DNA from: Bacteroidales bacterium
GTDB taxonomy: Bacteria > Bacteroidota > Bacteroidia > Bacteroidales > Tenuifilaceae
Assembly (NCBI GenBank): GCA_016931855.1
Contig: JAFGDZ010000068.1
Coordinates: 186,001 to 250,000, forward strand
Length of the DNA stretch: 64,000 nucleotides
Direction: 5' to 3'
In this document: positions 1-64,000 of the stretch, piece after piece
How positions within the stretch are numbered: the stretch's first letter is position 1
How the letters are laid out: the number at the start of each line of letters is the position of its first letter
The notes under the pieces: model-generated
The model's database searches: none
Told to the model about the DNA's origin: nothing
What the model saw: the letters and a program-made list of their open reading frames with translations, nothing else
Program-made: the position numbers and the translations under genes

Positions 1-1
1 A

Positions 2-1576
2 CTTGACATCCCTGCTTCGGAACTAGAGAAAGCCAACGAGCTTCATAATGCCCTTGTTGAAGCTGCTGCCGAAAACGATGAGTCCCTTATGGAGAAGTAC
101 TTTGAGCAAGGCTCTCTAACCGAGGACGAGATGCGTAGAGGAATTAGGGTTGGTCTTAGCAACAGGAGCCTATTCCCCGTATTCTGCACTTCGGCAAAGA
201 AAAATATTGGTACCAAACGTTTAATGGAGTTCATTATAAACGTTGCCCCAGATCCTTCAAGAGTACCACTTCTTCCTACAGTTGAAGAGAAAGAGGTGAA
301 ATGTGACGCAAACGCACCCACATCCATATTTGTTTTTAAAACAGCAATAGAATCCCATATAGGCGAGATTAACTACTTTAAAGTAATGTCGGGCAAGGTT
401 ACCGAAGGAATGGACTTAGTTAACTCTAAAAACGACACAAAGGAACGCTTATCCCAGCTATATGTTGTTGCGGGCAAAAACAGGGTAAAAGTATCAGAGC
501 TTGTTGCTGGTGACATTGGAGCTACTGTTAAGCTAAAAAGCACCAAAACCAACCATACCCTTTGCGGAACGGGCATTGAGGTTAACTACATCCCCATTAA
601 ATTCCCAGAGCCTAAATTTAGAACGGCCATAAGAGCAAAGAACGAGTCCGACACAGAGAAGATGGGCGAGCTACTACACCGTGCGCACCAAGAAGACCTT
701 ACAATTCTTGTTGAGCACTCCAAAGAGCTTAAACAGATTATTGTATCGGGACAAGGGGAGCACCATCTAAATATTTTAAAATGGCACTTAACCAACATCC
801 ACAAAATAGATGTTGAGTTTATATCGCCCCGTATTCCTTACCGCGAAACAATTACCAAGGTTGCACTGGCAGACTATAGGCACAAGAAGCAGTCGGGCGG
901 ATCGGGGCAGTTTGGCGAAGTGCACATTATTATTGAGCCATACACCGAAGGCAGCCCAGAGCCAAGCAAATACAAGGTTGCCGGAAAAGAGATAGCCCTA
1001 AACGTTAAGGGCAAGGAAGAAGTAAGCCTTGAGTGGGGTGGCAAATTGATATTCTACAACTGTATTGTAGGTGGTGCAATTGACACCCGATTCCTTCCAG
1101 CCATTCTAAAAGGGATAATGGAAAAGATGGAAGAAGGGCCACTTACCGGCTCATACGCCCGCGACATCCGCGTTGCTGTGTACGATGGGAAGATGCACCC
1201 CGTTGATTCCAACGAGATTTCCTTTAAACTGGCGGGCCGAAATGCATTTAAAACGGCCTTTAAGGAAGCGGGGCCAAAGATTATGGAGCCAGTTTACGAC
1301 GTAGAGGTACTTGTACCCAGCGACAAAATGGGTGACGTAATGAGTGACCTACAGAACCGCCGCGCGATGATACTTGGAATGGGAAGCGACAAGGGATTTG
1401 AGAAGATCAACGCAAAGGTTCCTCTAGCAGAACTTAATAAGTACTCAACTGCACTATCGTCGCTAACCAGCGGCAGGGCAACATACACCATGAAGTTTGC
1501 AAACTACGAGCAGGTACCATCGGATGTTCAGGACAAGCTACTTAAGGCATACGATGCCGACCAAGATGAGGAATAG
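2..1576 (+). CDS. Elongation factor G paralog (EF-G2-like), 5' end outside window
   Basis: The reading frame is open from base 2, so the gene starts upstream and only the last 524 residues are visible; the GTPase domain with its G motifs is mostly missing. What remains matches EF-G domains II to V: a beta-barrel domain II, the domain III stretch SGQGEHHLN, domain IV with QSGGSGQFGEVHI, and domain V ending near GMGSDKGF. EF-G moves tRNA and mRNA through the ribosome. Between QFGEVHIIIEP and IVGGAID (bases about 916-1080) there are roughly 45 residues, clearly more than in housekeeping EF-G, so this is probably a paralog and not the primary fusA. No str-operon ribosomal protein genes follow. 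A terminator lies directly downstream. The family call is firm; the EF-G2-type role is inferred. Confidence 0.85.
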   Translation, partial: LDIPASELEKANELHNALVEAAAENDESLMEKYFEQGSLTEDEMRRGIRVGLSNRSLFPVFCTSAKKNIGTKRLMEFIINVAPDPSRVPLLPTVEEKEVKCDANAPTSIFVFKTAIESHIGEINYFKVMSGKVTEGMDLVNSKNDTKERLSQLYVVAGKNRVKVSELVAGDIGATVKLKSTKTNHTLCGTGIEVNYIPIKFPEPKFRTAIRAKNESDTEKMGELLHRAHQEDLTILVEHSKELKQIIVSGQGEHHLNILKWHLTNIHKIDVEFISPRIPYRETITKVALADYRHKKQSGGSGQFGEVHIIIEPYTEGSPEPSKYKVAGKEIALNVKGKEEVSLEWGGKLIFYNCIVGGAIDTRFLPAILKGIMEKMEEGPLTGSYARDIRVAVYDGKMHPVDSNEISFKLAGRNAFKTAFKEAGPKIMEPVYDVEVLVPSDKMGDVMSDLQNRRAMILGMGSDKGFEKINAKVPLAELNKYSTALSSLTSGRATYTMKFANYEQVPSDVQDKLLKAYDADQDEE

Positions 1577-1599
1577 CTCACTTTATACTTTTTTGCGCG

Positions 1600-1632
1600 A
1601 AGGGGATTCCATTTGGAGTCCCCTTTGTTTTT
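1600..1632 (+). terminator. Rho-independent terminator of the EF-G paralog
   Basis: An inverted repeat AAGGGGATTCC / GGAGTCCCCTT with a 4-base loop is followed by a T-rich tract (TTGTTTTT). It begins 24 bases after the EF-G stop codon. The roughly 200 bases between it and the next gene hold no convincing ORF. Confidence 0.8.
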
Positions 1633-1853
1633 AGCAACCGATTGAAACCCCCACGTACTGTTACTCTTATAACAACCAGACGAACAAAACAGACAAAGCT
1701 GTGTTGTAGGGCATATCAACAACCACAGAATAATACAATTAGAATTTGTAGCATTGCAAAACAACCGACCCCAAAACACATTCGAAAACCCTCTACTCAC
1801 CAAGAGCCTCACCGCTCTTGGAAAGAATGTTGCATGCTAAAACACAGAAGACC

Positions 1854-4800
1854 ATGGAACTAAAGTACAACTACCACACCACAAACCGTGTGGCATCAAA
1901 AAGGCGGAAGGATGTAATACGTTACATCAACATGAAGCTCGCATCAATGGGGCAACCCATTTTTGAGGGGATAGCGCTTACCGAAGATGATGGGCTTACA
2001 GAACAGGAGTTTGTTAGCTTGGCGGAAAGTCTGCTAAACAACTACAGGGAAAAGATGCGGCTTTTATCGAACAACATTATAAACCCTACCGATAGACGCA
2101 TTCAGGACTTCATAAACAGATACTTTCAGGACATTGAGTTTGACAAGAGCCTAAAAATACCCTTCGACTCCTTTGTGCTAGACAAGCCCGGGTTAGGCCG
2201 CGAGGTTAGCCTTCCGCCCGACAAGAACGAGCACATTACGGATTACATCAAATCCTACAGGATTCGTCAGGGCATTCTACATAACCCTAGGAACGACAGG
2301 CGAACAACCAAAGGATCGTTTCATATTGTTAAGGGAGGGCTCCCTATTCCTCCCGACAAAAAGGCAACTCCAAAAATTGCCTTTGCACACCTGTTGCACT
2401 CAGCGCTAAATCCGCCTACCGACTTTCTGGAGCTCCCTTTTACCGCATCGCAGGAGAGTAAAGCCCAAGTGTTTACATCCATGCTACTAAGGCCTACAGT
2501 AAGCCCTGAGGTAGCGGGCATATCAACAAAAAAATCGCTAGAGATTAGATTCTTTGCGCCAGGCGCATTTGTAAGCAACCTAGACTTTGTTGAGTCCATT
2601 TTTGGTAACGCTGGCGACCCTTACCTATACAAGAACGACGCGGGTCTTGACCCCGAGCACTGGACTGGACATACCGGCTGTATAATTCTGGCCCCACACC
2701 TAACCCGACTTAGGAAAAAGGATATTGGCCTACCCAACTGGGAAGACGCCACGGAGCGCATGCGTAAGGATGGCATGTGCTGGAGAAAAGAGGACGAGCT
2801 GTACAACGAAGGCCAACCCTTTAAAATAACCTGTAGAGACGACAGCGGCGTGGTTATTACCCTTATTGCCGACAACTACTTTGGCTACAGCAAGAAGGAG
2901 ATTAAAACACAAATTAGCTTTGCTGCAAACCTATACGGCAATGTAGAAGAGGAGCACGCTGGTGGAGCGCTAGTTTTCTCAAGAAGAAACCTTGGCAACG
3001 AATTCTCTGCCAAACGGTTACTGAATAAATTCCCCAATACGTATCGCTTTGAGGATATCAAAAAACAGTACGGGGAGCTTATGCACCTACACCCAGAGAA
3101 CTACGGGGTGGACAAAAGTTTCCCAAACATAGTTTATATCCCCGAAAATGCGGATATAGACCTTTACAAAAGCTCCATTACCTGGGAATTTAAAGGGAAA
3201 GAGCAGCACATCAAGCTTCTGCGAGACCACACATACGTACTGCCAAGCGGACACAAAATCCACATGGAGAAGCACCCGTTTGCGCCAGACTGGAGGCTTG
3301 TTGCCACCCAGGCAGAGGGCAGCTTCCTTCACAAGCCCAGCACCGTATCGGGCGGAGGAAAATCGGAGATTGCCAAATCGTTGCTAAACGCAATTATCTA
3401 CGGAACTTTCTTTGTGGATGACATTGAGCAAGATTTTGCCAAAGCAGATGAGGTGCTAAACTACGACTACAGCAAAAGGTGGAGAAACAAGAAAGGCAAC
3501 AAGGATGAAGGAAGAAACATTCTTAACCCCGAACGCACGCTAGGGTCGGTTATTAAAATGCTTACCCCATACGATGGGTACACCGATGAGTTTAGCGCAT
3601 TTCTTAGCTCCATTCCCGACCACATAAAGGCTCTTGTTTTTCTTATAAAAAGGATTAGCCAAACAGAAAAGGCGGAAAGCAACTGGCGCAACTACTTTAC
3701 CATTGACTCTGTGAATGGAAGGAAAGGGCACTGCCTAATGTTTAACAATCGCAAAATTATCACCTCATACCTTAGGGTGGGATTTGCCAGCGACAGCTCA
3801 TGGTGCGTACACTCGTTACGTCCCGATTTTATTGCTGCGGCCAAGGTACAAATGGAGGACGATATTTCGGCATCAATTACACTGCCGTCATCTAGCATTC
3901 CTTACCTAAAGCCTGGGCTAGAGAACAAGAGCGTGAAGATGATTGAGAACTGCGAGTACCTGTTCTTCCAACGTCCCGACGAGGCTATTAACAGAGGGTA
4001 CGACAAGCAGGCAGAATCGGATCTATCCAAAATGAACAACTTCACCTCCAACTACGAGCCGCTTAGCGCTACTGATGGAGAGGAGATTATTGAGGATGCC
4101 ATTAGCTTTGATAAGTACACAGAGCCCATTAAGCAACTTATTGAGAAAGGGGCATCGGACAAGAGTGGCCTTTACTTTATAACCCCTGCCCATCCAAGGA
4201 AACTAGACGATGGAAGCCGATCGAAGAACCCTCGCTACCTGCAAATCAATCCAGACTTAAGCAACCCTGCCGATGGGTATCTTGCCAAAATAGGAACTCG
4301 CTTTGCAAGGAAAATACCAATGTCGCAAGCGGTTAACTTTGCCATTACCGATGTGCTACCGGGAAGAAGGAATAACCCACCAGAGAAAGAGGCTGGCATT
4401 AGACCTCTTTGCGTGTACAACCCAATACACTACCAGGAGCTACCAGAGCTATTTATGGACTTTGTGTGTAGCCTAACGGGGAAATCGCCATCAACAACAG
4501 GAGCAGGATCGGAAGGAGCTCTAACCAAAGGACCTTTCAACATGCTTGTTGCTACCAGCGATTTAAATAACGCGCTGCTATCGTACATACTTACCGGATA
4601 CAACTGCTTTACCACTGCCGCTGGGCACGTGGGGCCAAAGCACAGGTTCGATCACGATATCAGCATCCTTATTCCTGAAATTTGGTGCCGCTTAGATACA
4701 CACGAAAAGGATCCTAAGCGACTAATTGAGGAGGGATCGCTTGAGAAGATTAACGATTTTGAGCACAATGGCGAAACCATACTTGCTAGCAGGCTGGGAT

Positions 4801-5345
4801 ACCGTATCACCAAAACCTTTGTGTTTAAATACTTTGGACGTGTGTTTGAGGAGCCAATTGGCGTGCTTAGCGATGAGGTGCTAAGACCAGAAACCCAAAG
4901 CATGGACGATTATGTTGATGGCATCAAGAACATCTGCGAGGCGCAACAAAAATCGGCACTGCTGTACTTTGAGGATGGTAGCGTAAACGCAGCCATTCCA
5001 CCACTACAGGTACTTCTGCACATTATGGCGCATGGTCACTACAACGGCAAGAGCCTTACCGACCCTGAGCTTCGCCAGATGTTTACCCGTGAGTACGTGC
5101 TAAACAGCGACTGGTACAAGGCTAGGCTTAAAATTAAGCAGCAAAAGGATATTGAGCTTTGGAAGCAACACGTTAGCTACCTTGAGGCCTTTATTAAAGA
5201 GGATGTTAACGAGGAGATTGTTAAAGCGCAAGAACTTGAGAAGAAGCTACACGCCGCCAAGATGAAGGTTAAGGAGGTAGAATCGGAACTATACCTTGAA
5301 TCGCTAGTAGGCACCATTGGCGCCGACCCGCTATTTAAAGGATAA
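1854..5345 (+). CDS. Probable PPi-type phosphoenolpyruvate carboxykinase
   Basis: A single very large soluble protein (1163 residues from ATG 1854) with no signal peptide or membrane segment. A glycine-rich phosphate-binding-like loop, STVSGGGKSEIAKS, lies near residues 495-508, and a second strongly patterned stretch, GKSPSTTGAGSEGALTKGPF, lies near 876-895. Size, single-domain layout and these motifs fit pyrophosphate-dependent PEP carboxykinase (about 1140 residues in Propionibacterium and Entamoeba), which interconverts PEP plus CO2 plus phosphate with oxaloacetate plus PPi. This recognition is from memory, not an alignment. The ends hold a basic N-terminal patch and a C-terminal coiled coil (about 1110-1150). 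In-frame ATG 1827 and TTG 1818 are alternative starts; 1854 has a purine-rich leader. It is monocistronic between two terminators. Confidence 0.6.
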   Translation: MELKYNYHTTNRVASKRRKDVIRYINMKLASMGQPIFEGIALTEDDGLTEQEFVSLAESLLNNYREKMRLLSNNIINPTDRRIQDFINRYFQDIEFDKSLKIPFDSFVLDKPGLGREVSLPPDKNEHITDYIKSYRIRQGILHNPRNDRRTTKGSFHIVKGGLPIPPDKKATPKIAFAHLLHSALNPPTDFLELPFTASQESKAQVFTSMLLRPTVSPEVAGISTKKSLEIRFFAPGAFVSNLDFVESIFGNAGDPYLYKNDAGLDPEHWTGHTGCIILAPHLTRLRKKDIGLPNWEDATERMRKDGMCWRKEDELYNEGQPFKITCRDDSGVVITLIADNYFGYSKKEIKTQISFAANLYGNVEEEHAGGALVFSRRNLGNEFSAKRLLNKFPNTYRFEDIKKQYGELMHLHPENYGVDKSFPNIVYIPENADIDLYKSSITWEFKGKEQHIKLLRDHTYVLPSGHKIHMEKHPFAPDWRLVATQAEGSFLHKPSTVSGGGKSEIAKSLLNAIIYGTFFVDDIEQDFAKADEVLNYDYSKRWRNKKGNKDEGRNILNPERTLGSVIKMLTPYDGYTDEFSAFLSSIPDHIKALVFLIKRISQTEKAESNWRNYFTIDSVNGRKGHCLMFNNRKIITSYLRVGFASDSSWCVHSLRPDFIAAAKVQMEDDISASITLPSSSIPYLKPGLENKSVKMIENCEYLFFQRPDEAINRGYDKQAESDLSKMNNFTSNYEPLSATDGEEIIEDAISFDKYTEPIKQLIEKGASDKSGLYFITPAHPRKLDDGSRSKNPRYLQINPDLSNPADGYLAKIGTRFARKIPMSQAVNFAITDVLPGRRNNPPEKEAGIRPLCVYNPIHYQELPELFMDFVCSLTGKSPSTTGAGSEGALTKGPFNMLVATSDLNNALLSYILTGYNCFTTAAGHVGPKHRFDHDISILIPEIWCRLDTHEKDPKRLIEEGSLEKINDFEHNGETILASRLGYRITKTFVFKYFGRVFEEPIGVLSDEVLRPETQSMDDYVDGIKNICEAQQKSALLYFEDGSVNAAIPPLQVLLHIMAHGHYNGKSLTDPELRQMFTREYVLNSDWYKARLKIKQQKDIELWKQHVSYLEAFIKEDVNEEIVKAQELEKKLHAAKMKVKEVESELYLESLVGTIGADPLFKG

Positions 5346-5364
5346 TCTCACAAAACCATACAAG

Positions 5365-5394
5365 AAAGGCTGCCCAAATGAATGGGCAGCCTTT
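5365..5394. terminator. Bidirectional terminator between convergent genes
   Basis: Perfect 12-bp inverted repeat AAAGGCTGCCCA / TGGGCAGCCTTT with a 6-base loop, T-rich on the + side and A-rich before it. It separates the large PEPCK-like gene from the convergent DUF5686 gene and can serve both. Confidence 0.85.
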
Positions 5395-5414
5395 TACTTT
5401 ATAGCCATATCAAC

Positions 5415-7901
5415 CTAAAAGGAGTAGTTAAAGGTTAACTTGTAGGCAAAGTTATCGGCAGTTTTTGCGTAGGCGTAATCGCCATAGCGGTAGTAAACAC
5501 CAAAGCCTATGGAGTACATTGATGTTGGTATAAGTCCGCCAACTAGCAACCCCGATTCAAAGTAGCCTCGAGTGGGCACTTTAACCACATCGCCATTGTA
5601 AAAAGTACGCGGGAAAGAGCTCTTTAAATCGCCAAAGGCGATATTCTGCGCAAGGGCAAAGGTGGGTTGCCAACGCTTATTGCTAGTCTTCCATAGCAAC
5701 GAGCCAAAATCGTGACGAAGGAAAAGGTTCACAAACTTATCCATCAGGAACTCGTTCATCCGCATTGCTCCAAACCCATGAATGGCCTCAATGGACAGGG
5801 GCAAGTAGTTTGCCACCCCAAAGTAGAGCAGCGATGCGGGAGCATCGCCATGCATGTACCCCGCCGAGGTTGATAGGTGCGTTTTCCCTAGGGTTCGCCA
5901 CACAAAGGTATCGTCGTAACGAGCCTCAACCTTGGTGTAGCTGTATGTTCCATCCAAGGCCTTTAAGCCCTTTATTAGGTTGATGCGCAGCACCGGGAAA
6001 TCATTATTTAGCGGCATAAGCCCGCTGGGCAGCTCCATAAACTTCTCGCCCGGCGCGTAGCGAAGCCTCACTCCCACCTCGGTTTGATTGAATGCGCTGT
6101 ACCAGCTGTTGCCCGAGATATACGGATAGTACTCCGATAGTAACTTATGATTGCTCTGCGCCCCAAACAAATTAAACATCACCCAATGGAAAGCCCTGAA
6201 ACCAAAATCGACCCTATGCTGAACCACGTTATCCATTTTGGTGATGGAGATATTCCGCATAAAATCGGAGCTAAGCAAACTGGTTGTACCCATAAAATTG
6301 TAGCTACCGCTCTCCCTAACATCGTTGCTATAGGCGTACTCAAGGTAACCCTGATTCCGCTTGCTTAGGGTGATATTGGCAAATCCGCCGTACTTTGCTG
6401 CCTTATCGGTAAAGCCATAGGCAGCATAGCCGCCAACCCTGAAGTACTCCGATACCTTACGGCTAGTCTCCAGTCCCAGCCCTAGCCTATAGCCCTCAAA
6501 CTGGTTATAGCCAGCTAACCGTGTAAGATCCAGATTAACGTAACCCATGGGGATTCGCCCAATCATTAAGGCCGTCATCACCTTCATCTTCCTATCAAGA
6601 TTTACCTGCTTGCTAAGGCTGTCCACAATACGGTAGGTGCGCTGCTCAATAGCCGATAGGCTATCCTTACGGTTCATAACCCAGTACTCATCGCCCCTAT
6701 CCGCAGCATCGGGGTGGAACGTTAGCTCCACATGGCTGCGCTTTAAATCCGATAGATTGGGATTAATCTCTATGTCCCGCAGGTAGCTTTTCCCAACGCC
6801 AAGTAGCCGCAGCGAAACATTGGCGCCAGTAATAGCATCCTTACGATTGGCCTCCCAGTAGTTGTAAATTAAATCGGTGTTAAGCTCAACGGGGAACCAC
6901 GCCTGCCCATAAACCTTCTCGTAGCGCTGCTGTATGCGCAGCGATATGGGAAGCCTTTCGCCATCGGCCGGTTCAGCAATAACGCTCTGTATGGCGTAAC
7001 CATCGGTATTAATGGAGAGAACCCCCTTTAGGCCATCAATGGGCTGCCCTTTGCGGGGACGGAACGAGATTACAAAAACGGTATCGCCAACGGGGGTGTA
7101 AACAGTATCCTCAAGCAGAAAAAGGTACTTGCTTGTACTCCCCTTGCTTATTGGGTTTAGGTACGATTTTGTTAGTATCGATATGTGCTCGGGGTAGAAC
7201 GAGAAGGACTGAAACTGCGTGGCCAAGAAGGTGAACATGGGGTCCTTCATACCCGATACGCGGGTTGCCACAACCTTTTCGGTAACAACATCGGGCTGTG
7301 CAAACTGCCGCTCCGATACGGACTCCATCATAAAGGCGTGGTGCTCCTGAGTCTTCTTTGAGAAGTAGTACAGCGCAGCATCGGCCTTACGGATAGTATC
7401 CAGCGAAGGATTTTGCTCCCTAGCCTTTCTGATGGCCGTGCTATCAAAATCAAAGGCAAAGTGCATCTTGTTGTAGCTAGTATAGCTGTAGGAGTTTAGC
7501 TTATCGGGATTATTGCTATCGCGATTTTGAAAAACCTCATCAATAATCCTGTGCGCAGGGTTTACCCCGGGGTAAACAACCACCTCGCTTATGTTGTACG
7601 ATGTGCGCTTAAGCGCTACCCTAAGGGGCTTAGCAAAATCCTTCTCGGTGCGGGATACGCGCAGCACCTCGTAGCCAAGGTAGCTGAACTTGAGCCACTC
7701 TATGGGCTGTGCCGATTGAATGAGGAAATCACCATCGAGGCCAGAGCTCGCCCCATGCCCCAAATCGTTATAAACGATATTAACAAAGGCCAGCGGCTCG
7801 CCAGAGTCGGCATCAACCACGGTTCCTTTAACTTGGGTTTGGGAGAAAAGGGGGAGGGAAAAAAAGCAGAGAACAAAAAAAGAATATAAGTATTTTCGCA
7901 T
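5415..7901 (-). CDS. DUF5686 / CarboxypepD_reg-like outer-membrane protein
   Basis: An 828-residue protein starting at ATG 7901; an upstream in-frame ATG at 7922 would push the signal peptide inward. Residues 1-20 are a signal peptide with predicted cleavage before Gln21. Residues about 22-105 form a CarboxypepD_reg-like beta-sandwich (VKGTVVDADSGEPLAFVNIV). The rest resembles the Bacteroidota DUF5686 family: a long periplasmic part and a C-terminal region with alternating aromatic and hydrophobic strands ending in Phe (NYSF), the usual end of an outer-membrane barrel. Substrate and role are unknown. It is divergent from the TonB receptor gene across a 96-base gap, so the two may share control. 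Confidence 0.8.
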   Translation of the reverse strand: MRKYLYSFFVLCFFSLPLFSQTQVKGTVVDADSGEPLAFVNIVYNDLGHGASSGLDGDFLIQSAQPIEWLKFSYLGYEVLRVSRTEKDFAKPLRVALKRTSYNISEVVVYPGVNPAHRIIDEVFQNRDSNNPDKLNSYSYTSYNKMHFAFDFDSTAIRKAREQNPSLDTIRKADAALYYFSKKTQEHHAFMMESVSERQFAQPDVVTEKVVATRVSGMKDPMFTFLATQFQSFSFYPEHISILTKSYLNPISKGSTSKYLFLLEDTVYTPVGDTVFVISFRPRKGQPIDGLKGVLSINTDGYAIQSVIAEPADGERLPISLRIQQRYEKVYGQAWFPVELNTDLIYNYWEANRKDAITGANVSLRLLGVGKSYLRDIEINPNLSDLKRSHVELTFHPDAADRGDEYWVMNRKDSLSAIEQRTYRIVDSLSKQVNLDRKMKVMTALMIGRIPMGYVNLDLTRLAGYNQFEGYRLGLGLETSRKVSEYFRVGGYAAYGFTDKAAKYGGFANITLSKRNQGYLEYAYSNDVRESGSYNFMGTTSLLSSDFMRNISITKMDNVVQHRVDFGFRAFHWVMFNLFGAQSNHKLLSEYYPYISGNSWYSAFNQTEVGVRLRYAPGEKFMELPSGLMPLNNDFPVLRINLIKGLKALDGTYSYTKVEARYDDTFVWRTLGKTHLSTSAGYMHGDAPASLLYFGVANYLPLSIEAIHGFGAMRMNEFLMDKFVNLFLRHDFGSLLWKTSNKRWQPTFALAQNIAFGDLKSSFPRTFYNGDVVKVPTRGYFESGLLVGGLIPTSMYSIGFGVYYRYGDYAYAKTADNFAYKLTFNYSF

Positions 7902-7997
7902 ATTTGTATAACTATTGAACACTTTTACATACGTAGCTTAAAACTACAAAAAATTGCTTACACCAATCATTATTCAAACCATTCCACAACATATTAA

Positions 7998-10325
7998 ATG
8001 AGAATATTCTTTTCAAAGGCTTCACTTTTAGTCGCATTCACATTAGCGTTCCTCTCCTCCTCACTCCTCCACGCACAAAACAACTTTATAACGGGTTACG
8101 TAACCGATTCAATTAGTGGAGAAAAACTTATTAATGCCAACATCTACATTAATGAGTACACAAAAGGAACTGCTAGCAATAACAACGGATACTATACCAT
8201 AAGAACAAAGCAGGAAAATACTACAATTCACTGCTCATACATAGGCTACAGTACAAAGGTGCTAAAAATAGATGTGCAAAAGGATACGCTAATAAACATC
8301 GCATTAGTTCCTAATCTTGAGGTAGAAGAAGTAACAATAGAGGCAAAAAGCAGCCGATTTAAAAACTTTACGATAAAAGACATCCCCATAAAGCAAATAA
8401 AACAAGCTCCTGCCATGATGGGCGAAATAGACATTCAAAAATCGGTACAACAACTACCAAGTGTAACAAGCACTTGGGCTGGTTTTGCTGGGATGATTGT
8501 AAGAGGGGGCAATGCAGATCAGAACCTAATTCTTATTGACGATATCCCCATTTACAACTCATCACATTTCTATGGGCTCTTTTCCGTAATAAATGAGAAT
8601 GCGCTCCAGTCGGCTCGATTTATAAATGGTTCCATTCCTGCAAGGTTTGGAAGTAGGCTCTCATCGGTACTGGACATCACCCTAAAGGATGGCAACAGGA
8701 GAAGAGCAGAAGGCGAAGCGGCTATTGGGATTATGAGTGGGAACATAATGTTAAATGGCCCCCTAAAGAACAACAAAACCACTTACAGCTTTTCGGGGAG
8801 ACGCTCTATGTACGACCTTGCTGCCACATCATACAATCTACTTGCAAAAAAACCGTTGGAAGGCTCTTTCTTTGGTGATGCCACTGCAAAAATTACCCAC
8901 ACATTCTCTAACAGGGACAAGGTTACAATTAGCTTACTCTACTCAATTGACAAATACTACAACAATAGCAAAAAGGATTACTCCATTGGCAATACTACAG
9001 GAGAACTAAGCCAAAAACAAGGATACAATTGGGGCAACTACATATTATCGACAAAATGGAATAGGGTTCATAATCCCATGATCTCATTCTCTAACACCCT
9101 ATTCTTTAGCAATTTCAACCACAAAAGGCAAAACAAGGAGGAGTTTAACTCGGGCTCCTTAGATTACAATAGCAATGTGGAGTTCAGCTCAACCATTAAT
9201 GATATTGGAGTAAGAACCGATTGGCAGTATTTCCCTCACGCATCGCACAAGTTCTACTTTGGTATTAATCACACGTTGCATAGATTTGCGCCAGGATCAT
9301 CCCTATTCTACGACAACAAGGATCAGGCTCAAGAACCTATTAAGCGGAACCTAGGAAGTGAAAAGTACAATTTACACGAAAACATAAGCTACCTAGAGTA
9401 CGATGTAACAATATCACCAATAGTATCCATAAACATAGGTGTTAGAAACACACTTATACTCTCCAAAGAGTACACAAAGCTAATTCCCGAACCAAGATTT
9501 ACCAGTTCAATAACCATTTCGGAAAAATCGAACCTTATAATCTATTATACCCATACCAGCCAATACTTTCACCTGCTCCGAACATCCATACTTGAGCAGC
9601 CAACAGATATGTGGGTGCCTGCCACCAAAAACTTCCCCGAAGAGAAAGCCAATCAAGCAGGTGCTGAATGGACTTATGTCCATTCAAGCGCATACGAGGT
9701 TTCAATTGCCTCATACTACAAAAGCATGTACAACCTTATTAGCTACAAAGAAGGAGCATCGGTTCTACCCAACGAGAATGGGTGGGAAGAGAAAATGGGA
9801 AAAGGGAAAGGACATTCATATGGCGCTGAATTGCTTATACAAAAGAAAGCAGGAAAGCTTACAGGATGGATTGCATATACGTTGGCATGGTCTAAACGAC
9901 AGTTTAACTCTATTAACAAGGGGAAGGAATTCTATTCGCCTTTCGATAAACGTCATGAGATATCAATAACAAGCAATTATCAACTTTCAAGCAACTGGAA
10001 TTTTGGTGCAAACTGGACATTCAACACAGGAATGCCATACAGCATGCCCGCATACTCCATTAAAACATTCAACACCAATGAGGCTATATTTATTTACACC
10101 ACTAAAAACAACCTGAGATTGCCAGCCTACCATAGGCTCGACATAGGAGCTCACTACACAAAAAAACATAGAAAGCACAAGAAGTGGGAAAACGTGTGGT
10201 CGTTCTCTGTATATAATGCTTATGCCAAAAAAAACGTGTATTACAGAGGTATGTGGGGGTACTTCCCCGCAGAGGCAAGCCTTTTTATATGCCTTCCATC
10301 AATTTCGTACAAACTCCGATTTTAG
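7998..10325 (+). CDS. TonB-dependent outer-membrane receptor
   Basis: A 775-residue receptor. Residues 1-26 are a signal peptide with cleavage before Gln27. Residues about 28-115 are a CarboxypepD_reg-like domain (ITGYVTDSISGEKLINANIY). The plug follows at about 125-235, including the signature region IVRGGNADQNLILIDDIPIY, and then a beta-barrel ending SISYKLRF. Such receptors take up substrates too large or scarce for porins, powered by TonB-ExbBD. The DUF4249 lipoprotein gene starts 26 bases downstream, a pairing common in Bacteroidota. No SusD homologue is adjacent, so a glycan substrate is not implied. No metal- or cofactor-specific regulator is nearby, and the substrate cannot be read from the sequence. 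Confidence 0.93.
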   Translation: MRIFFSKASLLVAFTLAFLSSSLLHAQNNFITGYVTDSISGEKLINANIYINEYTKGTASNNNGYYTIRTKQENTTIHCSYIGYSTKVLKIDVQKDTLINIALVPNLEVEEVTIEAKSSRFKNFTIKDIPIKQIKQAPAMMGEIDIQKSVQQLPSVTSTWAGFAGMIVRGGNADQNLILIDDIPIYNSSHFYGLFSVINENALQSARFINGSIPARFGSRLSSVLDITLKDGNRRRAEGEAAIGIMSGNIMLNGPLKNNKTTYSFSGRRSMYDLAATSYNLLAKKPLEGSFFGDATAKITHTFSNRDKVTISLLYSIDKYYNNSKKDYSIGNTTGELSQKQGYNWGNYILSTKWNRVHNPMISFSNTLFFSNFNHKRQNKEEFNSGSLDYNSNVEFSSTINDIGVRTDWQYFPHASHKFYFGINHTLHRFAPGSSLFYDNKDQAQEPIKRNLGSEKYNLHENISYLEYDVTISPIVSINIGVRNTLILSKEYTKLIPEPRFTSSITISEKSNLIIYYTHTSQYFHLLRTSILEQPTDMWVPATKNFPEEKANQAGAEWTYVHSSAYEVSIASYYKSMYNLISYKEGASVLPNENGWEEKMGKGKGHSYGAELLIQKKAGKLTGWIAYTLAWSKRQFNSINKGKEFYSPFDKRHEISITSNYQLSSNWNFGANWTFNTGMPYSMPAYSIKTFNTNEAIFIYTTKNNLRLPAYHRLDIGAHYTKKHRKHKKWENVWSFSVYNAYAKKNVYYRGMWGYFPAEASLFICLPSISYKLRF

Positions 10326-10351
10326 GTATAACCGCATAAAAAGTAAAGAGA

Positions 10352-11377
10352 ATGAAACAATACCTTCTTATCATACTTCTAGCAACCATCGCAACTCTAG
10401 TTAGCTGCGAAAAGATTCTAGATTACACCACAACACAAATTGATTATAATGGAGTTCCACATAAGTCCATGCTTGTTGTATCGGCAAGATACTATTGCGA
10501 TCTAGGATTAAAAATCCACGTAGATAGAAGCCTGAGTATTGCAGAAAACCCAAACTTACCTCCCCTTGCTCAGGTAAAAGTAACGCTTACAAAAAAGGGT
10601 GGAGCCACGCTTTTTAGCAATTTAGTGACACTTGGATCAACATCGGGGAAAGCATTTATAAGCAAGGACTCCCTTATAGAATTGCCAACAGAAGGAGAAA
10701 CGCTGATATTAAGCGTAGAGTGCAATGGGTTTGATCCTGTAGAAGGGGAAACAACTATTCCGCAAACAGTGCCAATTAATAATTTTAGCGTAACAGGCAA
10801 TGAATCAAAGTCAAATACCTTTCAGTTCACCCTAAATTTTGACGATCCGGCAAACAGCACTAACTACTATTTCATCTCGTCGGTAGAACATACTTTTGCA
10901 TATCCAACATGGAATAACGACACTACTCATAACATACAAAGAATAACTATCCCCCTAACCGACCCCATCTTTTCATTTATGCCAGATTTTAGAACATCTA
11001 TCCACGAACCCTTTAACAACTCGATATATAAACCTAGAATATTTCCAGACACCCCAATTAGTGGAAAAAGTTACTCCCTAAAAATAGACATACCCGAAAA
11101 AACAGATTATCAACAAACACTCTACGACACAATAGAAACTGAATACACCATAGAGCTATTCAGCATATCGAAAGAACTTTTTGAAGCTTACAAATCCATT
11201 TACCTAGCCGAAATAGTTGCAGGTGATATATACTCTGAGCCAATAACTCAATACAGCAACATGAGCAATGGTATTGGATTTTTTGGATCGGTAAGTCCTA
11301 GAGCAAGCAAAACCATTAGACTTGAAAAAAACAGAGTGCTTGAAGTCTTTAATGGCTACACCGATTTTCATTACTAA
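10352..11377 (+). CDS. DUF4249 lipoprotein, partner of the TonB receptor
   Basis: A 341-residue lipoprotein with a signal peptide and lipobox LVSC, lipidated at Cys19. The body is beta-rich and matches the Bacteroidota DUF4249 family (about 270-400 residues), which is typically encoded immediately after a TonB-dependent receptor. It is probably anchored in the outer membrane as a surface or periplasmic accessory of the receptor, but no function is established for the family. It is co-transcribed with the receptor (26-base spacing). The stop codon lies 21 bases before the end of a convergent gene, with no clear hairpin between them. Confidence 0.85.
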   Translation: MKQYLLIILLATIATLVSCEKILDYTTTQIDYNGVPHKSMLVVSARYYCDLGLKIHVDRSLSIAENPNLPPLAQVKVTLTKKGGATLFSNLVTLGSTSGKAFISKDSLIELPTEGETLILSVECNGFDPVEGETTIPQTVPINNFSVTGNESKSNTFQFTLNFDDPANSTNYYFISSVEHTFAYPTWNNDTTHNIQRITIPLTDPIFSFMPDFRTSIHEPFNNSIYKPRIFPDTPISGKSYSLKIDIPEKTDYQQTLYDTIETEYTIELFSISKELFEAYKSIYLAEIVAGDIYSEPITQYSNMSNGIGFFGSVSPRASKTIRLEKNRVLEVFNGYTDFHY

Positions 11378-11398
11378 TAGCAAGAAAGCTACGATCTA

Positions 11399-12301
11399 TC
11401 ACTCCCCCATCCACCCACACAGCTCATCAATAAAGGCATCGAAGGCATGGTACTGCGTTCCGGTGAAGTGAACGGGCAAACCCAGCCGTTTTACGTTGGA
11501 GGCGGTGTATGGGCCAAAGCAGGCTACAATATCGGATGGACGGATAGCATTAACACCAACTATTCTAAGAAACGCTTCGGCCTCGGCAGTGCTGGTAAAT
11601 ACCACAACACAGCGGTGCTGCGCGGCTAACTCGCCAGTAAGGATTGGTGCTGCAGTAGCAAACGCGGGTTGGGTTACATACGCCTCAACCTTGGTTGGAT
11701 GCATGCCTATGGCCTTGAGCCTTGATAGGAATACAGGAATTACATCGGGCTCAGTTAGTTCCTTAACTAGGGGCGCAACAACGGCTATGCGCTTACCCTG
11801 AGTGCTGGGCATTAACGATAGCTCCACGGCAATTCCTTCTGGGCTGGCCTTTTGGGGCACAAGCGCTGCTAGTACGCCATAGGTTTTAAGCATGTAATCG
11901 GCATCGCGCCCAATGGCTGCTATGCGCAGGGCTTTTAGTTCAGCATTACCAAGCCTTTTTATGGCCGATGCAAAGAACGCATCAATTGCTGTGCGGCTGG
12001 GTAGCACAATCCACTGGTAATGAGCAATAGAGTCTAACAGAGTGGTTACAGGAACAGTATCGGGGTTAGCGTGCGCATCAATTGTTGAAACAATACATGC
12101 CGAACCTCCACGCTCATCAACAATGGATGCAAAACGGGAGGCGTATATGCCGGGGGCAGTAATAAGCACCCGCGCACCGTTTAGCGAGCAAGATGTTGTG
12201 GTATCGGATTGAGCCGCCACGTTTAGGAACATCAATATCAACACAAAAACAGGAACTATTCTTGCGATATAGCGTTTGGAGTGGGATATTGAATGTGACA
12301 T
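11399..12301 (-). CDS. Exported HEM4 / uroporphyrinogen-III synthase-like protein
   Basis: A 300-residue protein. Residues about 42-298 look like a HEM4 (HemD) fold: two alternating alpha/beta domains with VVVFTSTAEAEAFLRIVG and IVACFGPYTASNVKRLGL, as in uroporphyrinogen-III synthases (normally about 240-260 residues). HemD closes hydroxymethylbilane to uroporphyrinogen III in the cytosol. Here the ATG is followed by a textbook signal peptide: basic residues 9-14, hydrophobic core 15-28, and AA before Gln31. The protein is therefore predicted to be periplasmic, which does not fit haem synthesis. No other hem gene is in view. It follows the T9SS cargo gene with a 5-base gap, so the two are co-translated. 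The fold call is good; enzymatic activity is doubtful. Confidence 0.78.
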   Translation of the reverse strand: MSHSISHSKRYIARIVPVFVLILMFLNVAAQSDTTTSCSLNGARVLITAPGIYASRFASIVDERGGSACIVSTIDAHANPDTVPVTTLLDSIAHYQWIVLPSRTAIDAFFASAIKRLGNAELKALRIAAIGRDADYMLKTYGVLAALVPQKASPEGIAVELSLMPSTQGKRIAVVAPLVKELTEPDVIPVFLSRLKAIGMHPTKVEAYVTQPAFATAAPILTGELAAQHRCVVVFTSTAEAEAFLRIVGVNAIRPSDIVACFGPYTASNVKRLGLPVHFTGTQYHAFDAFIDELCGWMGE

Positions 12302-12306
12302 AGGAA

Positions 12307-13707
12307 TTATTTACCTCGGTACAAATGCAAAAACCCCTTATACATTCCGCTGCGGTAGCGCTTACCATCCCAGCCAACAGCCTCTATAACGTAGAAGTAA
12401 ACGCCCTCAGGAACATCGCCCTTGGTACCATCAACCTTGCCGTTCCATCCCTCCCAATCCTTAGGATTGCCCTCGTAGCGATAGACTAGTTTACCCTGAC
12501 GGCTATAGAAACTTGCGCTAAAGCGCTTTATGGACTGCACGTTAATATCGGCCTCCTTAATCACGAAAAAATCGTTAATGCCATCGCCATTGGGGCTAAA
12601 CACATTGGGTATGGCATCGGGCTTTATGAATGAGGTATCAACCTGAACTGTCATTTTTAGCGTATCCCTACAGCCAGAGGTAACGTTAACCGACACATGC
12701 TCCAACGGGTAAATGCCTGGCACTAGCAGCTCCTTTGGTGGATAAAACATTAGCCCCTCGGAAAAGAGCGAGGCCTGATGCCACACAATGCTATCGCCGC
12801 CCTTATAGAAAAGGTACTCGTCGTTTAGGATGTTTACGTAAACAGAGTCGGCATTCTTTGCGGTGGTTTCCAACTGAATCTCCATTGGAGCCTCCCCTTT
12901 TGGATTATCGCCAGCATCCTTCCACTCGTCCTTATCGTCCAAAACCGAAACCTTTAGTGTGGCCAGCGTGGCAACGGCAGGTTGCAAAGTGGTTTGCGCG
13001 CTCATGCTACGACCGAATAGGTTGGTAATATCAACCTTATACGCCGAGCTAACCAGCGGGGCAGGCGATTCTATTGAAACATCCAAACTCGAAGCAGATG
13101 GAACGGCAACCCCACCTTCTGTAGCGCTCCAGCGAATAGATTTAAAGTATATTTTGCCCAGATTGTTTAAATCGGGATGGCTCGGGCGCGACAAATCGTA
13201 GTAGGTAAACGTTTCGTAAACTATGCTATACCTGTTGGGTAGGGTAATTACCTCCATCCAAAGGTAGGTGCAGGTATTATCAATATCGATATAGCTTATT
13301 GCTACATCGTCAACCATAACCCATGCTGTGTAAACCTCTGTTGTATTATCAGGAAGTTTAACCTCAACCCGGTATCCACCAGGAGCAAGGTTTGTTTGCT
13401 GCGAATGGGTAACACCACTCTCCTGAAAGAATTGCTCAAATCGCAAAGCAGGGTTAGCTATTGCAGTATTGTACTTATACCAAGTAAAGTCGGCGGAAGA
13501 GCCATCGGAAAACTTAGCCTTTAGCGTAGGAGTATTCCCCTGTGCGGCAAAGAAAACAAATACCGAATCCTGTTTCTCAAGCGTGTTAAGATACTCGGTT
13601 GCTGCTTTCCAATTTGGACTAGGAGCCCAAAGCTGTGCACTAGCAGAAATAAACAATCCAGATATTACTATAAGTAGCGATGTTAAGCCAAACCTTTTTT
13701 GCAACAT
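12307..13707 (-). CDS. Secreted protein with T9SS type B (gliding-motility CHU_C) sorting domain
   Basis: A 466-residue protein. Residues 1-24 are a signal peptide with cleavage before Gln25. The middle is beta-sandwich-like, with two or three Ig/PKD-type repeats that are not individually recognisable. The last 90 or so residues are the type B C-terminal domain, opening with IPNVFSPNGDGINDFF and ending GMYKGFLHLYRGK, with the typical GVYFYVIEA strand. This domain directs proteins through the outer membrane via the type IX secretion system. It is the first gene of a two-gene operon with the exported HEM4 protein. The adhesive or structural role usual for CHU_C proteins is an inference; no catalytic motif is visible. 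Confidence 0.88.
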   Translation of the reverse strand: MLQKRFGLTSLLIVISGLFISASAQLWAPSPNWKAATEYLNTLEKQDSVFVFFAAQGNTPTLKAKFSDGSSADFTWYKYNTAIANPALRFEQFFQESGVTHSQQTNLAPGGYRVEVKLPDNTTEVYTAWVMVDDVAISYIDIDNTCTYLWMEVITLPNRYSIVYETFTYYDLSRPSHPDLNNLGKIYFKSIRWSATEGGVAVPSASSLDVSIESPAPLVSSAYKVDITNLFGRSMSAQTTLQPAVATLATLKVSVLDDKDEWKDAGDNPKGEAPMEIQLETTAKNADSVYVNILNDEYLFYKGGDSIVWHQASLFSEGLMFYPPKELLVPGIYPLEHVSVNVTSGCRDTLKMTVQVDTSFIKPDAIPNVFSPNGDGINDFFVIKEADINVQSIKRFSASFYSRQGKLVYRYEGNPKDWEGWNGKVDGTKGDVPEGVYFYVIEAVGWDGKRYRSGMYKGFLHLYRGK

Positions 13708-13812
13708 TGTAGTTAGATATTTCGCATGAGATGTTACGCCTTAACGCGTTCCCTCATCATAAAATTGTTTTCTAGTCCACAATATTAGTAATAATAGGTG
13801 AGAATAGAGCAG

Positions 13813-13978
13813 ATGTTAGACGTTAGATAATAGACGTTAGACACAATCACTAGACGTTAGACGCTAGACGTTAGATGTTAGACATAATGCAACAACCAAA
13901 CACTAGACGTTAGAAATAATGTAACAACCAAATACCAAACACTAAACACTAATCACTAAACACCAAATACTAATACCA
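13813..13978 (+). repeat. Two adjoining heptamer arrays (ACGTTAG-type, then AAACACT-type)
   Basis: Bases 13813-13888 read as about eleven 7-mers, mostly ACGTTAG, ATGTTAG, ACGCTAG and ACATAAT, with one slip to six bases at 13848-13853. After a transition, bases 13923-13978 read in 7-base phase as AACAACC, AAATACC, AAACACT twice, AATCACT, AAACACC and AAATACT. No ORF crosses them. The rest of the 349-base gap (13708-14056) holds the leader of the T9SS cargo gene and the uvrD promoter. Confidence 0.8.
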
Positions 13979-14001
13979 ACCCATCTTACTTTACAAATTA
14001 C

Positions 14002-14032
14002 TTGGTACTACCATTAGGCTGAAGTAACTTTG
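14002..14032 (+). promoter_or_regulatory. Bacteroidota-type promoter of uvrD
   Basis: TTG at 14002-14004, 20 bases, then TAACTTTG at 14025-14032. This matches the Bacteroidota housekeeping consensus TTTG / TAnnTTTG. Transcription would start about 15 bases before the GTG start codon. Confidence 0.65.
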
Positions 14033-14056
14033 CAAATTCAAAAAAACAGCTAGAAA

Positions 14057-16366
14057 GTGCATTACCTAGAAGAACTTAGTCCCGTTCAACGCGAAGCCGT
14101 TATAACAACCGAAGGGCCATCGCTTATTATTGCTGGTGCTGGGTCGGGCAAAACAAGAGTGCTTACCTACCGCATTGCGCACCTGCTACAAAACGGTGCA
14201 ACACCATGGAGCGTGCTTGCCCTTACCTTTACCAACAAAGCGGCAAAGGAGATGAAGGAGCGTATTGCCAAAATCGTAGGCGAAAAAACCTCCGCTCAGC
14301 TGTGGATGGGAACCTTTCACTCCATATTCCTTCGCATACTTAGAGCCGAAGCCGAGCACATTGGCTTTCAAAAAAACTTTACAATATACGACACTGCCGA
14401 TTCAAAGAATCTGGTAAGCTCTATCATAAAAGAACTTAAGCTCGACAACCAGATATACAAGCCAAACGATGTGTTTGGGAGAATATCATCGGCAAAGAAC
14501 AATCTTATTACGCCAGCTGCGTATGCGGCCAATACACAGTTGCAAACCATTGACAGACAGCAGCGCAAACCCGCCATTGCCCAGATTTATGCCATGTACG
14601 CCCAGCGATGCAAGAAAGCGTCGGCAATGGACTTCGACGACTTGCTACTTAACACCAACATCCTTTTCCGCGATTTCCCCGATGTGCTGGCTAAATATCA
14701 AGCTAAGTTCCGCTTTATTCTGGTTGATGAGTACCAAGACACCAACTACTCACAGTACCTTATTGTAAAGAAGCTGGCCGCAGGGCATAATAACGTTTGT
14801 GTAGTTGGCGACGATGCGCAGAGTATATACTCCTTCCGTGGAGCCAAAATTGAGAACATCCTCAACTTTAAAAGCGACTACCCCACCTACAAAATGTTTA
14901 AGCTTGAGCAGAACTACCGCTCAACCCAAACCATTGTTAACGCTGCCAACAGCGTAATAGAGAAGAATAGGAAGCAGATAAAGAAGGTGTCCTTCTCTGC
15001 TAATGATGAAGGCGAAAAAATTAGGGTTTTGCGAGCATTCACCGATCAGGAGGAAGGCTTTATTGTAGCAGCCGACATTATTGACACCATACACCGGGAA
15101 CGCGCCGAGTACCAAGAGTTTGCCATCCTATACCGCACCAATGCTCAGTCGCGCATATTCGAGGAATCGCTGCGCAAGCGCAACATCCCCTACAAGGTGT
15201 ACGGCAGCTTATCGTTTTACCAGCGCAAGGAGATTAAGGACATACTAGCCTACTTCCGCCTTTCCCTTAATCCCAGCGATGACGAGGCGCTAAAGCGTAT
15301 CATCAACTACCCTGCAAGGGGTATTGGCGACACTACCCTATCGCGGCTAGAGGCCATTGCCAACGCCAAGGAACAGTCCATATGGCAAACCATAGAGACC
15401 ATTGAGCGTGAGCCATCAGACATTAAAGGGCCTGCCATAAAAAAGGTGAAAGACTTTATTAACATGATGAAAGGCTTTACCTCCATTGTGGTAACTGCCG
15501 AAGCCTATGAGGCCGCATACGCCATAGCCAACCAATCGGGGGTGCTACGCGACCTACGCGACGAGAAATCGCAGGAGGGGCTTACCCGTTTCCAGAACTT
15601 TGAGGAGCTGCTAAACAGTATAAAGGAGTTTACCGACAGCCAAAAGGGCGAAGGAATTACGGAGATAATCACCCTTGCAGACTACATGGAGAACGTATCG
15701 CTGCTTACCGATGCCGATACCGAAAAGCCCGAGGACAGGAACAAGGTGAGCATTATGACCATTCACTCATCAAAGGGACTGGAGTTTAACTACACGTACC
15801 TAGCAGGACTTGAGGAGGATTTGTTCCCATCAAAAATGACCAGCACCTCGCCCGACGAGCTGGAGGAGGAGCGCCGCCTATTCTACGTGGCCATTACCCG
15901 TGCGGCAAAGCGCGCAACCATATCGTTTGCGCAAATGCGCTACAAATGGGGAACTGCTACTAATTGCGTACCCAGCCGTTTCATTGGTGAGATAGACCCC
16001 ATGTGGGTTGAGATGCCCGAGGATGCCGCAATGCGACAAGAGAGCTTTGGCTCATCGCCATCGTTTAGTAACGGAAACCAGAGCAGTAGCTACCAAGCCA
16101 AGGGCTTTACCCCGCCAGCACAGAAGCAACCACTAGGTTTTAAAAAGGTATCAACAGCAACAACAAGTAGCAACAGTGGTAACTTTGAGGCTACCCCTCC
16201 CGAAAAGATTTTTGCCGGAGCAAAGGTTATGCACGAGCGCTTTGGCACAGGCAAGGTTTTGAACGTTGAGGGCGATGGACAAAATCGTAAGGCAACCGTT
16301 TTCTTCCAATCGGCAGGGCAAAAGCAGCTACTACTAAAGTTTGCTAGGCTAAAAGTTATGGAGTAG
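14057..16366 (+). CDS. uvrD: UvrD/PcrA-type superfamily 1 DNA helicase
   Basis: A 769-residue ATP-dependent 3'-5' helicase of nucleotide-excision and mismatch repair and of transcription-coupled repair. Visible motifs are the Q motif (LSPVQREAV), Walker A GAGSGKT at residues 27-33, motif Ia LTFTNKAAKEM, motif II VDEYQDTN, motif III GDDAQSIYSFRGA, motif V TIHSSKGLEF and motif VI FYVAITRA. The C-terminus after a Ser/Gln-rich linker carries the Tudor-like element FGTGKVLNVEGDG seen in UvrD/PcrA. The start is GTG; no ATG gives a complete Q motif. The gene stands alone, with its own promoter, inside a repeat-rich stretch: ACGTTAA repeats begin 13 bases after its stop codon. Confidence 0.95.
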   Translation: MHYLEELSPVQREAVITTEGPSLIIAGAGSGKTRVLTYRIAHLLQNGATPWSVLALTFTNKAAKEMKERIAKIVGEKTSAQLWMGTFHSIFLRILRAEAEHIGFQKNFTIYDTADSKNLVSSIIKELKLDNQIYKPNDVFGRISSAKNNLITPAAYAANTQLQTIDRQQRKPAIAQIYAMYAQRCKKASAMDFDDLLLNTNILFRDFPDVLAKYQAKFRFILVDEYQDTNYSQYLIVKKLAAGHNNVCVVGDDAQSIYSFRGAKIENILNFKSDYPTYKMFKLEQNYRSTQTIVNAANSVIEKNRKQIKKVSFSANDEGEKIRVLRAFTDQEEGFIVAADIIDTIHRERAEYQEFAILYRTNAQSRIFEESLRKRNIPYKVYGSLSFYQRKEIKDILAYFRLSLNPSDDEALKRIINYPARGIGDTTLSRLEAIANAKEQSIWQTIETIEREPSDIKGPAIKKVKDFINMMKGFTSIVVTAEAYEAAYAIANQSGVLRDLRDEKSQEGLTRFQNFEELLNSIKEFTDSQKGEGITEIITLADYMENVSLLTDADTEKPEDRNKVSIMTIHSSKGLEFNYTYLAGLEEDLFPSKMTSTSPDELEEERRLFYVAITRAAKRATISFAQMRYKWGTATNCVPSRFIGEIDPMWVEMPEDAAMRQESFGSSPSFSNGNQSSSYQAKGFTPPAQKQPLGFKKVSTATTSSNSGNFEATPPEKIFAGAKVMHERFGTGKVLNVEGDGQNRKATVFFQSAGQKQLLLKFARLKVME

Positions 16367-16379
16367 AGTTAGGCGTGAA

Positions 16380-16393
16380 ACGTTAAACGTTAA
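16380..16393 (+). repeat. Two ACGTTAA heptamers after uvrD
   Basis: Tandem ACGTTAA ACGTTAA, in the same heptamer family and orientation as the array upstream of uvrD. No good rho-independent hairpin was found between uvrD and this repeat. Confidence 0.55.
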
Positions 16394-16450
16394 AAGATTT
16401 GGTTTCTGCCTTAGAAGTTAAAAGATTATGATATTGGACGTTCTGGGTTC

Positions 16451-16883
16451 AGAATAAAACACTGAGGTACTGAGAAGAACAGAGTGCACGGAGTTTTTTT
16501 TGAGAGAGGAAGTTGAGGAAGTTGAGGAAGGAATAAAACACCAAGGCACAGAGATAACTGAGTGCACGGAGTTTCTTTTGTGAGAGGAAGTTGAGGGAGA
16601 TGACGTAGTTGAGGGAGGGATAAAACACCAAGGCACAGAGGAAACAGAGTGCACGGAGTTTATTGTGTGAGAGGAAGTTGATGTAGATGATGTTTTGAGG
16701 AAGGAATAAAACACCAAGGCACAGAGAAAACTGAGTGTACGAAGTTTTTTTTGAGAGGAAGTTGATGTAGATAACCTAGTTGAGGGAGCGACAAAACACA
16801 GAGGCACAGAAAAAACAGAGTGCACGGAGTTTTTTTTGAGAGAGAAAGTTGATGTAGCTGATGTAGTTGACCTAGTTGAGGGA
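16451..16883. repeat. Degenerate tandem repeat, five units of about 78-87 bp
   Basis: Each unit contains a block like AAAACACCAAGGCACAGAG, then AGTGCACGGAGTT, a T-run, GAGAGGAAG, and a variable stretch built from GTTGA/GATGTAG-like words. AGTGCACGGAGTT (or a near copy) recurs at 16483, 16561, 16648, 16734 and 16819, giving spacings of 78, 87, 86 and 85. The translated minus-strand frames are low-complexity by-products. The flanks (16394-16450 and 16884-16967) hold only T/C-rich low-complexity sequence. No gene lies between 16367 and 17116. Confidence 0.88.
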
Positions 16884-16967
16884 GTAGGCAGGTTTCGGTA
16901 GTGTTCTTCTTATACTTCTTTAAATTCCTCACATTCCTCATCTTCCTCCTCTTCCAACTACTCCCCC

Positions 16968-16999
16968 TTTGCTTTTTCCGAAACAATGAGCTAGCTTTG
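16968..16999 (+). promoter_or_regulatory. Promoter of the DUF4290-murA pair
   Basis: TTTG at 16968-16971, 20 bases, TAGCTTTG at 16992-16999: a full match to the Bacteroidota consensus. It leaves a leader of about 110 bases that includes the inverted heptamer array. Confidence 0.75.
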
Positions 17000-17080
17000 C
17001 ATCAAACTTATTGACGGTAGCTATTTTACGAAAGATTATCACACTTCACGCCTTAATTGCTACCTTCGTTACTTCTACTT

Positions 17081-17115
17081 GTCTAAATTCTAATGTCTAT
17101 AACATAACGTCTATA
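17081..17115 (-). repeat. Heptamer array in inverse orientation, in the DUF4290 leader
   Basis: Five in-phase heptamers on the + strand: GTCTAAA, TTCTAAT, GTCTATA, ACATAAC, GTCTATA. Read on the minus strand they are TATAGAC, GTTATGT, TATAGAC, ATTAGAA, TTTAGAC, the same family as the array at 13813. The array ends one base before the DUF4290 start codon and would be transcribed as 5' UTR. Confidence 0.65.
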
Positions 17116-17116
17116 C

Positions 17117-17707
17117 ATGGACTATAATACCCAACGCACAAAGCTTTCGTTACCCGAGTACGGCAGGAATATCCAGCAAATGGTTGATCATATTAGCGCC
17201 ACACCGGACCGCGACGAACGTAACCGACTAGCCAAGGTCATTATTGGCATAATGGGAAACATGAACCCTCACCTAAGGGATATCAACGACTTTAAGCACA
17301 AGCTTTGGGATCACCTGTTTATTATGTCCGATTTTAAAATCGACATCGACTCTCCGTACCCCATTCCCGAGAAGGAATCCATTCAGGAGCGTCCTAAAAG
17401 GGTACCATACCCAACCCATCCCATAAGGTACAAGCACTACGGGCGCGCCATTGAGCAGATGATTCAAAAAGCATCCGAGATGGAGGAAGGGGCAAGCCGA
17501 GAGGCGCTTACCCAGCTCATTGCCAACCACATGAAGAAATCGTACCTAATGTGGAATAAGGACGCCGTTTCCGACGAGGATATTATAAGAGATATGGCCG
17601 AGCTATCTAAAGGCGCATTAACCCTTGCCCCCGGGACAAAGCTTACCGATAACCGCGACCTTCACAGCAAGGGGACAAAAAAACGATTCCAGCAACGTAA
17701 AAAATAA
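17117..17707 (+). CDS. DUF4290 protein
   Basis: A 196-residue soluble protein with no signal peptide, matching the Bacteroidota-specific DUF4290 family in length and in its N-terminal LPEYGRNIQQMVDH stretch. It is largely helical and charged, with a Lys/Arg-rich tail (GTKKRFQQRKK). No function is known for the family. It precedes murA by 18 bases, an arrangement common in the phylum, so it is co-transcribed with peptidoglycan synthesis; a role there is inference. The start ATG is the only reasonable one and lies directly after an inverted heptamer repeat. Confidence 0.85.
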   Translation: MDYNTQRTKLSLPEYGRNIQQMVDHISATPDRDERNRLAKVIIGIMGNMNPHLRDINDFKHKLWDHLFIMSDFKIDIDSPYPIPEKESIQERPKRVPYPTHPIRYKHYGRAIEQMIQKASEMEEGASREALTQLIANHMKKSYLMWNKDAVSDEDIIRDMAELSKGALTLAPGTKLTDNRDLHSKGTKKRFQQRKK

Positions 17708-17725
17708 CACATTTCGCAAGTTGTT

Positions 17726-19033
17726 ATGGCTACATTCGAGATTATTGGCGGAAACCGCCTAAGTGGAGACATTTATCCACAGGGAGCAAAAAACGAAGCG
17801 CTCCAGGTAATTTGTGCCGTTCTGCTCACCCCCGAAAAGGTGACCATTAAGAACATCCCCGATATTAGAGATGTAAACAAGCTCATTGAGCTACTCGAAT
17901 GCCTTGGCGTTGAAGTGGAGCGCCCGGAACCATCAACCTGTGTATTTAAAGCAACCAACGTTAACGCTGAGTACATGCTCACCGAGGAGTACAAGCAAAA
18001 GGCAGCCAGCCTCCGCGGCTCCATTATGGTTGTTGGGCCAATGCTTGCCCGCTTTGGCGTTGGCTACATTCCCCGTCCAGGGGGCGATAAAATTGGGCGC
18101 CGCCGTTTGGACACCCACTTTGTAGGGTTCCAAAAACTAGGAGCCATTTTTGACTTTGATAGCAAGGAGAACTTCTTTAAGGTGGAGGCTCATAACCTAA
18201 AGGGCAGCTACATGCTGCTCGATGAGGCCTCGGTAACTGGCACCGCCAACATCCTAATGGCCGCAGTGCTTACACCAGGCAAAACCACCATATTCAACGC
18301 CGCATGCGAGCCATACGTTCAGCAGCTTTGCAAGATGCTGGTAAGCATGGGCGCAAAAATATGGGGCATAGGCTCAAACCTACTAACCATTGAGGGGGTT
18401 GAGTCGCTAGGTGGCTGCACGCACACCATTCTGCCCGACATGATTGAGATTGGCTCATTCATTGGCCTTGCCGCCATGACCCGCAGCGAGATCACCATAA
18501 AAAACGTTTCGTACGAGAACCTGGGCATCATCCCCGATGCGTTTAGCCGCTTAGGCATAAAGATGGAGCGCATTAACGATGATATCCACATTCCACAGCA
18601 GGACAACTACGAGATTGACACCTTTATTGATGGTTCCATAATGACCATTGCCGATGCGCCATGGCCTGGGCTAACCCCCGACCTACTGAGCGTATTCCTA
18701 GTTGTGGCCACCCAAGCAAAAGGCTCTGTACTCATCCACCAAAAAATGTTTGAGAGCCGCCTATTCTTTGTTGACAAGCTAATAGATATGGGCGCACAGA
18801 TTATCCTTTGCGACCCACACCGCGCAACAGTTATTGGGCACAACCAGCAAATGCAGCTGCGCCCAACCACAATGAGCTCACCCGACATCCGCGCTGGGGT
18901 AGCACTGCTAATTGCAGCCCTTTCGGCCGATGGAAAGAGCGTAATACACAACATTGAGCAAATAGACCGCGGCTACCAAGACATAGACCAGCGCCTAAAC
19001 GCCATTGGAGCTAACATTAAGAGGATAGGCTAA
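17726..19033 (+). CDS. murA: UDP-N-acetylglucosamine 1-carboxyvinyltransferase, Asp active-site variant
   Basis: A 435-residue cytosolic enzyme of full length. It transfers enolpyruvate from PEP to UDP-GlcNAc, the first committed step of peptidoglycan synthesis. The substrate Lys-Asn pair is in PQGAKNEALQV near residue 18. The catalytic loop reads RPGGDKIGRRRLDTH: the position occupied by Cys115 in E. coli (PGGCTIGARP) is Asp. Cys-to-Asp MurA enzymes, known from Mycobacterium and Chlamydia, are active but not alkylated by fosfomycin. The gene follows DUF4290 with 18-base spacing. The gap to grpE (19034-19198) has an ACCCTTTT/AAAAGGGT inverted repeat without a T-tract, so termination there is uncertain. 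Confidence 0.96.
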   Translation: MATFEIIGGNRLSGDIYPQGAKNEALQVICAVLLTPEKVTIKNIPDIRDVNKLIELLECLGVEVERPEPSTCVFKATNVNAEYMLTEEYKQKAASLRGSIMVVGPMLARFGVGYIPRPGGDKIGRRRLDTHFVGFQKLGAIFDFDSKENFFKVEAHNLKGSYMLLDEASVTGTANILMAAVLTPGKTTIFNAACEPYVQQLCKMLVSMGAKIWGIGSNLLTIEGVESLGGCTHTILPDMIEIGSFIGLAAMTRSEITIKNVSYENLGIIPDAFSRLGIKMERINDDIHIPQQDNYEIDTFIDGSIMTIADAPWPGLTPDLLSVFLVVATQAKGSVLIHQKMFESRLFFVDKLIDMGAQIILCDPHRATVIGHNQQMQLRPTTMSSPDIRAGVALLIAALSADGKSVIHNIEQIDRGYQDIDQRLNAIGANIKRIG

Positions 19034-19198
19034 TTGCCATACCCTTTTAGCCCGCCACTAGCCGCCGCAAAAGGGTAACCGGTGTAGCTGCAATTAAGCC
19101 TGCAGCCACACTGTGTTTTATGTCAATTTGTCGGGAAAGCCCATATTGGCAAAGCTTTTGATTAGTGGCTGGCAAACACGTAAAAAACAACACAAGAT

Positions 19199-19780
19199 AT
19201 GTCAAAGAAAAAGGAGTATCTGACTGAGGAGCAGGTAACCGCCGAAGCAGCAGGAGCTCAAGAGAATGCTCATGCAGAGCAGCCAGCATCGGAGCAGCAG
19301 CAAGAAGTTACAACCGAAGTAACAGAGGAGAACCCTACCGAAGAGCTTCAAAAGCAGCTTGACGAGCAAAAGGACAAGTACCTTAGGCTCTCGGCTGAAT
19401 TTGATAACTTCCGCCGCCGTACCCTAAAGGAGAAGATGGACCTAACAAAGTACGCAGCAGAGGATACGCTTAAAAGCATACTCCCTGTTGTTGACGACTT
19501 TGAGCGCGCCATGAAGAGCCTCGATGCCACAACCGACATAGACGCGGTTAAGGAAGGGCTAAGGCTTATCCACGGTAAGTTTGTTGAGTTCCTAAAAACC
19601 AAGGGCGTTACAGAGATTGAAGCAATGGGCTTACCCCTTGATACCGACAAGCACGAAGCTATTACCTTGATACCCGCTCCCGAAGAGCATCAAAAGGGTA
19701 AAATTATTGACGTAATAGAAAAAGGATATATCCTTAACGAGAAGGTAATACGCTTCTCCAAAGTTATTATTGGAGAGTAG
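19199..19780 (+). CDS. grpE: Nucleotide exchange factor GrpE
   Basis: A 193-residue co-chaperone that releases ADP from DnaK. The N-terminal 55 or so residues are Glu/Gln-rich and disordered. A long coiled coil follows (LQKQLDEQKDKYLRLSAEFD), then FRRRTLKEKMDL and a C-terminal beta domain containing HEAITLIPAPEEHQKGKI, close to the conserved GrpE signature. It is followed by dnaJ after 16 bases, so this is a grpE-dnaJ operon; dnaK is not in the window. No CIRCE element (TTAGCACTC-N9-GAGTGCTAA) is visible upstream. Confidence 0.96.
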   Translation: MSKKKEYLTEEQVTAEAAGAQENAHAEQPASEQQQEVTTEVTEENPTEELQKQLDEQKDKYLRLSAEFDNFRRRTLKEKMDLTKYAAEDTLKSILPVVDDFERAMKSLDATTDIDAVKEGLRLIHGKFVEFLKTKGVTEIEAMGLPLDTDKHEAITLIPAPEEHQKGKIIDVIEKGYILNEKVIRFSKVIIGE

Positions 19781-19796
19781 CTAACAAAGCAAAAGA

Positions 19797-20957
19797 ATGG
19801 CAAAAAGAGACTTTTACGAGATACTTGGGGTATCGCGAAGCGCATCGAAAGATGAGATAAAGAAGGCGTACCGCAAGATGGCCATACAGTATCACCCCGA
19901 CAAAAACCCCGACGACAAGGAAGCCGAAGAGAAGTTTAAGGAAGCTGCCGAGGCCTACGAGGTTTTAAGCGACGACAACAAGCGCTCACGCTACGACCAG
20001 TACGGCCATGCAGGTGTTGGCGGTGCTGCTGGCGGAGGGTTCTCTGGGGGGGGCATGTCCATGGAGGATATTTTCTCGCAGTTTGGCGATATCTTTGGCG
20101 GACATTTTGGCGGATTCGGCGGTTTTGGCGGATTTGGCTCAAGCGGTCGCTCAAGAACTCGTGTTAACAAAGGCTCCGACCTACGCGTTAAGGTTAAGCT
20201 TAACCTTGAGGAGATTGCCAACGGCGTTGAGAAAAAGATTAAGGTAAACAAGTACGTATCGTGCAAAGAGTGCAGCGGAACAGGAGCACAAAGCGGCTCG
20301 GCATACAATACTTGCTCAACCTGTAGAGGGTCGGGCTACGTAACCCGCATTGCCAACACCTTGCTTGGGCAAATGCAAACCACATCGCCCTGCCCCACCT
20401 GTAACGGCGAAGGCAAAATAATTGCCCACAAGTGCAACGCGTGTAGCGGCGAGGGCGTTGTTCGCGACTCCGAGGTTATCACCATAAAAATACCTGCGGG
20501 TGTTGGCGAGGGAATGCAGCTAAGCGTATCGGGAAGAGGTAATGCGGCACGCCGCGGTGGCGTTAATGGCGACCTTTTGGTTGTTATTGAGGAGGAGAAG
20601 CACCCCGAGCTAACCCGCGACGGGAACGACCTTATATACAACCTATTCCTAAGCTTCCCCGATGCTGCCCTAGGGGCGCCAATTGAGGTCCCTACGGTTG
20701 AGGGTAAGGTTAAGATAAAAATTGAGGCAGGCACACAGCCCGGCAAAGTGCTTAGGCTACGCGGCAAAGGCTTACCCGATGTTAATGGCTATGGCCGTGG
20801 CGACCTTCTGGTTACCATTAACGTATGGGTACCTAAAAACCTTTCGAAGGACGAGAAGGCTACCATTGAGAAGATGGCCAAATCGGCCAATTTTGAGCCA
20901 AACCCCGATAGCAGTGAGCGCAACTTCTTTGAACGGATGAGAGGGTTCTTTGATTAG
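19797..20957 (+). CDS. dnaJ: Chaperone protein DnaJ
   Basis: A 386-residue type I J-protein that delivers substrates to DnaK and stimulates its ATPase. Domains in order: J domain at residues about 4-70 with the HPD motif (YHPDKNPDD), a Gly/Phe-rich linker at about 75-125 ([13 protein letters not shown]), four CxxCxGxG zinc-binding repeats between about 155 and 225 ([32 protein letters not shown]), and the C-terminal substrate-binding domains. All four zinc motifs are intact. It is the second gene of the grpE-dnaJ operon and ends at a strong terminator. Confidence 0.98.
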
Positions 20958-20982
20958 CCAACCTGTAAACAAAACATATAGG

Positions 20983-21010
20983 CCATAGCACTTGCTATGG
21001 CTTTTTTTTG
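20983..21010 (+). terminator. Terminator of grpE-dnaJ
   Basis: Inverted repeat GCCATAGC / GCTATGGC with a 4-base loop followed by eight Ts. Confidence 0.88.
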
Positions 21011-21148
21011 ATCCGCCCATAAATTTTGTTTTTTTATTACCTTCGATGTAATAATTATACACCTAAGGCTACAAATAGAGTGTAAAAAGCAAAGAGTTAC
21101 CTCTACGCCAAACAATTCTGACAATAAACTCAAAACAGATAAAGAACC

Positions 21149-22090
21149 ATGCACTTACTCGAAGCCAAAAACATCGAAAAGCGCTACGCAAGCCACCTTG
21201 CGCTAGACGATGTTAGCGTTGCCGTTCCAGAGAATAGCATCTACGGGCTACTTGGGCCTAACGGAGCGGGAAAAACAACCCTTATCCGAATTATCAACCA
21301 AATTACTGGCCCCGACAAGGGCGAGGTGTCCTTTATGGGCCGCCCAATGAAAGCCGACGACATTTACAAAATTGGCTACCTACCCGAAGAACGCGGTTTG
21401 TACAAAAAAATGAAGGTTGGGGAGCAGGCCATTTACCTTGCCCGTTTAAAAGGGCTAAGCCGTACCGAGGCCATCAAGCGCCTAAAGTACTGGTTTGAGA
21501 AGTTTGAGATTCAGGCTTGGTGGGACAAAAAAGTTGAGGAGCTATCTAAAGGGATGGCGCAAAAAATACAGTTTGTGGTAACCATTATCCACGAGCCCTC
21601 GCTACTCATTTTTGACGAGCCCTTTAGTGGTTTCGACCCCATTAACGCCAACCTACTTAAGGATGAGATTCTCACTCTTAAAAAAAAGGGTGCTACCATT
21701 ATCTTCTCCACCCACAACATGGACTCTGTTGAGGAGCTGTGCGACGAGATATCGCTTATCAACAAATCAAAAAATATCCTAAGCGGGCCAATAGACCAAG
21801 TGCGAAAGGAGTACGGAAGCAACATTTTCGACCTATCGTTCAACGGCAATATCGATTCACTGCGTGCCGCAATCGATGGCAACTACGAAATTGTTACCCA
21901 CAAAACCGAAGGCAACAGCAGCATTGCCCAAGTAAAGGTACATAACTACTCTACCGATAACCGCCTGCTAAAAATGGCTCTCGATGCCGTTGAAATAACA
22001 GGCTTTAACCAGGTAGTACCAAGCATGAACGACATCTTTATCCAGGTTGTTCAGGAGTACAACAAGAACCACAAAGTGGTACAAGAGTAA
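21149..22090 (+). CDS. ABC-2 exporter ATP-binding protein (NatA-like)
   Basis: A 313-residue ABC ATPase: Walker A GPNGAGKTT, Q-loop region, signature LSKGMAQKIQ (a variant of LSGGQ), Walker B LLIFDEPFSGFDP and the H-loop in STHNMDS. The 85 or so extra C-terminal residues match the NatA-type DUF4162 domain. It pairs with the permease 28 bases downstream to form an exporter of the NatAB/ABC-2 class. Substrates of such pairs include Na+, peptides and drugs; none can be assigned here. No TAnnTTTG promoter was found in the 130-base leader. Confidence 0.93.
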   Translation: MHLLEAKNIEKRYASHLALDDVSVAVPENSIYGLLGPNGAGKTTLIRIINQITGPDKGEVSFMGRPMKADDIYKIGYLPEERGLYKKMKVGEQAIYLARLKGLSRTEAIKRLKYWFEKFEIQAWWDKKVEELSKGMAQKIQFVVTIIHEPSLLIFDEPFSGFDPINANLLKDEILTLKKKGATIIFSTHNMDSVEELCDEISLINKSKNILSGPIDQVRKEYGSNIFDLSFNGNIDSLRAAIDGNYEIVTHKTEGNSSIAQVKVHNYSTDNRLLKMALDAVEITGFNQVVPSMNDIFIQVVQEYNKNHKVVQE

Positions 22091-22118
22091 TTACGTAACC
22101 CAGAAAACACGATAAAAG

Positions 22119-23468
22119 ATGAATAAGATACTACTTATAATAGAGAGGGAATTTCTTACCAGAGTTAAGAAAAAGTCCTTTATCATAATGACCGTGCTCA
22201 CTCCTATCCTATTCGCAGGAATTATGGTGGCATCCATTTACCTCTCCATGAGCACCGACACCGAGCTGAAAAGCATTGCCGTTGTTGATGATTCTCAGCT
22301 TTTTGAAGGCAAAATACCTGATACAGAATACACCAAATTCCAGTTTATTCACGACAAAAAGGTAGATGACCTAAAAACCACCTATCAGCAGGATGGATAC
22401 TATGCGGTGCTATACATTAGCCACATAATTGCCAGCTCTCCCGATGGCGCCATACTTTACTCCGAGAAGCAACCCTCAATGGACATAACCCAGCACATTG
22501 AAGGAGCCATTAAGAAAGAGATTGAGACCCAAAAGCTAATGTCGTACAACATCGACAACCTGCCTCAAATTCTTGAAAGCATCAAAACCAAGGTAAATGT
22601 ACGCACCATTAAGTGGACCAAGGATGGAGAGGAAAAGGAAAGCAGCACCCTACTTGCCATGGGCTTTGCGTACATTCTAAGCTTTATTATTTACATGCTG
22701 ATTTTTCTATTTGGCTCACAGGTTATGCGTGGCGTAATTGAGGAGAAGAACAACCGCATTGTAGAGGTAATCGTTTCGTCGGTTAAACCATTCCAGCTAA
22801 TGCTTGGTAAGATTATAGGCATTGCATCGGTTAGTATGCTACAAATTTTTGTATGGATAGTACTTACCTTTGGGCTATTCACCGTTGGTAGCAGCTTGCT
22901 AATAGACAAGCCCACCGATGCCAACCAAACGCAAGAAGTGGTTACCAACCTAATGGAGCAGCCGGGCATGGCACAAGCGCTACCCATTACTGTACCAACA
23001 GAGCAGAGCGAGCAAGCAAAGTTTATGAGCATGCTTAGCAATATCAACTTCCCTCTAATTATTGGCGGATTTGTATTCTTCTTCCTGGGCGGATACCTTC
23101 TTTACGCCGCTATGTTTGCAGCAGTTGGCTCGGCTGTAGATAACGAGGCCGACTCGCAGCAGCTGGTAACCCCAATTACCATCCCGCTAATTCTTGCACT
23201 ACTAGTTATGGCAAGCGGACTAAAGGCTCCCGATGGCCCATTGGCGTTCTGGTTCTCTATGATTCCATTCACCTCGCCAATTGTTATGGTTACCCGCCTA
23301 CCCTACGGCGTTCCTACTTGGCAGCTTATTACATCAGGCGCCATACTAATTGCCACATTCCTACTATTTACATGGCTAGCCGCAAAGATTTACCGCACAG
23401 GCATTTTGCTATACGGCAAAAAATACACATGGAAAGAGATGTGGAAATGGATACGCTATAGCAACTAA
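22119..23468 (+). CDS. ABC-2 type transporter permease (NatB-like)
   Basis: A 449-residue membrane protein. One N-terminal transmembrane helix (residues about 20-45, after the basic LTRVKKKSF) is followed by an extracytoplasmic domain of about 130 residues. Five to six C-terminal helices start near residue 180 (MGFAYILSFIIYMLIFLFGSQ). The cytosolic loop VMRGVIEEKNNRIVEVIVSSVKP is the coupling-helix region typical of NatB/YhaP permeases. It forms an operon with the ATPase gene upstream and ends at a strong terminator. Confidence 0.92.
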   Translation: MNKILLIIEREFLTRVKKKSFIIMTVLTPILFAGIMVASIYLSMSTDTELKSIAVVDDSQLFEGKIPDTEYTKFQFIHDKKVDDLKTTYQQDGYYAVLYISHIIASSPDGAILYSEKQPSMDITQHIEGAIKKEIETQKLMSYNIDNLPQILESIKTKVNVRTIKWTKDGEEKESSTLLAMGFAYILSFIIYMLIFLFGSQVMRGVIEEKNNRIVEVIVSSVKPFQLMLGKIIGIASVSMLQIFVWIVLTFGLFTVGSSLLIDKPTDANQTQEVVTNLMEQPGMAQALPITVPTEQSEQAKFMSMLSNINFPLIIGGFVFFFLGGYLLYAAMFAAVGSAVDNEADSQQLVTPITIPLILALLVMASGLKAPDGPLAFWFSMIPFTSPIVMVTRLPYGVPTWQLITSGAILIATFLLFTWLAAKIYRTGILLYGKKYTWKEMWKWIRYSN

Positions 23469-23495
23469 AGCTACTATATTAGCAGCACAAAACTT

Positions 23496-23524
23496 AGGGG
23501 TTCGGATTTTCCGAGCCCCTTTTT
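23496..23524 (+). terminator. Terminator of the ABC-2 exporter operon
   Basis: AGGGGTTCGGA / TCCGAGCCCCT hairpin (one mismatch) with a T-run. The T-run abuts the first in-frame ATG of the next gene. Confidence 0.85.
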
Positions 23525-23537
23525 AATGCCCTATACC

Positions 23538-24194
23538 ATGAACCATCAGGAGGTAGTTAGTAGAACCGCAGCACACGTAAAATCGCTTTGCGAAACAGAT
23601 AGCACTGGTCACGACTGGTGGCACATTTACCGTGTTTGGCAAACCGCAAAATCGCTTGCAGAAGCAGAGAGAGCCAACCTTTTCCTTGTGGAAATGGCGG
23701 CACTTTTACACGACACCGACGACTGGAAACTTGCCCCCAACACCAATATAGAAACCATGCTACCCAATGCTAGCGGGTGGCTAGAGAGCATCAACCTATC
23801 GGAAATGCTACAACACGAGGTACTACATATAATTAAGCAGGTATCGTTCAAAGGTGCTGGTGTAGAAACACCAACTACATCTGTTGAAGCCGCTGTGGTG
23901 CAGGATGCCGACCGCCTTGACGCCATTGGCGCCATAGGCATTGCCCGCGCCTTTGCGTATGGCGGGGCAAAAAGCAGGCTGCTGTTCAACCCCGAAGGCC
24001 AACCCACCATGCACCAATCGTTTGATGAGTACAAGCAATCCAACGGCGATACCATAAGCCACTTCTACGAAAAGTTACTCCTTTTAAAAGATAGGATGAA
24101 TACCCCAACCGCGAAGCAACTTGCGCAGCAGCGCCATAAATTCATGGAGCAATTCCTAGAGCATTTTTACGGGGAATGGGGAGCCAAAAGGTAA
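23538..24194 (+). CDS. HD-domain phosphohydrolase
   Basis: About 218 residues. Metal ligands of an HD domain are visible: His in GHDWWHIYRVW, the HD pair in AALLHDTDDWKL and Asp in VQDADRLDAIGAIG. The pattern fits the YedJ-like HD hydrolase family, which acts on nucleotides or other phosphoesters; the substrate is unknown. ATG 23538 is preferred, because the in-frame ATG at 23526 begins one base after the T-run of the preceding terminator. The gene seems to stand alone; a 210-base A/C-rich gap without an ORF or clear promoter follows before the Ppx/GppA gene. Confidence 0.85.
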   Translation: MNHQEVVSRTAAHVKSLCETDSTGHDWWHIYRVWQTAKSLAEAERANLFLVEMAALLHDTDDWKLAPNTNIETMLPNASGWLESINLSEMLQHEVLHIIKQVSFKGAGVETPTTSVEAAVVQDADRLDAIGAIGIARAFAYGGAKSRLLFNPEGQPTMHQSFDEYKQSNGDTISHFYEKLLLLKDRMNTPTAKQLAQQRHKFMEQFLEHFYGEWGAKR

Positions 24195-24404
24195 TTCAGT
24201 ACTAGAACTAACCCCAAAGCAAAACCCCAAACCCAAACAAAAAAACGCCCAACCATTAGGAATACTTCATTGAATTATTATATTTACCATTCAATGCCCA
24301 TTAGTTAACAAAACATCACTAACAGGGTTTACCCCCTATTAGAGGTTGCCTCCTAAAAGAGATGTTAACCAACAGCAGTAAATTACCTGTATAAAATTAC
24401 CCCC

Positions 24405-25340
24405 ATGAACATTGCCATTATCGACCTTGGAACAAACACCTTTAATCTGCTAGTAGCAGAAACAAAGGGTAACGGCAGTTACGAGATTATACACAGCGGT
24501 AAGCTAGGAGTAAAACTTGGAGAGGGAGGAATAAACAAAAAGCTTATTACCACCGAAGCGCAAGTCCGCGGGCTCGATGCCATCGCAAAGCACATGGAAA
24601 CAGCAGCATCGTTCGATGCCGAACGCGTTTTTGCCTTTGCCACATCGGCAACCCGTAACGCCGACAACGGGAAGGAGTTTGTACAGGAAATTTACAACCG
24701 ATTTGGGCTACAGGTTAACGTTATTGATGGCAGCCAGGAAGCCGAGCTAATATACTACGGAGTTCGCCAAGCCTTTGAGCTAGCCGACGAGAAAACCCTT
24801 ATACTCGATATCGGCGGAGGCAGCAATGAGCTCATTATTGCCGATACAAACAAGCACTACTGGCTAAAGAGCTTCGACTTAGGAATATCAAGACTACTAC
24901 AGCTATTCAACCCATCGGATCCAATAACCATAGAGGAGATCTCGCACGTTGAGGACTACCTTGAAACAGCGTTGCAACCACTATTTAAGGCCTGCGAGCT
25001 ATACAGCCCAACTAGGCTAATTGGTAGTTCGGGCTCATTCGACACCTACAGGAGCATACTGGCACAACGGGGAAAGATAAATGTAAACGGACAAGCTAGC
25101 GTTGAGCTGCCCTTTGACAGCTACCTTGAGCTGCACAGAGAGCTGGTACACTCAACCCGCGAGCAGCGCACCAAAATTCCCGGACTTGAACCACTAAGGG
25201 TTGAAATGATTGTGCTGGCCACCATATTCACACGGTTTATTCTAAAAAGAACTGGCATACACCAAATGCACCAATCAACCTACGCGCTAAAGGAAGGCGC
25301 CATTTGGAAGATGATTCACCACAACGGATTTAGCAACTAA
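24405..25340 (+). CDS. Ppx/GppA family exopolyphosphatase
   Basis: A 311-residue member of the actin-like ATPase superfamily: phosphate-1 motif AIIDLGTNTFNLLVAE at the N-terminus, a central ATSATRNADNG, phosphate-2 motif LILDIGGGSNELII, and the GSSGSFDT motif near residue 205. The family hydrolyses polyphosphate or pppGpp. The length is that of the short bacterial form without the C-terminal HD-like domain. The response-regulator gene starts 36 bases downstream and may be co-transcribed. The choice between Ppx and GppA activity cannot be made from sequence. Confidence 0.92.
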   Translation: MNIAIIDLGTNTFNLLVAETKGNGSYEIIHSGKLGVKLGEGGINKKLITTEAQVRGLDAIAKHMETAASFDAERVFAFATSATRNADNGKEFVQEIYNRFGLQVNVIDGSQEAELIYYGVRQAFELADEKTLILDIGGGSNELIIADTNKHYWLKSFDLGISRLLQLFNPSDPITIEEISHVEDYLETALQPLFKACELYSPTRLIGSSGSFDTYRSILAQRGKINVNGQASVELPFDSYLELHRELVHSTREQRTKIPGLEPLRVEMIVLATIFTRFILKRTGIHQMHQSTYALKEGAIWKMIHHNGFSN

Positions 25341-25376
25341 CAAGGTTAAAGCAACCAGCATCAAAACAAGCACAAA

Positions 25377-26543
25377 ATGGCCAAAATTTTAGTTATTGAC
25401 GACGAGAGGAGCATCCGCAATACCCTCATTGATATTTTGGGATACGAGAACCACGAAGTGGAAGCATGCGAGGATGGCATTACTGGCTTAGAGTGCTTTA
25501 AGAACGGCAGCTTTGACATTGTTCTGTGTGACATAAAGATGCCCCAAATGGATGGCATTGAGGTACTGGAAAAGCTGCAGGAGCATTCGGCCGAAACGCC
25601 TGTTGTAATGATATCGGGGCACGGCAATATCGATACCGCCGTTGAGGCCATAAAAAAGGGCGCCTTCGATTTTATTGAGAAACCCCTAGATCTGAACCGC
25701 CTGCTAATAACCATACGCAACGCCACCGATAAGAATCACCTTATTAAGGAAACCCGCACATTAAAGCGCAAGGTTAACAAAACCTACGATATTGTGGGCG
25801 AATCGGGAGCCATTACCAAGGTAAAGGACATGATAGACAGGGTTGCCCCTACCGAGGCACGCGTGCTTGTTACCGGCTCCAACGGCACAGGTAAAGAACT
25901 AGTAGCCCGCTGGTTACACGAGAAGAGCAACCGCGCCGACATGCCTTTTGTTGAGGTAAACTGCGCCGCAATCCCATCGGAGCTAATAGAGAGCGAGCTG
26001 TTTGGGCACGAAAAGGGCGCTTTTACATCGGCCATTAAGCAGCGCAAGGGCAAGTTTGAGCAAGCCGATGGCGGCACGCTTTTCCTTGATGAGATTGGCG
26101 ATATGAGCCTAAGCGCCCAAGCAAAGGTTCTTAGAGCCCTTCAGGAGAACAAAATATCGAGAGTTGGTAGCGATAAGGACATAAGCGTAAATGTACGCAT
26201 TGTGGCAGCCACCAACAAAAACCTCCAAAAGGAGATTGAAAACGGAAACTTCCGCGAAGACCTTTACCACAGGCTAAGCGTAATAATAATCCAGGTACCT
26301 AGCCTAAACGATAGAATTGAGGATGTACCCCTACTTGCATCGCACTTTATTGAGCTAATATGCGCAGAGTACGGCACCCAGCCCAAGGCCATAACAGATG
26401 GCGCCATAAACGCGCTTAAGGGAATTAACTGGACAGGCAACATAAGGGAGTTCCGCAATGTAATTGAACGGCTTATCATTCTCTGCGACAAGGAGATTAC
26501 GGAGGAGGACATTTCAGCCTTTGCCCAACCCATTTTTAAATAG
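25377..26543 (+). CDS. NtrC-family response regulator without a DNA-binding domain
   Basis: A 388-residue protein. The receiver domain spans residues 1-120: acidic DDE near 7-9, the phospho-acceptor Asp in VLCDIKMPQMDG and Lys in EKPLD. A sigma-54-interacting AAA+ domain follows (about 140-375): Walker A TGSNGTGKE, the sigma-54 contact loop as GAFTSA (consensus GAFTGA), Walker B GGTLFLDEIGD and an arginine-finger region. The protein ends just after REFRNVIERLIIL, so the C-terminal Fis-type helix-turn-helix is missing. It could activate sigma-54 promoters from solution or through a partner. No histidine kinase gene is adjacent. The gene may be co-transcribed with the Ppx/GppA gene. Confidence 0.93.
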   Translation: MAKILVIDDERSIRNTLIDILGYENHEVEACEDGITGLECFKNGSFDIVLCDIKMPQMDGIEVLEKLQEHSAETPVVMISGHGNIDTAVEAIKKGAFDFIEKPLDLNRLLITIRNATDKNHLIKETRTLKRKVNKTYDIVGESGAITKVKDMIDRVAPTEARVLVTGSNGTGKELVARWLHEKSNRADMPFVEVNCAAIPSELIESELFGHEKGAFTSAIKQRKGKFEQADGGTLFLDEIGDMSLSAQAKVLRALQENKISRVGSDKDISVNVRIVAATNKNLQKEIENGNFREDLYHRLSVIIIQVPSLNDRIEDVPLLASHFIELICAEYGTQPKAITDGAINALKGINWTGNIREFRNVIERLIILCDKEITEEDISAFAQPIFK

Positions 26544-26569
26544 AAAAAGCCCCTTACAAGGGGCTTTTT
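26544..26569. terminator. Bidirectional terminator between convergent genes
   Basis: Perfect inverted repeat AAAAAGCCCCTT / AAGGGGCTTTTT with a two-base loop. It sits between the regulator stop and the stop of the cysteine hydrolase gene, which directly abuts it. Confidence 0.9.
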
Positions 26570-27145
26570 CTACTCCATGGCGCTAACAAGTTCCTGCGTG
26601 CTCACAATATTTGCATAGCCCTTTAGCGTGGCCAAGGTTGACGCATGAACCATTGATGCAGCCACCTCAACGGCATTCCATTTTACCTTTTTTGTAGCGC
26701 AAGCATCGTGAACTAGGGTAACTGCATATCCATAATCGGCCGCAGCACGCACAGCAGCTTCAACGCACATATGCGTTTGCATACCACAAATAATAACGCG
26801 CTTAACATCTAACGAGTCTAAACAACATTTTAGTTCAGTACCAACAAATGCATTTACCTGCGATTTTGCAAAAACCTGTTCGCCACCAGCAGGAGCAACA
26901 AGTGGATGAATGTTTCCCCCTGGCTCAAACTTATGCTTAATGTGTATAACAGGAATCCCCTTACTACGGCATGCGGCTATAAGCGCAGCGGCATTCTGTG
27001 CGGCGGGTATTGGGTCCACCAGTTCCGAGGCTCCCCCTTCAAAATAAAATTCCTGAATATCAACAACAAGTAAAGCGCTCTCCTGTGCAGCTACAAAAAG
27101 CGAACAAAGGGAAAGCGCTAACACAAATAGTATCTTCATTTTCAT
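26570..27145 (-). CDS. Exported isochorismatase-like cysteine hydrolase
   Basis: A 191-residue protein. Residues 1-20 are a signal peptide (cleavage AA before Gln21), so a periplasmic enzyme is predicted. The rest is an isochorismatase/nicotinamidase fold: Asp of the triad in LLVVDIQEF, Lys in IHIKHKFEP and nucleophile Cys in CGMQTHMCVEAA with the preceding cis-peptide loop. The family hydrolyses amides or vinyl ethers (nicotinamide, isochorismate, N-carbamoyl compounds); the substrate cannot be told. Export is unusual for the family. The remains of a second exported member lie at 62738-63096. No consensus promoter was found in its leader. Confidence 0.87.
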   Translation of the reverse strand: MKMKILFVLALSLCSLFVAAQESALLVVDIQEFYFEGGASELVDPIPAAQNAAALIAACRSKGIPVIHIKHKFEPGGNIHPLVAPAGGEQVFAKSQVNAFVGTELKCCLDSLDVKRVIICGMQTHMCVEAAVRAAADYGYAVTLVHDACATKKVKWNAVEVAASMVHASTLATLKGYANIVSTQELVSAME

Positions 27146-27282
27146 ACAGATTATTATACCAAACTGGGCACCTAATAACCTGCAATTTAAGTCATTTAGA
27201 GATACAGCAAACTAAAACGGAAAGGAAATAGCATTACCGTGCAGCTAAAGTGAGCAATTAGCACTAAACGCAAACATCCCAA

Positions 27283-27519
27283 TTAGTTTTTAAAGAAGAA
27301 GCATGCACGCGAGCGAATCAGGTTCTCGTCAGATTGCTCCTCAAGGAGTTTTATATCAATTTGCTGAACAAACAAATCGTAAAAGGAAAGGAACTGCTGA
27401 TTTTTTTTACGCGTTTGTAACATATAAAAGAATACCACATCCTTATAAAAGAAGTTAGGATTATGCGCCAAATACCAATCTCCCACCAAATTAACAACAG
27501 ACTTTGTGCTACGCATCAT
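27283..27519 (-). CDS. Small uncharacterised protein, 78 residues
   Basis: An unrecognised short ORF starting with two adjacent ATGs (27519 and 27516). The leader is A-rich (AAAATAAACATTAAAA), as is typical of Bacteroidota translation starts. The composition is protein-like: aromatic-rich (FFYKDVVFFYML) with a basic centre (QTRKKNQQF) and a charged C-terminal half. There is no signal peptide, and one weakly hydrophobic stretch is too short for a membrane helix. It lies in a gene-poor stretch upstream of the cysteine hydrolase gene on the same strand, with a 137-base gap. An inverted repeat precedes it. It may be a lineage-specific gene or chance. Confidence 0.4.
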   Translation of the reverse strand: MMRSTKSVVNLVGDWYLAHNPNFFYKDVVFFYMLQTRKKNQQFLSFYDLFVQQIDIKLLEEQSDENLIRSRACFFFKN

Positions 27520-27538
27520 GGGTTTTAATGTTTATTTT

Positions 27539-27558
27539 TACATACACTAAGGTATGTA
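27539..27558. promoter_or_regulatory. Inverted repeat upstream of the 78-residue ORF
   Basis: TACATAC-N6-GTATGTA, a perfect 7-bp dyad 20 bases upstream of the ORF start, in the position expected for an operator overlapping a promoter. Confidence 0.35.
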
Positions 27559-27690
27559 TTAATCTACTTAAAACCAACACATAAGCATCGGCATTAGGTG
27601 ATTTGAATCATTCCAGACGCGAATAACCATCACCAGAAACCGCTTTGCAGAACGATGCCTTTTAAATACATCCAGCGCTATACCAAAAAG

Positions 27691-27722
27691 AAAAGCCCTT
27701 AGCTGTTAAGCTAAGGGCTTTT
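27691..27722 (-). terminator. Terminator of tRNA-His
   Basis: Perfect 14-bp inverted repeat AAAAGCCCTTAGCT / AGCTAAGGGCTTTT around GTTA, starting four bases after the tRNA 3' end on the minus strand and followed by a T-rich tract. Confidence 0.88.
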
Positions 27723-27725
27723 TGC

Positions 27726-27802
27726 TGGGTGGAAGATGGGGCTCGAACCCACGACCTTCGGAACCACAATCCGACGCTCTAACCTGCTGAGCTACATCCA
27801 CC
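27726..27802 (-). tRNA. tRNA-His (GTG anticodon)
   Basis: The minus strand folds into a full cloverleaf: D arm AGCTCAGCAGGTTAGAGC, anticodon arm TCGGA-TTGTGGT-TCCGA with anticodon GTG, T arm GTGGG-TTCGAGC-CCCAT. The extra 5' G (G-1) opposite C73, the identity element of bacterial tRNA-His, is encoded at 27802. Position 6 against 67 is a T-T mismatch in the acceptor stem. The sequence after C73 is CAG, so CCA is not fully encoded and must be added by the CCA-adding enzyme. Confidence 0.96.
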
Positions 27803-27815
27803 GTTTTTGCGAGTG

Positions 27816-27845
27816 CAAATGTAATAGTTATTTCTATATAGACAA
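27816..27845 (-). promoter_or_regulatory. Promoter of tRNA-His
   Basis: On the minus strand TTG, 19 bases, TACATTTG: a full match to the Bacteroidota consensus. It ends 13 bases before the mature tRNA 5' end. Confidence 0.75.
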
Positions 27846-28008
27846 TACAGACATGCACATTTCCTTTCCTTTTTCTAAAAAAAATCACACACAGGAATAA
27901 AGAGTTACTACAAAAGCAACAAAACACACTGTTAATCTTCACAATAGACAAACATAAGGGTTACGCCCTTTCAACAAGCAAGTTTTTTGTAAATTGCAGC
28001 AAAAAAAG

Positions 28009-29316
28009 ATGCCTCAACTTTTTTCCGTTAGCAGAACCTTTGCGTTACAGCTATTTCAGGCAATAAGGTTTTTATCGCTAATAGGTATAAGTATTTTTCT
28101 ATCAAAATCGGGACTCTCGCAAGAAGAAATTGGCTCCTACGAAACGGTTCTATTTGTAGCAGGGCTACTCTCCTTCTTTTGGGTATCGGGACTAACCCAG
28201 GCAATGCTTGCATCAACAGCACCAAGGGTAAAAGATAAAGGCTCCGAAATATTTAACACCTTCATTGTCCTCTCTACGTTCACATTAGCAACCGTAGCAA
28301 CAGGCTATCTCTTAAAAAGCAGCATTACCGCACTTAAAGGTACATCAAACTTAGAACACTTAACATTAACCCTTCTGTACTTAGCGCTAAGCGCACCCGC
28401 AAACCTTGCGGAGTACATATATCTTATAAAAAATAAACCTAGGAGCATAGTAGCCTACGGCTCCATAGTTTGGGGCGCGCAGCTCCTTGCGGTAATTGCC
28501 GCAGTGCATTTGGGGCACGGCTTAGCTGGGGCAATCTATGCGCTTATTGCATCGGCAGGAATAAAGCTAATATGGACAGTTGCGCTTGTGGTAAAGCACT
28601 CGGAGCTTAAGCTAAACATCAAATTCATAAGGGAGTTCCTATTACTGGGAATTCCACTGGTTGGGAAAATACTTATAAGTGGCTCGGCATCGTACATAGA
28701 TGGATTAATTATTACCTCTCAATTTAGCCTTAGCGCCTTTGCTACATTCCGATTTGGCGCCAGGGAATTTCCGCTAACCACGCTACTATCAAACGGGCTC
28801 AGCAATGCCATGATCCCCGACCTTGCATCGCCAAGCAATTTTGCAAAAGCCCTTATCAACCTAAAAAAGCGCACGCTAAGGCTTATGCATGTGCTGTACC
28901 CCATAACCATTGTGTCGTTACTTGTGGCACCACCACTATTCCCAATAGTTTTTAACCCCAGCTTTGCGGCAAGCGCCATTATTTTTAACACCTACCTACT
29001 TACCATAACCAGTAAGCTTATTTTCCCCCAAACAGTAGCCATTGGGCTAAAGAAAACAAAGTGGCTGCTCTACATCTCCATTGCCGAACTAAGTATAAAC
29101 GTATCTCTTAGCCTAGCTCTAATACCACCTTTTGGGCTAAACGGAGTAGCAATTGCAACGGTAATTGCATTTTGGTTTGAGAAAGCACTAATTGCATTAT
29201 ATCTTTACCGCGCACTAAACATAGCACCGCAAAGCTACATCCCGCTAAAGGAGTACTTTATTTACAGCACATTGCTATTGCTAACGTTTGCTATATCTAC
29301 AGTAATATGGTTTTAA
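28009..29316 (+). CDS. Polysaccharide/oligosaccharide flippase-like membrane protein
   Basis: About 435 residues and 12 or so predicted transmembrane helices, with the hydrophobic pattern of the MATE/MVF (Wzx-like) superfamily; an N-terminal FALQLFQAIRFLSLIGISIFL helix is followed by a GLSQEEIG loop. Such proteins flip lipid-linked sugars across the inner membrane. No glycosyltransferase genes are nearby, so the substrate is open. ATG 28009 is preferred over TTG 27994. The DNA alkylation repair-like gene starts 12 bases downstream, suggesting an operon of unrelated functions. Confidence 0.82.
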   Translation: MPQLFSVSRTFALQLFQAIRFLSLIGISIFLSKSGLSQEEIGSYETVLFVAGLLSFFWVSGLTQAMLASTAPRVKDKGSEIFNTFIVLSTFTLATVATGYLLKSSITALKGTSNLEHLTLTLLYLALSAPANLAEYIYLIKNKPRSIVAYGSIVWGAQLLAVIAAVHLGHGLAGAIYALIASAGIKLIWTVALVVKHSELKLNIKFIREFLLLGIPLVGKILISGSASYIDGLIITSQFSLSAFATFRFGAREFPLTTLLSNGLSNAMIPDLASPSNFAKALINLKKRTLRLMHVLYPITIVSLLVAPPLFPIVFNPSFAASAIIFNTYLLTITSKLIFPQTVAIGLKKTKWLLYISIAELSINVSLSLALIPPFGLNGVAIATVIAFWFEKALIALYLYRALNIAPQSYIPLKEYFIYSTLLLLTFAISTVIWF

Positions 29317-29328
29317 ACTGTTAACAGG

Positions 29329-29991
29329 ATGACAACGCAAGAAAAGGTTTTTGATATAATTGGCCGTATTAGGCGCTTAATGAATGGTGATGTTGCCACC
29401 ACGCTACGCCAATTGGGAATAACATACAAGGTAACATACGGCCTAACCGTTCCCCAAATGCGGGAAATAGCCAGCAACTACGTTGGCGATCACGAGTTAG
29501 CCCTCGCTCTTTTTAACCAAGATATTCGCGAGTGCAAGCTCATTGCCTCTATGGTTGACGACCCCAAGCAGGTTACCGGCGAGCAAATAGACCAATGGGC
29601 CGAAGAGTTTACCAACACCGAGATTATTGAGCAGGTATGCTCAAACCTGCTTTGGGCTACCGAGTACGCCCTTTCGCGGAGCATTGAGTGGTGCCTAAAC
29701 GACAACGAGCAGCTAAACAAGGCAGGCCTTACTATTGCAGGCAAACGAGCCACCGACAAATCCATTAAGGATAGCATTTTTGAACCATACCTTGGCACCA
29801 TTGAAAGCATTGCCGAAAGAGGAACCGACGCAACCCGTAGCGCCTGCGCCTTTGCCCTAAGGCAAATAGGACTAAGAAGCGATGCGCTTAGAGCTAAAGT
29901 TATTGAAACCGCCGAGAGGCTAACCCAGCTTAACAACGAAAGCGCAGGTTGGATTGGCAGCCAAATACTATTTGAGTTCACCCAGGAGTAA
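29329..29991 (+). CDS. AlkD-like HEAT-repeat DNA alkylation repair protein
   Basis: A 220-residue all-helical protein of the DNA alkylation repair (AlkD/AlkC, HEAT-like) family. AlkD excises positively charged N3- and N7-alkylpurines without base flipping. Family-like stretches are YGLTVPQMREIA near residue 40, RECKLIASMV near 66 and the helix CSNLLWATEYALSRSIEWC. The catalytic Trp/Asp/Arg set of AlkD could not be confirmed by eye, and short Bacteroidota members may not be active glycosylases. The gene lies 12 bases after the flippase gene. Confidence 0.75.
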   Translation: MTTQEKVFDIIGRIRRLMNGDVATTLRQLGITYKVTYGLTVPQMREIASNYVGDHELALALFNQDIRECKLIASMVDDPKQVTGEQIDQWAEEFTNTEIIEQVCSNLLWATEYALSRSIEWCLNDNEQLNKAGLTIAGKRATDKSIKDSIFEPYLGTIESIAERGTDATRSACAFALRQIGLRSDALRAKVIETAERLTQLNNESAGWIGSQILFEFTQE

Positions 29992-30073
29992 CTATTTCCG
30001 ACTTTTTGTCACGCTCAACCACAGGCATACATTTTGATAACAGCAAATCACAACTTATTATTCTTTTTTGATC

Positions 30074-30832
30074 ATGAGCCTAATGCAATCATCAAATCCT
30101 GCGCTAAGCGACAGGATTTTTTCCAAAAGCCTTTCTGACTCTAGCTCAGAAACCATGACCGTTCAGGGTACGGTAAATAAAACCCTGCTAATGCTTCTAC
30201 TTGTTATTCTAGGTGCCGTTTACACCTGGAAGATTTTCTTTGAGAGCACAAACCCCTCTTCTGTTAACATGTGGATGCTTATTGGGGGTATTGGCGGATT
30301 CATCACCTCGCTAGTAATAATTTTCAAACCAAAAACATCGGCCTACTTAGCACCAGTTTACTCAATACTACAAGGGCTTTTCCTTGGTGGAATATCGGCA
30401 GTATTTGCAGCCCAGTATGGCGGCCCAATTATAATGCAAGCCATTGCGCTAACCTTTGGAACCTTTTTGGTGATGCTAGCCGCATACAAAACTGGCGTAA
30501 TAAAAGCCACCCAAAAGTTCCGCACTGGCGTTATTGCCGCAACAGGTGCCATTGCCCTTGTGTACTTTATAACCTGGATACTAAGCATGTTTGGCGTAAG
30601 CTCTATGGGCTACATTCATGGCAGCGGAACGGTAGGCATTGTAATTGGGTTTGTTGTAGTTATTGTTGCTGCGCTAAATCTTATTCTCGATTTCGATTTT
30701 ATAGAGAAGGGTGCAGCAATGGGCGCGCCTAAGCACATGGAGTGGTATGGAGCCTTTGGCTTAATGATTACCCTTGTATGGCTTTACATTGAAATCCTTA
30801 AGCTACTTGCCCGATTCGCAAAAAAGAACTAG
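30074..30832 (+). CDS. Bax inhibitor-1/YccA family membrane protein
   Basis: A 252-residue protein with seven predicted transmembrane helices and a short cytosolic N-terminus. It fits the YccA/BI-1-like group: a late helix with VIVAALNLILDFDFIEKG and a C-terminal WYGAFGLMITLVWLYIEILKLL. Bacterial relatives conduct Ca2+ (BsYetJ) or modulate FtsH (E. coli YccA). A link to the ftsH gene 10 kb away is only suggestive. ATG 30074 is preferred over TTG 30068. Confidence 0.9.
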   Translation: MSLMQSSNPALSDRIFSKSLSDSSSETMTVQGTVNKTLLMLLLVILGAVYTWKIFFESTNPSSVNMWMLIGGIGGFITSLVIIFKPKTSAYLAPVYSILQGLFLGGISAVFAAQYGGPIIMQAIALTFGTFLVMLAAYKTGVIKATQKFRTGVIAATGAIALVYFITWILSMFGVSSMGYIHGSGTVGIVIGFVVVIVAALNLILDFDFIEKGAAMGAPKHMEWYGAFGLMITLVWLYIEILKLLARFAKKN

Positions 30833-30861
30833 CCATTAGCATTAAAATTAACTTTATGCAT

Positions 30862-30893
30862 TTTGTTTATTTGCATAATAGTTAATACATTTG
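30862..30893 (+). promoter_or_regulatory. Promoter of rpmE2
   Basis: TTTG at 30862-30865, 20 bases, TACATTTG at 30886-30893, with a leader of about 45 bases before the L31 gene. Confidence 0.75.
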
Positions 30894-30945
30894 CAAGCCA
30901 ATTTTGAAAGTACCATTTTTGGAATAAGATAAACCAAGCAAAAAA

Positions 30946-31209
30946 ATGAAAAAGGGAATTCATCCAGAGAATTACCGACTGGTGGCATTCAAAGACATGT
31001 CAAACGAGCATGTATTTATCACCAAATCGGCTGTAAACACCAAAGAAACCATTGAAGTTGACGGTGTTGAGTATCCTGTAATAAAGGTCGAAATTTCAAA
31101 CACTTCGCACCCATTCTACACAGGCAAAATGAAACTTGTTGACACTGCAGGTCGTGTAGATAAGTTCATGAACCGCTACAAAAAGCACATGGATAACAGA
31201 ACCAAGTAA
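30946..31209 (+). CDS. rpmE2: 50S ribosomal protein L31, type B
   Basis: An 87-residue ribosomal protein with MKKGIHPENYRLVAFKDMS and the L31 signature SNTSHPFYTGKMKLVDTAGRV split across its middle. It lacks the CxxC zinc motif of type A L31, so it is the zinc-independent (C-) form. It is monocistronic, with its own promoter and terminator. In many bacteria the C- form is induced by zinc limitation, but no Zur-like operator is evident here, so it is probably the constitutive copy. Confidence 0.97.
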   Translation: MKKGIHPENYRLVAFKDMSNEHVFITKSAVNTKETIEVDGVEYPVIKVEISNTSHPFYTGKMKLVDTAGRVDKFMNRYKKHMDNRTK

Positions 31210-31234
31210 TTCTCTGAATTACTTTATAAGTTAC

Positions 31235-31262
31235 AAAAAGCCCCTTTCATGGGGCTTTTTTG
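31235..31262 (+). terminator. Terminator of rpmE2
   Basis: AAAAAGCCCC / GGGGCTTTTT hairpin with a 6-base loop and six Ts. Confidence 0.9.
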
Positions 31263-31398
31263 TTTTACAACAAATACAGCACTTCCCCATTACTCCCTTG
31301 CACCAACCATACGCTAACGTTACGCCAATACAGCAAAAAGGCACAAACCTTACCGCAACTATAATGCACTACTCCAACAATCTCAATTGCTAAAAAAT

Positions 31399-31406
31399 TA
31401 TCTTTG
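31399..31406 (+). promoter_or_regulatory. -7 element before the GlmU-like gene
   Basis: TATCTTTG matches TAnnTTTG about 45 bases upstream of the start codon. No good TTTG lies at the expected distance, so this is a partial promoter match. Confidence 0.45.
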
Positions 31407-31450
31407 CACTTTAGCATAAGCAGAAAAAGGGAAAACCAAAATATTTAGCC

Positions 31451-32647
31451 ATGAGCAACACTACCATAGTTTTATTCGACGACAAGCGCCACAAGCACCT
31501 ACTTCCACTAACCTTTACCCGTCCTGTTGCCGACATAAGAATAGGAATTCTTACCATAAGGGAGAAGTGGGAACACGTAATGGGGATTAGCTGCGGATAC
31601 CTAACCGCTGATTACCTAAGCAAGAAGTTCACTACAGGGAATGCCGGCAACAGCATCCTGCTAATTAACGGAGGATTTATCCCCACTACTGAGCTTACCA
31701 ATCAGATTAAAAGCCTTGAGCAAAATTCGGCGCTAACACATAAAGGAGCGGTTGTTGCAGCACGCACAGCAAGCATCCCAACGCTAGAGACCATATCGCC
31801 AGAGCTATTTCCCAACCGTACTGAAATAGAAGAGCCCATTTTCCAGATAGAAAGACCTTGGGATATATTCTCTAAAAATGGCATCGCCCTTGAAATGGAT
31901 TTCGACCTGATTACAAAGGGTAGAAAATCGGCACCAATATCAAAAACCAATCAGGTAATTAGACCCGAGCGCGTGTTTATTGAGCATGGAGCCACCGTTG
32001 AATGCGCCATACTTAACGCATCAACCGGGCCAATATACGTTGCAAAGGATGCCGAGATTATGGAAGGCTCCATTGTGCGTGGCCCATTCTCGCTTGGAGA
32101 GCACTCCGCCCTTAAAATGGGCGCCAAAATTTATGGACCAACCACAATTGGGCCTCACTCAAAGGTTGGTGGCGAGGTTAACAACAGCGTAATATTTGGC
32201 TTCTCAAACAAAGCCCACGACGGCTTCCTTGGCAACTCCGTTCTGGGCGAATGGTGTAACCTTGGTGCCGACACCAATAACTCCAACCTAAAAAATAACT
32301 ACGCACCGGTTAAGCTCTGGGATTACTCAACAGAGCGATTTGCCAATACCGGCCTACAATTCTGCGGGCTTATAATGGGCGACCACTCAAAGTGCGGTAT
32401 CAACACCATGTTTAACACGGGAACTGTGGTGGGCGTAAGTGCTAACATTTTTGGCAGCGGGTTCCCTCGCAATTTCATACCCAGCTTTGCTTGGGGCGGA
32501 GCACACGGATTTGAGGCTTACTCAATACCCAAAGTTCTACAAACCGTTAAAACGGTACTAAGCCGCAGAGGGTTGGAGCTAGAGCAAGTGGACATTGATA
32601 TCCTCTCCCACATTTTTGAGATAACACAAAAGTACAGGAAGTTCTAG
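31451..32647 (+). CDS. GlmU-family sugar nucleotidyltransferase (Bacteroidota type)
   Basis: A 398-residue protein. The N-terminal half is a divergent nucleotidyltransferase (IVLFDDKRHKHLLPLTFTRPV). From about residue 175 there are left-handed beta-helix hexapeptide repeats (GATVECAILNAS, AEIMEGSIVRGP, SKVGGEVNNSVIFG). This matches the Bacteroidota alternative GlmU family (TIGR03991), thought to make UDP-GlcNAc by acetylating and uridylylating glucosamine-1-phosphate. The usual LAAGxGTRM nucleotide loop is not obvious at the N-terminus. The Lon gene follows after 106 bases with what appears to be its own control region. Confidence 0.85.
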   Translation: MSNTTIVLFDDKRHKHLLPLTFTRPVADIRIGILTIREKWEHVMGISCGYLTADYLSKKFTTGNAGNSILLINGGFIPTTELTNQIKSLEQNSALTHKGAVVAARTASIPTLETISPELFPNRTEIEEPIFQIERPWDIFSKNGIALEMDFDLITKGRKSAPISKTNQVIRPERVFIEHGATVECAILNASTGPIYVAKDAEIMEGSIVRGPFSLGEHSALKMGAKIYGPTTIGPHSKVGGEVNNSVIFGFSNKAHDGFLGNSVLGEWCNLGADTNNSNLKNNYAPVKLWDYSTERFANTGLQFCGLIMGDHSKCGINTMFNTGTVVGVSANIFGSGFPRNFIPSFAWGGAHGFEAYSIPKVLQTVKTVLSRRGLELEQVDIDILSHIFEITQKYRKF

Positions 32648-32658
32648 GCACGCTTTTT

Positions 32659-32722
32659 TTGGCACGCCGATTGACTACTATCTGTCGCGCATTAAAAAAG
32701 TGCGACTAGTGACATGTTGTCA
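32659..32722 (+). promoter_or_regulatory. Candidate control region of lon: sigma-54-like box and two dyads
   Basis: TTGGCACG-N4-TTGAC (32659-32675) resembles the -24/-12 sigma-54 consensus TTGGCACG-N4-TTGC, with GA instead of GC at -12. Downstream lie GTCGCGCA-N9-TGCGAC (32684-32706), a dyad with two extra bases in one arm and CIRCE-like 9-base spacing, and TGACA-N3-TGTCA (32710-32722). No TAnnTTTG promoter is present in the gap. Confidence 0.35.
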
Positions 32723-32753
32723 TTTAATCACACCCATAGAGAAAGGATAAATA

Positions 32754-35210
32754 ATGAGCCGTAAGTTTAACGTCTTACTCAAAAATCTATACCAAGAGGA
32801 TTCCATGGATCAAGATCAGGAATTCATTCCAATTATTTCAAGTGAGGATATGCCAGACATTAAGGAAGCCGATATGCCTACCAGTTTGCCCATACTAGCA
32901 CTTCGGAATGCGGTTCTTTTCCCTGGGGTAGTAACGCCCATTACCATTGGCAGGGAAAAATCCACCAACCTAATAAAGAGCCTTACAGGCAAGAAAAAGA
33001 TACTAGGAGCAATATCGCAAATAGACCCAAATGTAGAAGAGCCAGAGCACAAAGATCTGTTCCACGTTGGAACTGTTGCCCAAGTACTAAAAGTACTGGA
33101 AATGCCCGACGGCACTACCTCTGTAATCCTACAGGGATTAAGCCGTTTTGCGGTGAACGAGTTTACATCGGTTGACCCTTTCTTTATGGCAAACGTTAGC
33201 CTTTTGGTTGATACTATGCCAGAGGATGACGACCGCGAGTTTAAAGCCATTGTTAGCTCAATTAAGGATATTGCGCTTCGCATTATCAACCTTTCGCCCA
33301 ACGTACCACCCGAGGCTGCTTTTGCCATTAAGAACATTGATGGCACCAAGTTCCTTGTAAACTTTATTTGCTCCAACAGCGAGCTCCCAGCAACCGAGAA
33401 GCAAACCCTGCTTGAAAAGAACGACTTTAAGGAGCGTAGCATACAGCTGCTACAATCGCTTACCCGCGAGGTGCAGCTGCTTGAGCTAAAAAACGACATC
33501 CAAACTAAGGTTAGGATGGATATGGATCAGCAGCAACGCGAGTACTACCTGCACCAGCAAATGAAAACCATCCAGGACGAGTTGGGGGGCAGCCCAGTTG
33601 ACCAAGAGATTGAGGAGCTAAAGAAGCGTGCTAAGGATAAGAAATGGAGCAAAGAGGTTGCCGATGTATTCGACAAAGAGGTTGGCAAGCTGCACCGCAT
33701 GAACCCAATGGCAGGTGAGTACTCCGTTCAGCTTAACTATGTTCAGCTGCTACTAGACCTGCCCTGGAACGAGTTTACCACCGATAACTTCGACCTAAAG
33801 CGTGCCCAAAAGGTACTTGACGAGGATCACTTTGGACTTGAACAGGTTAAGGAGCGCATACTTGAACACCTAGCTGTAATTAAGCTAAAGGGCGACATGA
33901 AAGCGCCAATTATTTGCCTATACGGCCCTCCTGGCGTAGGGAAAACATCGCTTGGCAAATCTATTGCCAAGGCACTTGACAGGAAGTACGCACGCATTTC
34001 GCTTGGTGGGTTACACGACGAATCGGAGATTCGCGGACACAGAAAAACCTACATTGGCGCAATGCCCGGTAGAATTATTCAGAACCTGAAGCGCGTAGGC
34101 TCTTCCAACCCTGTGTTTATTCTTGATGAGATAGACAAGGTTGGCAAAGATTTCCACGGCGATCCAGCCTCGGCGCTACTTGAGGTTTTAGACCCAGAGC
34201 AAAATAACGCGTTCCACGATAACTACCTTGAGGTAGAGTACGACCTATCTAAGGTACTGTTTATAACCACCGCAAATGACATTGCCACCATAAGCCCTGC
34301 GCTACGCGACCGCATGGAGATGATTGACGTGAGCGGGTACATTATGGAAGAGAAGGTTGAGATTGCCCGTAGGCACCTTATCCCTAACCAGCTAAAAGAG
34401 CACGGACTAGAGGATAAAAAATTCTCGCTTCCCAAAAAAGTTATTGAGGAAATTGTTGAGGGCTACACCCGCGAAAGCGGTGTGCGCACACTTAACCAAC
34501 GCATTGCAAAGGTGGTAAGGCACTTCGCAAAGAAAGTGGCCTTTAACGAGGAGGTTGAGGAGAAGGTTACCGTGGCCGATGTTCACAAAATACTTGGGCA
34601 TCCACGTTACTTAAAGGATACCTATCAGGGCAACGACATGGCGGGTGTGGTAACCGGGTTGGCTTGGACTGCCGTTGGCGGCGAAATACTTTACGTTGAA
34701 ACAAGCCTTAGCAACGGCAAGGGCAACCTTACCATTACGGGCAACCTTGGCGATGTAATGAAAGAGTCGGCAGTAATTGCCTACGAGTACATAAAGGCAC
34801 ACAGCCAAATGCTAAGCGTATCGCCAGAAATTTACGAGAAGTGGAACGTACACATACACGTACCCGAAGGAGCAATACCCAAGGATGGCCCATCGGCAGG
34901 TATTACTATGGCCACATCGCTAGCATCGGCATTTACACAGCGCAAGGTTAGGGAGAGCATTGCCATGACAGGGGAAATTACGCTACGCGGAAAGGTGCTT
35001 CCCGTTGGAGGAATTAAGGAGAAGATTCTTGCAGCTAAAAGAGCCAATATTAAGGAGATAATTATTTCCAGAGATAACGAAAAGGATATCAAAGAAATTA
35101 AGGAAATCTACCTTAAAGGGCTTACATTCCACTACGTTGATAGCATTATGGATGTACTTAACCACGCGCTGCTCAACGAAAAGGTAAAAAACGCAGTTAG
35201 CATATCCTAA
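32754..35210 (+). CDS. lon: ATP-dependent protease Lon
   Basis: An 818-residue cytosolic protease that degrades misfolded and regulatory proteins. The N-terminal LON substrate-binding domain spans about 45-245 ([19 protein letters not shown]). A coiled coil follows, then AAA+ with Walker [10 protein letters not shown] and Walker [12 protein letters not shown]. The C-terminal protease domain has catalytic Ser in [12 protein letters not shown] and Lys in [13 protein letters not shown]. The length is normal. ATG 32754 is used; in-frame ATG 32805 would remove 17 residues ahead of the LON domain. It is monocistronic and ends at a terminator. Confidence 0.97.
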
Positions 35211-35225
35211 TTCACAGTATAAGAA

Positions 35226-35280
35226 AAAGGCTAGAGCGTAAATGAGGGGAAACCCACATCCGTTCTAGCCTTTCTTTTTT
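35226..35280 (+). terminator. Terminator of lon
   Basis: AAAGGCTAGAGCG / CGTTCTAGCCTTT stem with one mismatch, a 22-base loop and a T-run. Confidence 0.8.
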
Positions 35281-35354
35281 AAGTACTACCTATTAGCCCA
35301 TAATGCAACATTGGGTTCAACAAAAAGCTATATCTTTCCGCAAAAATTAGATGT

Positions 35355-35834
35355 ATGGAAAAGAATGCCATATTCCCAGGATCGTTTGACCCATTTACGG
35401 TGGGACACGAAGCAGTAGTAAAAAGAGCACTATCGCTATTTGACACCATATACGTAGCCGTTGGGATTAACTCCAGCAAAAAATCGTTCTTCACACTTGA
35501 GAACCGGCTAGCAATAATTGCAAAAACCTTTGAGAATGAGCCTAGGGTGAAAGTGATTAGCTACGAGGGACTAACCATTGAGCTAAGCAAATCCCTTAAC
35601 GCCCAGTTCCTGTTAAGAGGACTAAGAACATCGGCCGATTTTGAGTTTGAGCGCGCCATTGGACAGGTAAACAAGGCCATGAACCCCAATATCGAAACCG
35701 TTTTTCTGCTTACAGCGCCAGAGCACACCCCCGTAAACTCCACTATTGTAAGAGATATACTTGTGCACAACGGCGATGCATCGCAGTTTTTACCCCAAGC
35801 TATCAACATAAAAGATTACCTTCCGCGGTTATAA
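35355..35834 (+). CDS. coaD: Phosphopantetheine adenylyltransferase
   Basis: A 159-residue enzyme that adenylylates 4'-phosphopantetheine to dephospho-CoA, the penultimate step of CoA synthesis. The nucleotidyltransferase motif is FPGSFDPFTVGHEAV (T/HxGH form), with Arg in LLRGLRTSADFEFE and the second ATP motif VNSTIVRDI near residue 128. Length is typical. A TATCTTTC sequence about 30 bases upstream is a near match to the -7 consensus. The thioredoxin-fold gene follows after 17 bases. Confidence 0.97.
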   Translation: MEKNAIFPGSFDPFTVGHEAVVKRALSLFDTIYVAVGINSSKKSFFTLENRLAIIAKTFENEPRVKVISYEGLTIELSKSLNAQFLLRGLRTSADFEFERAIGQVNKAMNPNIETVFLLTAPEHTPVNSTIVRDILVHNGDASQFLPQAINIKDYLPRL

Positions 35835-35851
35835 CAGGAAACCAGTCCACA

Positions 35852-37267
35852 ATGAAGAATCTACTTCGCAAAGCCATAATAGCTACAGTGCTACTAGTGC
35901 CCTTCTTAGCAAAAGGGCAACTAGTTACCTTAAAGGGAAAAGAGAATAGCCACGCTGGGCAAGAACTTGTGTTTTACAAGCACAGCGACCTGATAACCCT
36001 TACCGAGGAGGAAGTTGGACGCTGCAAGGTTAGCAAAAAGGGAGATTTTTCGTGCAAAATAAAAATCACTGAGACAACCTTTATATACGCCACGCTTGGT
36101 GTGTACAAAGCCTACATGTTTGCCGAACCAGGCAAAGCATACGAGCTGATACTCCCCCAACGCGAAGACAAAACCGAGGCTCAGCGCCTAAACCCCTACT
36201 TTAGGGAAACCGATCTTCACATTGGCATTGCAAACATCAGTGAAGCCGATATTAACTTCGCCACTAGTCAGTTTGACGCACTCTTTAACCAGAGCTTTGA
36301 TGAGATTGTAGAGAAAACCTACAAGGGGGAGCTCACCCTGAGTATCGACTCAATTATTAATACCATTGAGAACCTTTTTACCAGCAACACAAACAGCTAC
36401 TTTCACAGCTACAGAAACTACCGCTACGGGTTACTTAAGCAGCTTACGCTGTACCAAAAAGCCAAAAGTATCTCCAACGAGTACTTCCTAAACCAGCCCA
36501 TACAGTATAACAATACCGCATACATGGAGCTGTTTAACCTAGTTTACGACAAGTACTTTATTCACTTTGGCCGAACGCTGGCAGGAAAAGCTATTTTCGA
36601 TAACATCTCGCAGCAACGCAGCTACAGCGCGTTAAAGCAAACGCTGGCCACCGATAGCATATTAGCTAACGACACGCTAAAGGAGCTAGTAATACTAAAA
36701 AGCCTTTACGGGGAGTTTTTCGACGATGAGTTCTCTCGCTCGGCTCTGCTAGCCATTCTTGACTCGCTATACTTTAGCACAACAATACCAGAGCACCTAG
36801 TAATTGCCGAGAACATTAGAACAAGAGTAACAAAAATGCTTCCGGGCTTTGTACCCACACAGTTCGAGCTAAAGGATCAGAACGGGAAACCCAAATCGCT
36901 TAACAGCTTTAAGGACAAGTACGTTTACCTTAACTTTTGCTCAACCACAAGCTATACCTGTTTGCAAGACTTTGTTCTACTCAAGAAGTTCTACGACAAG
37001 CATAAAAAGTTTATTGAGGTAGTTACCATTTGCATTGATAACAACGAGAACGACATGCAGGTACTACTCAAAAACACAGGTTACGACTGGACCTTTTTAT
37101 ACTACGGCAACAAGCCAGAGCTGGTAAAGGATTACGATGTTAGAGCCTACCCAACCTACTTCCTTATTGGTCCCGACAAAAAGCTAATTTGGTCGCCAGC
37201 CCCATCGCCCCGCGAAGATGTAGAGGTGAGACTATTTAACCTACTAAGGGCAAAAGGCGAAATTTAA
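35852..37267 (+). CDS. Exported thioredoxin-fold (TlpA-like) protein lacking CxxC
   Basis: A 471-residue protein. Residues 1-22 are a signal peptide with cleavage before Gln23. Residues about 25-330 are unrecognised, largely helical and acidic. A TlpA/AhpC-like thioredoxin fold follows from about 335 (FELKDQNGKPKSLNSFKDKYVYLNF) with cis-Pro in VRAYPTYFLIG. At the active-site position the sequence is CSTTSYTC, two Cys separated by six residues, so the redox CxxC is lost. Bacteroidota have many such periplasmic proteins of unknown role. The stop codon overlaps the end of the convergent NUDIX gene by four bases. Confidence 0.82.
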   Translation: MKNLLRKAIIATVLLVPFLAKGQLVTLKGKENSHAGQELVFYKHSDLITLTEEEVGRCKVSKKGDFSCKIKITETTFIYATLGVYKAYMFAEPGKAYELILPQREDKTEAQRLNPYFRETDLHIGIANISEADINFATSQFDALFNQSFDEIVEKTYKGELTLSIDSIINTIENLFTSNTNSYFHSYRNYRYGLLKQLTLYQKAKSISNEYFLNQPIQYNNTAYMELFNLVYDKYFIHFGRTLAGKAIFDNISQQRSYSALKQTLATDSILANDTLKELVILKSLYGEFFDDEFSRSALLAILDSLYFSTTIPEHLVIAENIRTRVTKMLPGFVPTQFELKDQNGKPKSLNSFKDKYVYLNFCSTTSYTCLQDFVLLKKFYDKHKKFIEVVTICIDNNENDMQVLLKNTGYDWTFLYYGNKPELVKDYDVRAYPTYFLIGPDKKLIWSPAPSPREDVEVRLFNLLRAKGEI

Positions 37268-37887
37268 ACAACTCCAGCAGCCCTAAACACATCAACAACA
37301 GAGCCAAAGGAATCGCTCATAAGGGCAGGAATCTCCTGTGCAGGCAACCATAATGCCTGCGTTATATCCTCCTCGGCTTGAGGCACAAGCGGCATATCAC
37401 CATCGTACTGCATACAATACCAAACCGTACGTTTTAGGTACATAACACCATTTATAAAATAAGTATGGTATGTATCTACTAAATGGTGCGTTATTGTAAG
37501 GTTGTCCACCCCACACTCCTCCGTAACCTCACGAATTGCGGCCATATCAACAGGCTCATTCTCCTCTACCTTACCCTTGGGCAAGTCCCAATGGCCACGC
37601 CTACGAATAATAAGGTAGTCCCCCTTTGCATTTTGCACCAACCCTCCAGCCGCATCAACCAAGGTAAAGAACGATTTAAAATCGTTAAAACAGGCCTCAA
37701 CATCTAATGCAATAAGAAAAACGTTAAAAAGCTGCGAAGAGCTTTTAAAAAATTGAAGTACCTTTGGAACCGTATTCCTACTCTCGTAGGAGATTAAGAT
37801 ATCGTTATGTACAGAGTAATTCATGCTAAGCTGGTCTGTTATAACGAGTAGCCTATTGTTAAAATAAATTGAATGCGATATAGCCAT
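37264..37887 (-). CDS. NUDIX hydrolase
   Basis: A 207-residue protein. The first 75 or so residues are not recognised; the C-terminal NUDIX domain has a complete box, GX5EX7REVTEECGV (GKVEENE, then REVTEECGV), preceded by RRRGHWDLPKGK. NUDIX enzymes cleave nucleoside diphosphates linked to another group; the substrate is unknown. The start ATG at 37887 overlaps the pyrE start codon on the other strand (CATG). A later in-frame ATG at 37824 is possible but would cut a well-formed N-terminus. Confidence 0.9.
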   Translation of the reverse strand: MAISHSIYFNNRLLVITDQLSMNYSVHNDILISYESRNTVPKVLQFFKSSSQLFNVFLIALDVEACFNDFKSFFTLVDAAGGLVQNAKGDYLIIRRRGHWDLPKGKVEENEPVDMAAIREVTEECGVDNLTITHHLVDTYHTYFINGVMYLKRTVWYCMQYDGDMPLVPQAEEDITQALWLPAQEIPALMSDSFGSVVDVFRAAGVV

Positions 37888-38521
37888 GACTAGGAATGAT
37901 GTTGTAAAAAATCTACTCCAAATTAATGCAATTAAATTAAATCCATCAAACCCTTTTACATGGGCATCGGGATGGAAGTCGCCTATTTACTGCGATAACA
38001 GGAAAACCCTGTCGTACCCAGCAGTGCGCAACCTAATTTGCGATAAATTTGCAGAGCTAATCAGGGCTAAGTACCCAAACGCCGAGGTTATTGCTGGCGT
38101 TGCCACTGGCGCAATAGCCCACGGGATGCTAGTTGCCGATAGGCTAAACCTTCCATTTGTTTACATCCGCGCTGCGGCAAAAAAGCATGGACTGGAGAAT
38201 CTTGTTGAGGGCGATATTAAGAGCGGCCAAAAAGTGGTTGTTATTGAAGACTTAGTGTCAACAGGAATGAGCAGCCTTGCAGCGGTTGAGGCGCTTCGCA
38301 AAATAGACTGCCAGGTACTAGGAATGGCTGCCATTTTTACCTACGGATTTAGCAAAGCCGCCGAGAGTTTTACTCAGGCTAACGTTACCCTTGACACCCT
38401 TGCCAACTACAACGAGCTAGTTGAGTATGGCGTAGAACAAGGCTTTGTTAAGAGCGAGCACCTTGAAACCCTTAAGCAATGGCGTAACGCCCCTGAGAGT
38501 TGGGGTGGAAGCAACAGCTAA
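37886..38521 (+). CDS. pyrE: Orotate phosphoribosyltransferase
   Basis: A 211-residue enzyme joining orotate and PRPP to make OMP in pyrimidine synthesis. The N-terminal FTWASGWKSPIYCDNRK and the PRPP-binding motif VVVIEDLVSTGMSSL are characteristic. The start ATG 37886 gives the normal family N-terminus and shares two bases with the divergent NUDIX start codon. Its promoter must therefore lie inside the NUDIX coding sequence, or the mRNA is leaderless. The SRPBCC gene follows after 60 bases and probably shares the transcript. Confidence 0.97.
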   Translation: MTRNDVVKNLLQINAIKLNPSNPFTWASGWKSPIYCDNRKTLSYPAVRNLICDKFAELIRAKYPNAEVIAGVATGAIAHGMLVADRLNLPFVYIRAAAKKHGLENLVEGDIKSGQKVVVIEDLVSTGMSSLAAVEALRKIDCQVLGMAAIFTYGFSKAAESFTQANVTLDTLANYNELVEYGVEQGFVKSEHLETLKQWRNAPESWGGSNS

Positions 38522-38581
38522 TTGGGAATAGAAAAAAGGGGATATGCTTACACCAAGCACAATTTACTATAACAATTACCA

Positions 38582-38989
38582 ATGACTACGTTTGAAAGCA
38601 AAGTTGTTACCATAAGCAGAACCGATGAGGATATATACAAGGTTCTGTCAAACTTCCAAAATTTTAGCCCATTTATCCCTGCCGACAAAATTGAGGACTG
38701 GGAGGCCACAGAGGATACCTGCAGCTTCTCCGTTAAGGGCATTGGGAAAACAGGGTTAAAAATGATTGACCGTGAGCCATTCAAAACCATTAAGGTTGGT
38801 GGTGCCGATGGTGCGCCACTTGACTTTAACCTTTGGATTCAGCTTAAACAGGTTGCCCCTTACGATACCCGCATGAAAATCACCGTTAAGGCAGAGCTTA
38901 ACATGATGATGAAAATGCTCCTAAAGGATAAGCTGCAAAAAGGAATTGATTCCATGGCCGACCAAATTGCAATGGCATTTAATAGGTAG
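38582..38989 (+). CDS. SRPBCC-fold (START-like) protein
   Basis: A 135-residue soluble protein with the alternating strands and long C-terminal helix of the SRPBCC/polyketide-cyclase fold: TISRTDEDIYKVLSNFQNF at the start, a central LKMIDREPFKTIKV, and the terminal helix LLKDKLQKGIDSMADQIA. The fold binds hydrophobic ligands. It is conserved next to pyrE in related genomes as far as I recall, with no known function. It ends at a very strong terminator. Confidence 0.78.
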   Translation: MTTFESKVVTISRTDEDIYKVLSNFQNFSPFIPADKIEDWEATEDTCSFSVKGIGKTGLKMIDREPFKTIKVGGADGAPLDFNLWIQLKQVAPYDTRMKITVKAELNMMMKMLLKDKLQKGIDSMADQIAMAFNR

Positions 38990-39003
38990 TGCCACACAAG
39001 AAT

Positions 39004-39055
39004 AGCGGGGATACACCTTTTGAGTATCAAAAGGTGTATCCCCGCTGCATTTTTA
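39004..39055 (+). terminator. Terminator of pyrE-SRPBCC, perfect 20-bp stem
   Basis: Bases 39004-39023 and 39027-39046 form a perfect 20-bp inverted repeat around a 3-base loop (left arm starts AGCGGGGATACACC), followed by GCATTTTTAAA. Confidence 0.9.
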
Positions 39056-39072
39056 AACAGATGCCACTACCC

Positions 39073-39807
39073 CTATATCACAAAGGACACCTCCTTAAAC
39101 AGATACTCACGGATTGAGCCGTCGGCCAGCTCAAGAACCAGCTCACCCGAGGGTTTTACCAATTTTATGCGCGCCTCAAAAACACCCGTGGTATCGCAAT
39201 ACCTAAACCAATCCGACTTACGGTAAAGGCTTTCCATGTAACTGGCAACTAGAGCGGTTGTATTGCCACGCTTAAGCGTATCGTACCTAACGGCTAATAG
39301 ATTAAGCAGCGTATCAAGCTCAGCGGGTAGCTCATACCCCCTACTGGTAAGCAATTTGAGTGAGGCAGGATTTGGCAAATCGGCCGAAAAGCGGGACTGA
39401 TTCACATTAACTCCAATCCCCACAACCGAAAAGCCAAAGGAGGAGCCGCTAATGCTATTCTCAATCAGTATTCCACCCAGTTTGCTATTACCAACATAAA
39501 TATCGTTTGGCCACTTAATAGTAGCGGGCACCCCATGCGACTTAAGCCAGTCGCACACCCCAAGCGCCACTGCCATAGAGAGCAAAAACTGATTATGAAC
39601 GGGCAAAAACTCAGGTCGCAGCACAAGGCTAAAAGTAAGGTTATCGCCAGGCTCACTCTCCCAGTAGTTCCCCCGTTGTCCCCGCCCCTCGGTTTGCGAA
39701 ACAGCGGCAAAAACAGCTCCCTCAGCAGCGCCCCTTGCTCCTTGCGCAAAAGCAAGGTCGTTTGTTGACCCCACAGACTCCAACCACTCAACCTTAAAAT
39801 TTAGCAT
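39073..39807 (-). CDS. birA: Biotin--[acetyl-CoA-carboxylase] ligase, catalytic domain only
   Basis: A 244-residue enzyme that activates biotin as biotinyl-AMP and attaches it to biotin carboxyl carrier proteins. Motifs visible: GSTNDLA, the biotinyl-AMP loop GRGQRGNYWES, IKWPNDIYVGNSKLGGIL and VVGIGVNVN, plus the short C-terminal SH3-like domain. The N-terminal helix-turn-helix of E. coli BirA is absent, so it should not repress biotin genes itself. It is divergent from rsfS. A 33-bp palindrome lies two bases upstream of the start codon. Confidence 0.95.
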   Translation of the reverse strand: MLNFKVEWLESVGSTNDLAFAQGARGAAEGAVFAAVSQTEGRGQRGNYWESEPGDNLTFSLVLRPEFLPVHNQFLLSMAVALGVCDWLKSHGVPATIKWPNDIYVGNSKLGGILIENSISGSSFGFSVVGIGVNVNQSRFSADLPNPASLKLLTSRGYELPAELDTLLNLLAVRYDTLKRGNTTALVASYMESLYRKSDWFRYCDTTGVFEARIKLVKPSGELVLELADGSIREYLFKEVSFVI

Positions 39808-39808
39808 C

Positions 39809-39841
39809 AGAATTTATATTTTGTACAAAAATACAAATTCT
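39809..39841. promoter_or_regulatory. 33-bp near-palindrome at the birA start
   Basis: Outer arms AGAATTT (39809-39815) and AAATTCT (39835-39841) flank the perfect dyad TTTTGTACAAAA (39819-39830); both are centred at about 39825. On the minus strand TATTTTTG (39833 to 39826), a TAnnTTTG match, lies inside it, so a bound protein would block a birA promoter. Confidence 0.5.
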
Positions 39842-40018
39842 GCATTGCAGGCACGCTCTGTTAAAGAATAATAAAATGGAATTTACACATTGCACCCATG
39901 CAATCTTCTAGCGTAATTGCACTTGTAGCAAACACACAAAACCCGCTGCAAATAAACGCAGCAAACAAGGAATAAGGGCAAAGGTAAAACAATACACTAA
40001 ACACCTAAATAAGCCGCA

Positions 40019-40046
40019 TTGCTTAGACAAATTTTAGTTATCTTTG
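40019..40046 (+). promoter_or_regulatory. Promoter of the rsfS-ftsH-cdsA-psd cluster
   Basis: TTG at 40019-40021, 17 bases, TATCTTTG at 40039-40046. The spacing is slightly short of the usual 19-20. The start codon of rsfS is 23 bases downstream. Confidence 0.55.
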
Positions 40047-40068
40047 TAAATTAAATCTAAATTGATTA

Positions 40069-40449
40069 ATGATTAAGAAGCAGCAAAAAACAAGCGTTGA
40101 GCAATTGCTAGAGAGTATTGTTAATGCCATACAGGACAAGAAAGGGAGTAACATTGTTTCTATAGAGATTGGGAAATTGCCTAATGCAGTTTGTGAGTAC
40201 TTTGTAATATGCCACGCCAACTCTACAACACAGGTTGGTGCCATTGCCGACAATATTGAGGACGAGCTAATAGAGAAGCACCACGAGAAAATTTGGCAAA
40301 AGGCGGGTCAGGACAACGCCATTTGGATAATCCTAGACTATGTAGATATAGTAGTTCACGTATTCCAGAAGGAATGGCGTGATTTCTACAGACTAGAAGA
40401 ACTTTGGGCCGATGCTCAAATCAAAAAATATGAAGATGTGAACGCGTAG
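40069..40449 (+). CDS. rsfS: Ribosomal silencing factor RsfS
   Basis: A 126-residue protein of the RsfS/Iojap family, which binds L14 on the 50S subunit and blocks subunit joining when nutrients are short. Typical stretches are EQLLESIVNAIQDKKGSNIVSIEIG, YFVICHANSTTQVGAIADNIE and WIILDYVDIVVHVFQKEWRDFYRLEELWADA. It is the first gene of a cluster with ftsH, DUF2007, cdsA and psd, an order conserved in Bacteroidota. Confidence 0.96.
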   Translation: MIKKQQKTSVEQLLESIVNAIQDKKGSNIVSIEIGKLPNAVCEYFVICHANSTTQVGAIADNIEDELIEKHHEKIWQKAGQDNAIWIILDYVDIVVHVFQKEWRDFYRLEELWADAQIKKYEDVNA

Positions 40450-40523
40450 GAAGCCCCCATTTGACTTAAATTCGAACAAATGGCATCTCCTAGCGTTTTT
40501 GAGAATACAAAAATGTGATACAC

Positions 40524-42539
40524 ATGACACCAAAAGACGCAAAGCACGATAAGAACATCAACAAAAACAGCAAGCCCGAGGGTGGAAGCAAATTCACACC
40601 CCCTAAGTTTAATGTTTACTGGGTTTACATTATCATTATTGCTGCCATAATTATTCTAAACTTCTTTTACAGCAGCAAAAACGCCTTAGAAACTAACTGG
40701 CACGAGGTTAAAAACCAGATGCTAGTTAAGGACGACGTATCAAAACTTGTTGTAATACGCAACCTAGGTAAAGTAGAGGTATTTATTAAAGACACAAGCC
40801 TAGATAATTACACCGATAGACTTGGTACAGGTATGCGCGCCGTTCCTAAAACAGGGCCACACTTCTACTTCACCATTGGCTCAATAGAAACCTTTGAGCG
40901 CCAGCTAGAGGAAGCCCAAGCAGAAAAAACCGAAACGGAGAAAATTTACCCTCAGTACGAGGAGCGCCAAAACTACATTTCCGATATAATCTATTGGATT
41001 CTACCTCTTGCCATACTTATAGGATTCTGGGTATTTATTTACCGCAGAATGAGCAAAGGAGCAGGAGGCCCAGGAGGCGGTAATATATTTAGCGTTGGCA
41101 AATCCAAAGCACAGCTATTCGACAAGGAATCAAACGTAAAAATTGATTTCACCGATGTTGCAGGACTTGAGGAGGCCAAGGTTGAGATTATGGAGATAGT
41201 GGAGTTTCTAAAGAACCCTAAAAAGTTCACCGATCTTGGAGGAAAAATCCCCAAAGGAGCACTCCTTGTAGGCCCTCCAGGTACAGGTAAAACCTTACTT
41301 GCCAAAGCCGTTGCTGGTGAGGCAAACGTACCGTTCTTTAGCATGTCGGGCTCCGACTTTGTTGAGATGTTTGTGGGCGTTGGCGCATCGCGCGTTCGCG
41401 ACCTATTTAAGCAAGCCAAGGAGAAGGCTCCATGTATTGTGTTTATTGATGAGATTGATGCCATTGGTCGTGCCCGCGGGAAAAACGCAGGCTTCTCGTC
41501 TAACGACGAGAGGGAGAACACCCTTAACCAGCTCCTTACCGAAATGGACGGGTTTGGATCAAACCAAGGCGTAATAATACTTGCCGCCACTAACCGTGCC
41601 GACATTCTTGACCGCGCGCTGCTTCGTGCAGGCCGCTTTGATAGGCTAATCCACGTTGAGCTACCCGACTATAAAGAGCGTCTTGACATATTCAAGGTAC
41701 ACCTTAAGCCAATAAAGCTTGAAAAAGATTTCGACACATCGTTCCTAGCAAAGCAAAGCCCTGGATTCTCTGGTGCCGACATTGCCAACGTATGTAACGA
41801 AGCTGCACTTATTGCTGCACGGAAGAACAAGCACTCAGTAGAAAAACAGGATTTTCTTGATGCTATTGATAGAATTGTTGGTGGCATGGAGAAAAAGAAC
41901 AAGATTATCTCTAAGGAGGAAAAACGTGTAATAGCATTCCACGAGGCAGGACACGCCACCGTTAGCTGGCTACTTGAACATGCCAACCCCCTACTAAAGG
42001 TTAGCATTATTCCCCGCGGACGCTCACTGGGCGCAGCGTGGTACTTACCCGAGGAGCGACAAATAACCACCACCGAGCAGATGTTTGACGAGATGTGCTC
42101 TGCACTTGGCGGAAGAGCATCGGAGGAGGTTGTGTTTAGCAAAATATCAACTGGTGCGCTAAACGACCTGGAGAAGGTTACCAAGCAGGCATATGCAATG
42201 GTTACCTACTTTGGAATGGGCAATGCGCTAAGGAACATAAGCTTTTACGACTCATCGGGACAATCGGAGTATGCATTCTCCAAACCCTATAGTGAAAAAA
42301 CCGCCGAAGCAATTGACGTAGAGGTTAAAGAGATTGTAGGCAAAGCCTACGAACGCTCAACCAAAATCCTTAACGAGAACATTGACGGACTAAACAAGCT
42401 TGCCGAGCTGCTGCTTGAGCGTGAGGTTATTTTTAGTGAGGATTTAGAAGGTATTTTTGGGCCACGTAAATCGCACAGCAGAGCCGAAGTGGTTACAAAA
42501 GGGTTTGAGGAGAACGGAAACGAAACAACACCCGCATAA
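40524..42539 (+). CDS. ftsH: ATP-dependent zinc metalloprotease FtsH
   Basis: A 671-residue inner-membrane protease that degrades membrane and short-lived cytosolic proteins. It has two transmembrane helices (about 27-47 and 155-175) with an extracytoplasmic domain between them. AAA+ follows with Walker A GPPGTGKT, Walker [13 protein letters not shown] and the second region of homology ([20 protein letters not shown]). The zinc-protease motif is [14 protein letters not shown] 40524 is preferred over GTG 40515. The C-terminus is about 20 residues longer than in E. coli. It is followed by DUF2007 after 26 bases. Confidence 0.97.
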
Positions 42540-42565
42540 CCTAATCCTTTAAAACACGTAAACCG

Positions 42566-42775
42566 ATGACTGACGCAAATTGGAAGTGCATTTACACAAC
42601 CGACAAGCCATATCAAGCGGAAATTATTAAGCAGATGCTTGAAGAGAATGGCATTGAGGCGGTTGTTATGAACAAACAGGACTCTTCATACCAAACTTTT
42701 GGGGTAGCCGAAGTTTACACCACACAGGAGAATGAAGAGAAGGCAAAGGAACTGATTAACACATTCGAAATTTGA
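42566..42775 (+). CDS. DUF2007 small protein
   Basis: A 69-residue protein of the DUF2007 (putative signal-transducing) family: WKCIYTTDKPYQAEIIKQMLEENGIEAVVMNKQDSSY broken by a short loop, a ferredoxin-like beta-alpha-beta pattern resembling PII-like small domains. Function is unknown. Its TGA stop overlaps the TTG start of cdsA by three of four bases (TTGA), suggesting translational coupling. Position between ftsH and cdsA hints at a link to membrane homeostasis, which is inference. Confidence 0.85.
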   Translation: MTDANWKCIYTTDKPYQAEIIKQMLEENGIEAVVMNKQDSSYQTFGVAEVYTTQENEEKAKELINTFEI

Positions 42776-43599
42776 CAACTTTTGTAAAAAGAGCAATAAG
42801 CGGGGTGCTATTTGTTCTGGCCATAGTTGGAGGGGTTTACCTTGGTAAAATCCCTTTCTTCATAATATTTATGGGGCTAATGCTGGCATCGCTGTTTGAG
42901 TTCTACAACCTTGCACTAAAGGCAAAGATTAGGCCTCAAGTACTTCTAGGACTGCTCTTTAGCGCTGCTCTTTTTTTATCAACCTATTTCTATGCATCAG
43001 GACGATTGGAACCCATCACTTTTCTTGGGTTCCTTCCGCTTTTTGTAAGCATCTTTATTATTGAACTGTACAGGAACCACCAAAGGCCATTTCACAACAT
43101 CGCTTACACGCTACTTGGGATACTATACATTGGCCTACCGTTCTCGCTATTAAACTTAATGGTGCTAAACAGCTCATCGTTTAACGTATCGTACGACCCT
43201 AGCATTGCACTGGCATTCTTTGCGCTAACCTGGAGCAACGACACTGGAGCATACCTATTTGGCGTAAGCATAGGTAAGCACAAGATGTTCCCTAGAGTTT
43301 CGCCCAACAAATCGTGGGAAGGCTTTGCAGGAGGCATTGCAGTATCGGCATTAGCCGCTTGGGTTATAGCAATGTTTGTTCAGCAAATAAGCCTATCGCA
43401 CTGGTTAGTAATTGGCTTTATTACCGCTACCATGGGCGTTTTTGGCGATTTAGTGGAATCCATGTTTAAGCGCAGCCTAGGGGTAAAAGATTCGGGAAAA
43501 TTCCTACCGGGTCATGGCGGCTTACTTGATAGGTTTGATGCCATTCTACTATCAACCCCTGTGGTAGTAGCCTACTTAGAAGTTATGATGTTAATTTAA
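42772..43599 (+). CDS. cdsA: Phosphatidate cytidylyltransferase
   Basis: A 275-residue inner-membrane enzyme making CDP-diacylglycerol from CTP and phosphatidic acid. About eight transmembrane helices are predicted. The C-terminal family signature is present as FGDLVESMFKRSLGVKDSGK followed by PGHGGLLDRFDAI. No ATG precedes the first helix; TTG 42772 gives the expected N-terminus TTFVKRAISGVLF and overlaps the DUF2007 stop. Psd follows after 15 bases. CdsA, PssA (at 54 kb) and Psd together lead to phosphatidylethanolamine. Confidence 0.95.
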   Translation: MTTFVKRAISGVLFVLAIVGGVYLGKIPFFIIFMGLMLASLFEFYNLALKAKIRPQVLLGLLFSAALFLSTYFYASGRLEPITFLGFLPLFVSIFIIELYRNHQRPFHNIAYTLLGILYIGLPFSLLNLMVLNSSSFNVSYDPSIALAFFALTWSNDTGAYLFGVSIGKHKMFPRVSPNKSWEGFAGGIAVSALAAWVIAMFVQQISLSHWLVIGFITATMGVFGDLVESMFKRSLGVKDSGKFLPGHGGLLDRFDAILLSTPVVVAYLEVMMLI

Positions 43600-43614
43600 C
43601 CCCAAACCAAGACT

Positions 43615-44268
43615 ATGCTTATTCACAAAGAAGGGTACAAAATTTTTGGATTAACCCTTTTAATCCTTGCAGCAATTAACATTGCTGCGTTCCTTTTGGG
43701 AGGCAGTATTGCTCTTTACATTGTACTTGTACCGTCCCTGCTCTTTGCCATTTTTGTGGCGCGCTTTTTCAGGGTTCCTAAAAGAGCCCTGCTAAGTGAT
43801 CCTAACTTAGTTTATGCTCCTGCCGATGGAACAGTTTGCGCTATTGAGGAGGTTGAAGAAACGGAGTATTTAGGTACCCGTTGCATACAGGTCTCAATAT
43901 TCATGTCGGTGTGGAACGTGCACATTAACTGGTTCCCCATTAAAGGCAAGCCAATCTACTACAAGTACCATCCAGGCGCATTCCTAGTTGCTTGGCATCC
44001 AAAATCGTCAACGCTTAACGAAAGAACCTCGTTGGTCATGGAAACCGAAAAGGGCACAAAGATTATGATGCGCCAAATTGCAGGTGCTCTTGCCCGTAGA
44101 ATTGTAAACTATGCTGACAACCTTAAGCCTTTTGGGCAGAATCAGGAGGTTGGGTTTATTAAGTTTGGATCAAGGGTTGACCTATTCCTGCCGCTTAATG
44201 CTAAAATCAAGGTAAGCATGGATCAGAAAGCCACTGGAACCCAAACCGTTATTGCAGAGTTAGAATAA
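43615..44268 (+). CDS. psd: Phosphatidylserine decarboxylase proenzyme
   Basis: A 217-residue enzyme of the short (PSD-A-like) class that decarboxylates phosphatidylserine to phosphatidylethanolamine. It has two N-terminal hydrophobic helices. The self-cleavage site, which generates the pyruvoyl group from Ser, is the Gly-Ser in GFIKFGSRVDLFLP near residue 180. PADGTVCAIEEV and VWNVHINWFPIKG are further family stretches. It is the last gene of the cluster and ends at a bidirectional terminator. Confidence 0.95.
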   Translation: MLIHKEGYKIFGLTLLILAAINIAAFLLGGSIALYIVLVPSLLFAIFVARFFRVPKRALLSDPNLVYAPADGTVCAIEEVEETEYLGTRCIQVSIFMSVWNVHINWFPIKGKPIYYKYHPGAFLVAWHPKSSTLNERTSLVMETEKGTKIMMRQIAGALARRIVNYADNLKPFGQNQEVGFIKFGSRVDLFLPLNAKIKVSMDQKATGTQTVIAELE

Positions 44269-44291
44269 ATACAAGGAGATATACGCAACAC

Positions 44292-44326
44292 AAAAAAGCC
44301 TGTCGGGAATTACGACAGGCTTTTTT
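44292..44326. terminator. Bidirectional terminator after psd
   Basis: Perfect 14-bp inverted repeat AAAAAAGCCTGTCG / CGACAGGCTTTTTT with a 7-base loop, between psd and the convergent lipoprotein gene. Confidence 0.92.
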
Positions 44327-44354
44327 GCGTTATTGATGCAGCTTAGCAGCAAGG

Positions 44355-44870
44355 CTAGTCCACGTAGCCAGAAAACGAAATTCGTTTTACCTTTCCCTTA
44401 GCATCAAAAACAAACTTAAGGGTTCTAAGATCCGCTTCGGAGCTTATTTTTAGGGTATCGGTACTACTGGATCCCGTAGGTAGGTTGCTAAAAGCTTGCT
44501 GCACTTGTTCGCGGCTAGCCCCTACAGTTATGCCATTTCTAAGCTTAATGCGGTTATCAAGAATAACGCCCCCGAGCAGCATCTCGCGGTTAAAATGGGT
44601 TTTGTAAATCATAACCGACGATTTGCGAGAGTATAGCTTGTAAATGGTGTCGCTTTTCTCAGGGTTGTGTGCATTTTTCCTTAGTACACGTGTCTCCTTT
44701 AGCCCAGGAAAGTTCTCATGAAAATTCCTAACAGTCTCGGAAAAGCCGAATGGTTCATGAAGAAAATCCTCAATAGCAACAGGTTGTGCTGGTGTTTCTA
44801 CCACTTTATTTGACACATTGCACGCGGCAAGAGCAAGTATCAGGGCAAGGGGAAGTATTAATCGTTTCAT
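44355..44870 (-). CDS. Uncharacterised lipoprotein
   Basis: A 171-residue protein starting at ATG 44870; the in-frame ATG at 44900 would displace the signal peptide. Lipobox LAAC puts the lipidated Cys at residue 17. The mature part is a small alpha/beta domain: a charged helix, strands around SSVMIYKTHFNREMLLGGV, then GITVGASREQVQQAFSNL and a final strand pair KFVFDAKGKVKRISFSGYV. The GxxxxxVxxxF and FxFDxxGKVxxI pattern recalls SmpA/BamE-like lipoproteins, but the match is weak. Periplasm-facing; role unknown. Confidence 0.7.
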   Translation of the reverse strand: MKRLILPLALILALAACNVSNKVVETPAQPVAIEDFLHEPFGFSETVRNFHENFPGLKETRVLRKNAHNPEKSDTIYKLYSRKSSVMIYKTHFNREMLLGGVILDNRIKLRNGITVGASREQVQQAFSNLPTGSSSTDTLKISSEADLRTLKFVFDAKGKVKRISFSGYVD

Positions 44871-44944
44871 AGTAATCGCATTAAGGTGGTTAGTTAGCAT
44901 TTAAACAGTTAAGTAACGCAAAAGTGCGATACAGAAACAATAAA

Positions 44945-44976
44945 AATAGAAAAGCTATTGCTCAATGGCAATAGCC
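44945..44976 (-). terminator. Terminator of the DMT transporter gene
   Basis: GCTATTGC / GCAATAGC hairpin with a 6-base loop; on the minus strand it is followed by TTTTCTATTTTTA. Confidence 0.8.
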
Positions 44977-45015
44977 TCTCAAATAAACACGATATCAATA
45001 TCCGCAAAAAAATTG

Positions 45016-45969
45016 CTATAGAAAAAACAGCATAACCCCTCCAACGGCAACTAGCGCGCCAATAAGCTCTTTGGGGTTAAATTTCTCCTTAAAGAAAATT
45101 ACTGCAGGAGGAATAATGAGCACGGGAACAATTGACATAATTGCCGAGGCCACACCGGTTGATGTAAACGTTACCGCCCACAGCGAGAAAGACACGCCAA
45201 GGAAAGGGCCAAAGAAGGCGCCAATGGACAGACGGGTCATTGCCTCCCTATTCTTTAGGGCAGCAAAAAGCGCCTTCCATCTGTTGGTAAACAGGAAGAT
45301 TAGGGCAAACCCAATTACCCCCGTTATTACCCTTATTTGCACCGATGCAAAAACGTTGTACCCATCGCCCATACCATACTTGCTAAGCACAAGGCCTCCG
45401 CCCTGCCCTACTGCACCACCAAAGGCCAAGAGCAATCCTGTAAGGGGGTATGAGAACTTTACCTTTCTGCGCTTGCTGTTCCCATTTGTAACCTCATTCC
45501 CTGTGGCAACTTCAAGTTCAGGCACCTTAGCCTCACGCTTTAGTATAACCAAGGCAATACCAGCAAATGTTAAAACCATAGCAATGGCCTCCTTAACAGA
45601 AAGGCTTTCGCCAAGAAGCATCCAGCCTATAAGGGCAGCAATAGGAGGTGCCAGAGCCATAATAAGCATGGAAATACGCGCACCAATTAGCACATAGGCA
45701 CGAAACAAGAATAAATCGCCTAATACAAAGCCAACCAACCCCGAAAGGGATAGCCAAATCCACTGATGAGCACCAGCATCGGTTGGGAACGCAACACCCC
45801 GTGCAAACCAGTTTAATAAGGATAGAAAAACAAAGGCCATGCACAATCGGATAAGATTTACCGATAGTGACCCCACCTTTTTACCAGCAGACTCGAATGC
45901 CAGCGCAGTGATTGTCCAGAAAAACGCTGTTATCAACGCAGCAAATTCACCCTGATGTGAAGCAAACAT
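45016..45969 (-). CDS. EamA/DMT superfamily transporter
   Basis: A 317-residue inner-membrane protein with ten predicted helices in two EamA repeats; the repeats start near residues 8 and 170, separated by a charged loop (KREAKVPELEVATGNEVTNGNSK broken over the middle). DMT proteins export metabolites such as amino acids or nucleotide sugars; the substrate is unknown. The conserved end-of-repeat pattern (LGESLSVKEAIAMVLTFAGI and FKEKFNPKELIGALVAVGG) is clear. It is monocistronic and divergent from the AI-2E-family gene. Confidence 0.9.
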   Translation of the reverse strand: MFASHQGEFAALITAFFWTITALAFESAGKKVGSLSVNLIRLCMAFVFLSLLNWFARGVAFPTDAGAHQWIWLSLSGLVGFVLGDLFLFRAYVLIGARISMLIMALAPPIAALIGWMLLGESLSVKEAIAMVLTFAGIALVILKREAKVPELEVATGNEVTNGNSKRRKVKFSYPLTGLLLAFGGAVGQGGGLVLSKYGMGDGYNVFASVQIRVITGVIGFALIFLFTNRWKALFAALKNREAMTRLSIGAFFGPFLGVSFSLWAVTFTSTGVASAIMSIVPVLIIPPAVIFFKEKFNPKELIGALVAVGGVMLFFL

Positions 45970-46100
45970 ATAATTGAATTAGAGATGATTATTTCCGCTT
46001 AGCAAAGGAACAGAGCTTTGACATAGGAACCATTAAAACGTTTAAGTGTATGCTAAAACATTTTGAATTAGGCACTACGAAGCATATAACCCTCTGCCAT

Positions 46101-46131
46101 TTTGTTTTTTTACAAATTTGCGCTAGGTTTG
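46101..46131 (+). promoter_or_regulatory. Promoter of the AI-2E-family gene
   Basis: TTTG at 46101-46104, 19 bases, TAGGTTTG at 46124-46131: an exact consensus match, with a leader of about 13 bases before the ATG. Confidence 0.8.
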
Positions 46132-46150
46132 ATACACATTAACTAGCCAT

Positions 46151-47254
46151 ATGAACAAACTAGCCAAGTATATAATACTTAGCGCAGTAGTAGCGCTTAT
46201 TGGGTTCCTTCTTTGGTACTTCTCTAACATTGTTGCTTACATTCTAATTTCAGCAGTACTATCGCTAGTAGGGAAGCCGCTGGTTGATATACTATGCCGA
46301 ATAAAAATTAGGGGATGGAGCCCCTCTAAAGCCTTAGCTGCATCGGTCTCGCTGGTAGCACTTTGGGCTGTATTCATCCTCTTCTTTCGCATAATGATTC
46401 CCCTAGTGGTAAGCCAAGCCAACGAGCTAAGTTCGGTAAACGTTACCCAAATGGTTGAGAACTTTTCGGAGCCCATTGAGAGGTTTGAGAGTATAATGCA
46501 CGAGTACCTGCCAGCATCGGCACAAGCATTCTCCGTTAAAGCATTTATAATAGATAAGGTTAGCAGCTTTTTTAATGTGGCCATGCTCACCAACTTTTTT
46601 AGCTCCACAGCCAACATCCTAATAAGCATAGTAATTGCAGCTTTCTCGGTATCGTTTATAACCTTCTTCTTTTTAAAGGATGAGAACCTTTTTTACGAAG
46701 GGGTTCTTATTCTTTTCCCCGAACGCTACGAGAGCAACATACGGCACGCACTATCGAGCATTAACAAGCTACTAATGCGCTATTTTATTGGCATATTTAT
46801 TCAGAGTTTAGCCATAATGACGCTTAATACCATAGGGCTAACCATTGTTGGGGTAAGGTTTGAAACGGCCGTTGTTATGGGACTACTCGCAGGTGTTTTA
46901 AATGTGCTACCATACGTTGGGCCACTAATGGGAACAATGCTAGGAACGCTAATTGGCATAGCCACCAATCTACAGCTCGACTTTAGCAGCCAGCTACTCC
47001 CGCTAACCATTTACATGGTTGCGGTATTCCTAACGGTTCAGCTGCTGGACAATATCGTTTTTCAGCCCCTAATATTCTCCAACAGCGTTAATGCTCACCC
47101 ACTTGAGATTTTTATAGTACTACTAATAGCCGGTAGCGTTGGCGGCATACTAGGAATGCTACTTGCCATACCAGGTTATACCGTAATTAGGGTATTTGGG
47201 AAGGAATTTTTCAACAATTTCAGGGTTGTAAAGAAATTAACCCAGAAAATATAA
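46151..47254 (+). CDS. AI-2E family (PerM/TqsA-like) transporter
   Basis: A 367-residue membrane protein with seven to eight helices. An N-terminal pair is followed by a periplasmic/cytosolic segment of about 80 residues and a C-terminal bundle with the family stretch VVMGLLAGVLNVLPYVGPLMG near residue 240. The family includes TqsA (autoinducer-2 export) and Na+/H+ antiporters, so the name does not fix a substrate. It is followed after 54 bases by a T9SS cargo gene that may share the transcript. Confidence 0.9.
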   Translation: MNKLAKYIILSAVVALIGFLLWYFSNIVAYILISAVLSLVGKPLVDILCRIKIRGWSPSKALAASVSLVALWAVFILFFRIMIPLVVSQANELSSVNVTQMVENFSEPIERFESIMHEYLPASAQAFSVKAFIIDKVSSFFNVAMLTNFFSSTANILISIVIAAFSVSFITFFFLKDENLFYEGVLILFPERYESNIRHALSSINKLLMRYFIGIFIQSLAIMTLNTIGLTIVGVRFETAVVMGLLAGVLNVLPYVGPLMGTMLGTLIGIATNLQLDFSSQLLPLTIYMVAVFLTVQLLDNIVFQPLIFSNSVNAHPLEIFIVLLIAGSVGGILGMLLAIPGYTVIRVFGKEFFNNFRVVKKLTQKI

Positions 47255-47308
47255 CGCCTTATTTACGGCAAATACTAATTTTACTGTTTAATACGAAACT
47301 AAATAGAA

Positions 47309-48205
47309 ATGGGCAGGTTAGCAAAATATCTCTTAGTAACAGTAGCAAGCATTATAACAAGCTTTGCAGCATTGGCTCAAGAGCCATATTTTAGCATTCA
47401 GCTAAACGTTGTTGATGACCCAAGCACCAAAACTCTAGTTACGTTTACACCAAACCTGCCAGAAACAGCCACATTGGTACGCTGGGAATTTGGAGACGGA
47501 ACCACCTCAACAGAGGTATCGCCAACACATGAATACGCTATTTCTACCTCCGACTTTACAAAAACGGTACTCCTTGTTTACAGTATAGGCGGAGTAGAGA
47601 GCACATACACACAGGAAGTTATGGCCAACTCGGCCTTTTTTACAGTAGGTCTTGACCCAAACCTTGACTCATTAGCCACATTCAAAAGAATTTTTAGAAG
47701 CGCATTTCTTGTTGGCGACAACGAAGCGCCAGGAAGCATGAGGTTTGCATGGACAATAAATGGAGAATCGCATACCAATGCTAACTATCCAAACCTATAC
47801 TACACATTCCCCAATGGTGGAACCTACAGCGTTAAGCTTAGCGTTTGGAATAGTTCTAATTCAACAAATACTATTAATTACGAGCAAACAGTTGAGATAA
47901 AAACTGTTTTTGGAACAACAAAAGTTCCATTAGAGAATGTCCCCAACGTATTCACACCCAATGGCGATGGCATTAACGATTTTTTTGAGGTGCAAACAAG
48001 TGGTTTATCCAGAATGGTGCTGCGGGTATTCACCCGCTCGGGAGCGCTGGTGCACCAGAATACCGCCAATGTGATACAGTGGGATGGCAAAAACCAAATG
48101 GGCAATGAGCTTCCCGAAGGTATCTACTTCTATGTAATTGAGGACTTAGACAACAATTACGAGACAGCAAAAGGATTTGTTTACATCCTTAAAGGGAACA
48201 ATTAG
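47309..48205 (+). CDS. Secreted PKD-domain protein with T9SS type B sorting domain
   Basis: A 298-residue protein. Residues 1-23 are a signal peptide with cleavage before Gln24. A PKD domain (VRWEFGDGTTSTEVSPTHEY) lies at about 50-85 and a second Ig/PKD-like domain at about 110-195. The C-terminal 90 residues are the CHU_C sorting domain (VPNVFTPNGDGINDFFEV, and GIYFYVIEDLD). It would be exported to the cell surface by T9SS. It is shorter than the cargo protein at 12307 but has the same ending. No catalytic domain is visible, so an adhesin-like role is inferred. Confidence 0.88.
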   Translation: MGRLAKYLLVTVASIITSFAALAQEPYFSIQLNVVDDPSTKTLVTFTPNLPETATLVRWEFGDGTTSTEVSPTHEYAISTSDFTKTVLLVYSIGGVESTYTQEVMANSAFFTVGLDPNLDSLATFKRIFRSAFLVGDNEAPGSMRFAWTINGESHTNANYPNLYYTFPNGGTYSVKLSVWNSSNSTNTINYEQTVEIKTVFGTTKVPLENVPNVFTPNGDGINDFFEVQTSGLSRMVLRVFTRSGALVHQNTANVIQWDGKNQMGNELPEGIYFYVIEDLDNNYETAKGFVYILKGNN

Positions 48206-48313
48206 CCGATATTTGCGTTACTGAGCAGTGCTAGCCTAAAGGGCTGTATTTTATAACATCCTATTTAGACATCGGGCGCAAACCCGACAAACACCCTACA
48301 TTAACCAACGCAA

Positions 48314-48538
48314 ATGGAGAAGAAAAAAAACATCTTCCTAAGAGCTTTTAACTTCTACTACGAGGGATTTCGAAGCATGACTATAGGTAAAACCCTATGG
48401 GCCATAATCCTTATTAAGCTCTTTATTATGTTCGTCATCCTTAAAATTTTCTTTTTCCCTAACATCCTAAAAAGGGACTTTAAAACCGATGAGGAACGCA
48501 GCAACCACGTAATAGAACAGCTAACCAACCAAAAATAA
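48314..48538 (+). CDS. DUF4492 small membrane protein, cyd-linked
   Basis: A 74-residue protein with a basic N-terminus, an amphipathic NIFLRAFNFYYEGFRSM segment and one transmembrane helix (about 28-50: LWAIILIKLFIMFVILKIFFF broken at the ends), then a charged tail. It matches DUF4492, found just upstream of cydA in Bacteroidota. The cydA start is four bases downstream. The constant link suggests an accessory of cytochrome bd assembly or stability; this is inferred, as the family has no described function that I know of. Confidence 0.85.
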   Translation: MEKKKNIFLRAFNFYYEGFRSMTIGKTLWAIILIKLFIMFVILKIFFFPNILKRDFKTDEERSNHVIEQLTNQK

Positions 48539-48542
48539 TCCT

Positions 48543-50096
48543 ATGATAGAAAATCTTGATTTATCCTTGGTTAACTGGTCGCGGGCACAATTTGCCCTTA
48601 CGGCCATGTACCATTGGATATTTGTGCCCCTAACCTTGGGTTTGGCCTATATTATGGCCTTTATGGAAACCATGTACTACAAAACTGGGGACGAGCACTG
48701 GAAACGCACAACCAAGTTCTGGCAAACCCTATTTGGAGTAAACTTTGCCATTGGCGTTGCTACAGGACTAATTCTTGAGTTTGAGTTTGGAACCAATTGG
48801 AGCAACTACTCCTGGTTTGTAGGCGATATTTTTGGTGCGCCACTAGCCATTGAGGGCATTATGGCCTTTTTTATGGAGTCCACCTTTATTGCCGTTATGT
48901 TTTTTGGATGGAACAAGGTTAGCAAAAAGTTCCACCTAATATCAACATGGCTTGTTGCGCTTGGCGCAAACCTTTCGGCGCTGTGGATTCTGGTTGCCAA
49001 TGCGTGGATGCAGTATCCCGCTGGGATGCACTTTAACCCCGACACAGCCCGCAACGAGATGGTTAACTTTTGGGAAGTGCTATTCTCGCCCGTAGCCATA
49101 AACAAGTTCCTACACACCATAACATCGGGATACGTTCTGGCTGCCATATTTGTAATTGGGGTAAGCGCCTGGTTCCTTATAAAGAAGCGCGAGATAAAGA
49201 TGGCAAAGCACAGCATCATTATTGCGGCTACGTTTGGATTGTTATCGTCGCTATTCCTTGCATTTACAGGGGATGGATCGGCATATCAGGTTGCCCAAAA
49301 GCAGCCCATGAAGCTAGCTGCCATGGAAGGCCTTTACAAAGGGCAAGAGGGCGCTGGGCTTGTTGCCATAGGTGCGCTAACCCCAGGTAAAGAGTACGAC
49401 GACAATAAGGAGCCATTCATCTTTAAAATAGAAATCCCAAAAATGCTCTCGTTACTAGGCTACAGAAGCACCGATGCCTTTGTTCCAGGGATAAACGATA
49501 TTGTTGAGGGTGGTTACGCCTACACCGATGCCAATGGAGAGCCTCAAATAGCCCTATCGGCCGAGCAGAAAATGGCACGCGGCAAAATTGCCATACAGGC
49601 GCTTGCCGATTATACCGCAGCATCGGACGAGGGTAACTCGGAGATGATGGAGTACCACAAAGCCATACTACAGGAGAACTTTGCCTACTTTGGCTACGGG
49701 TACCTAAACAATCCTAAGAGCATAATACCAAACGTACCCCTAACCTTCTACAGCTTTAGGGTGATGGTTGCACTAGGTTTCCTATTCATCGGATTTTTTG
49801 CACTGATTCTATTCATGGCTCTTAAAAACAGAATTCGCCAGTACAACTGGTTGCTATGGATATCGGTACTGATGGTACCCTTGGCCTACATTGCCAGCCA
49901 AGCAGGTTGGATTGTTGCCGAGGTTGGCCGTCAACCATGGGTTATTCAGGATATTCTACCTACCGTTGCTGCCGTTTCGCGCATTGATGCGGGCGCAGTT
50001 CAGGTTACCTTTATTCTTTTCGCAGTAATATTTACCGCACTGCTAATTGCTGAGGTAAGCATTATGATTAAGCAAATAAAAATTGGACCTAAATAA
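48543..50096 (+). CDS. cydA: Cytochrome bd ubiquinol/menaquinol oxidase subunit I
   Basis: A 517-residue inner-membrane subunit carrying haems b558, b595 and d. Nine helices are predicted. The N-terminal haem ligand His lies in LTAMYHWIFVPLTLG, and the conserved GRQPW motif is in EVGRQPWVIQD. A Q-loop of roughly E. coli length lies between. Cytochrome bd reduces O2 to water with very high affinity and supports microaerobic respiration and oxygen scavenging. Operon order is DUF4492-cydA-cydB plus a small CydX-like ORF. Confidence 0.97.
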   Translation: MIENLDLSLVNWSRAQFALTAMYHWIFVPLTLGLAYIMAFMETMYYKTGDEHWKRTTKFWQTLFGVNFAIGVATGLILEFEFGTNWSNYSWFVGDIFGAPLAIEGIMAFFMESTFIAVMFFGWNKVSKKFHLISTWLVALGANLSALWILVANAWMQYPAGMHFNPDTARNEMVNFWEVLFSPVAINKFLHTITSGYVLAAIFVIGVSAWFLIKKREIKMAKHSIIIAATFGLLSSLFLAFTGDGSAYQVAQKQPMKLAAMEGLYKGQEGAGLVAIGALTPGKEYDDNKEPFIFKIEIPKMLSLLGYRSTDAFVPGINDIVEGGYAYTDANGEPQIALSAEQKMARGKIAIQALADYTAASDEGNSEMMEYHKAILQENFAYFGYGYLNNPKSIIPNVPLTFYSFRVMVALGFLFIGFFALILFMALKNRIRQYNWLLWISVLMVPLAYIASQAGWIVAEVGRQPWVIQDILPTVAAVSRIDAGAVQVTFILFAVIFTALLIAEVSIMIKQIKIGPK

Positions 50097-50110
50097 CGGA
50101 GGAAGCTACC

Positions 50111-51262
50111 ATGATTGACACAACTTACATATTCCTACAGCACTACTGGTGGTTTATTGTATCGCTACTGGGTGCATTGCTGGTTTTCCTTCTGTTTGTA
50201 CAGGGCGGACAAACCCTTATTTACACCCTTGGCAAAACCAACGACGAACGTACAATGCTCATAAACTCCCTTGGGCGCAAATGGGAGTACACCTTTACCA
50301 CGCTGGTAACCTTTGGTGGAGCGTTCTTTGCATCGTTCCCTCTTTTCTACTCAACCAGCTTTGGTGGCGCCTACTGGGTGTGGATGGCCATTCTGTTCTG
50401 CTTTATTATTCAGGCCATATCGTACGAGTACCGCTCAAAACCCAATAACGTTCTGGGGAAAAGAACCTTTGAAACCTTCCTATTCATAAACGGATTAGTG
50501 GGCACCATTCTACTAGGAACCGCCGTTGCCACATTCTTTACGGGCTCCATGTTTTCTGTTGATAAGATGAACCTTACCAACCTTAGCAACCCCATAATAT
50601 CATCGTGGGAAACACCTTGGCACGGGCTTGAGGCTGCACTTAACCTGCACAACCTATCGCTTGGACTTGCCGTTTTCTTCCTTGCCAGAGTGCTTGCACT
50701 GCAATACTTTATTAACATGGTTGATGATATCTCCATATCAACCAGAGCCCGCAAGCAGATGTGGTTTAACGCCATTCCTTTTGTTGTGCTATTCCTAGTG
50801 TTTGCCATTTGGCTGATGCTCCGCGATGGATTTGCCGTAAACCCAGACACTTCAATGGTTTACATGGAGCCATACAAGTACTTTAAAAACCTGATAGAGA
50901 TGCCTGCCCTACTAGTAATGCTGCTGCTAGGCGTAGTGCTTGTGCTGTTTGGCATTTACAAATCGATGCTAACGGGTAGCATAAAGGGAGTTTGGTACAC
51001 TGGCATTGGAACAGTGGCCACAGTGCTTGCGCTACTGCTAGTTGCTGGTTACAACAACACCGCCTACTACCCATCTACTTTCGATTTGCAGAGCTCACTA
51101 ACCATTTTTAACAGCTCGTCGAGCAAGTTTACGCTAACCGTTATGAGCTACGTATCCATAATGGTTCCCTTTGTAGTTGCCTACATCTGGTATGCGTGGA
51201 AAAGCATCAACAATAAGAAGATTGATGCAGAGGAGATGCAAAACGAGAGTCACAAATACTAA
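50111..51262 (+). CDS. cydB: Cytochrome bd oxidase subunit II
   Basis: A 383-residue inner-membrane subunit with eight to nine predicted helices, 14 bases after cydA. The N-terminal LQHYWWFIVSLLGALLVFL and the conserved FVQGGQTL are typical of CydB; the C-terminus ends in a charged tail (KSINNKKIDAEEM). It has the slightly longer Bacteroidota architecture. It is directly followed, after an 11-base gap, by a 40-codon ORF encoding a single-helix peptide. Confidence 0.96.
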   Translation: MIDTTYIFLQHYWWFIVSLLGALLVFLLFVQGGQTLIYTLGKTNDERTMLINSLGRKWEYTFTTLVTFGGAFFASFPLFYSTSFGGAYWVWMAILFCFIIQAISYEYRSKPNNVLGKRTFETFLFINGLVGTILLGTAVATFFTGSMFSVDKMNLTNLSNPIISSWETPWHGLEAALNLHNLSLGLAVFFLARVLALQYFINMVDDISISTRARKQMWFNAIPFVVLFLVFAIWLMLRDGFAVNPDTSMVYMEPYKYFKNLIEMPALLVMLLLGVVLVLFGIYKSMLTGSIKGVWYTGIGTVATVLALLLVAGYNNTAYYPSTFDLQSSLTIFNSSSSKFTLTVMSYVSIMVPFVVAYIWYAWKSINNKKIDAEEMQNESHKY

Positions 51263-51273
51263 AACATTAAGTC

Positions 51274-51396
51274 ATGAAATACCTACCAGAAATACTCATG
51301 CTTTTATCGTGGCCCGTGCTAATTTACGTTAGCTACAAGCTTTCTATCATGGCAATTAAGTTCTACGATAAGAAATGCTCAGGCCAAGCAGAATAG
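51274..51396 (+). CDS. CydX-like 40-residue single-helix protein
   Basis: ATG 51274 to TAG 51396, 11 bases after the cydB stop and before the operon terminator. The peptide begins MKYLPEILMLLSWPVLIYVS and continues YKLSIMAIKFYDKKCSGQAE: one transmembrane helix (about residues 5-27) and a short basic, Cys-containing tail. Size, helix position and place as last cyd gene match the third subunit of bd oxidases (CydX, about 37 residues in E. coli; CydS and CydH elsewhere), though the sequences are not alike by eye. The role in stabilising the CydAB haem site is inferred from this. Confidence 0.72.
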   Translation: MKYLPEILMLLSWPVLIYVSYKLSIMAIKFYDKKCSGQAE

Positions 51397-51419
51397 ACCT
51401 TTTACATTTCAAATAGAAG

Positions 51420-51454
51420 GTAAGGGCGTGGCGGTTGTCGCGCCCTTACTTTTT
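51420..51454 (+). terminator. Terminator of the cyd operon
   Basis: Perfect 9-bp inverted repeat GTAAGGGCG / CGCCCTTAC with a 12-base loop, followed by TTTTT. It follows the 40-residue ORF, placing that ORF inside the cyd transcript. Confidence 0.82.
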
Positions 51455-51621
51455 GGCTAAGCTATTTGGAGATTGATGATTGTGATTGATTATGGACAAC
51501 AACATATTAATAGGTTCACAGAATACATCATCAACAAAAAAACTCTTACGCACCACACCTCCCTCCTGCTATCGCCGATTAAACATAAATACATACCTTT
51601 GCCAATTCCAATTGCATTACG

Positions 51622-52728
51622 ATGGATAAGCTAAACATAGAACCACTAAGCAGCTGGCCAGGCTATGCTGGTCAATCGCCATATATTATTGCTGGGCCCT
51701 GCAGCGCCGAGAGCCGCGAACAGGTACTGGCAACAGCCACCCAACTTGCCGCAACAGGTAAGGTACACGCGCTTAGGGCTGGTGTATGGAAACCCCGTTC
51801 TCGTCCAGGAGCCTTTGAAGGTGCTGGTATCGAGGCACTAGAGTGGTTACAGGAGGCAAAAAATCAAACTGGATTAGCCCTTGCCATTGAGGTTGCAACC
51901 CCTCAGCATGTTGAACAGGCGCTAAAATATGGTATAGATATACTATGGGTGGGTGCACGTACGGTATCTAACCCATTCTCGGTAGAGCAGCTTGCCAACT
52001 CGTTAAGGGGCTCAAGCGCCTATGTAATGGTTAAAAATCCCGTTAACCCCGATTTAGAACTTTGGATTGGCGCCATTGAGCGGCTATACCGCTCGGGCAT
52101 TACCCGCTTAGCCGCAATACACCGTGGATTCTTCCCCTTTGAGAAAACCACGCTACGCAACCTACCCAAGTGGGAAATAACCATAGACCTGCGAAGCCGC
52201 ATGCCAAACCTGCCCATTATATGCGACCCCAGTCACATTGCAGGCAAGGCATCAATTGTTCCAACCATTGCGCAAAAAGCCATAGACCTTATGGCCGATG
52301 GCCTAATGGTAGAGGTACACAACAATCCCAAAGTAGCCCTTAGCGACGCACAGCAGCAGCTTACACCCAGCGCGTTTAACGATATGCTTAACGCACTGTC
52401 CATTAAAAGCAGCACGGCAAGCGATTCCCCATTCTGCGATAAGCTAAAGCAGTTCCGCTCAAAGATTGACTCCATTGACCAGCAGCTACTGGAACTGCTT
52501 GCGCAGCGTATGAATATTGTTAAGGAGATAGGCGAGTTTAAAAAGCAGTGTAACGTAAAACCTTATCAGGAGAGCCGTTGGGAAAATATTGTTGACTCAA
52601 GGGTGCAGTACGGACTGCAGATTGGCCTTAGCGAGGAGTATATAAAAAGCCTGCTTCAGCTGGTTCACAAGGAATCAATACGGAAGCAGGCTGAAATAAT
52701 GGACGCCGATAGTAACGGTAACGCTTAG
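51622..52728 (+). CDS. Bifunctional DAHP synthase / chorismate mutase
   Basis: A 368-residue fusion. Residues about 20-265 form a type I-beta (KDO8P-synthase-like) 3-deoxy-7-phosphoheptulonate synthase: AGPCSAES, KPRSRPGAFEG, WVGARTVSNPFS and CDPSHIAGK. Residues about 275-365 are an AroQ chorismate mutase helix set (LKQFRSKIDSIDQQLLELLAQ). The first domain condenses PEP and erythrose-4-phosphate to enter the shikimate pathway; the second makes prephenate for Phe and Tyr, and may give feedback control. TACCTTTG at 51594-51601 is a -7 match without a clear -33 element. Only 3 bases separate its stop from that of the convergent purS. Confidence 0.96.
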   Translation: MDKLNIEPLSSWPGYAGQSPYIIAGPCSAESREQVLATATQLAATGKVHALRAGVWKPRSRPGAFEGAGIEALEWLQEAKNQTGLALAIEVATPQHVEQALKYGIDILWVGARTVSNPFSVEQLANSLRGSSAYVMVKNPVNPDLELWIGAIERLYRSGITRLAAIHRGFFPFEKTTLRNLPKWEITIDLRSRMPNLPIICDPSHIAGKASIVPTIAQKAIDLMADGLMVEVHNNPKVALSDAQQQLTPSAFNDMLNALSIKSSTASDSPFCDKLKQFRSKIDSIDQQLLELLAQRMNIVKEIGEFKKQCNVKPYQESRWENIVDSRVQYGLQIGLSEEYIKSLLQLVHKESIRKQAEIMDADSNGNA

Positions 52729-52731
52729 GCG

Positions 52732-52989
52732 TTACTCGTTAACCTCGGTTAGAGTATATTCGTAGCCTTCCATTACAGGGTTAGAAAGCACTTTAGAGCA
52801 AACCTCATTCACTCTTTTCATGGCTTCTTCTTCAGATGAAGCTTCAACTTCAAGAGTAACGTGCTTACCAATGCGCACATTGTTCATTTCGGCATAACCC
52901 ATGTTGTGAAGGGTCATTCCAACAGCTTTACCCTGTGGGTCGAGCAACGCCTTAAGTGGCATTACGTTGATTTCGGCAAGGAATTTCAT
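52732..52989 (-). CDS. purS: Phosphoribosylformylglycinamidine synthase subunit PurS
   Basis: An 85-residue protein from ATG 52989; an upstream frame extension to 53067 is not part of the family. It begins KFLAEINVMPLKALLDPQGKA and is the small structural subunit that joins PurL and PurQ in making FGAM during purine synthesis. PurQ and PurL genes are not adjacent here. Convergent with the DAHP synthase gene, with no hairpin in the 3-base gap, so the transcripts probably overlap. Confidence 0.9.
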   Translation of the reverse strand: MKFLAEINVMPLKALLDPQGKAVGMTLHNMGYAEMNNVRIGKHVTLEVEASSEEEAMKRVNEVCSKVLSNPVMEGYEYTLTEVNE

Positions 52990-53146
52990 CGGTATATTAT
53001 TTGGTAGTTTTCTGCTTAACGAGGGCAAAACTAACAAAAAAAGGAGTACGGCGGTAGGGATTGGCAAAGAAATATCAGCCTAACTAGTTGCGGTTGTGTT
53101 TTAATCATCAAGATATCCGCACTCTACAACGCATCAAATTCCCTCA

Positions 53147-53980
53147 CTAAAAATATATTCCAAAGCCTATAGCCATAAAGTTATAGGTTGGTGTGGCAAT
53201 TTTAAGATGTTCGTAGCCCGCAGTAAAGTAGTAATTCTTTACATGGTAGTTAAGCTGCGCCTCAAACTCATCAACCGAACTGCTATTTATCCAGCCCCAC
53301 CGCATTGCGCTAGATAGGCTAAAGTGCTTACCCAAAAACACCTCCGCGTTTATGCCAAGCGATACGCCCCAATCGTTAACACCACTACCAATGTACTTTG
53401 CGCCAATAGTCCACCCCAAGTTAAAGCGCTCAAAGCGCAACCTATCATATCCTAAGTTAAAATTGAACAGGGAAAGATGAGAATAGCTACTAGGAATACC
53501 ATTTCGCTCCCACAGCTGGTAATAATCGGATTGAAGGTACAGAAAGCGGAATGGTCTAAACTTAGCCTTTAGGTGGTTACCATAAACATTAGAAGGGCTT
53601 AGCAGGATTTTATTCTCCAAATCGAGACGCATTAGTTTGGGCTCTTCGGTAAGCGTTGCATCGTAGTTCCCCGAAATCCCATTGTATAGCGGATAAGGCG
53701 CTAAATCATTATATAAATGGTCTTCAAAAGCGTAGCTCCCTATGAGTGAGTAATATGAAACGAAAAGCGCCGCCTGAAATATCAACTCCTCAAAAAATCC
53801 ACCACAACCGTCATCGCTGAATGATGAAGATGAAGAATACTCTCCTGCTCGCCTTTCACGAATAATTCGCTCCTCTTTTAGCTCACTTTTTGAACGTTCT
53901 ATTTTACTCTGAGCAAAAAGGTCTATGGTCAGAATTTGGATAGATACTAGTAATACTAGAATTCTTGCAAGAATCTTCAT
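53147..53980 (-). CDS. Uncharacterised outer-membrane beta-barrel-like protein
   Basis: A 277-residue protein. Residues 1-23 are a signal peptide with cleavage before Gln24. A highly charged segment (SKIERSKSELKEERIIRERR) and a Ser/Gly patch with CGG (SSSSSFSDDGCGGFFEE) follow. From about residue 100 the sequence alternates aromatic and polar residues and ends with AIGFGIYF, the usual C-terminal strand of an outer-membrane barrel of about 8-10 strands. I do not recognise the family. The gene is monocistronic. The charged N-terminal segment could be a coiled coil reaching into the periplasm. Confidence 0.75.
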   Translation of the reverse strand: MKILARILVLLVSIQILTIDLFAQSKIERSKSELKEERIIRERRAGEYSSSSSFSDDGCGGFFEELIFQAALFVSYYSLIGSYAFEDHLYNDLAPYPLYNGISGNYDATLTEEPKLMRLDLENKILLSPSNVYGNHLKAKFRPFRFLYLQSDYYQLWERNGIPSSYSHLSLFNFNLGYDRLRFERFNLGWTIGAKYIGSGVNDWGVSLGINAEVFLGKHFSLSSAMRWGWINSSSVDEFEAQLNYHVKNYYFTAGYEHLKIATPTYNFMAIGFGIYF

Positions 53981-54075
53981 GTGTAAATCTATTTTAGATA
54001 CAGATACAACCCGTTATATGCCTGCACTGTACAATTAGCATAAAACCAGAGTCCCATCCTTAACAAATAAAGCGC

Positions 54076-54816
54076 CTAACGCGCGGGTTCTATCATCCAA
54101 AAAAGAAGGGAAAGCAGAATATAAAGTAAAATAACAAACGATAACGAAGCCATACCAAAAACGGCAACCAGCACAACTATTCCGCATAGTAGGATTAGCT
54201 GCTTATATGCCGATTTTACCGATAGCGATTTTAGCTTAAGCGAGAACATGGGCAAGTTGCACACTAGCAATCCAGACATAACCAGCGTAAGCGCAATTAG
54301 CACCACAGGCGATGAGGTTATAGTCTGGAACAAGCCACCCCACGAGCTGTTAAGCCCAAACACCAAACCCACAATAAGCATGGCATTGGCTGGTGTTGGC
54401 AATCCTATAAACGATGAGGTTTGGCGCTCGTCCAAATTAAATATGCCCAATCGTAGCGATGAGAATGCGGCCATAATAAAGGGTACAGCCAGCAGGAAGT
54501 GCCCCGTTGTAAACCCTTCGGAACCAGAAATTCCTAACGCAGCCTTTAACAAGTGAAACAGGATAATAGATGGAGCAACACCAAAGCTCACCACATCCGA
54601 TAGCGAGTCCAGCTCCTTACCCAGCGGCGAGTACGCGCCCAAGAGTCGCGCAGTAAAACCATCGAAAAAATCGAACACCGCAGCAATTACAATTAGCCAA
54701 CCAGCCAAGTATAAATTCCCTTCGAATGCCGACACAATGGCCAAGCATCCCGATACTAGGTTTAGTAGTGTAATAACATTTGGAATGTGCCTAATTACTC
54801 CTTTTGCATTTGTCAT
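54076..54816 (-). CDS. pssA: CDP-diacylglycerol--serine O-phosphatidyltransferase
   Basis: A 246-residue inner-membrane enzyme of the CDP-alcohol phosphatidyltransferase family with about seven helices. The catalytic motif DGx2ARx8Gx3Dx3D is complete: DGFTARLLGAYSPLGKELDSLSD split over residues about 56-78. It makes phosphatidylserine, the substrate of the Psd at 43.6 kb. ATG 54816 is used; the GTG at 54834 would add six residues, and the sequence GAAGAAAGGGGC lies between. Divergent from the PorV-like gene. Confidence 0.93.
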   Translation of the reverse strand: MTNAKGVIRHIPNVITLLNLVSGCLAIVSAFEGNLYLAGWLIVIAAVFDFFDGFTARLLGAYSPLGKELDSLSDVVSFGVAPSIILFHLLKAALGISGSEGFTTGHFLLAVPFIMAAFSSLRLGIFNLDERQTSSFIGLPTPANAMLIVGLVFGLNSSWGGLFQTITSSPVVLIALTLVMSGLLVCNLPMFSLKLKSLSVKSAYKQLILLCGIVVLVAVFGMASLSFVILLYILLSLLFWMIEPAR

Positions 54817-54938
54817 AACAGCCCCTTTCTTCACAATATTTTCAACAAAAATAAGTTAAAATGCTGTGGTTGGTATTAAACTTTTGAATTTGTAAGTTTA
54901 CAACCATAAATAATTGCATTTTTAGGCACTACCGCAGC

Positions 54939-56036
54939 ATGCGCAAACTAGCATCAGTAAAAGTATTTCGCCTTTTTGCACTAGCGTTTCTAGTGCTATG
55001 GGTGGTTGTTACCAAAGGCCAATCTAAGTATAGCAACGATTTTTTGAATATTGGCGCCGGAAGCCGATGGATGGGCATGGGTAACTCTGGCGTAGCCCTT
55101 AGCAACGATGCTAGCGCCAGCTACTGGAACCCCGCCGGGCTACTTAGCCTTGAGCAAAAGTACGATGTTACCCTAATGCACGCCAGCTACTTTGCGGGCA
55201 TGGCTGGCTACAATCACCTTGGATTTGCGTATAAGCCAGACTCCACATCGGCGCTGGGAATTACCGCAATACGTTTTGGTGTTGATGATATCCCCAACAC
55301 CACCGACCTTATGGATAGCGAGGGCAACATTAGCTACGACCGCATAAAGATGTTCTCCGTTGCCGATTACGCCTTCCTGCTAAGCTACGCGCATCAGCTG
55401 CCCATAAAAGGGCTTCAAATTGGCGGTAACGCCAAAATAGTGTACCGTTCCGTTGGCCCATTTGCCTCGGCATGGGGCTTTGGCTTTGATGTTGGCCTTA
55501 GGTACCAGCTTAGCAACTGGCGCTTTGGTGCAAATCTGCGCGATGCCACATCAACAGTTAACATATGGAGCTTTAACAACGATGAGCTGGAGATAACCGT
55601 TGGCGATAGCACCTTTAACACCGCCCCAGCCGAGAACTTTGAGCTAACCATTCCATCGCTATCATTGGGTGTTGGTAGGGAGTTTACCCTATCGGCACGG
55701 ATTAAACTGGCCGCCGAGGTTGGTGCCACAACCTACTTTGATGGCGAGCGCAACAGCCTTATAACATCCAGCTTTGCAAGCATTGACCCACGTGCAGGCG
55801 TTGAGGTGCGGTACATGGAGGTTGTTGCCATTAGAGCCGGCATTGGAAACATACAGAAAACCCAAGGCTTTACCAGCGATGGCTACATACTACAGCCCAA
55901 CATTGGCATTGGGCTCCGCTTTAAGGGCATCTCCCTAGACTACGCGCTAACCAATGCAGGCAGCACAGGGTACTCAAGGTACTCAAACATATTCTCGCTC
56001 TCGTGGAGCTTTGATAAGGTGAGAATTGGGAAATAG
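54939..56036 (+). CDS. PorV/PorQ-family outer-membrane protein
   Basis: A 365-residue protein of the FadL-like PorV/PorQ (UPF0164) family. Residues 1-27 are a signal peptide with cleavage before Gln28. Characteristic stretches are FLNIGAGSRWMGMGNSGVAL and DASASYWNPAGLL, then a 14-strand barrel pattern. PorV shuttles cargo from the T9SS translocon to the attachment complex; PorQ homologues have related jobs. The window's two CHU_C proteins are possible clients. Which paralog this is cannot be decided here; it is not next to porU. Confidence 0.87.
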   Translation: MRKLASVKVFRLFALAFLVLWVVVTKGQSKYSNDFLNIGAGSRWMGMGNSGVALSNDASASYWNPAGLLSLEQKYDVTLMHASYFAGMAGYNHLGFAYKPDSTSALGITAIRFGVDDIPNTTDLMDSEGNISYDRIKMFSVADYAFLLSYAHQLPIKGLQIGGNAKIVYRSVGPFASAWGFGFDVGLRYQLSNWRFGANLRDATSTVNIWSFNNDELEITVGDSTFNTAPAENFELTIPSLSLGVGREFTLSARIKLAAEVGATTYFDGERNSLITSSFASIDPRAGVEVRYMEVVAIRAGIGNIQKTQGFTSDGYILQPNIGIGLRFKGISLDYALTNAGSTGYSRYSNIFSLSWSFDKVRIGK

Positions 56037-56144
56037 GGTAAAATATTATTCAAAACTGATAATACACACACCCAAAATCCTATCAGGCAATCCTACCCTT
56101 TCTTCCCATCTAAAAAACTATATTTGCATAAATAACCGTTTAGG

Positions 56145-56570
56145 ATGCTTAAGATTGCTGTTGATTTTGACGGAACAATAGTTGAGAACCGATACCCTGC
56201 CATTGGCAAACCCATGCTCTTTGCCTTTGAAACGCTAAAGGAGCTGCAAAAAAGGGGCTTTGTGCTAATTCTCTGGACCTTTAGGGCAGGAAAGGAACTT
56301 GACGAGGCAGTTGAGTTCTGCCGCAGCAACGGCATTGAGTTCTACGCTGTGAACAAGAGCTATCCCGAGGAGGTTTTTGATGGCGAGATATCGAGAAAAA
56401 TTGACGCAGATATTTTTATTGATGATAGGAACGTTGGCGGATTCCCTGGCTGGAGCGAGGTTTGGCAAATGCTTTTCCCCGAGGATAGAAACGTGCTAAA
56501 GGAACGCCAAGCGGTTGCCCGACTAAAGAGGCCATCGTTACTAAAAAGGCTACTCACCCGAAAAAAGTAA
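56145..56570 (+). CDS. HAD-like hydrolase (BT0820 type)
   Basis: A 141-residue small HAD-superfamily protein. Motif I is IAVDFDGTIVE; motif II Thr is in LILWTFRAG; the Lys region is in NKSYPEEVF; motif IV acidic pair is in ADIFIDDRNVGG. It lacks a cap domain, like the Bacteroides BT0820 group. The substrate is unknown. TATATTTG (56119-56126) is a -7 match 18 bases before the ATG. The cyclotransferase gene starts four bases downstream. Confidence 0.87.
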   Translation: MLKIAVDFDGTIVENRYPAIGKPMLFAFETLKELQKRGFVLILWTFRAGKELDEAVEFCRSNGIEFYAVNKSYPEEVFDGEISRKIDADIFIDDRNVGGFPGWSEVWQMLFPEDRNVLKERQAVARLKRPSLLKRLLTRKK

Positions 56571-56574
56571 ACCC

Positions 56575-57672
56575 ATGATACTACCCCACAACGCCCCAAG
56601 GGCATTAGTTACAGTATTGGCAAGCGCGCTAATGGTGCTATCGGCATGCAATAGCAACGAGGCACAATCAGTAGCCGCCACAGAGACAAAGGAAAAGCCC
56701 ATTTCGCTAATCAGGATAGACGAGCCCACCAACGGCTCCCTAATAAACCAAGGCGACAGACTGCCACTTACCCTTAAACTTGTTGATGAGGCCGTTCAAC
56801 CCGACTCACTAACCCTTTACATCAACGAGCAGAGCATTGGGCGCATTGAAGGGCTTAACCACACCATTATGACCGAAGGGTATAAAATGGGCACCACCTA
56901 CATTAGGGTTACCGCATGGAAAAAGGGACAGCGACAAACCGCATCAACATCAATAAAGATTAAAACCAACAAGGAACCCGAACGCTACACCTACCGCATA
57001 AAAAAGACCTACCCACACGATATTAATGCCTACACCCAAGGGCTATTCTACAAAAACGGCATAATGTACGAGGGTACTGGGCAAAACGGGAAATCGAGCA
57101 TACGCGAGGTTGAACTATCGACAGGAGAGCCTACTCGCACAGCAAACCTTGATGCACAGCATTTTGGAGAAGGCATTGCCATGCAAAATGGCAAAATATA
57201 CCAGCTTACATGGACATCGGGAAAATGCTTTGTTTACGATGCGCAAACGCTAAAGCAAACAGGGACATTCACCTACCGCTCCGAGGGTTGGGGTCTAACC
57301 AGCGATGGCAAGCAGCTAATTATGAGCGATGGTTCCAACACCCTGTACTTTATGAATCCTGAAAATTTTGCTGAAGCCAGCCGCATTGAGGTGTACGACC
57401 ATAAGGGCAAGGTAACTCAACTTAACGAGCTAGAGTACATAGACAACCTAATTTATGCCAACGTTTACCAAACAGAACGAGTGGTAGCCATCGATCCTAA
57501 AACAGGACGAGTGGTAAAGGAGGTTGATTTTAGCAATCTGCTAAAACCCGAAGATATGCACAGAAACATTGATGTGCTTAATGGCATTGCTTGGGACTCC
57601 ACCACTGGTAGAATTTGGGTAACGGGCAAAAACTGGCCTAAGCTATTTGAGGTGGAACTTGTAAAGAGGTAA
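56575..57672 (+). CDS. Glutaminyl-peptide cyclotransferase lipoprotein
   Basis: A 365-residue protein. Residues about 1-25 are a signal peptide with lipobox LSAC, so it is anchored in the cell envelope. Residues about 135-365 are a five-bladed beta-propeller of the plant/bacterial-type glutaminyl cyclase family (YTQGLFYKNGIMYEGTGQNG, WGLTSDGKQLIMSDGSNTLY, LNELEYIDNLIYANV). Residues about 40-125 form a beta domain of unknown type. The enzyme converts N-terminal Gln to pyroglutamate. The ten Gln-starting exported proteins seen in this window would be its natural substrates. It forms an operon with the HAD gene. Confidence 0.93.
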   Translation: MILPHNAPRALVTVLASALMVLSACNSNEAQSVAATETKEKPISLIRIDEPTNGSLINQGDRLPLTLKLVDEAVQPDSLTLYINEQSIGRIEGLNHTIMTEGYKMGTTYIRVTAWKKGQRQTASTSIKIKTNKEPERYTYRIKKTYPHDINAYTQGLFYKNGIMYEGTGQNGKSSIREVELSTGEPTRTANLDAQHFGEGIAMQNGKIYQLTWTSGKCFVYDAQTLKQTGTFTYRSEGWGLTSDGKQLIMSDGSNTLYFMNPENFAEASRIEVYDHKGKVTQLNELEYIDNLIYANVYQTERVVAIDPKTGRVVKEVDFSNLLKPEDMHRNIDVLNGIAWDSTTGRIWVTGKNWPKLFEVELVKR

Positions 57673-57763
57673 ACCTCCCATAGATGAATAGAACTTGCCT
57701 GCTTAGAAAAAGGTAAGGCAGTACTATTCTGTAAAACGTCAATACAGCAACCAACAAAACAAC

Positions 57764-57801
57764 AATTGGCAATGGGTACTCCATCGCCAATTATCATTTT
57801 T
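57764..57801. terminator. Terminator between the cyclotransferase gene and katG
   Basis: AATTGGCAATGG / CCATCGCCAATT with one mismatch and a 5-base loop, followed by ATCATTTTT on the + strand. Its role for convergent katG is less clear. Confidence 0.75.
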
Positions 57802-57866
57802 AAGAACCTGTTTGGCGCTACACAACGGCTAGTGTTAGCATCAGCCAAACGTAGAACTAAAACAGC

Positions 57867-60065
<2,199 letters not shown>

Positions 60066-60331
60066 TTAATAGTCAAGAGCAGCAAGGCTATTTTTGCAAT
60101 ACCAGTAAATGCAAGTAGAGTAGCACAAAGGCAGATGGGAATAAAGCACAAACAAGTTAGAGACTTTCTACGAGAATCTCTGTAAAAACCATCAACAAAA
60201 AACAGTAAAATAGTTGATAGATAATGTAATACCCCATACAAAAAAAAACGATATAGATACGCACTCAGCCGTTAGTTCACTATAGCAAATGGCAAGGGAT
60301 TACCCCCCTGGCACTCCAGCTAAACAGCAGA

Positions 60332-62674
60332 CTATACTACAGGTAATGTAAACTTAAAGGAGGTTCCTTTACCCAGCACGCTCTCAATTGTAAACTCGCC
60401 CTTATTCTGCTCTACAAAGCTCTTACAAAGTTTAAGTCCCAAACCAGTCCCCTTCTCTTTGTTAGTGCCATAAGTAGAATGAAACTGATTGTGGGACAGA
60501 ATAACATCGATATTTTCCTGTGATATACCAATTCCAGTATCGGTAATAGCAACCACTAAATGGTTTGCCTTATGTCCTACCTCAACCCGAATAAACCCGC
60601 CCGATGCGGTAAACTTAATGGCATTGGATAAAAGATTCCTAACAACAAGTTTCACCATATCCTCGTCGGCAAAGGCACTAAAGGATTGGGAAATATCTGA
60701 TACTATTGATATGCCCTTTTGCTTTGCAGCATACTTAACGTTCAGAATAGCCTCATCGATAATATGGGCTAGCTCAATTACTTTGGGAGAATAAGTAATT
60801 TGGTGCTGGTTGTACCTAGCCCAGTTTAACAGGTTCTCCAGAAGCTGAAACGTACTTTGTGTAAGCTCCCGCTGTGAATGAAGGAAACTAAAAAGGGTAT
60901 CCTCATTCAACCCATCGGTATCGGATATCAACTCAGCAATCTGCATCATTGATCCTATTGGTCCTCTGAGGTCGTGGGCAATAATAGAAAAGAGCTTATC
61001 CTTGGTTGCGTTTAGGTCTCGCAGCTCCTCCTCCACCTTTTTCTGGTTATCAATATCAATATGGGTACCTATTGCCCTTAAGGGTTTCCCGTTAGAGTCA
61101 TACTCAATAACTTTACCCTTATCAATAACCCATTTCCACTTTCCCTCTTTTGTAAGCAACCGATGAACGTTCTCGTAATACGGGCGTTTCCCCTCTAGGT
61201 GGCTATTCAAGTCATCCAAAACCTTAGGCATATCATCGGGGTGCACCAGCGTTTCCCACGATTTAACGTTAGGCTCAATTTCGTTACAACCATAGCCAAG
61301 CATGCTACACCACATATCGTTAAAAAACACATCCCCCGTTTGTATGTTCCAATCCCATAATCCTGCCTGCGTATTCTCTATTGCCAACTTCTGCCGTATC
61401 TCGCTTTCGGCAAGCTGTGCTTGGAACTGCCTTCGCTCAAAAAAGTTTGAGATAATACCCGCAATTGTACGCAGAAGCTCTACCTCCTCCTCATCCCACA
61501 ACTTGTTGTTTTTACACTCATCGAAACCAATAAAACCAAAAAACTTACTAGTTACTATAATCGGAAAAACCAATATCGACTTTATTTCCTGTGGTTCAAG
61601 AATGTTGACAATATCTTGAGGTAGCTCGTGAATGTTCATTGAGAAGATTCGGCCTTGGTTGGCTAGTATCCTTTTCCACGAGGGGATTAGCTCATAAGGA
61701 ACATTCTGCAAATCGGTTATTTGCGGGCTCACACCAACATTACACCACTCATATGTGTTGGATGTTTCTGTTTCCTGCTCATTATCTTGGAAGATATAAA
61801 CGCGACTCACATCGGTATGCTCCCCAACAAAGGCGAGGGTTTTATTCAGATTTGCGTCGAAATCGTCTAACGACAGTAGGTTTTGAGAGATATCGGCAAG
61901 CAGCCGCTGATGTCTAAGTCCCTTCTCAAGTTTCCGCTCAACATCCTTTAGATGCGATATATCTATTGCCGACGAAAGTACGTAGCTATGAGTTTGTATT
62001 TTGATAAGAGATAGCGAAAAGAGGCAATGAATGAGCCTATTATCCTTGGTGCGAATAACGATGTACTCATTATCAACAAACTTATTGTCCTTTACTTTTT
62101 CGGCAAGTTCGGCTCGTTTCTCGTAATCGTAAAAAATGTTTAGCGCCTTTGAATTTCTACCAATAAGTTCAGCCCTTTTGTAACCAAGGGTAGCCAGGAA
62201 TTTTTTATTAACGTTTATGAGAGTCCCTGTTTCCAAATCGGATATAGACATTAACGCCTGATTATTCTCAAAAACCCGATAAAACTTCTCCTCAGAAATG
62301 GCCATATCCGATAGGTTCCTGCTAATGCCTATTAGCGCATCAACGTTGTTCCATTTCCCCTTGTATATTTTTGTTTCAACAGGAACGTGCTCACCATTTT
62401 TCTTAAGTAGGGGAAGCGGACAAACCTCATTTTGTCCCTCTATCATTCGTCGCACTATTTGCTGGGCTTTATCCCTATACTCAATGGGGTGAATAGCAAA
62501 CATGCTACTGCCGCACACCTCCTCTTTGCTATACCCAAGATGATCAACTACAGCATTATTAACCTCAACAACAACTCCGTTATAATCGAGAATAAACAAG
62601 AAATCGTGAATGATATTAAAAAGGTTCCTAAAGTTTTCGTTGTCGGCATTCATTTTAAATCTGTTTAAGTACAT
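60332..62674 (-). CDS. Multi-PAS/GAF sensor histidine kinase
   Basis: A 780-residue cytosolic kinase with no membrane segment. In order: PAS at about 10-125 (FILDYNGVVVEVNNAVVDHLGY), PAS at about 130-245, GAF at about 270-420 (VSRVYIFQD ... ILVFPIIVTSKFFGFIGFDE), PAS/PAC at about 430-550 (WDWNIQTGDVFFNDMW), HisKA with phospho-acceptor His in FSIIAHDLRGPIGSM near 570, and a HATPase with N box VVRNLLSNAIKFT, G1 ITDTGIGIS and G2 GTGLGLKLCKSF. No response regulator is adjacent, so it is an orphan. The in-frame ATG at 62653 is an equal start candidate. Confidence 0.95.
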   Translation of the reverse strand: MYLNRFKMNADNENFRNLFNIIHDFLFILDYNGVVVEVNNAVVDHLGYSKEEVCGSSMFAIHPIEYRDKAQQIVRRMIEGQNEVCPLPLLKKNGEHVPVETKIYKGKWNNVDALIGISRNLSDMAISEEKFYRVFENNQALMSISDLETGTLINVNKKFLATLGYKRAELIGRNSKALNIFYDYEKRAELAEKVKDNKFVDNEYIVIRTKDNRLIHCLFSLSLIKIQTHSYVLSSAIDISHLKDVERKLEKGLRHQRLLADISQNLLSLDDFDANLNKTLAFVGEHTDVSRVYIFQDNEQETETSNTYEWCNVGVSPQITDLQNVPYELIPSWKRILANQGRIFSMNIHELPQDIVNILEPQEIKSILVFPIIVTSKFFGFIGFDECKNNKLWDEEEVELLRTIAGIISNFFERRQFQAQLAESEIRQKLAIENTQAGLWDWNIQTGDVFFNDMWCSMLGYGCNEIEPNVKSWETLVHPDDMPKVLDDLNSHLEGKRPYYENVHRLLTKEGKWKWVIDKGKVIEYDSNGKPLRAIGTHIDIDNQKKVEEELRDLNATKDKLFSIIAHDLRGPIGSMMQIAELISDTDGLNEDTLFSFLHSQRELTQSTFQLLENLLNWARYNQHQITYSPKVIELAHIIDEAILNVKYAAKQKGISIVSDISQSFSAFADEDMVKLVVRNLLSNAIKFTASGGFIRVEVGHKANHLVVAITDTGIGISQENIDVILSHNQFHSTYGTNKEKGTGLGLKLCKSFVEQNKGEFTIESVLGKGTSFKFTLPVV

Positions 62675-62737
62675 ATTAACTTGTAGGGATAGAACCTAAC
62701 CAGCGCTTACTTCCTATATATTATGGGCAAACAGCAT

Positions 62738-63096
62738 TTAGCTATTATTGTTTATGAAGTACATTTGTACTCCATGCTTAATGAGCTTTTTAATGGTTCG
62801 TGCCTTTTTCTTTTGCGACCTGCTTCCAAGAGCATTAGGGACAATATACATGTTATACCCTTTCCTTAATCCGCCCAAGGCTGTGCTATAAATGCACTCC
62901 TCGGCAATAAGCCCAACCACCACAATATCCTTAACATTCCGTTGCGCAAAGAATTGGTTTAGTGCATCAACGGAAAAGGCATCGGCTTTTACCTTTGTAA
63001 AACGATGGCTACTTACAACCAGCAGGTTGAATAGCCTACGCTAAAGTTTGCACCCCAAAGCATTACCAACAAACAAAGAGTTAGCTGCCATTTCAT
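62738..63096 (-). pseudogene. Decayed exported isochorismatase-like cysteine hydrolase
   Basis: ATG 63096 starts a signal-peptide-like sequence (MKWQLTLCLLVMLWGANFS) that hits a stop after 27 codons. In another frame on the same strand, bases about 63037-62738 encode the C-terminal part of a cysteine hydrolase: VVSSHRFTKVKADAF, then VVVGLIAEECIYSTALGG with the nucleophile Cys, and a conserved tail ending MYFINNNS. The N-terminal catalytic Asp segment between the two is missing. The simplest reading is an internal deletion with frameshift in a gene of about 200 codons. Confidence 0.7.
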
Positions 63097-63201
63097 TGCA
63101 GTAACTATTTAGTAATTCTTTACAAATTACATTTTCCGTGAAAGAACTGCAATTATAAGGTAGCCCTTTTGCAGCACAAAACTAGTTTACACAGGGAAGT
63201 G

Positions 63202-63786
63202 CTACTTTTTGTAGCTAAAGTGACCAATTATTTTATAGCTAAACAGCACATCCTCGGCAACTTGCCCTGCGCCAATGTTATGAATAATGAGGTAACGCTC
63301 CCCACCAGGCACTTTTTTGTTGGAAACCAGTCCAATGTGAACCAATCCACCACCCAAATCCCAGCACACAATATCACCAGGGCGGTAATCGGCAGGGCTA
63401 CTGGATAGGCTAAGCGTTTGACCGTGACGTTTAAAAAAGATCATAAGATTTGGCACCCGCCTATGGTCGATGTTCTTGTCGGGTTTTGATAAGCCCCAGT
63501 TGCGAGGATAAAGGCTAAAGTTTGCCTGCATATCGGTGTGCACCTCCTTTTGTAGATCGATGCCCAGCTTACGGTATGCCCTAATAACCACATCGGTACA
63601 AACGCCTTTATGGGAGGGGACATCGCCATTGGGATAGGCAATGCGAAAGTACGACGGGTCGTAGGTTACCCGCTGGCGGGTTAGCGTCATGGCCGAATCG
63701 GCAAGCTGCGTAAAGTAATCAACCTGCCCAAAGCATACGCTAAAAGCAAGATTGAATAGTATAGAAAGAAACACCCTTATTCTCAC
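63202..63786 (-). CDS. DUF1287 exported protein
   Basis: A 194-residue protein from GTG 63786. Starting there gives a compact signal peptide (RIRVFLSILFNLAFSVCFG, cleavage before Gln21); GTGs at 63813 and 63822 add 9-12 residues ahead of it, and no ATG exists. The mature domain matches DUF1287 (E. coli YijF): GVCTDVVIRAYRKLGIDLQ, NIDHRRVPNLMIFFKRHG, YRPGDIVCWDLGGGLVHIGLVS. The Cys/His arrangement is like NlpC/P60 cysteine peptidases, so a cell-wall or peptide hydrolase is possible but unproven. The 178 bases beyond it to the window end hold no supported gene. Confidence 0.83.
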   Translation of the reverse strand: MRIRVFLSILFNLAFSVCFGQVDYFTQLADSAMTLTRQRVTYDPSYFRIAYPNGDVPSHKGVCTDVVIRAYRKLGIDLQKEVHTDMQANFSLYPRNWGLSKPDKNIDHRRVPNLMIFFKRHGQTLSLSSSPADYRPGDIVCWDLGGGLVHIGLVSNKKVPGGERYLIIHNIGAGQVAEDVLFSYKIIGHFSYKK

Positions 63787-64000
63787 ACCATATATTTTAA
63801 GATGCCCACACACATGAGACACAATAGAGCTATAGCAATGCCTCTATCTGCAACTCTGCCTCGGAGGGTTTGTTTTCTGTAGTATGTGTCACCATCCCCT
63901 CTGAGTTAATAAGTATAAAGATGAGATTTTCGTTTCTGATTATGATGATTGGCTATAGAAACTAAATTTAATCCTAGCCACAGAAGAATATGCGCTACTC

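Follow-up and report, generated by a model that had tools for sequence, protein, structure and literature searches.

An exported HemD-like protein in a Bacteroidales bacterium, with a probable role in handling scavenged porphyrins and not in their synthesis

The locus analyzed here raises the question of what a HEM4 (HemD-like) protein does when it is apparently exported and its gene follows directly on that of a T9SS cargo protein. The window, by which we mean the whole stretch of 64,000 nucleotides analyzed, comes from a Bacteroidales genome that is 98% complete (G000), and its relevant features are collected in Table 1. The initial annotation, made from the letters, recognized a HEM4 fold in the protein, and our analysis bears this out: PF02602 is matched at residues 56-285 (E 1.4e-25; 90.3 bits, with a gathering cut-off of 27.5 bits), the AlphaFold (AF2) model made with a 50-member alignment has a mean pLDDT of 92 and a pTM of 0.82, and the best structural matches (Foldseek/VIA) are all uroporphyrinogen-III synthases, far above the next full-length entries. 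The two-lobed fold is held in common with HemD (PF02602; 1JR2, 1WCX, 3RE1 and 4ES6) at VIA Z 16-21 over 210-246 residues; in the model this domain scores over 94 from about residue 42, and a helix at residues 12-29 scores 51-67. No solved relative was found by sequence, even with a 50-member profile. Weaker structural matches below the synthases include periplasmic solute-binding proteins (Z 7-9, about 110 residues), in a range where chance arrangements are common; like the window protein these are exported and have a two-lobed alpha/beta cleft, whereas the HEM4 fold is distinct from theirs and no homology is claimed.

Table 1. Positions in the window of the HEM4 gene, its parts and its neighbors
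Feature	Position	Strand	Evidence
Exported HEM4 (HemD-like) protein, clade W, 300 aa	11399..12301	-	ORF, PF02602, tree, AF2, Foldseek/VIA
Predicted Sec signal peptide, residues 1-30, cleavage before Gln31	12212..12301	-	Sequence, recurrence in orthologues
Bilobal HEM4 domain, residues 42-300	11402..12178	-	50-member alignment, VIA range 42-300
Gap from cargo stop to HEM4 start, 5 bp	12302..12306	-	ORF coordinates
T9SS type B cargo, 466 aa, upstream neighbor of HEM4	12307..13707	-	TIGR04131 38.2 bits / PF13585 66.3 bits
Type B C-terminal sorting domain of cargo, residues 366-461	12325..12612	-	Pfam CHU_C
DUF4249 protein, convergent with HEM4 gene, neighbor only	10352..11377	+	PF14054 E 1.3e-27
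TonB-dependent-receptor-like outer-membrane protein, 5′ of DUF4249 gene, neighbor only	7998..10325	+	Read from sequence

The source genome contains exactly two HEM4 genes. The second encodes a cytosolic protein (MKIKKIIVSQPEPQSEKSPY...) in a DUF4271-HEM4-rnpA neighborhood (contig C72; locus L081, 5648-6394, minus strand; L001), in which rnpA was recognized by sequence and the other neighbor is a gene that we take to be DUF4271. This DUF4271-linked HEM4 is extremely conserved, also at loci L033-L053; HEM4 genes are present in 22/27 genomes of the family, and outside the source genome 21 of 26 family members have just one, of the DUF4271-linked type where it was read. Porphobilinogen deaminase HemC (PF01379) is absent from the source genome, with 11 of 14 control genomes positive in the same search, and it is likewise absent from 14 of the 16 Bacteroidota genomes that carry relatives of the window protein in its own clade (W, below). 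Without HemC there is no home-made hydroxymethylbilane, and neither HEM4 protein can therefore be a working uroporphyrinogen-III synthase on home-made substrate. The suggestion in the initial annotation that a second, true hemD might lie elsewhere thus holds in so far as a second, cytosolic HEM4 gene was found; the gene is of the DUF4271-linked type and stands without HemC, and we rejected it as a true HemD, there being no working hemD pathway. The window protein itself scores at best 58.9 bits against the NCBIfam equivalog for uroporphyrinogen-III synthase, which has a cut-off of 275. HemD activity of this protein is very unlikely and a non-HemD role is well supported, so that earlier doubts about a HemD role are strengthened, both by the lack of HemC and by the way in which the exported clade tracks porphyrin-salvage genes. 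PF00762 ferrochelatase was also not found in the source genome, as in several other W genomes, and half of the 16 lack it.

Phylogenetic analysis placed the window protein in a third HEM4 clade, which we name W. In a maximum-likelihood tree with long branches and few HemD outgroups, W forms one clade (100/99) apart from the HemC-linked HemD and the DUF4271-type proteins, and the window protein pairs with that of genome G304 (100/98). Two HemC-positive genomes, G124 and G228, carry three HEM4 genes each, i.e., a HemC-linked HemD (partial in G124, covering profile positions 72-231 in a 190-aa frame), a DUF4271-linked gene and a W gene, and this coexistence argues most clearly against W being their HemD. 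The DUF4271-linked protein resembles W in belonging to the HEM4 family, in being present without HemC and in occurring in the source genome, but it is cytosolic, very strongly conserved and of fixed gene neighborhood, and it falls in a different clade. When GTDB species genomes were scanned, 95 relatives came up and 80 were kept, mostly from Cyanobacteria, plus Chloroflexota and Bacteroidota, and W is common to these three phyla. Among 393 genomes of the order, clear orthologues numbered five in a single-sequence search, spread over five other families at 30-43% identity, and a 50-sequence profile gave six proteins above 290 bits, the next, at 110 bits, being a HemC-linked HemD; no W orthologue was found among 26 genomes of the same family. 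A literature search that covered few subscription papers found nothing relevant on exported HemD, on HEM4 with T9SS or on a named W family.

The claim that the window protein starts with a Sec signal peptide ending before Gln31 is supported by its N-terminus, MSHSISHSKRYIARIVPVFVLILMFLNVAA|QSD, which has a basic n-region, a hydrophobic core (maximum 12-residue Kyte-Doolittle mean 3.24) and an A-x-A-like site (VAA|Q), and by the recurrence of such signals in divergent orthologues. We called export from the maximal 12-residue hydropathy upstream of the first conserved strand, and by this measure the N-terminus is of export type (2.07-3.27) in 11 of the 17 W proteins from Bacteroidota, so that HEM4 proteins with predicted export signals do occur in other Bacteroidota; the other six have almost no N-terminal extension. 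No export signal was found among 57 cyanobacterial or chloroflexotal W proteins (maximum 1.52). In distant orthologues (31-43% identity) hydrophobic export signals of differing sequence precede the same domain boundary; several have Gln next, the usual residue there in Bacteroidota, and some exported W proteins are lipoprotein-like (L128, G121). Within the Bacteroidota portion of the tree, exported and cytosolic members are intermingled, and localisation has therefore changed, or was lost, more than once. The start of the cytosolic W of G346 directly follows a TACTTTTGC -7-like box, and this speaks for a genuine absence of signal there. For the window protein, the predicted periplasmic location is well supported at the level of sequence.

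The distribution of W in Bacteroidota follows that of HemY. We found HemY (TIGR00562) in all 16 properly binned W-positive Bacteroidota genomes; the only W genome of the set without it is G414; this bin of 1.1 Mb bears the label Babeliaceae, and its W contig is Bacteroidota-like. The gene order on that contig (L085; bin labelled Candidatus Babeliaceae) is the same as at the Bacteroidota locus L086, and the bin is probably contaminated or mislabelled. Across the order, HemY is present in 103/393 genomes and in 6/6 of those with W (P 2.9e-4, ignoring phylogeny), and it was not found in the five same-family genomes of this sample. W lies a few genes from HemY or its TonB/MFS partners in four genomes (G346, G228, G417 and G421). 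For example, in G346 and G228 W is tail to tail with HemY, beyond which come genes for HemN, an AmpG/RhtX-like MFS carrier and a TonB receptor, and in an Azobacteroides MAG (L111) an exported W stands beside HemY with one small exported protein between. At one Prevotella locus (L161, 8630-10801, plus strand) a single 723-aa ORF directly after HemN is HemY fused to a clade-W HEM4, and at another (L157) W faces the MFS and TonB genes. The order TonB receptor-MFS-HemN-HemY, with an AmpG/RhtX-like carrier, is the same in G304, G124, G346, G228 and others, and it suggests an operon for taking up and converting porphyrins; the MFS carrier is nearest to siderophore and muropeptide carriers, below curated cut-offs. 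The source genome has this locus complete on contig C67 (L222, 1894-8317, minus strand), with HemN matching TIGR00538 at 487 bits and HemY matching TIGR00562 at 264 bits. The TonB-receptor-like protein in the window is distinct from the receptor on that contig and has no NCBIfam match. Several observations count against or limit a salvage reading: W is not adjacent to the salvage locus in the source genome, no PF00762 ferrochelatase was found there to end the route to heme, and with W in 6/393 genomes of the order against HemY in 103, W would be at most accessory. In addition, W of Cyanobacteria, where both genomes tested are HemC-positive, showed no clear porphyrin context, with occasional ferrochelatase or ferredoxin neighbors only.

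These findings lead us to a reading to which we would give about an even chance, i.e., that the window protein is a periplasmic (elsewhere cytosolic) tetrapyrrole-binding W protein that serves porphyrin salvage and is not a uroporphyrinogen-III synthase. We infer its ligand, mechanism, hand-over and benefit as follows. Scavenged coproporphyrin(ogen) or protoporphyrin(ogen) would enter through the TonB-dependent receptor, the two-lobed HEM4 cleft of W would bind it in the periplasm and present it to the inner-membrane MFS carrier, and cytosolic HemN and HemY would turn the imported tetrapyrrole into protoporphyrin IX; a cytosolic or HemY-fused W would hold the same ligand across the inner membrane, in the cytosol, after import. 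A wider and rather doubtful proposal, which we offer tentatively, is that W is a new tetrapyrrole-handling class derived from the HemD fold, acting in Bacteroidota as a periplasmic capture or isomer-sorting step of TonB receptor-MFS-HemN-HemY scavenging, with the inner membrane crossed several times or several losses. The idea in the initial annotation that the HEM4 fold was reused, perhaps to bind a tetrapyrrole, fits the tracking of porphyrin-salvage genes, and its further suggestion that the protein scaffolds the cargo is not supported, W being present in 0/26 relatives.

Salvage of tetrapyrroles could also be served by catalysis, with W rearranging, opening or protecting scavenged porphyrinogens, possibly by handling type I/III isomers in a synthase-like cleft. 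In 50 W sequences 19 columns are invariant (T48, P50, Y53, S102, R103, G131, D133, G156, P185, Y208, T210, S237, E240 and CFGPYT at 261-266), many of them polar (D133, E240, Y208, T210, T266, S102 and R103), and they hold across Bacteroidota, Cyanobacteria and Chloroflexota, which suggests a conserved chemical task and not loose binding. The window protein carries the resulting signature (T.P..Y, SR, IGxD, EP(D/N)xxP, YxT, S..E and CFGPYT). A profile-profile alignment of W with 20 Bacteroidales HemD sequences (probability 100%, 15% identity) showed counterparts in W of HemD Y165, T167, S193, G219 and T222 (numbering of A4, a HemC-linked Bacteroidales HemD), Y208, T210, S237 and T266 among them, so that the Y-x-T, the S and the second G-x-x-T of HemD are kept. 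In contrast, T99 and S195 of A4, both invariant in HemD, align with A134 and A239 of W, both variable: the Thr of the first-lobe IGxxT motif has given way to IGKD-x and SPS to S-(T/A)-A-E, and W has an extra EPDVIP loop. Read from these alignments, the W signature is conserved yet different from that of HemD. The strict conservation of polar residues makes a catalytic W a serious rival, but synthase-type chemistry starts from linear hydroxymethylbilane, a compound that these organisms are unable to produce, and the HemD invariants named above are lost, and we regard an enzymatic role as unlikely.

We consider it similarly improbable that W has a role unrelated to tetrapyrroles, e.g., in envelope stress, redox or sensing, with the HemY link due to descent or chance. 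The varied neighbors of exported W, which include an NfeD-type protease, a PepSY-TM protein, a 7TM-HD protein, a FemX-like protein and a T9SS cargo, would fit such a role, as would the small heat-shock protein gene near many W loci; HemY in 16/16 genomes, the HemY fusion and adjacency in several lineages speak against it. Individual loci illustrate this variety. At L150 (8412-10759) the end of a PepSY-TM gene and an exported W gene overlap, another exported W gene lies about 15 bp 3′ of an NfeD-type membrane protease gene (L086, 7875-10148; similar in L085), and in Bacteroides graminisolvens (L128, 9237-10786) a gene for an exported or lipoprotein-like W is divergent from an NrfH-type cytochrome gene, which is followed by an NrfA-like gene. 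The small heat-shock protein (Hsp20) gene occurs near W at 19 loci (e.g., cyanobacterial and other loci L103, L114 and L133; also L076), Bacteroidota G346 included. Cyanobacterial W loci frequently have Hsp20, ferredoxin or 2-hydroxyacid-dehydrogenase-like neighbors, some shared by close relatives, and apart from these no single conserved partner was found there.

The initial annotation had proposed that the HEM4 protein and the cargo form a surface/periplasm module, in which the former would scaffold or chaperone the latter, and this we hold to be very improbable. Its starting point is accurate, as the two open reading frames lie exactly as described, on the same strand with five bases between the end of the cargo stop codon (12307) and the HEM4 ATG (12301), and in G228 the W gene is separated by 7 bp from a preceding gene, presumably DUF5103-like, i.e., of T9SS plug type. 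The cargo has a signal peptide of its own and a CHU_C/type B sorting domain (366-461, 2.7e-18). However, 25/26 same-family genomes have the cargo homologue at full length (38-52% identity), G015 having the sorting domain only, and W occurs in none of the 26; the HEM4 gene was not found 3′ of the cargo gene in any of nine inspected relatives, so the pair is not kept, and no cargo homologue occurs at any other W locus, where W has other neighbors. On these grounds the module was rejected. The UvrD helicase gene is divergently upstream of the cargo gene in 7/9 of the inspected relatives, as in the window, where degenerate tandem repeats (AGACGTT-type, period 7/41, plus an 87-bp unit in about four copies) lie on either side of it (13811-13973 and 16456-16870). 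Since the cargo is family-wide without W, the HEM4 gene has come to lie 3′ of an old cargo gene, either because it was gained in the genus or because it was repeatedly lost elsewhere. The two genes are likely co-transcribed, as their spacing and shared strand suggest, and may lie on one transcript; nothing suggests a shared function. Searches of the HEM4 locus gave no signal above chance for sigma-70 or Bacteroidota promoters or for a terminator 3′ of HEM4.

A true uroporphyrinogen-III synthase working in the periplasm on imported hydroxymethylbilane would have the correct fold (Z about 20), but the lack of HemC, the separate clade, the unconserved HemD-invariant Thr and Ser and the failure of a W profile to find any uroporphyrinogen-III synthase chain in the PDB at E 0.01 make this extremely unlikely, as does the fact that hydroxymethylbilane cyclises within minutes. 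A mis-called start of a cytosolic enzyme, for which the possible internal start M24 and several cytosolic relatives could be cited, is just as remote and was rejected on the recurrence of export signals among 11 divergent orthologues, in several cases with Gln next, and on an ORF that begins 5 bp past the cargo stop.

The preferred reading, a tetrapyrrole-binding W protein in porphyrin salvage, can be set beside known systems. W differs from HemD in its export signal, in the absence of HemC from the organism and in its separate clade. According to the parts of the sources available, Bacteroidota in which the early heme pathway is missing still have late enzymes and are able to use protoporphyrin IX (PMC13227078), a heme de-chelatase is described (PMC12583661), and heme-auxotrophic members have a HemD/HemN/HemG/HemH remnant in Porphyromonas gingivalis and Hmu/HmuS in Bacteroides (PMC13227078, PMC12583661). 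As far as these parts go, such auxotrophs are like the source organism in having lost the early pathway, kept late enzymes and depending on a TonB receptor, whereas the Porphyromonas and Bacteroides systems use Hmu proteins and the HmuS chelatase, with no exported HEM4 component described in the same parts (PMC13227078, PMC12583661).

In summary, this gut-type bacterium exports a HemD-like protein though it is unable to make the substrate of HemD, and the probable task of the protein is to handle porphyrins that have been scavenged, not to make them. Heme auxotrophs without HemC keep HemD-type proteins, and W offers a testable case of what these do there; HEM4 matches alone are poor evidence for a working heme pathway. 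If W binds scavenged porphyrins, it would be an extra component in Bacteroidota that feed on host or community tetrapyrroles. If W is indeed a class of periplasmic capture proteins, the fold of an anabolic enzyme would serve nutrient uptake on either side of the membrane, in one lineage fused to protoporphyrinogen oxidase.
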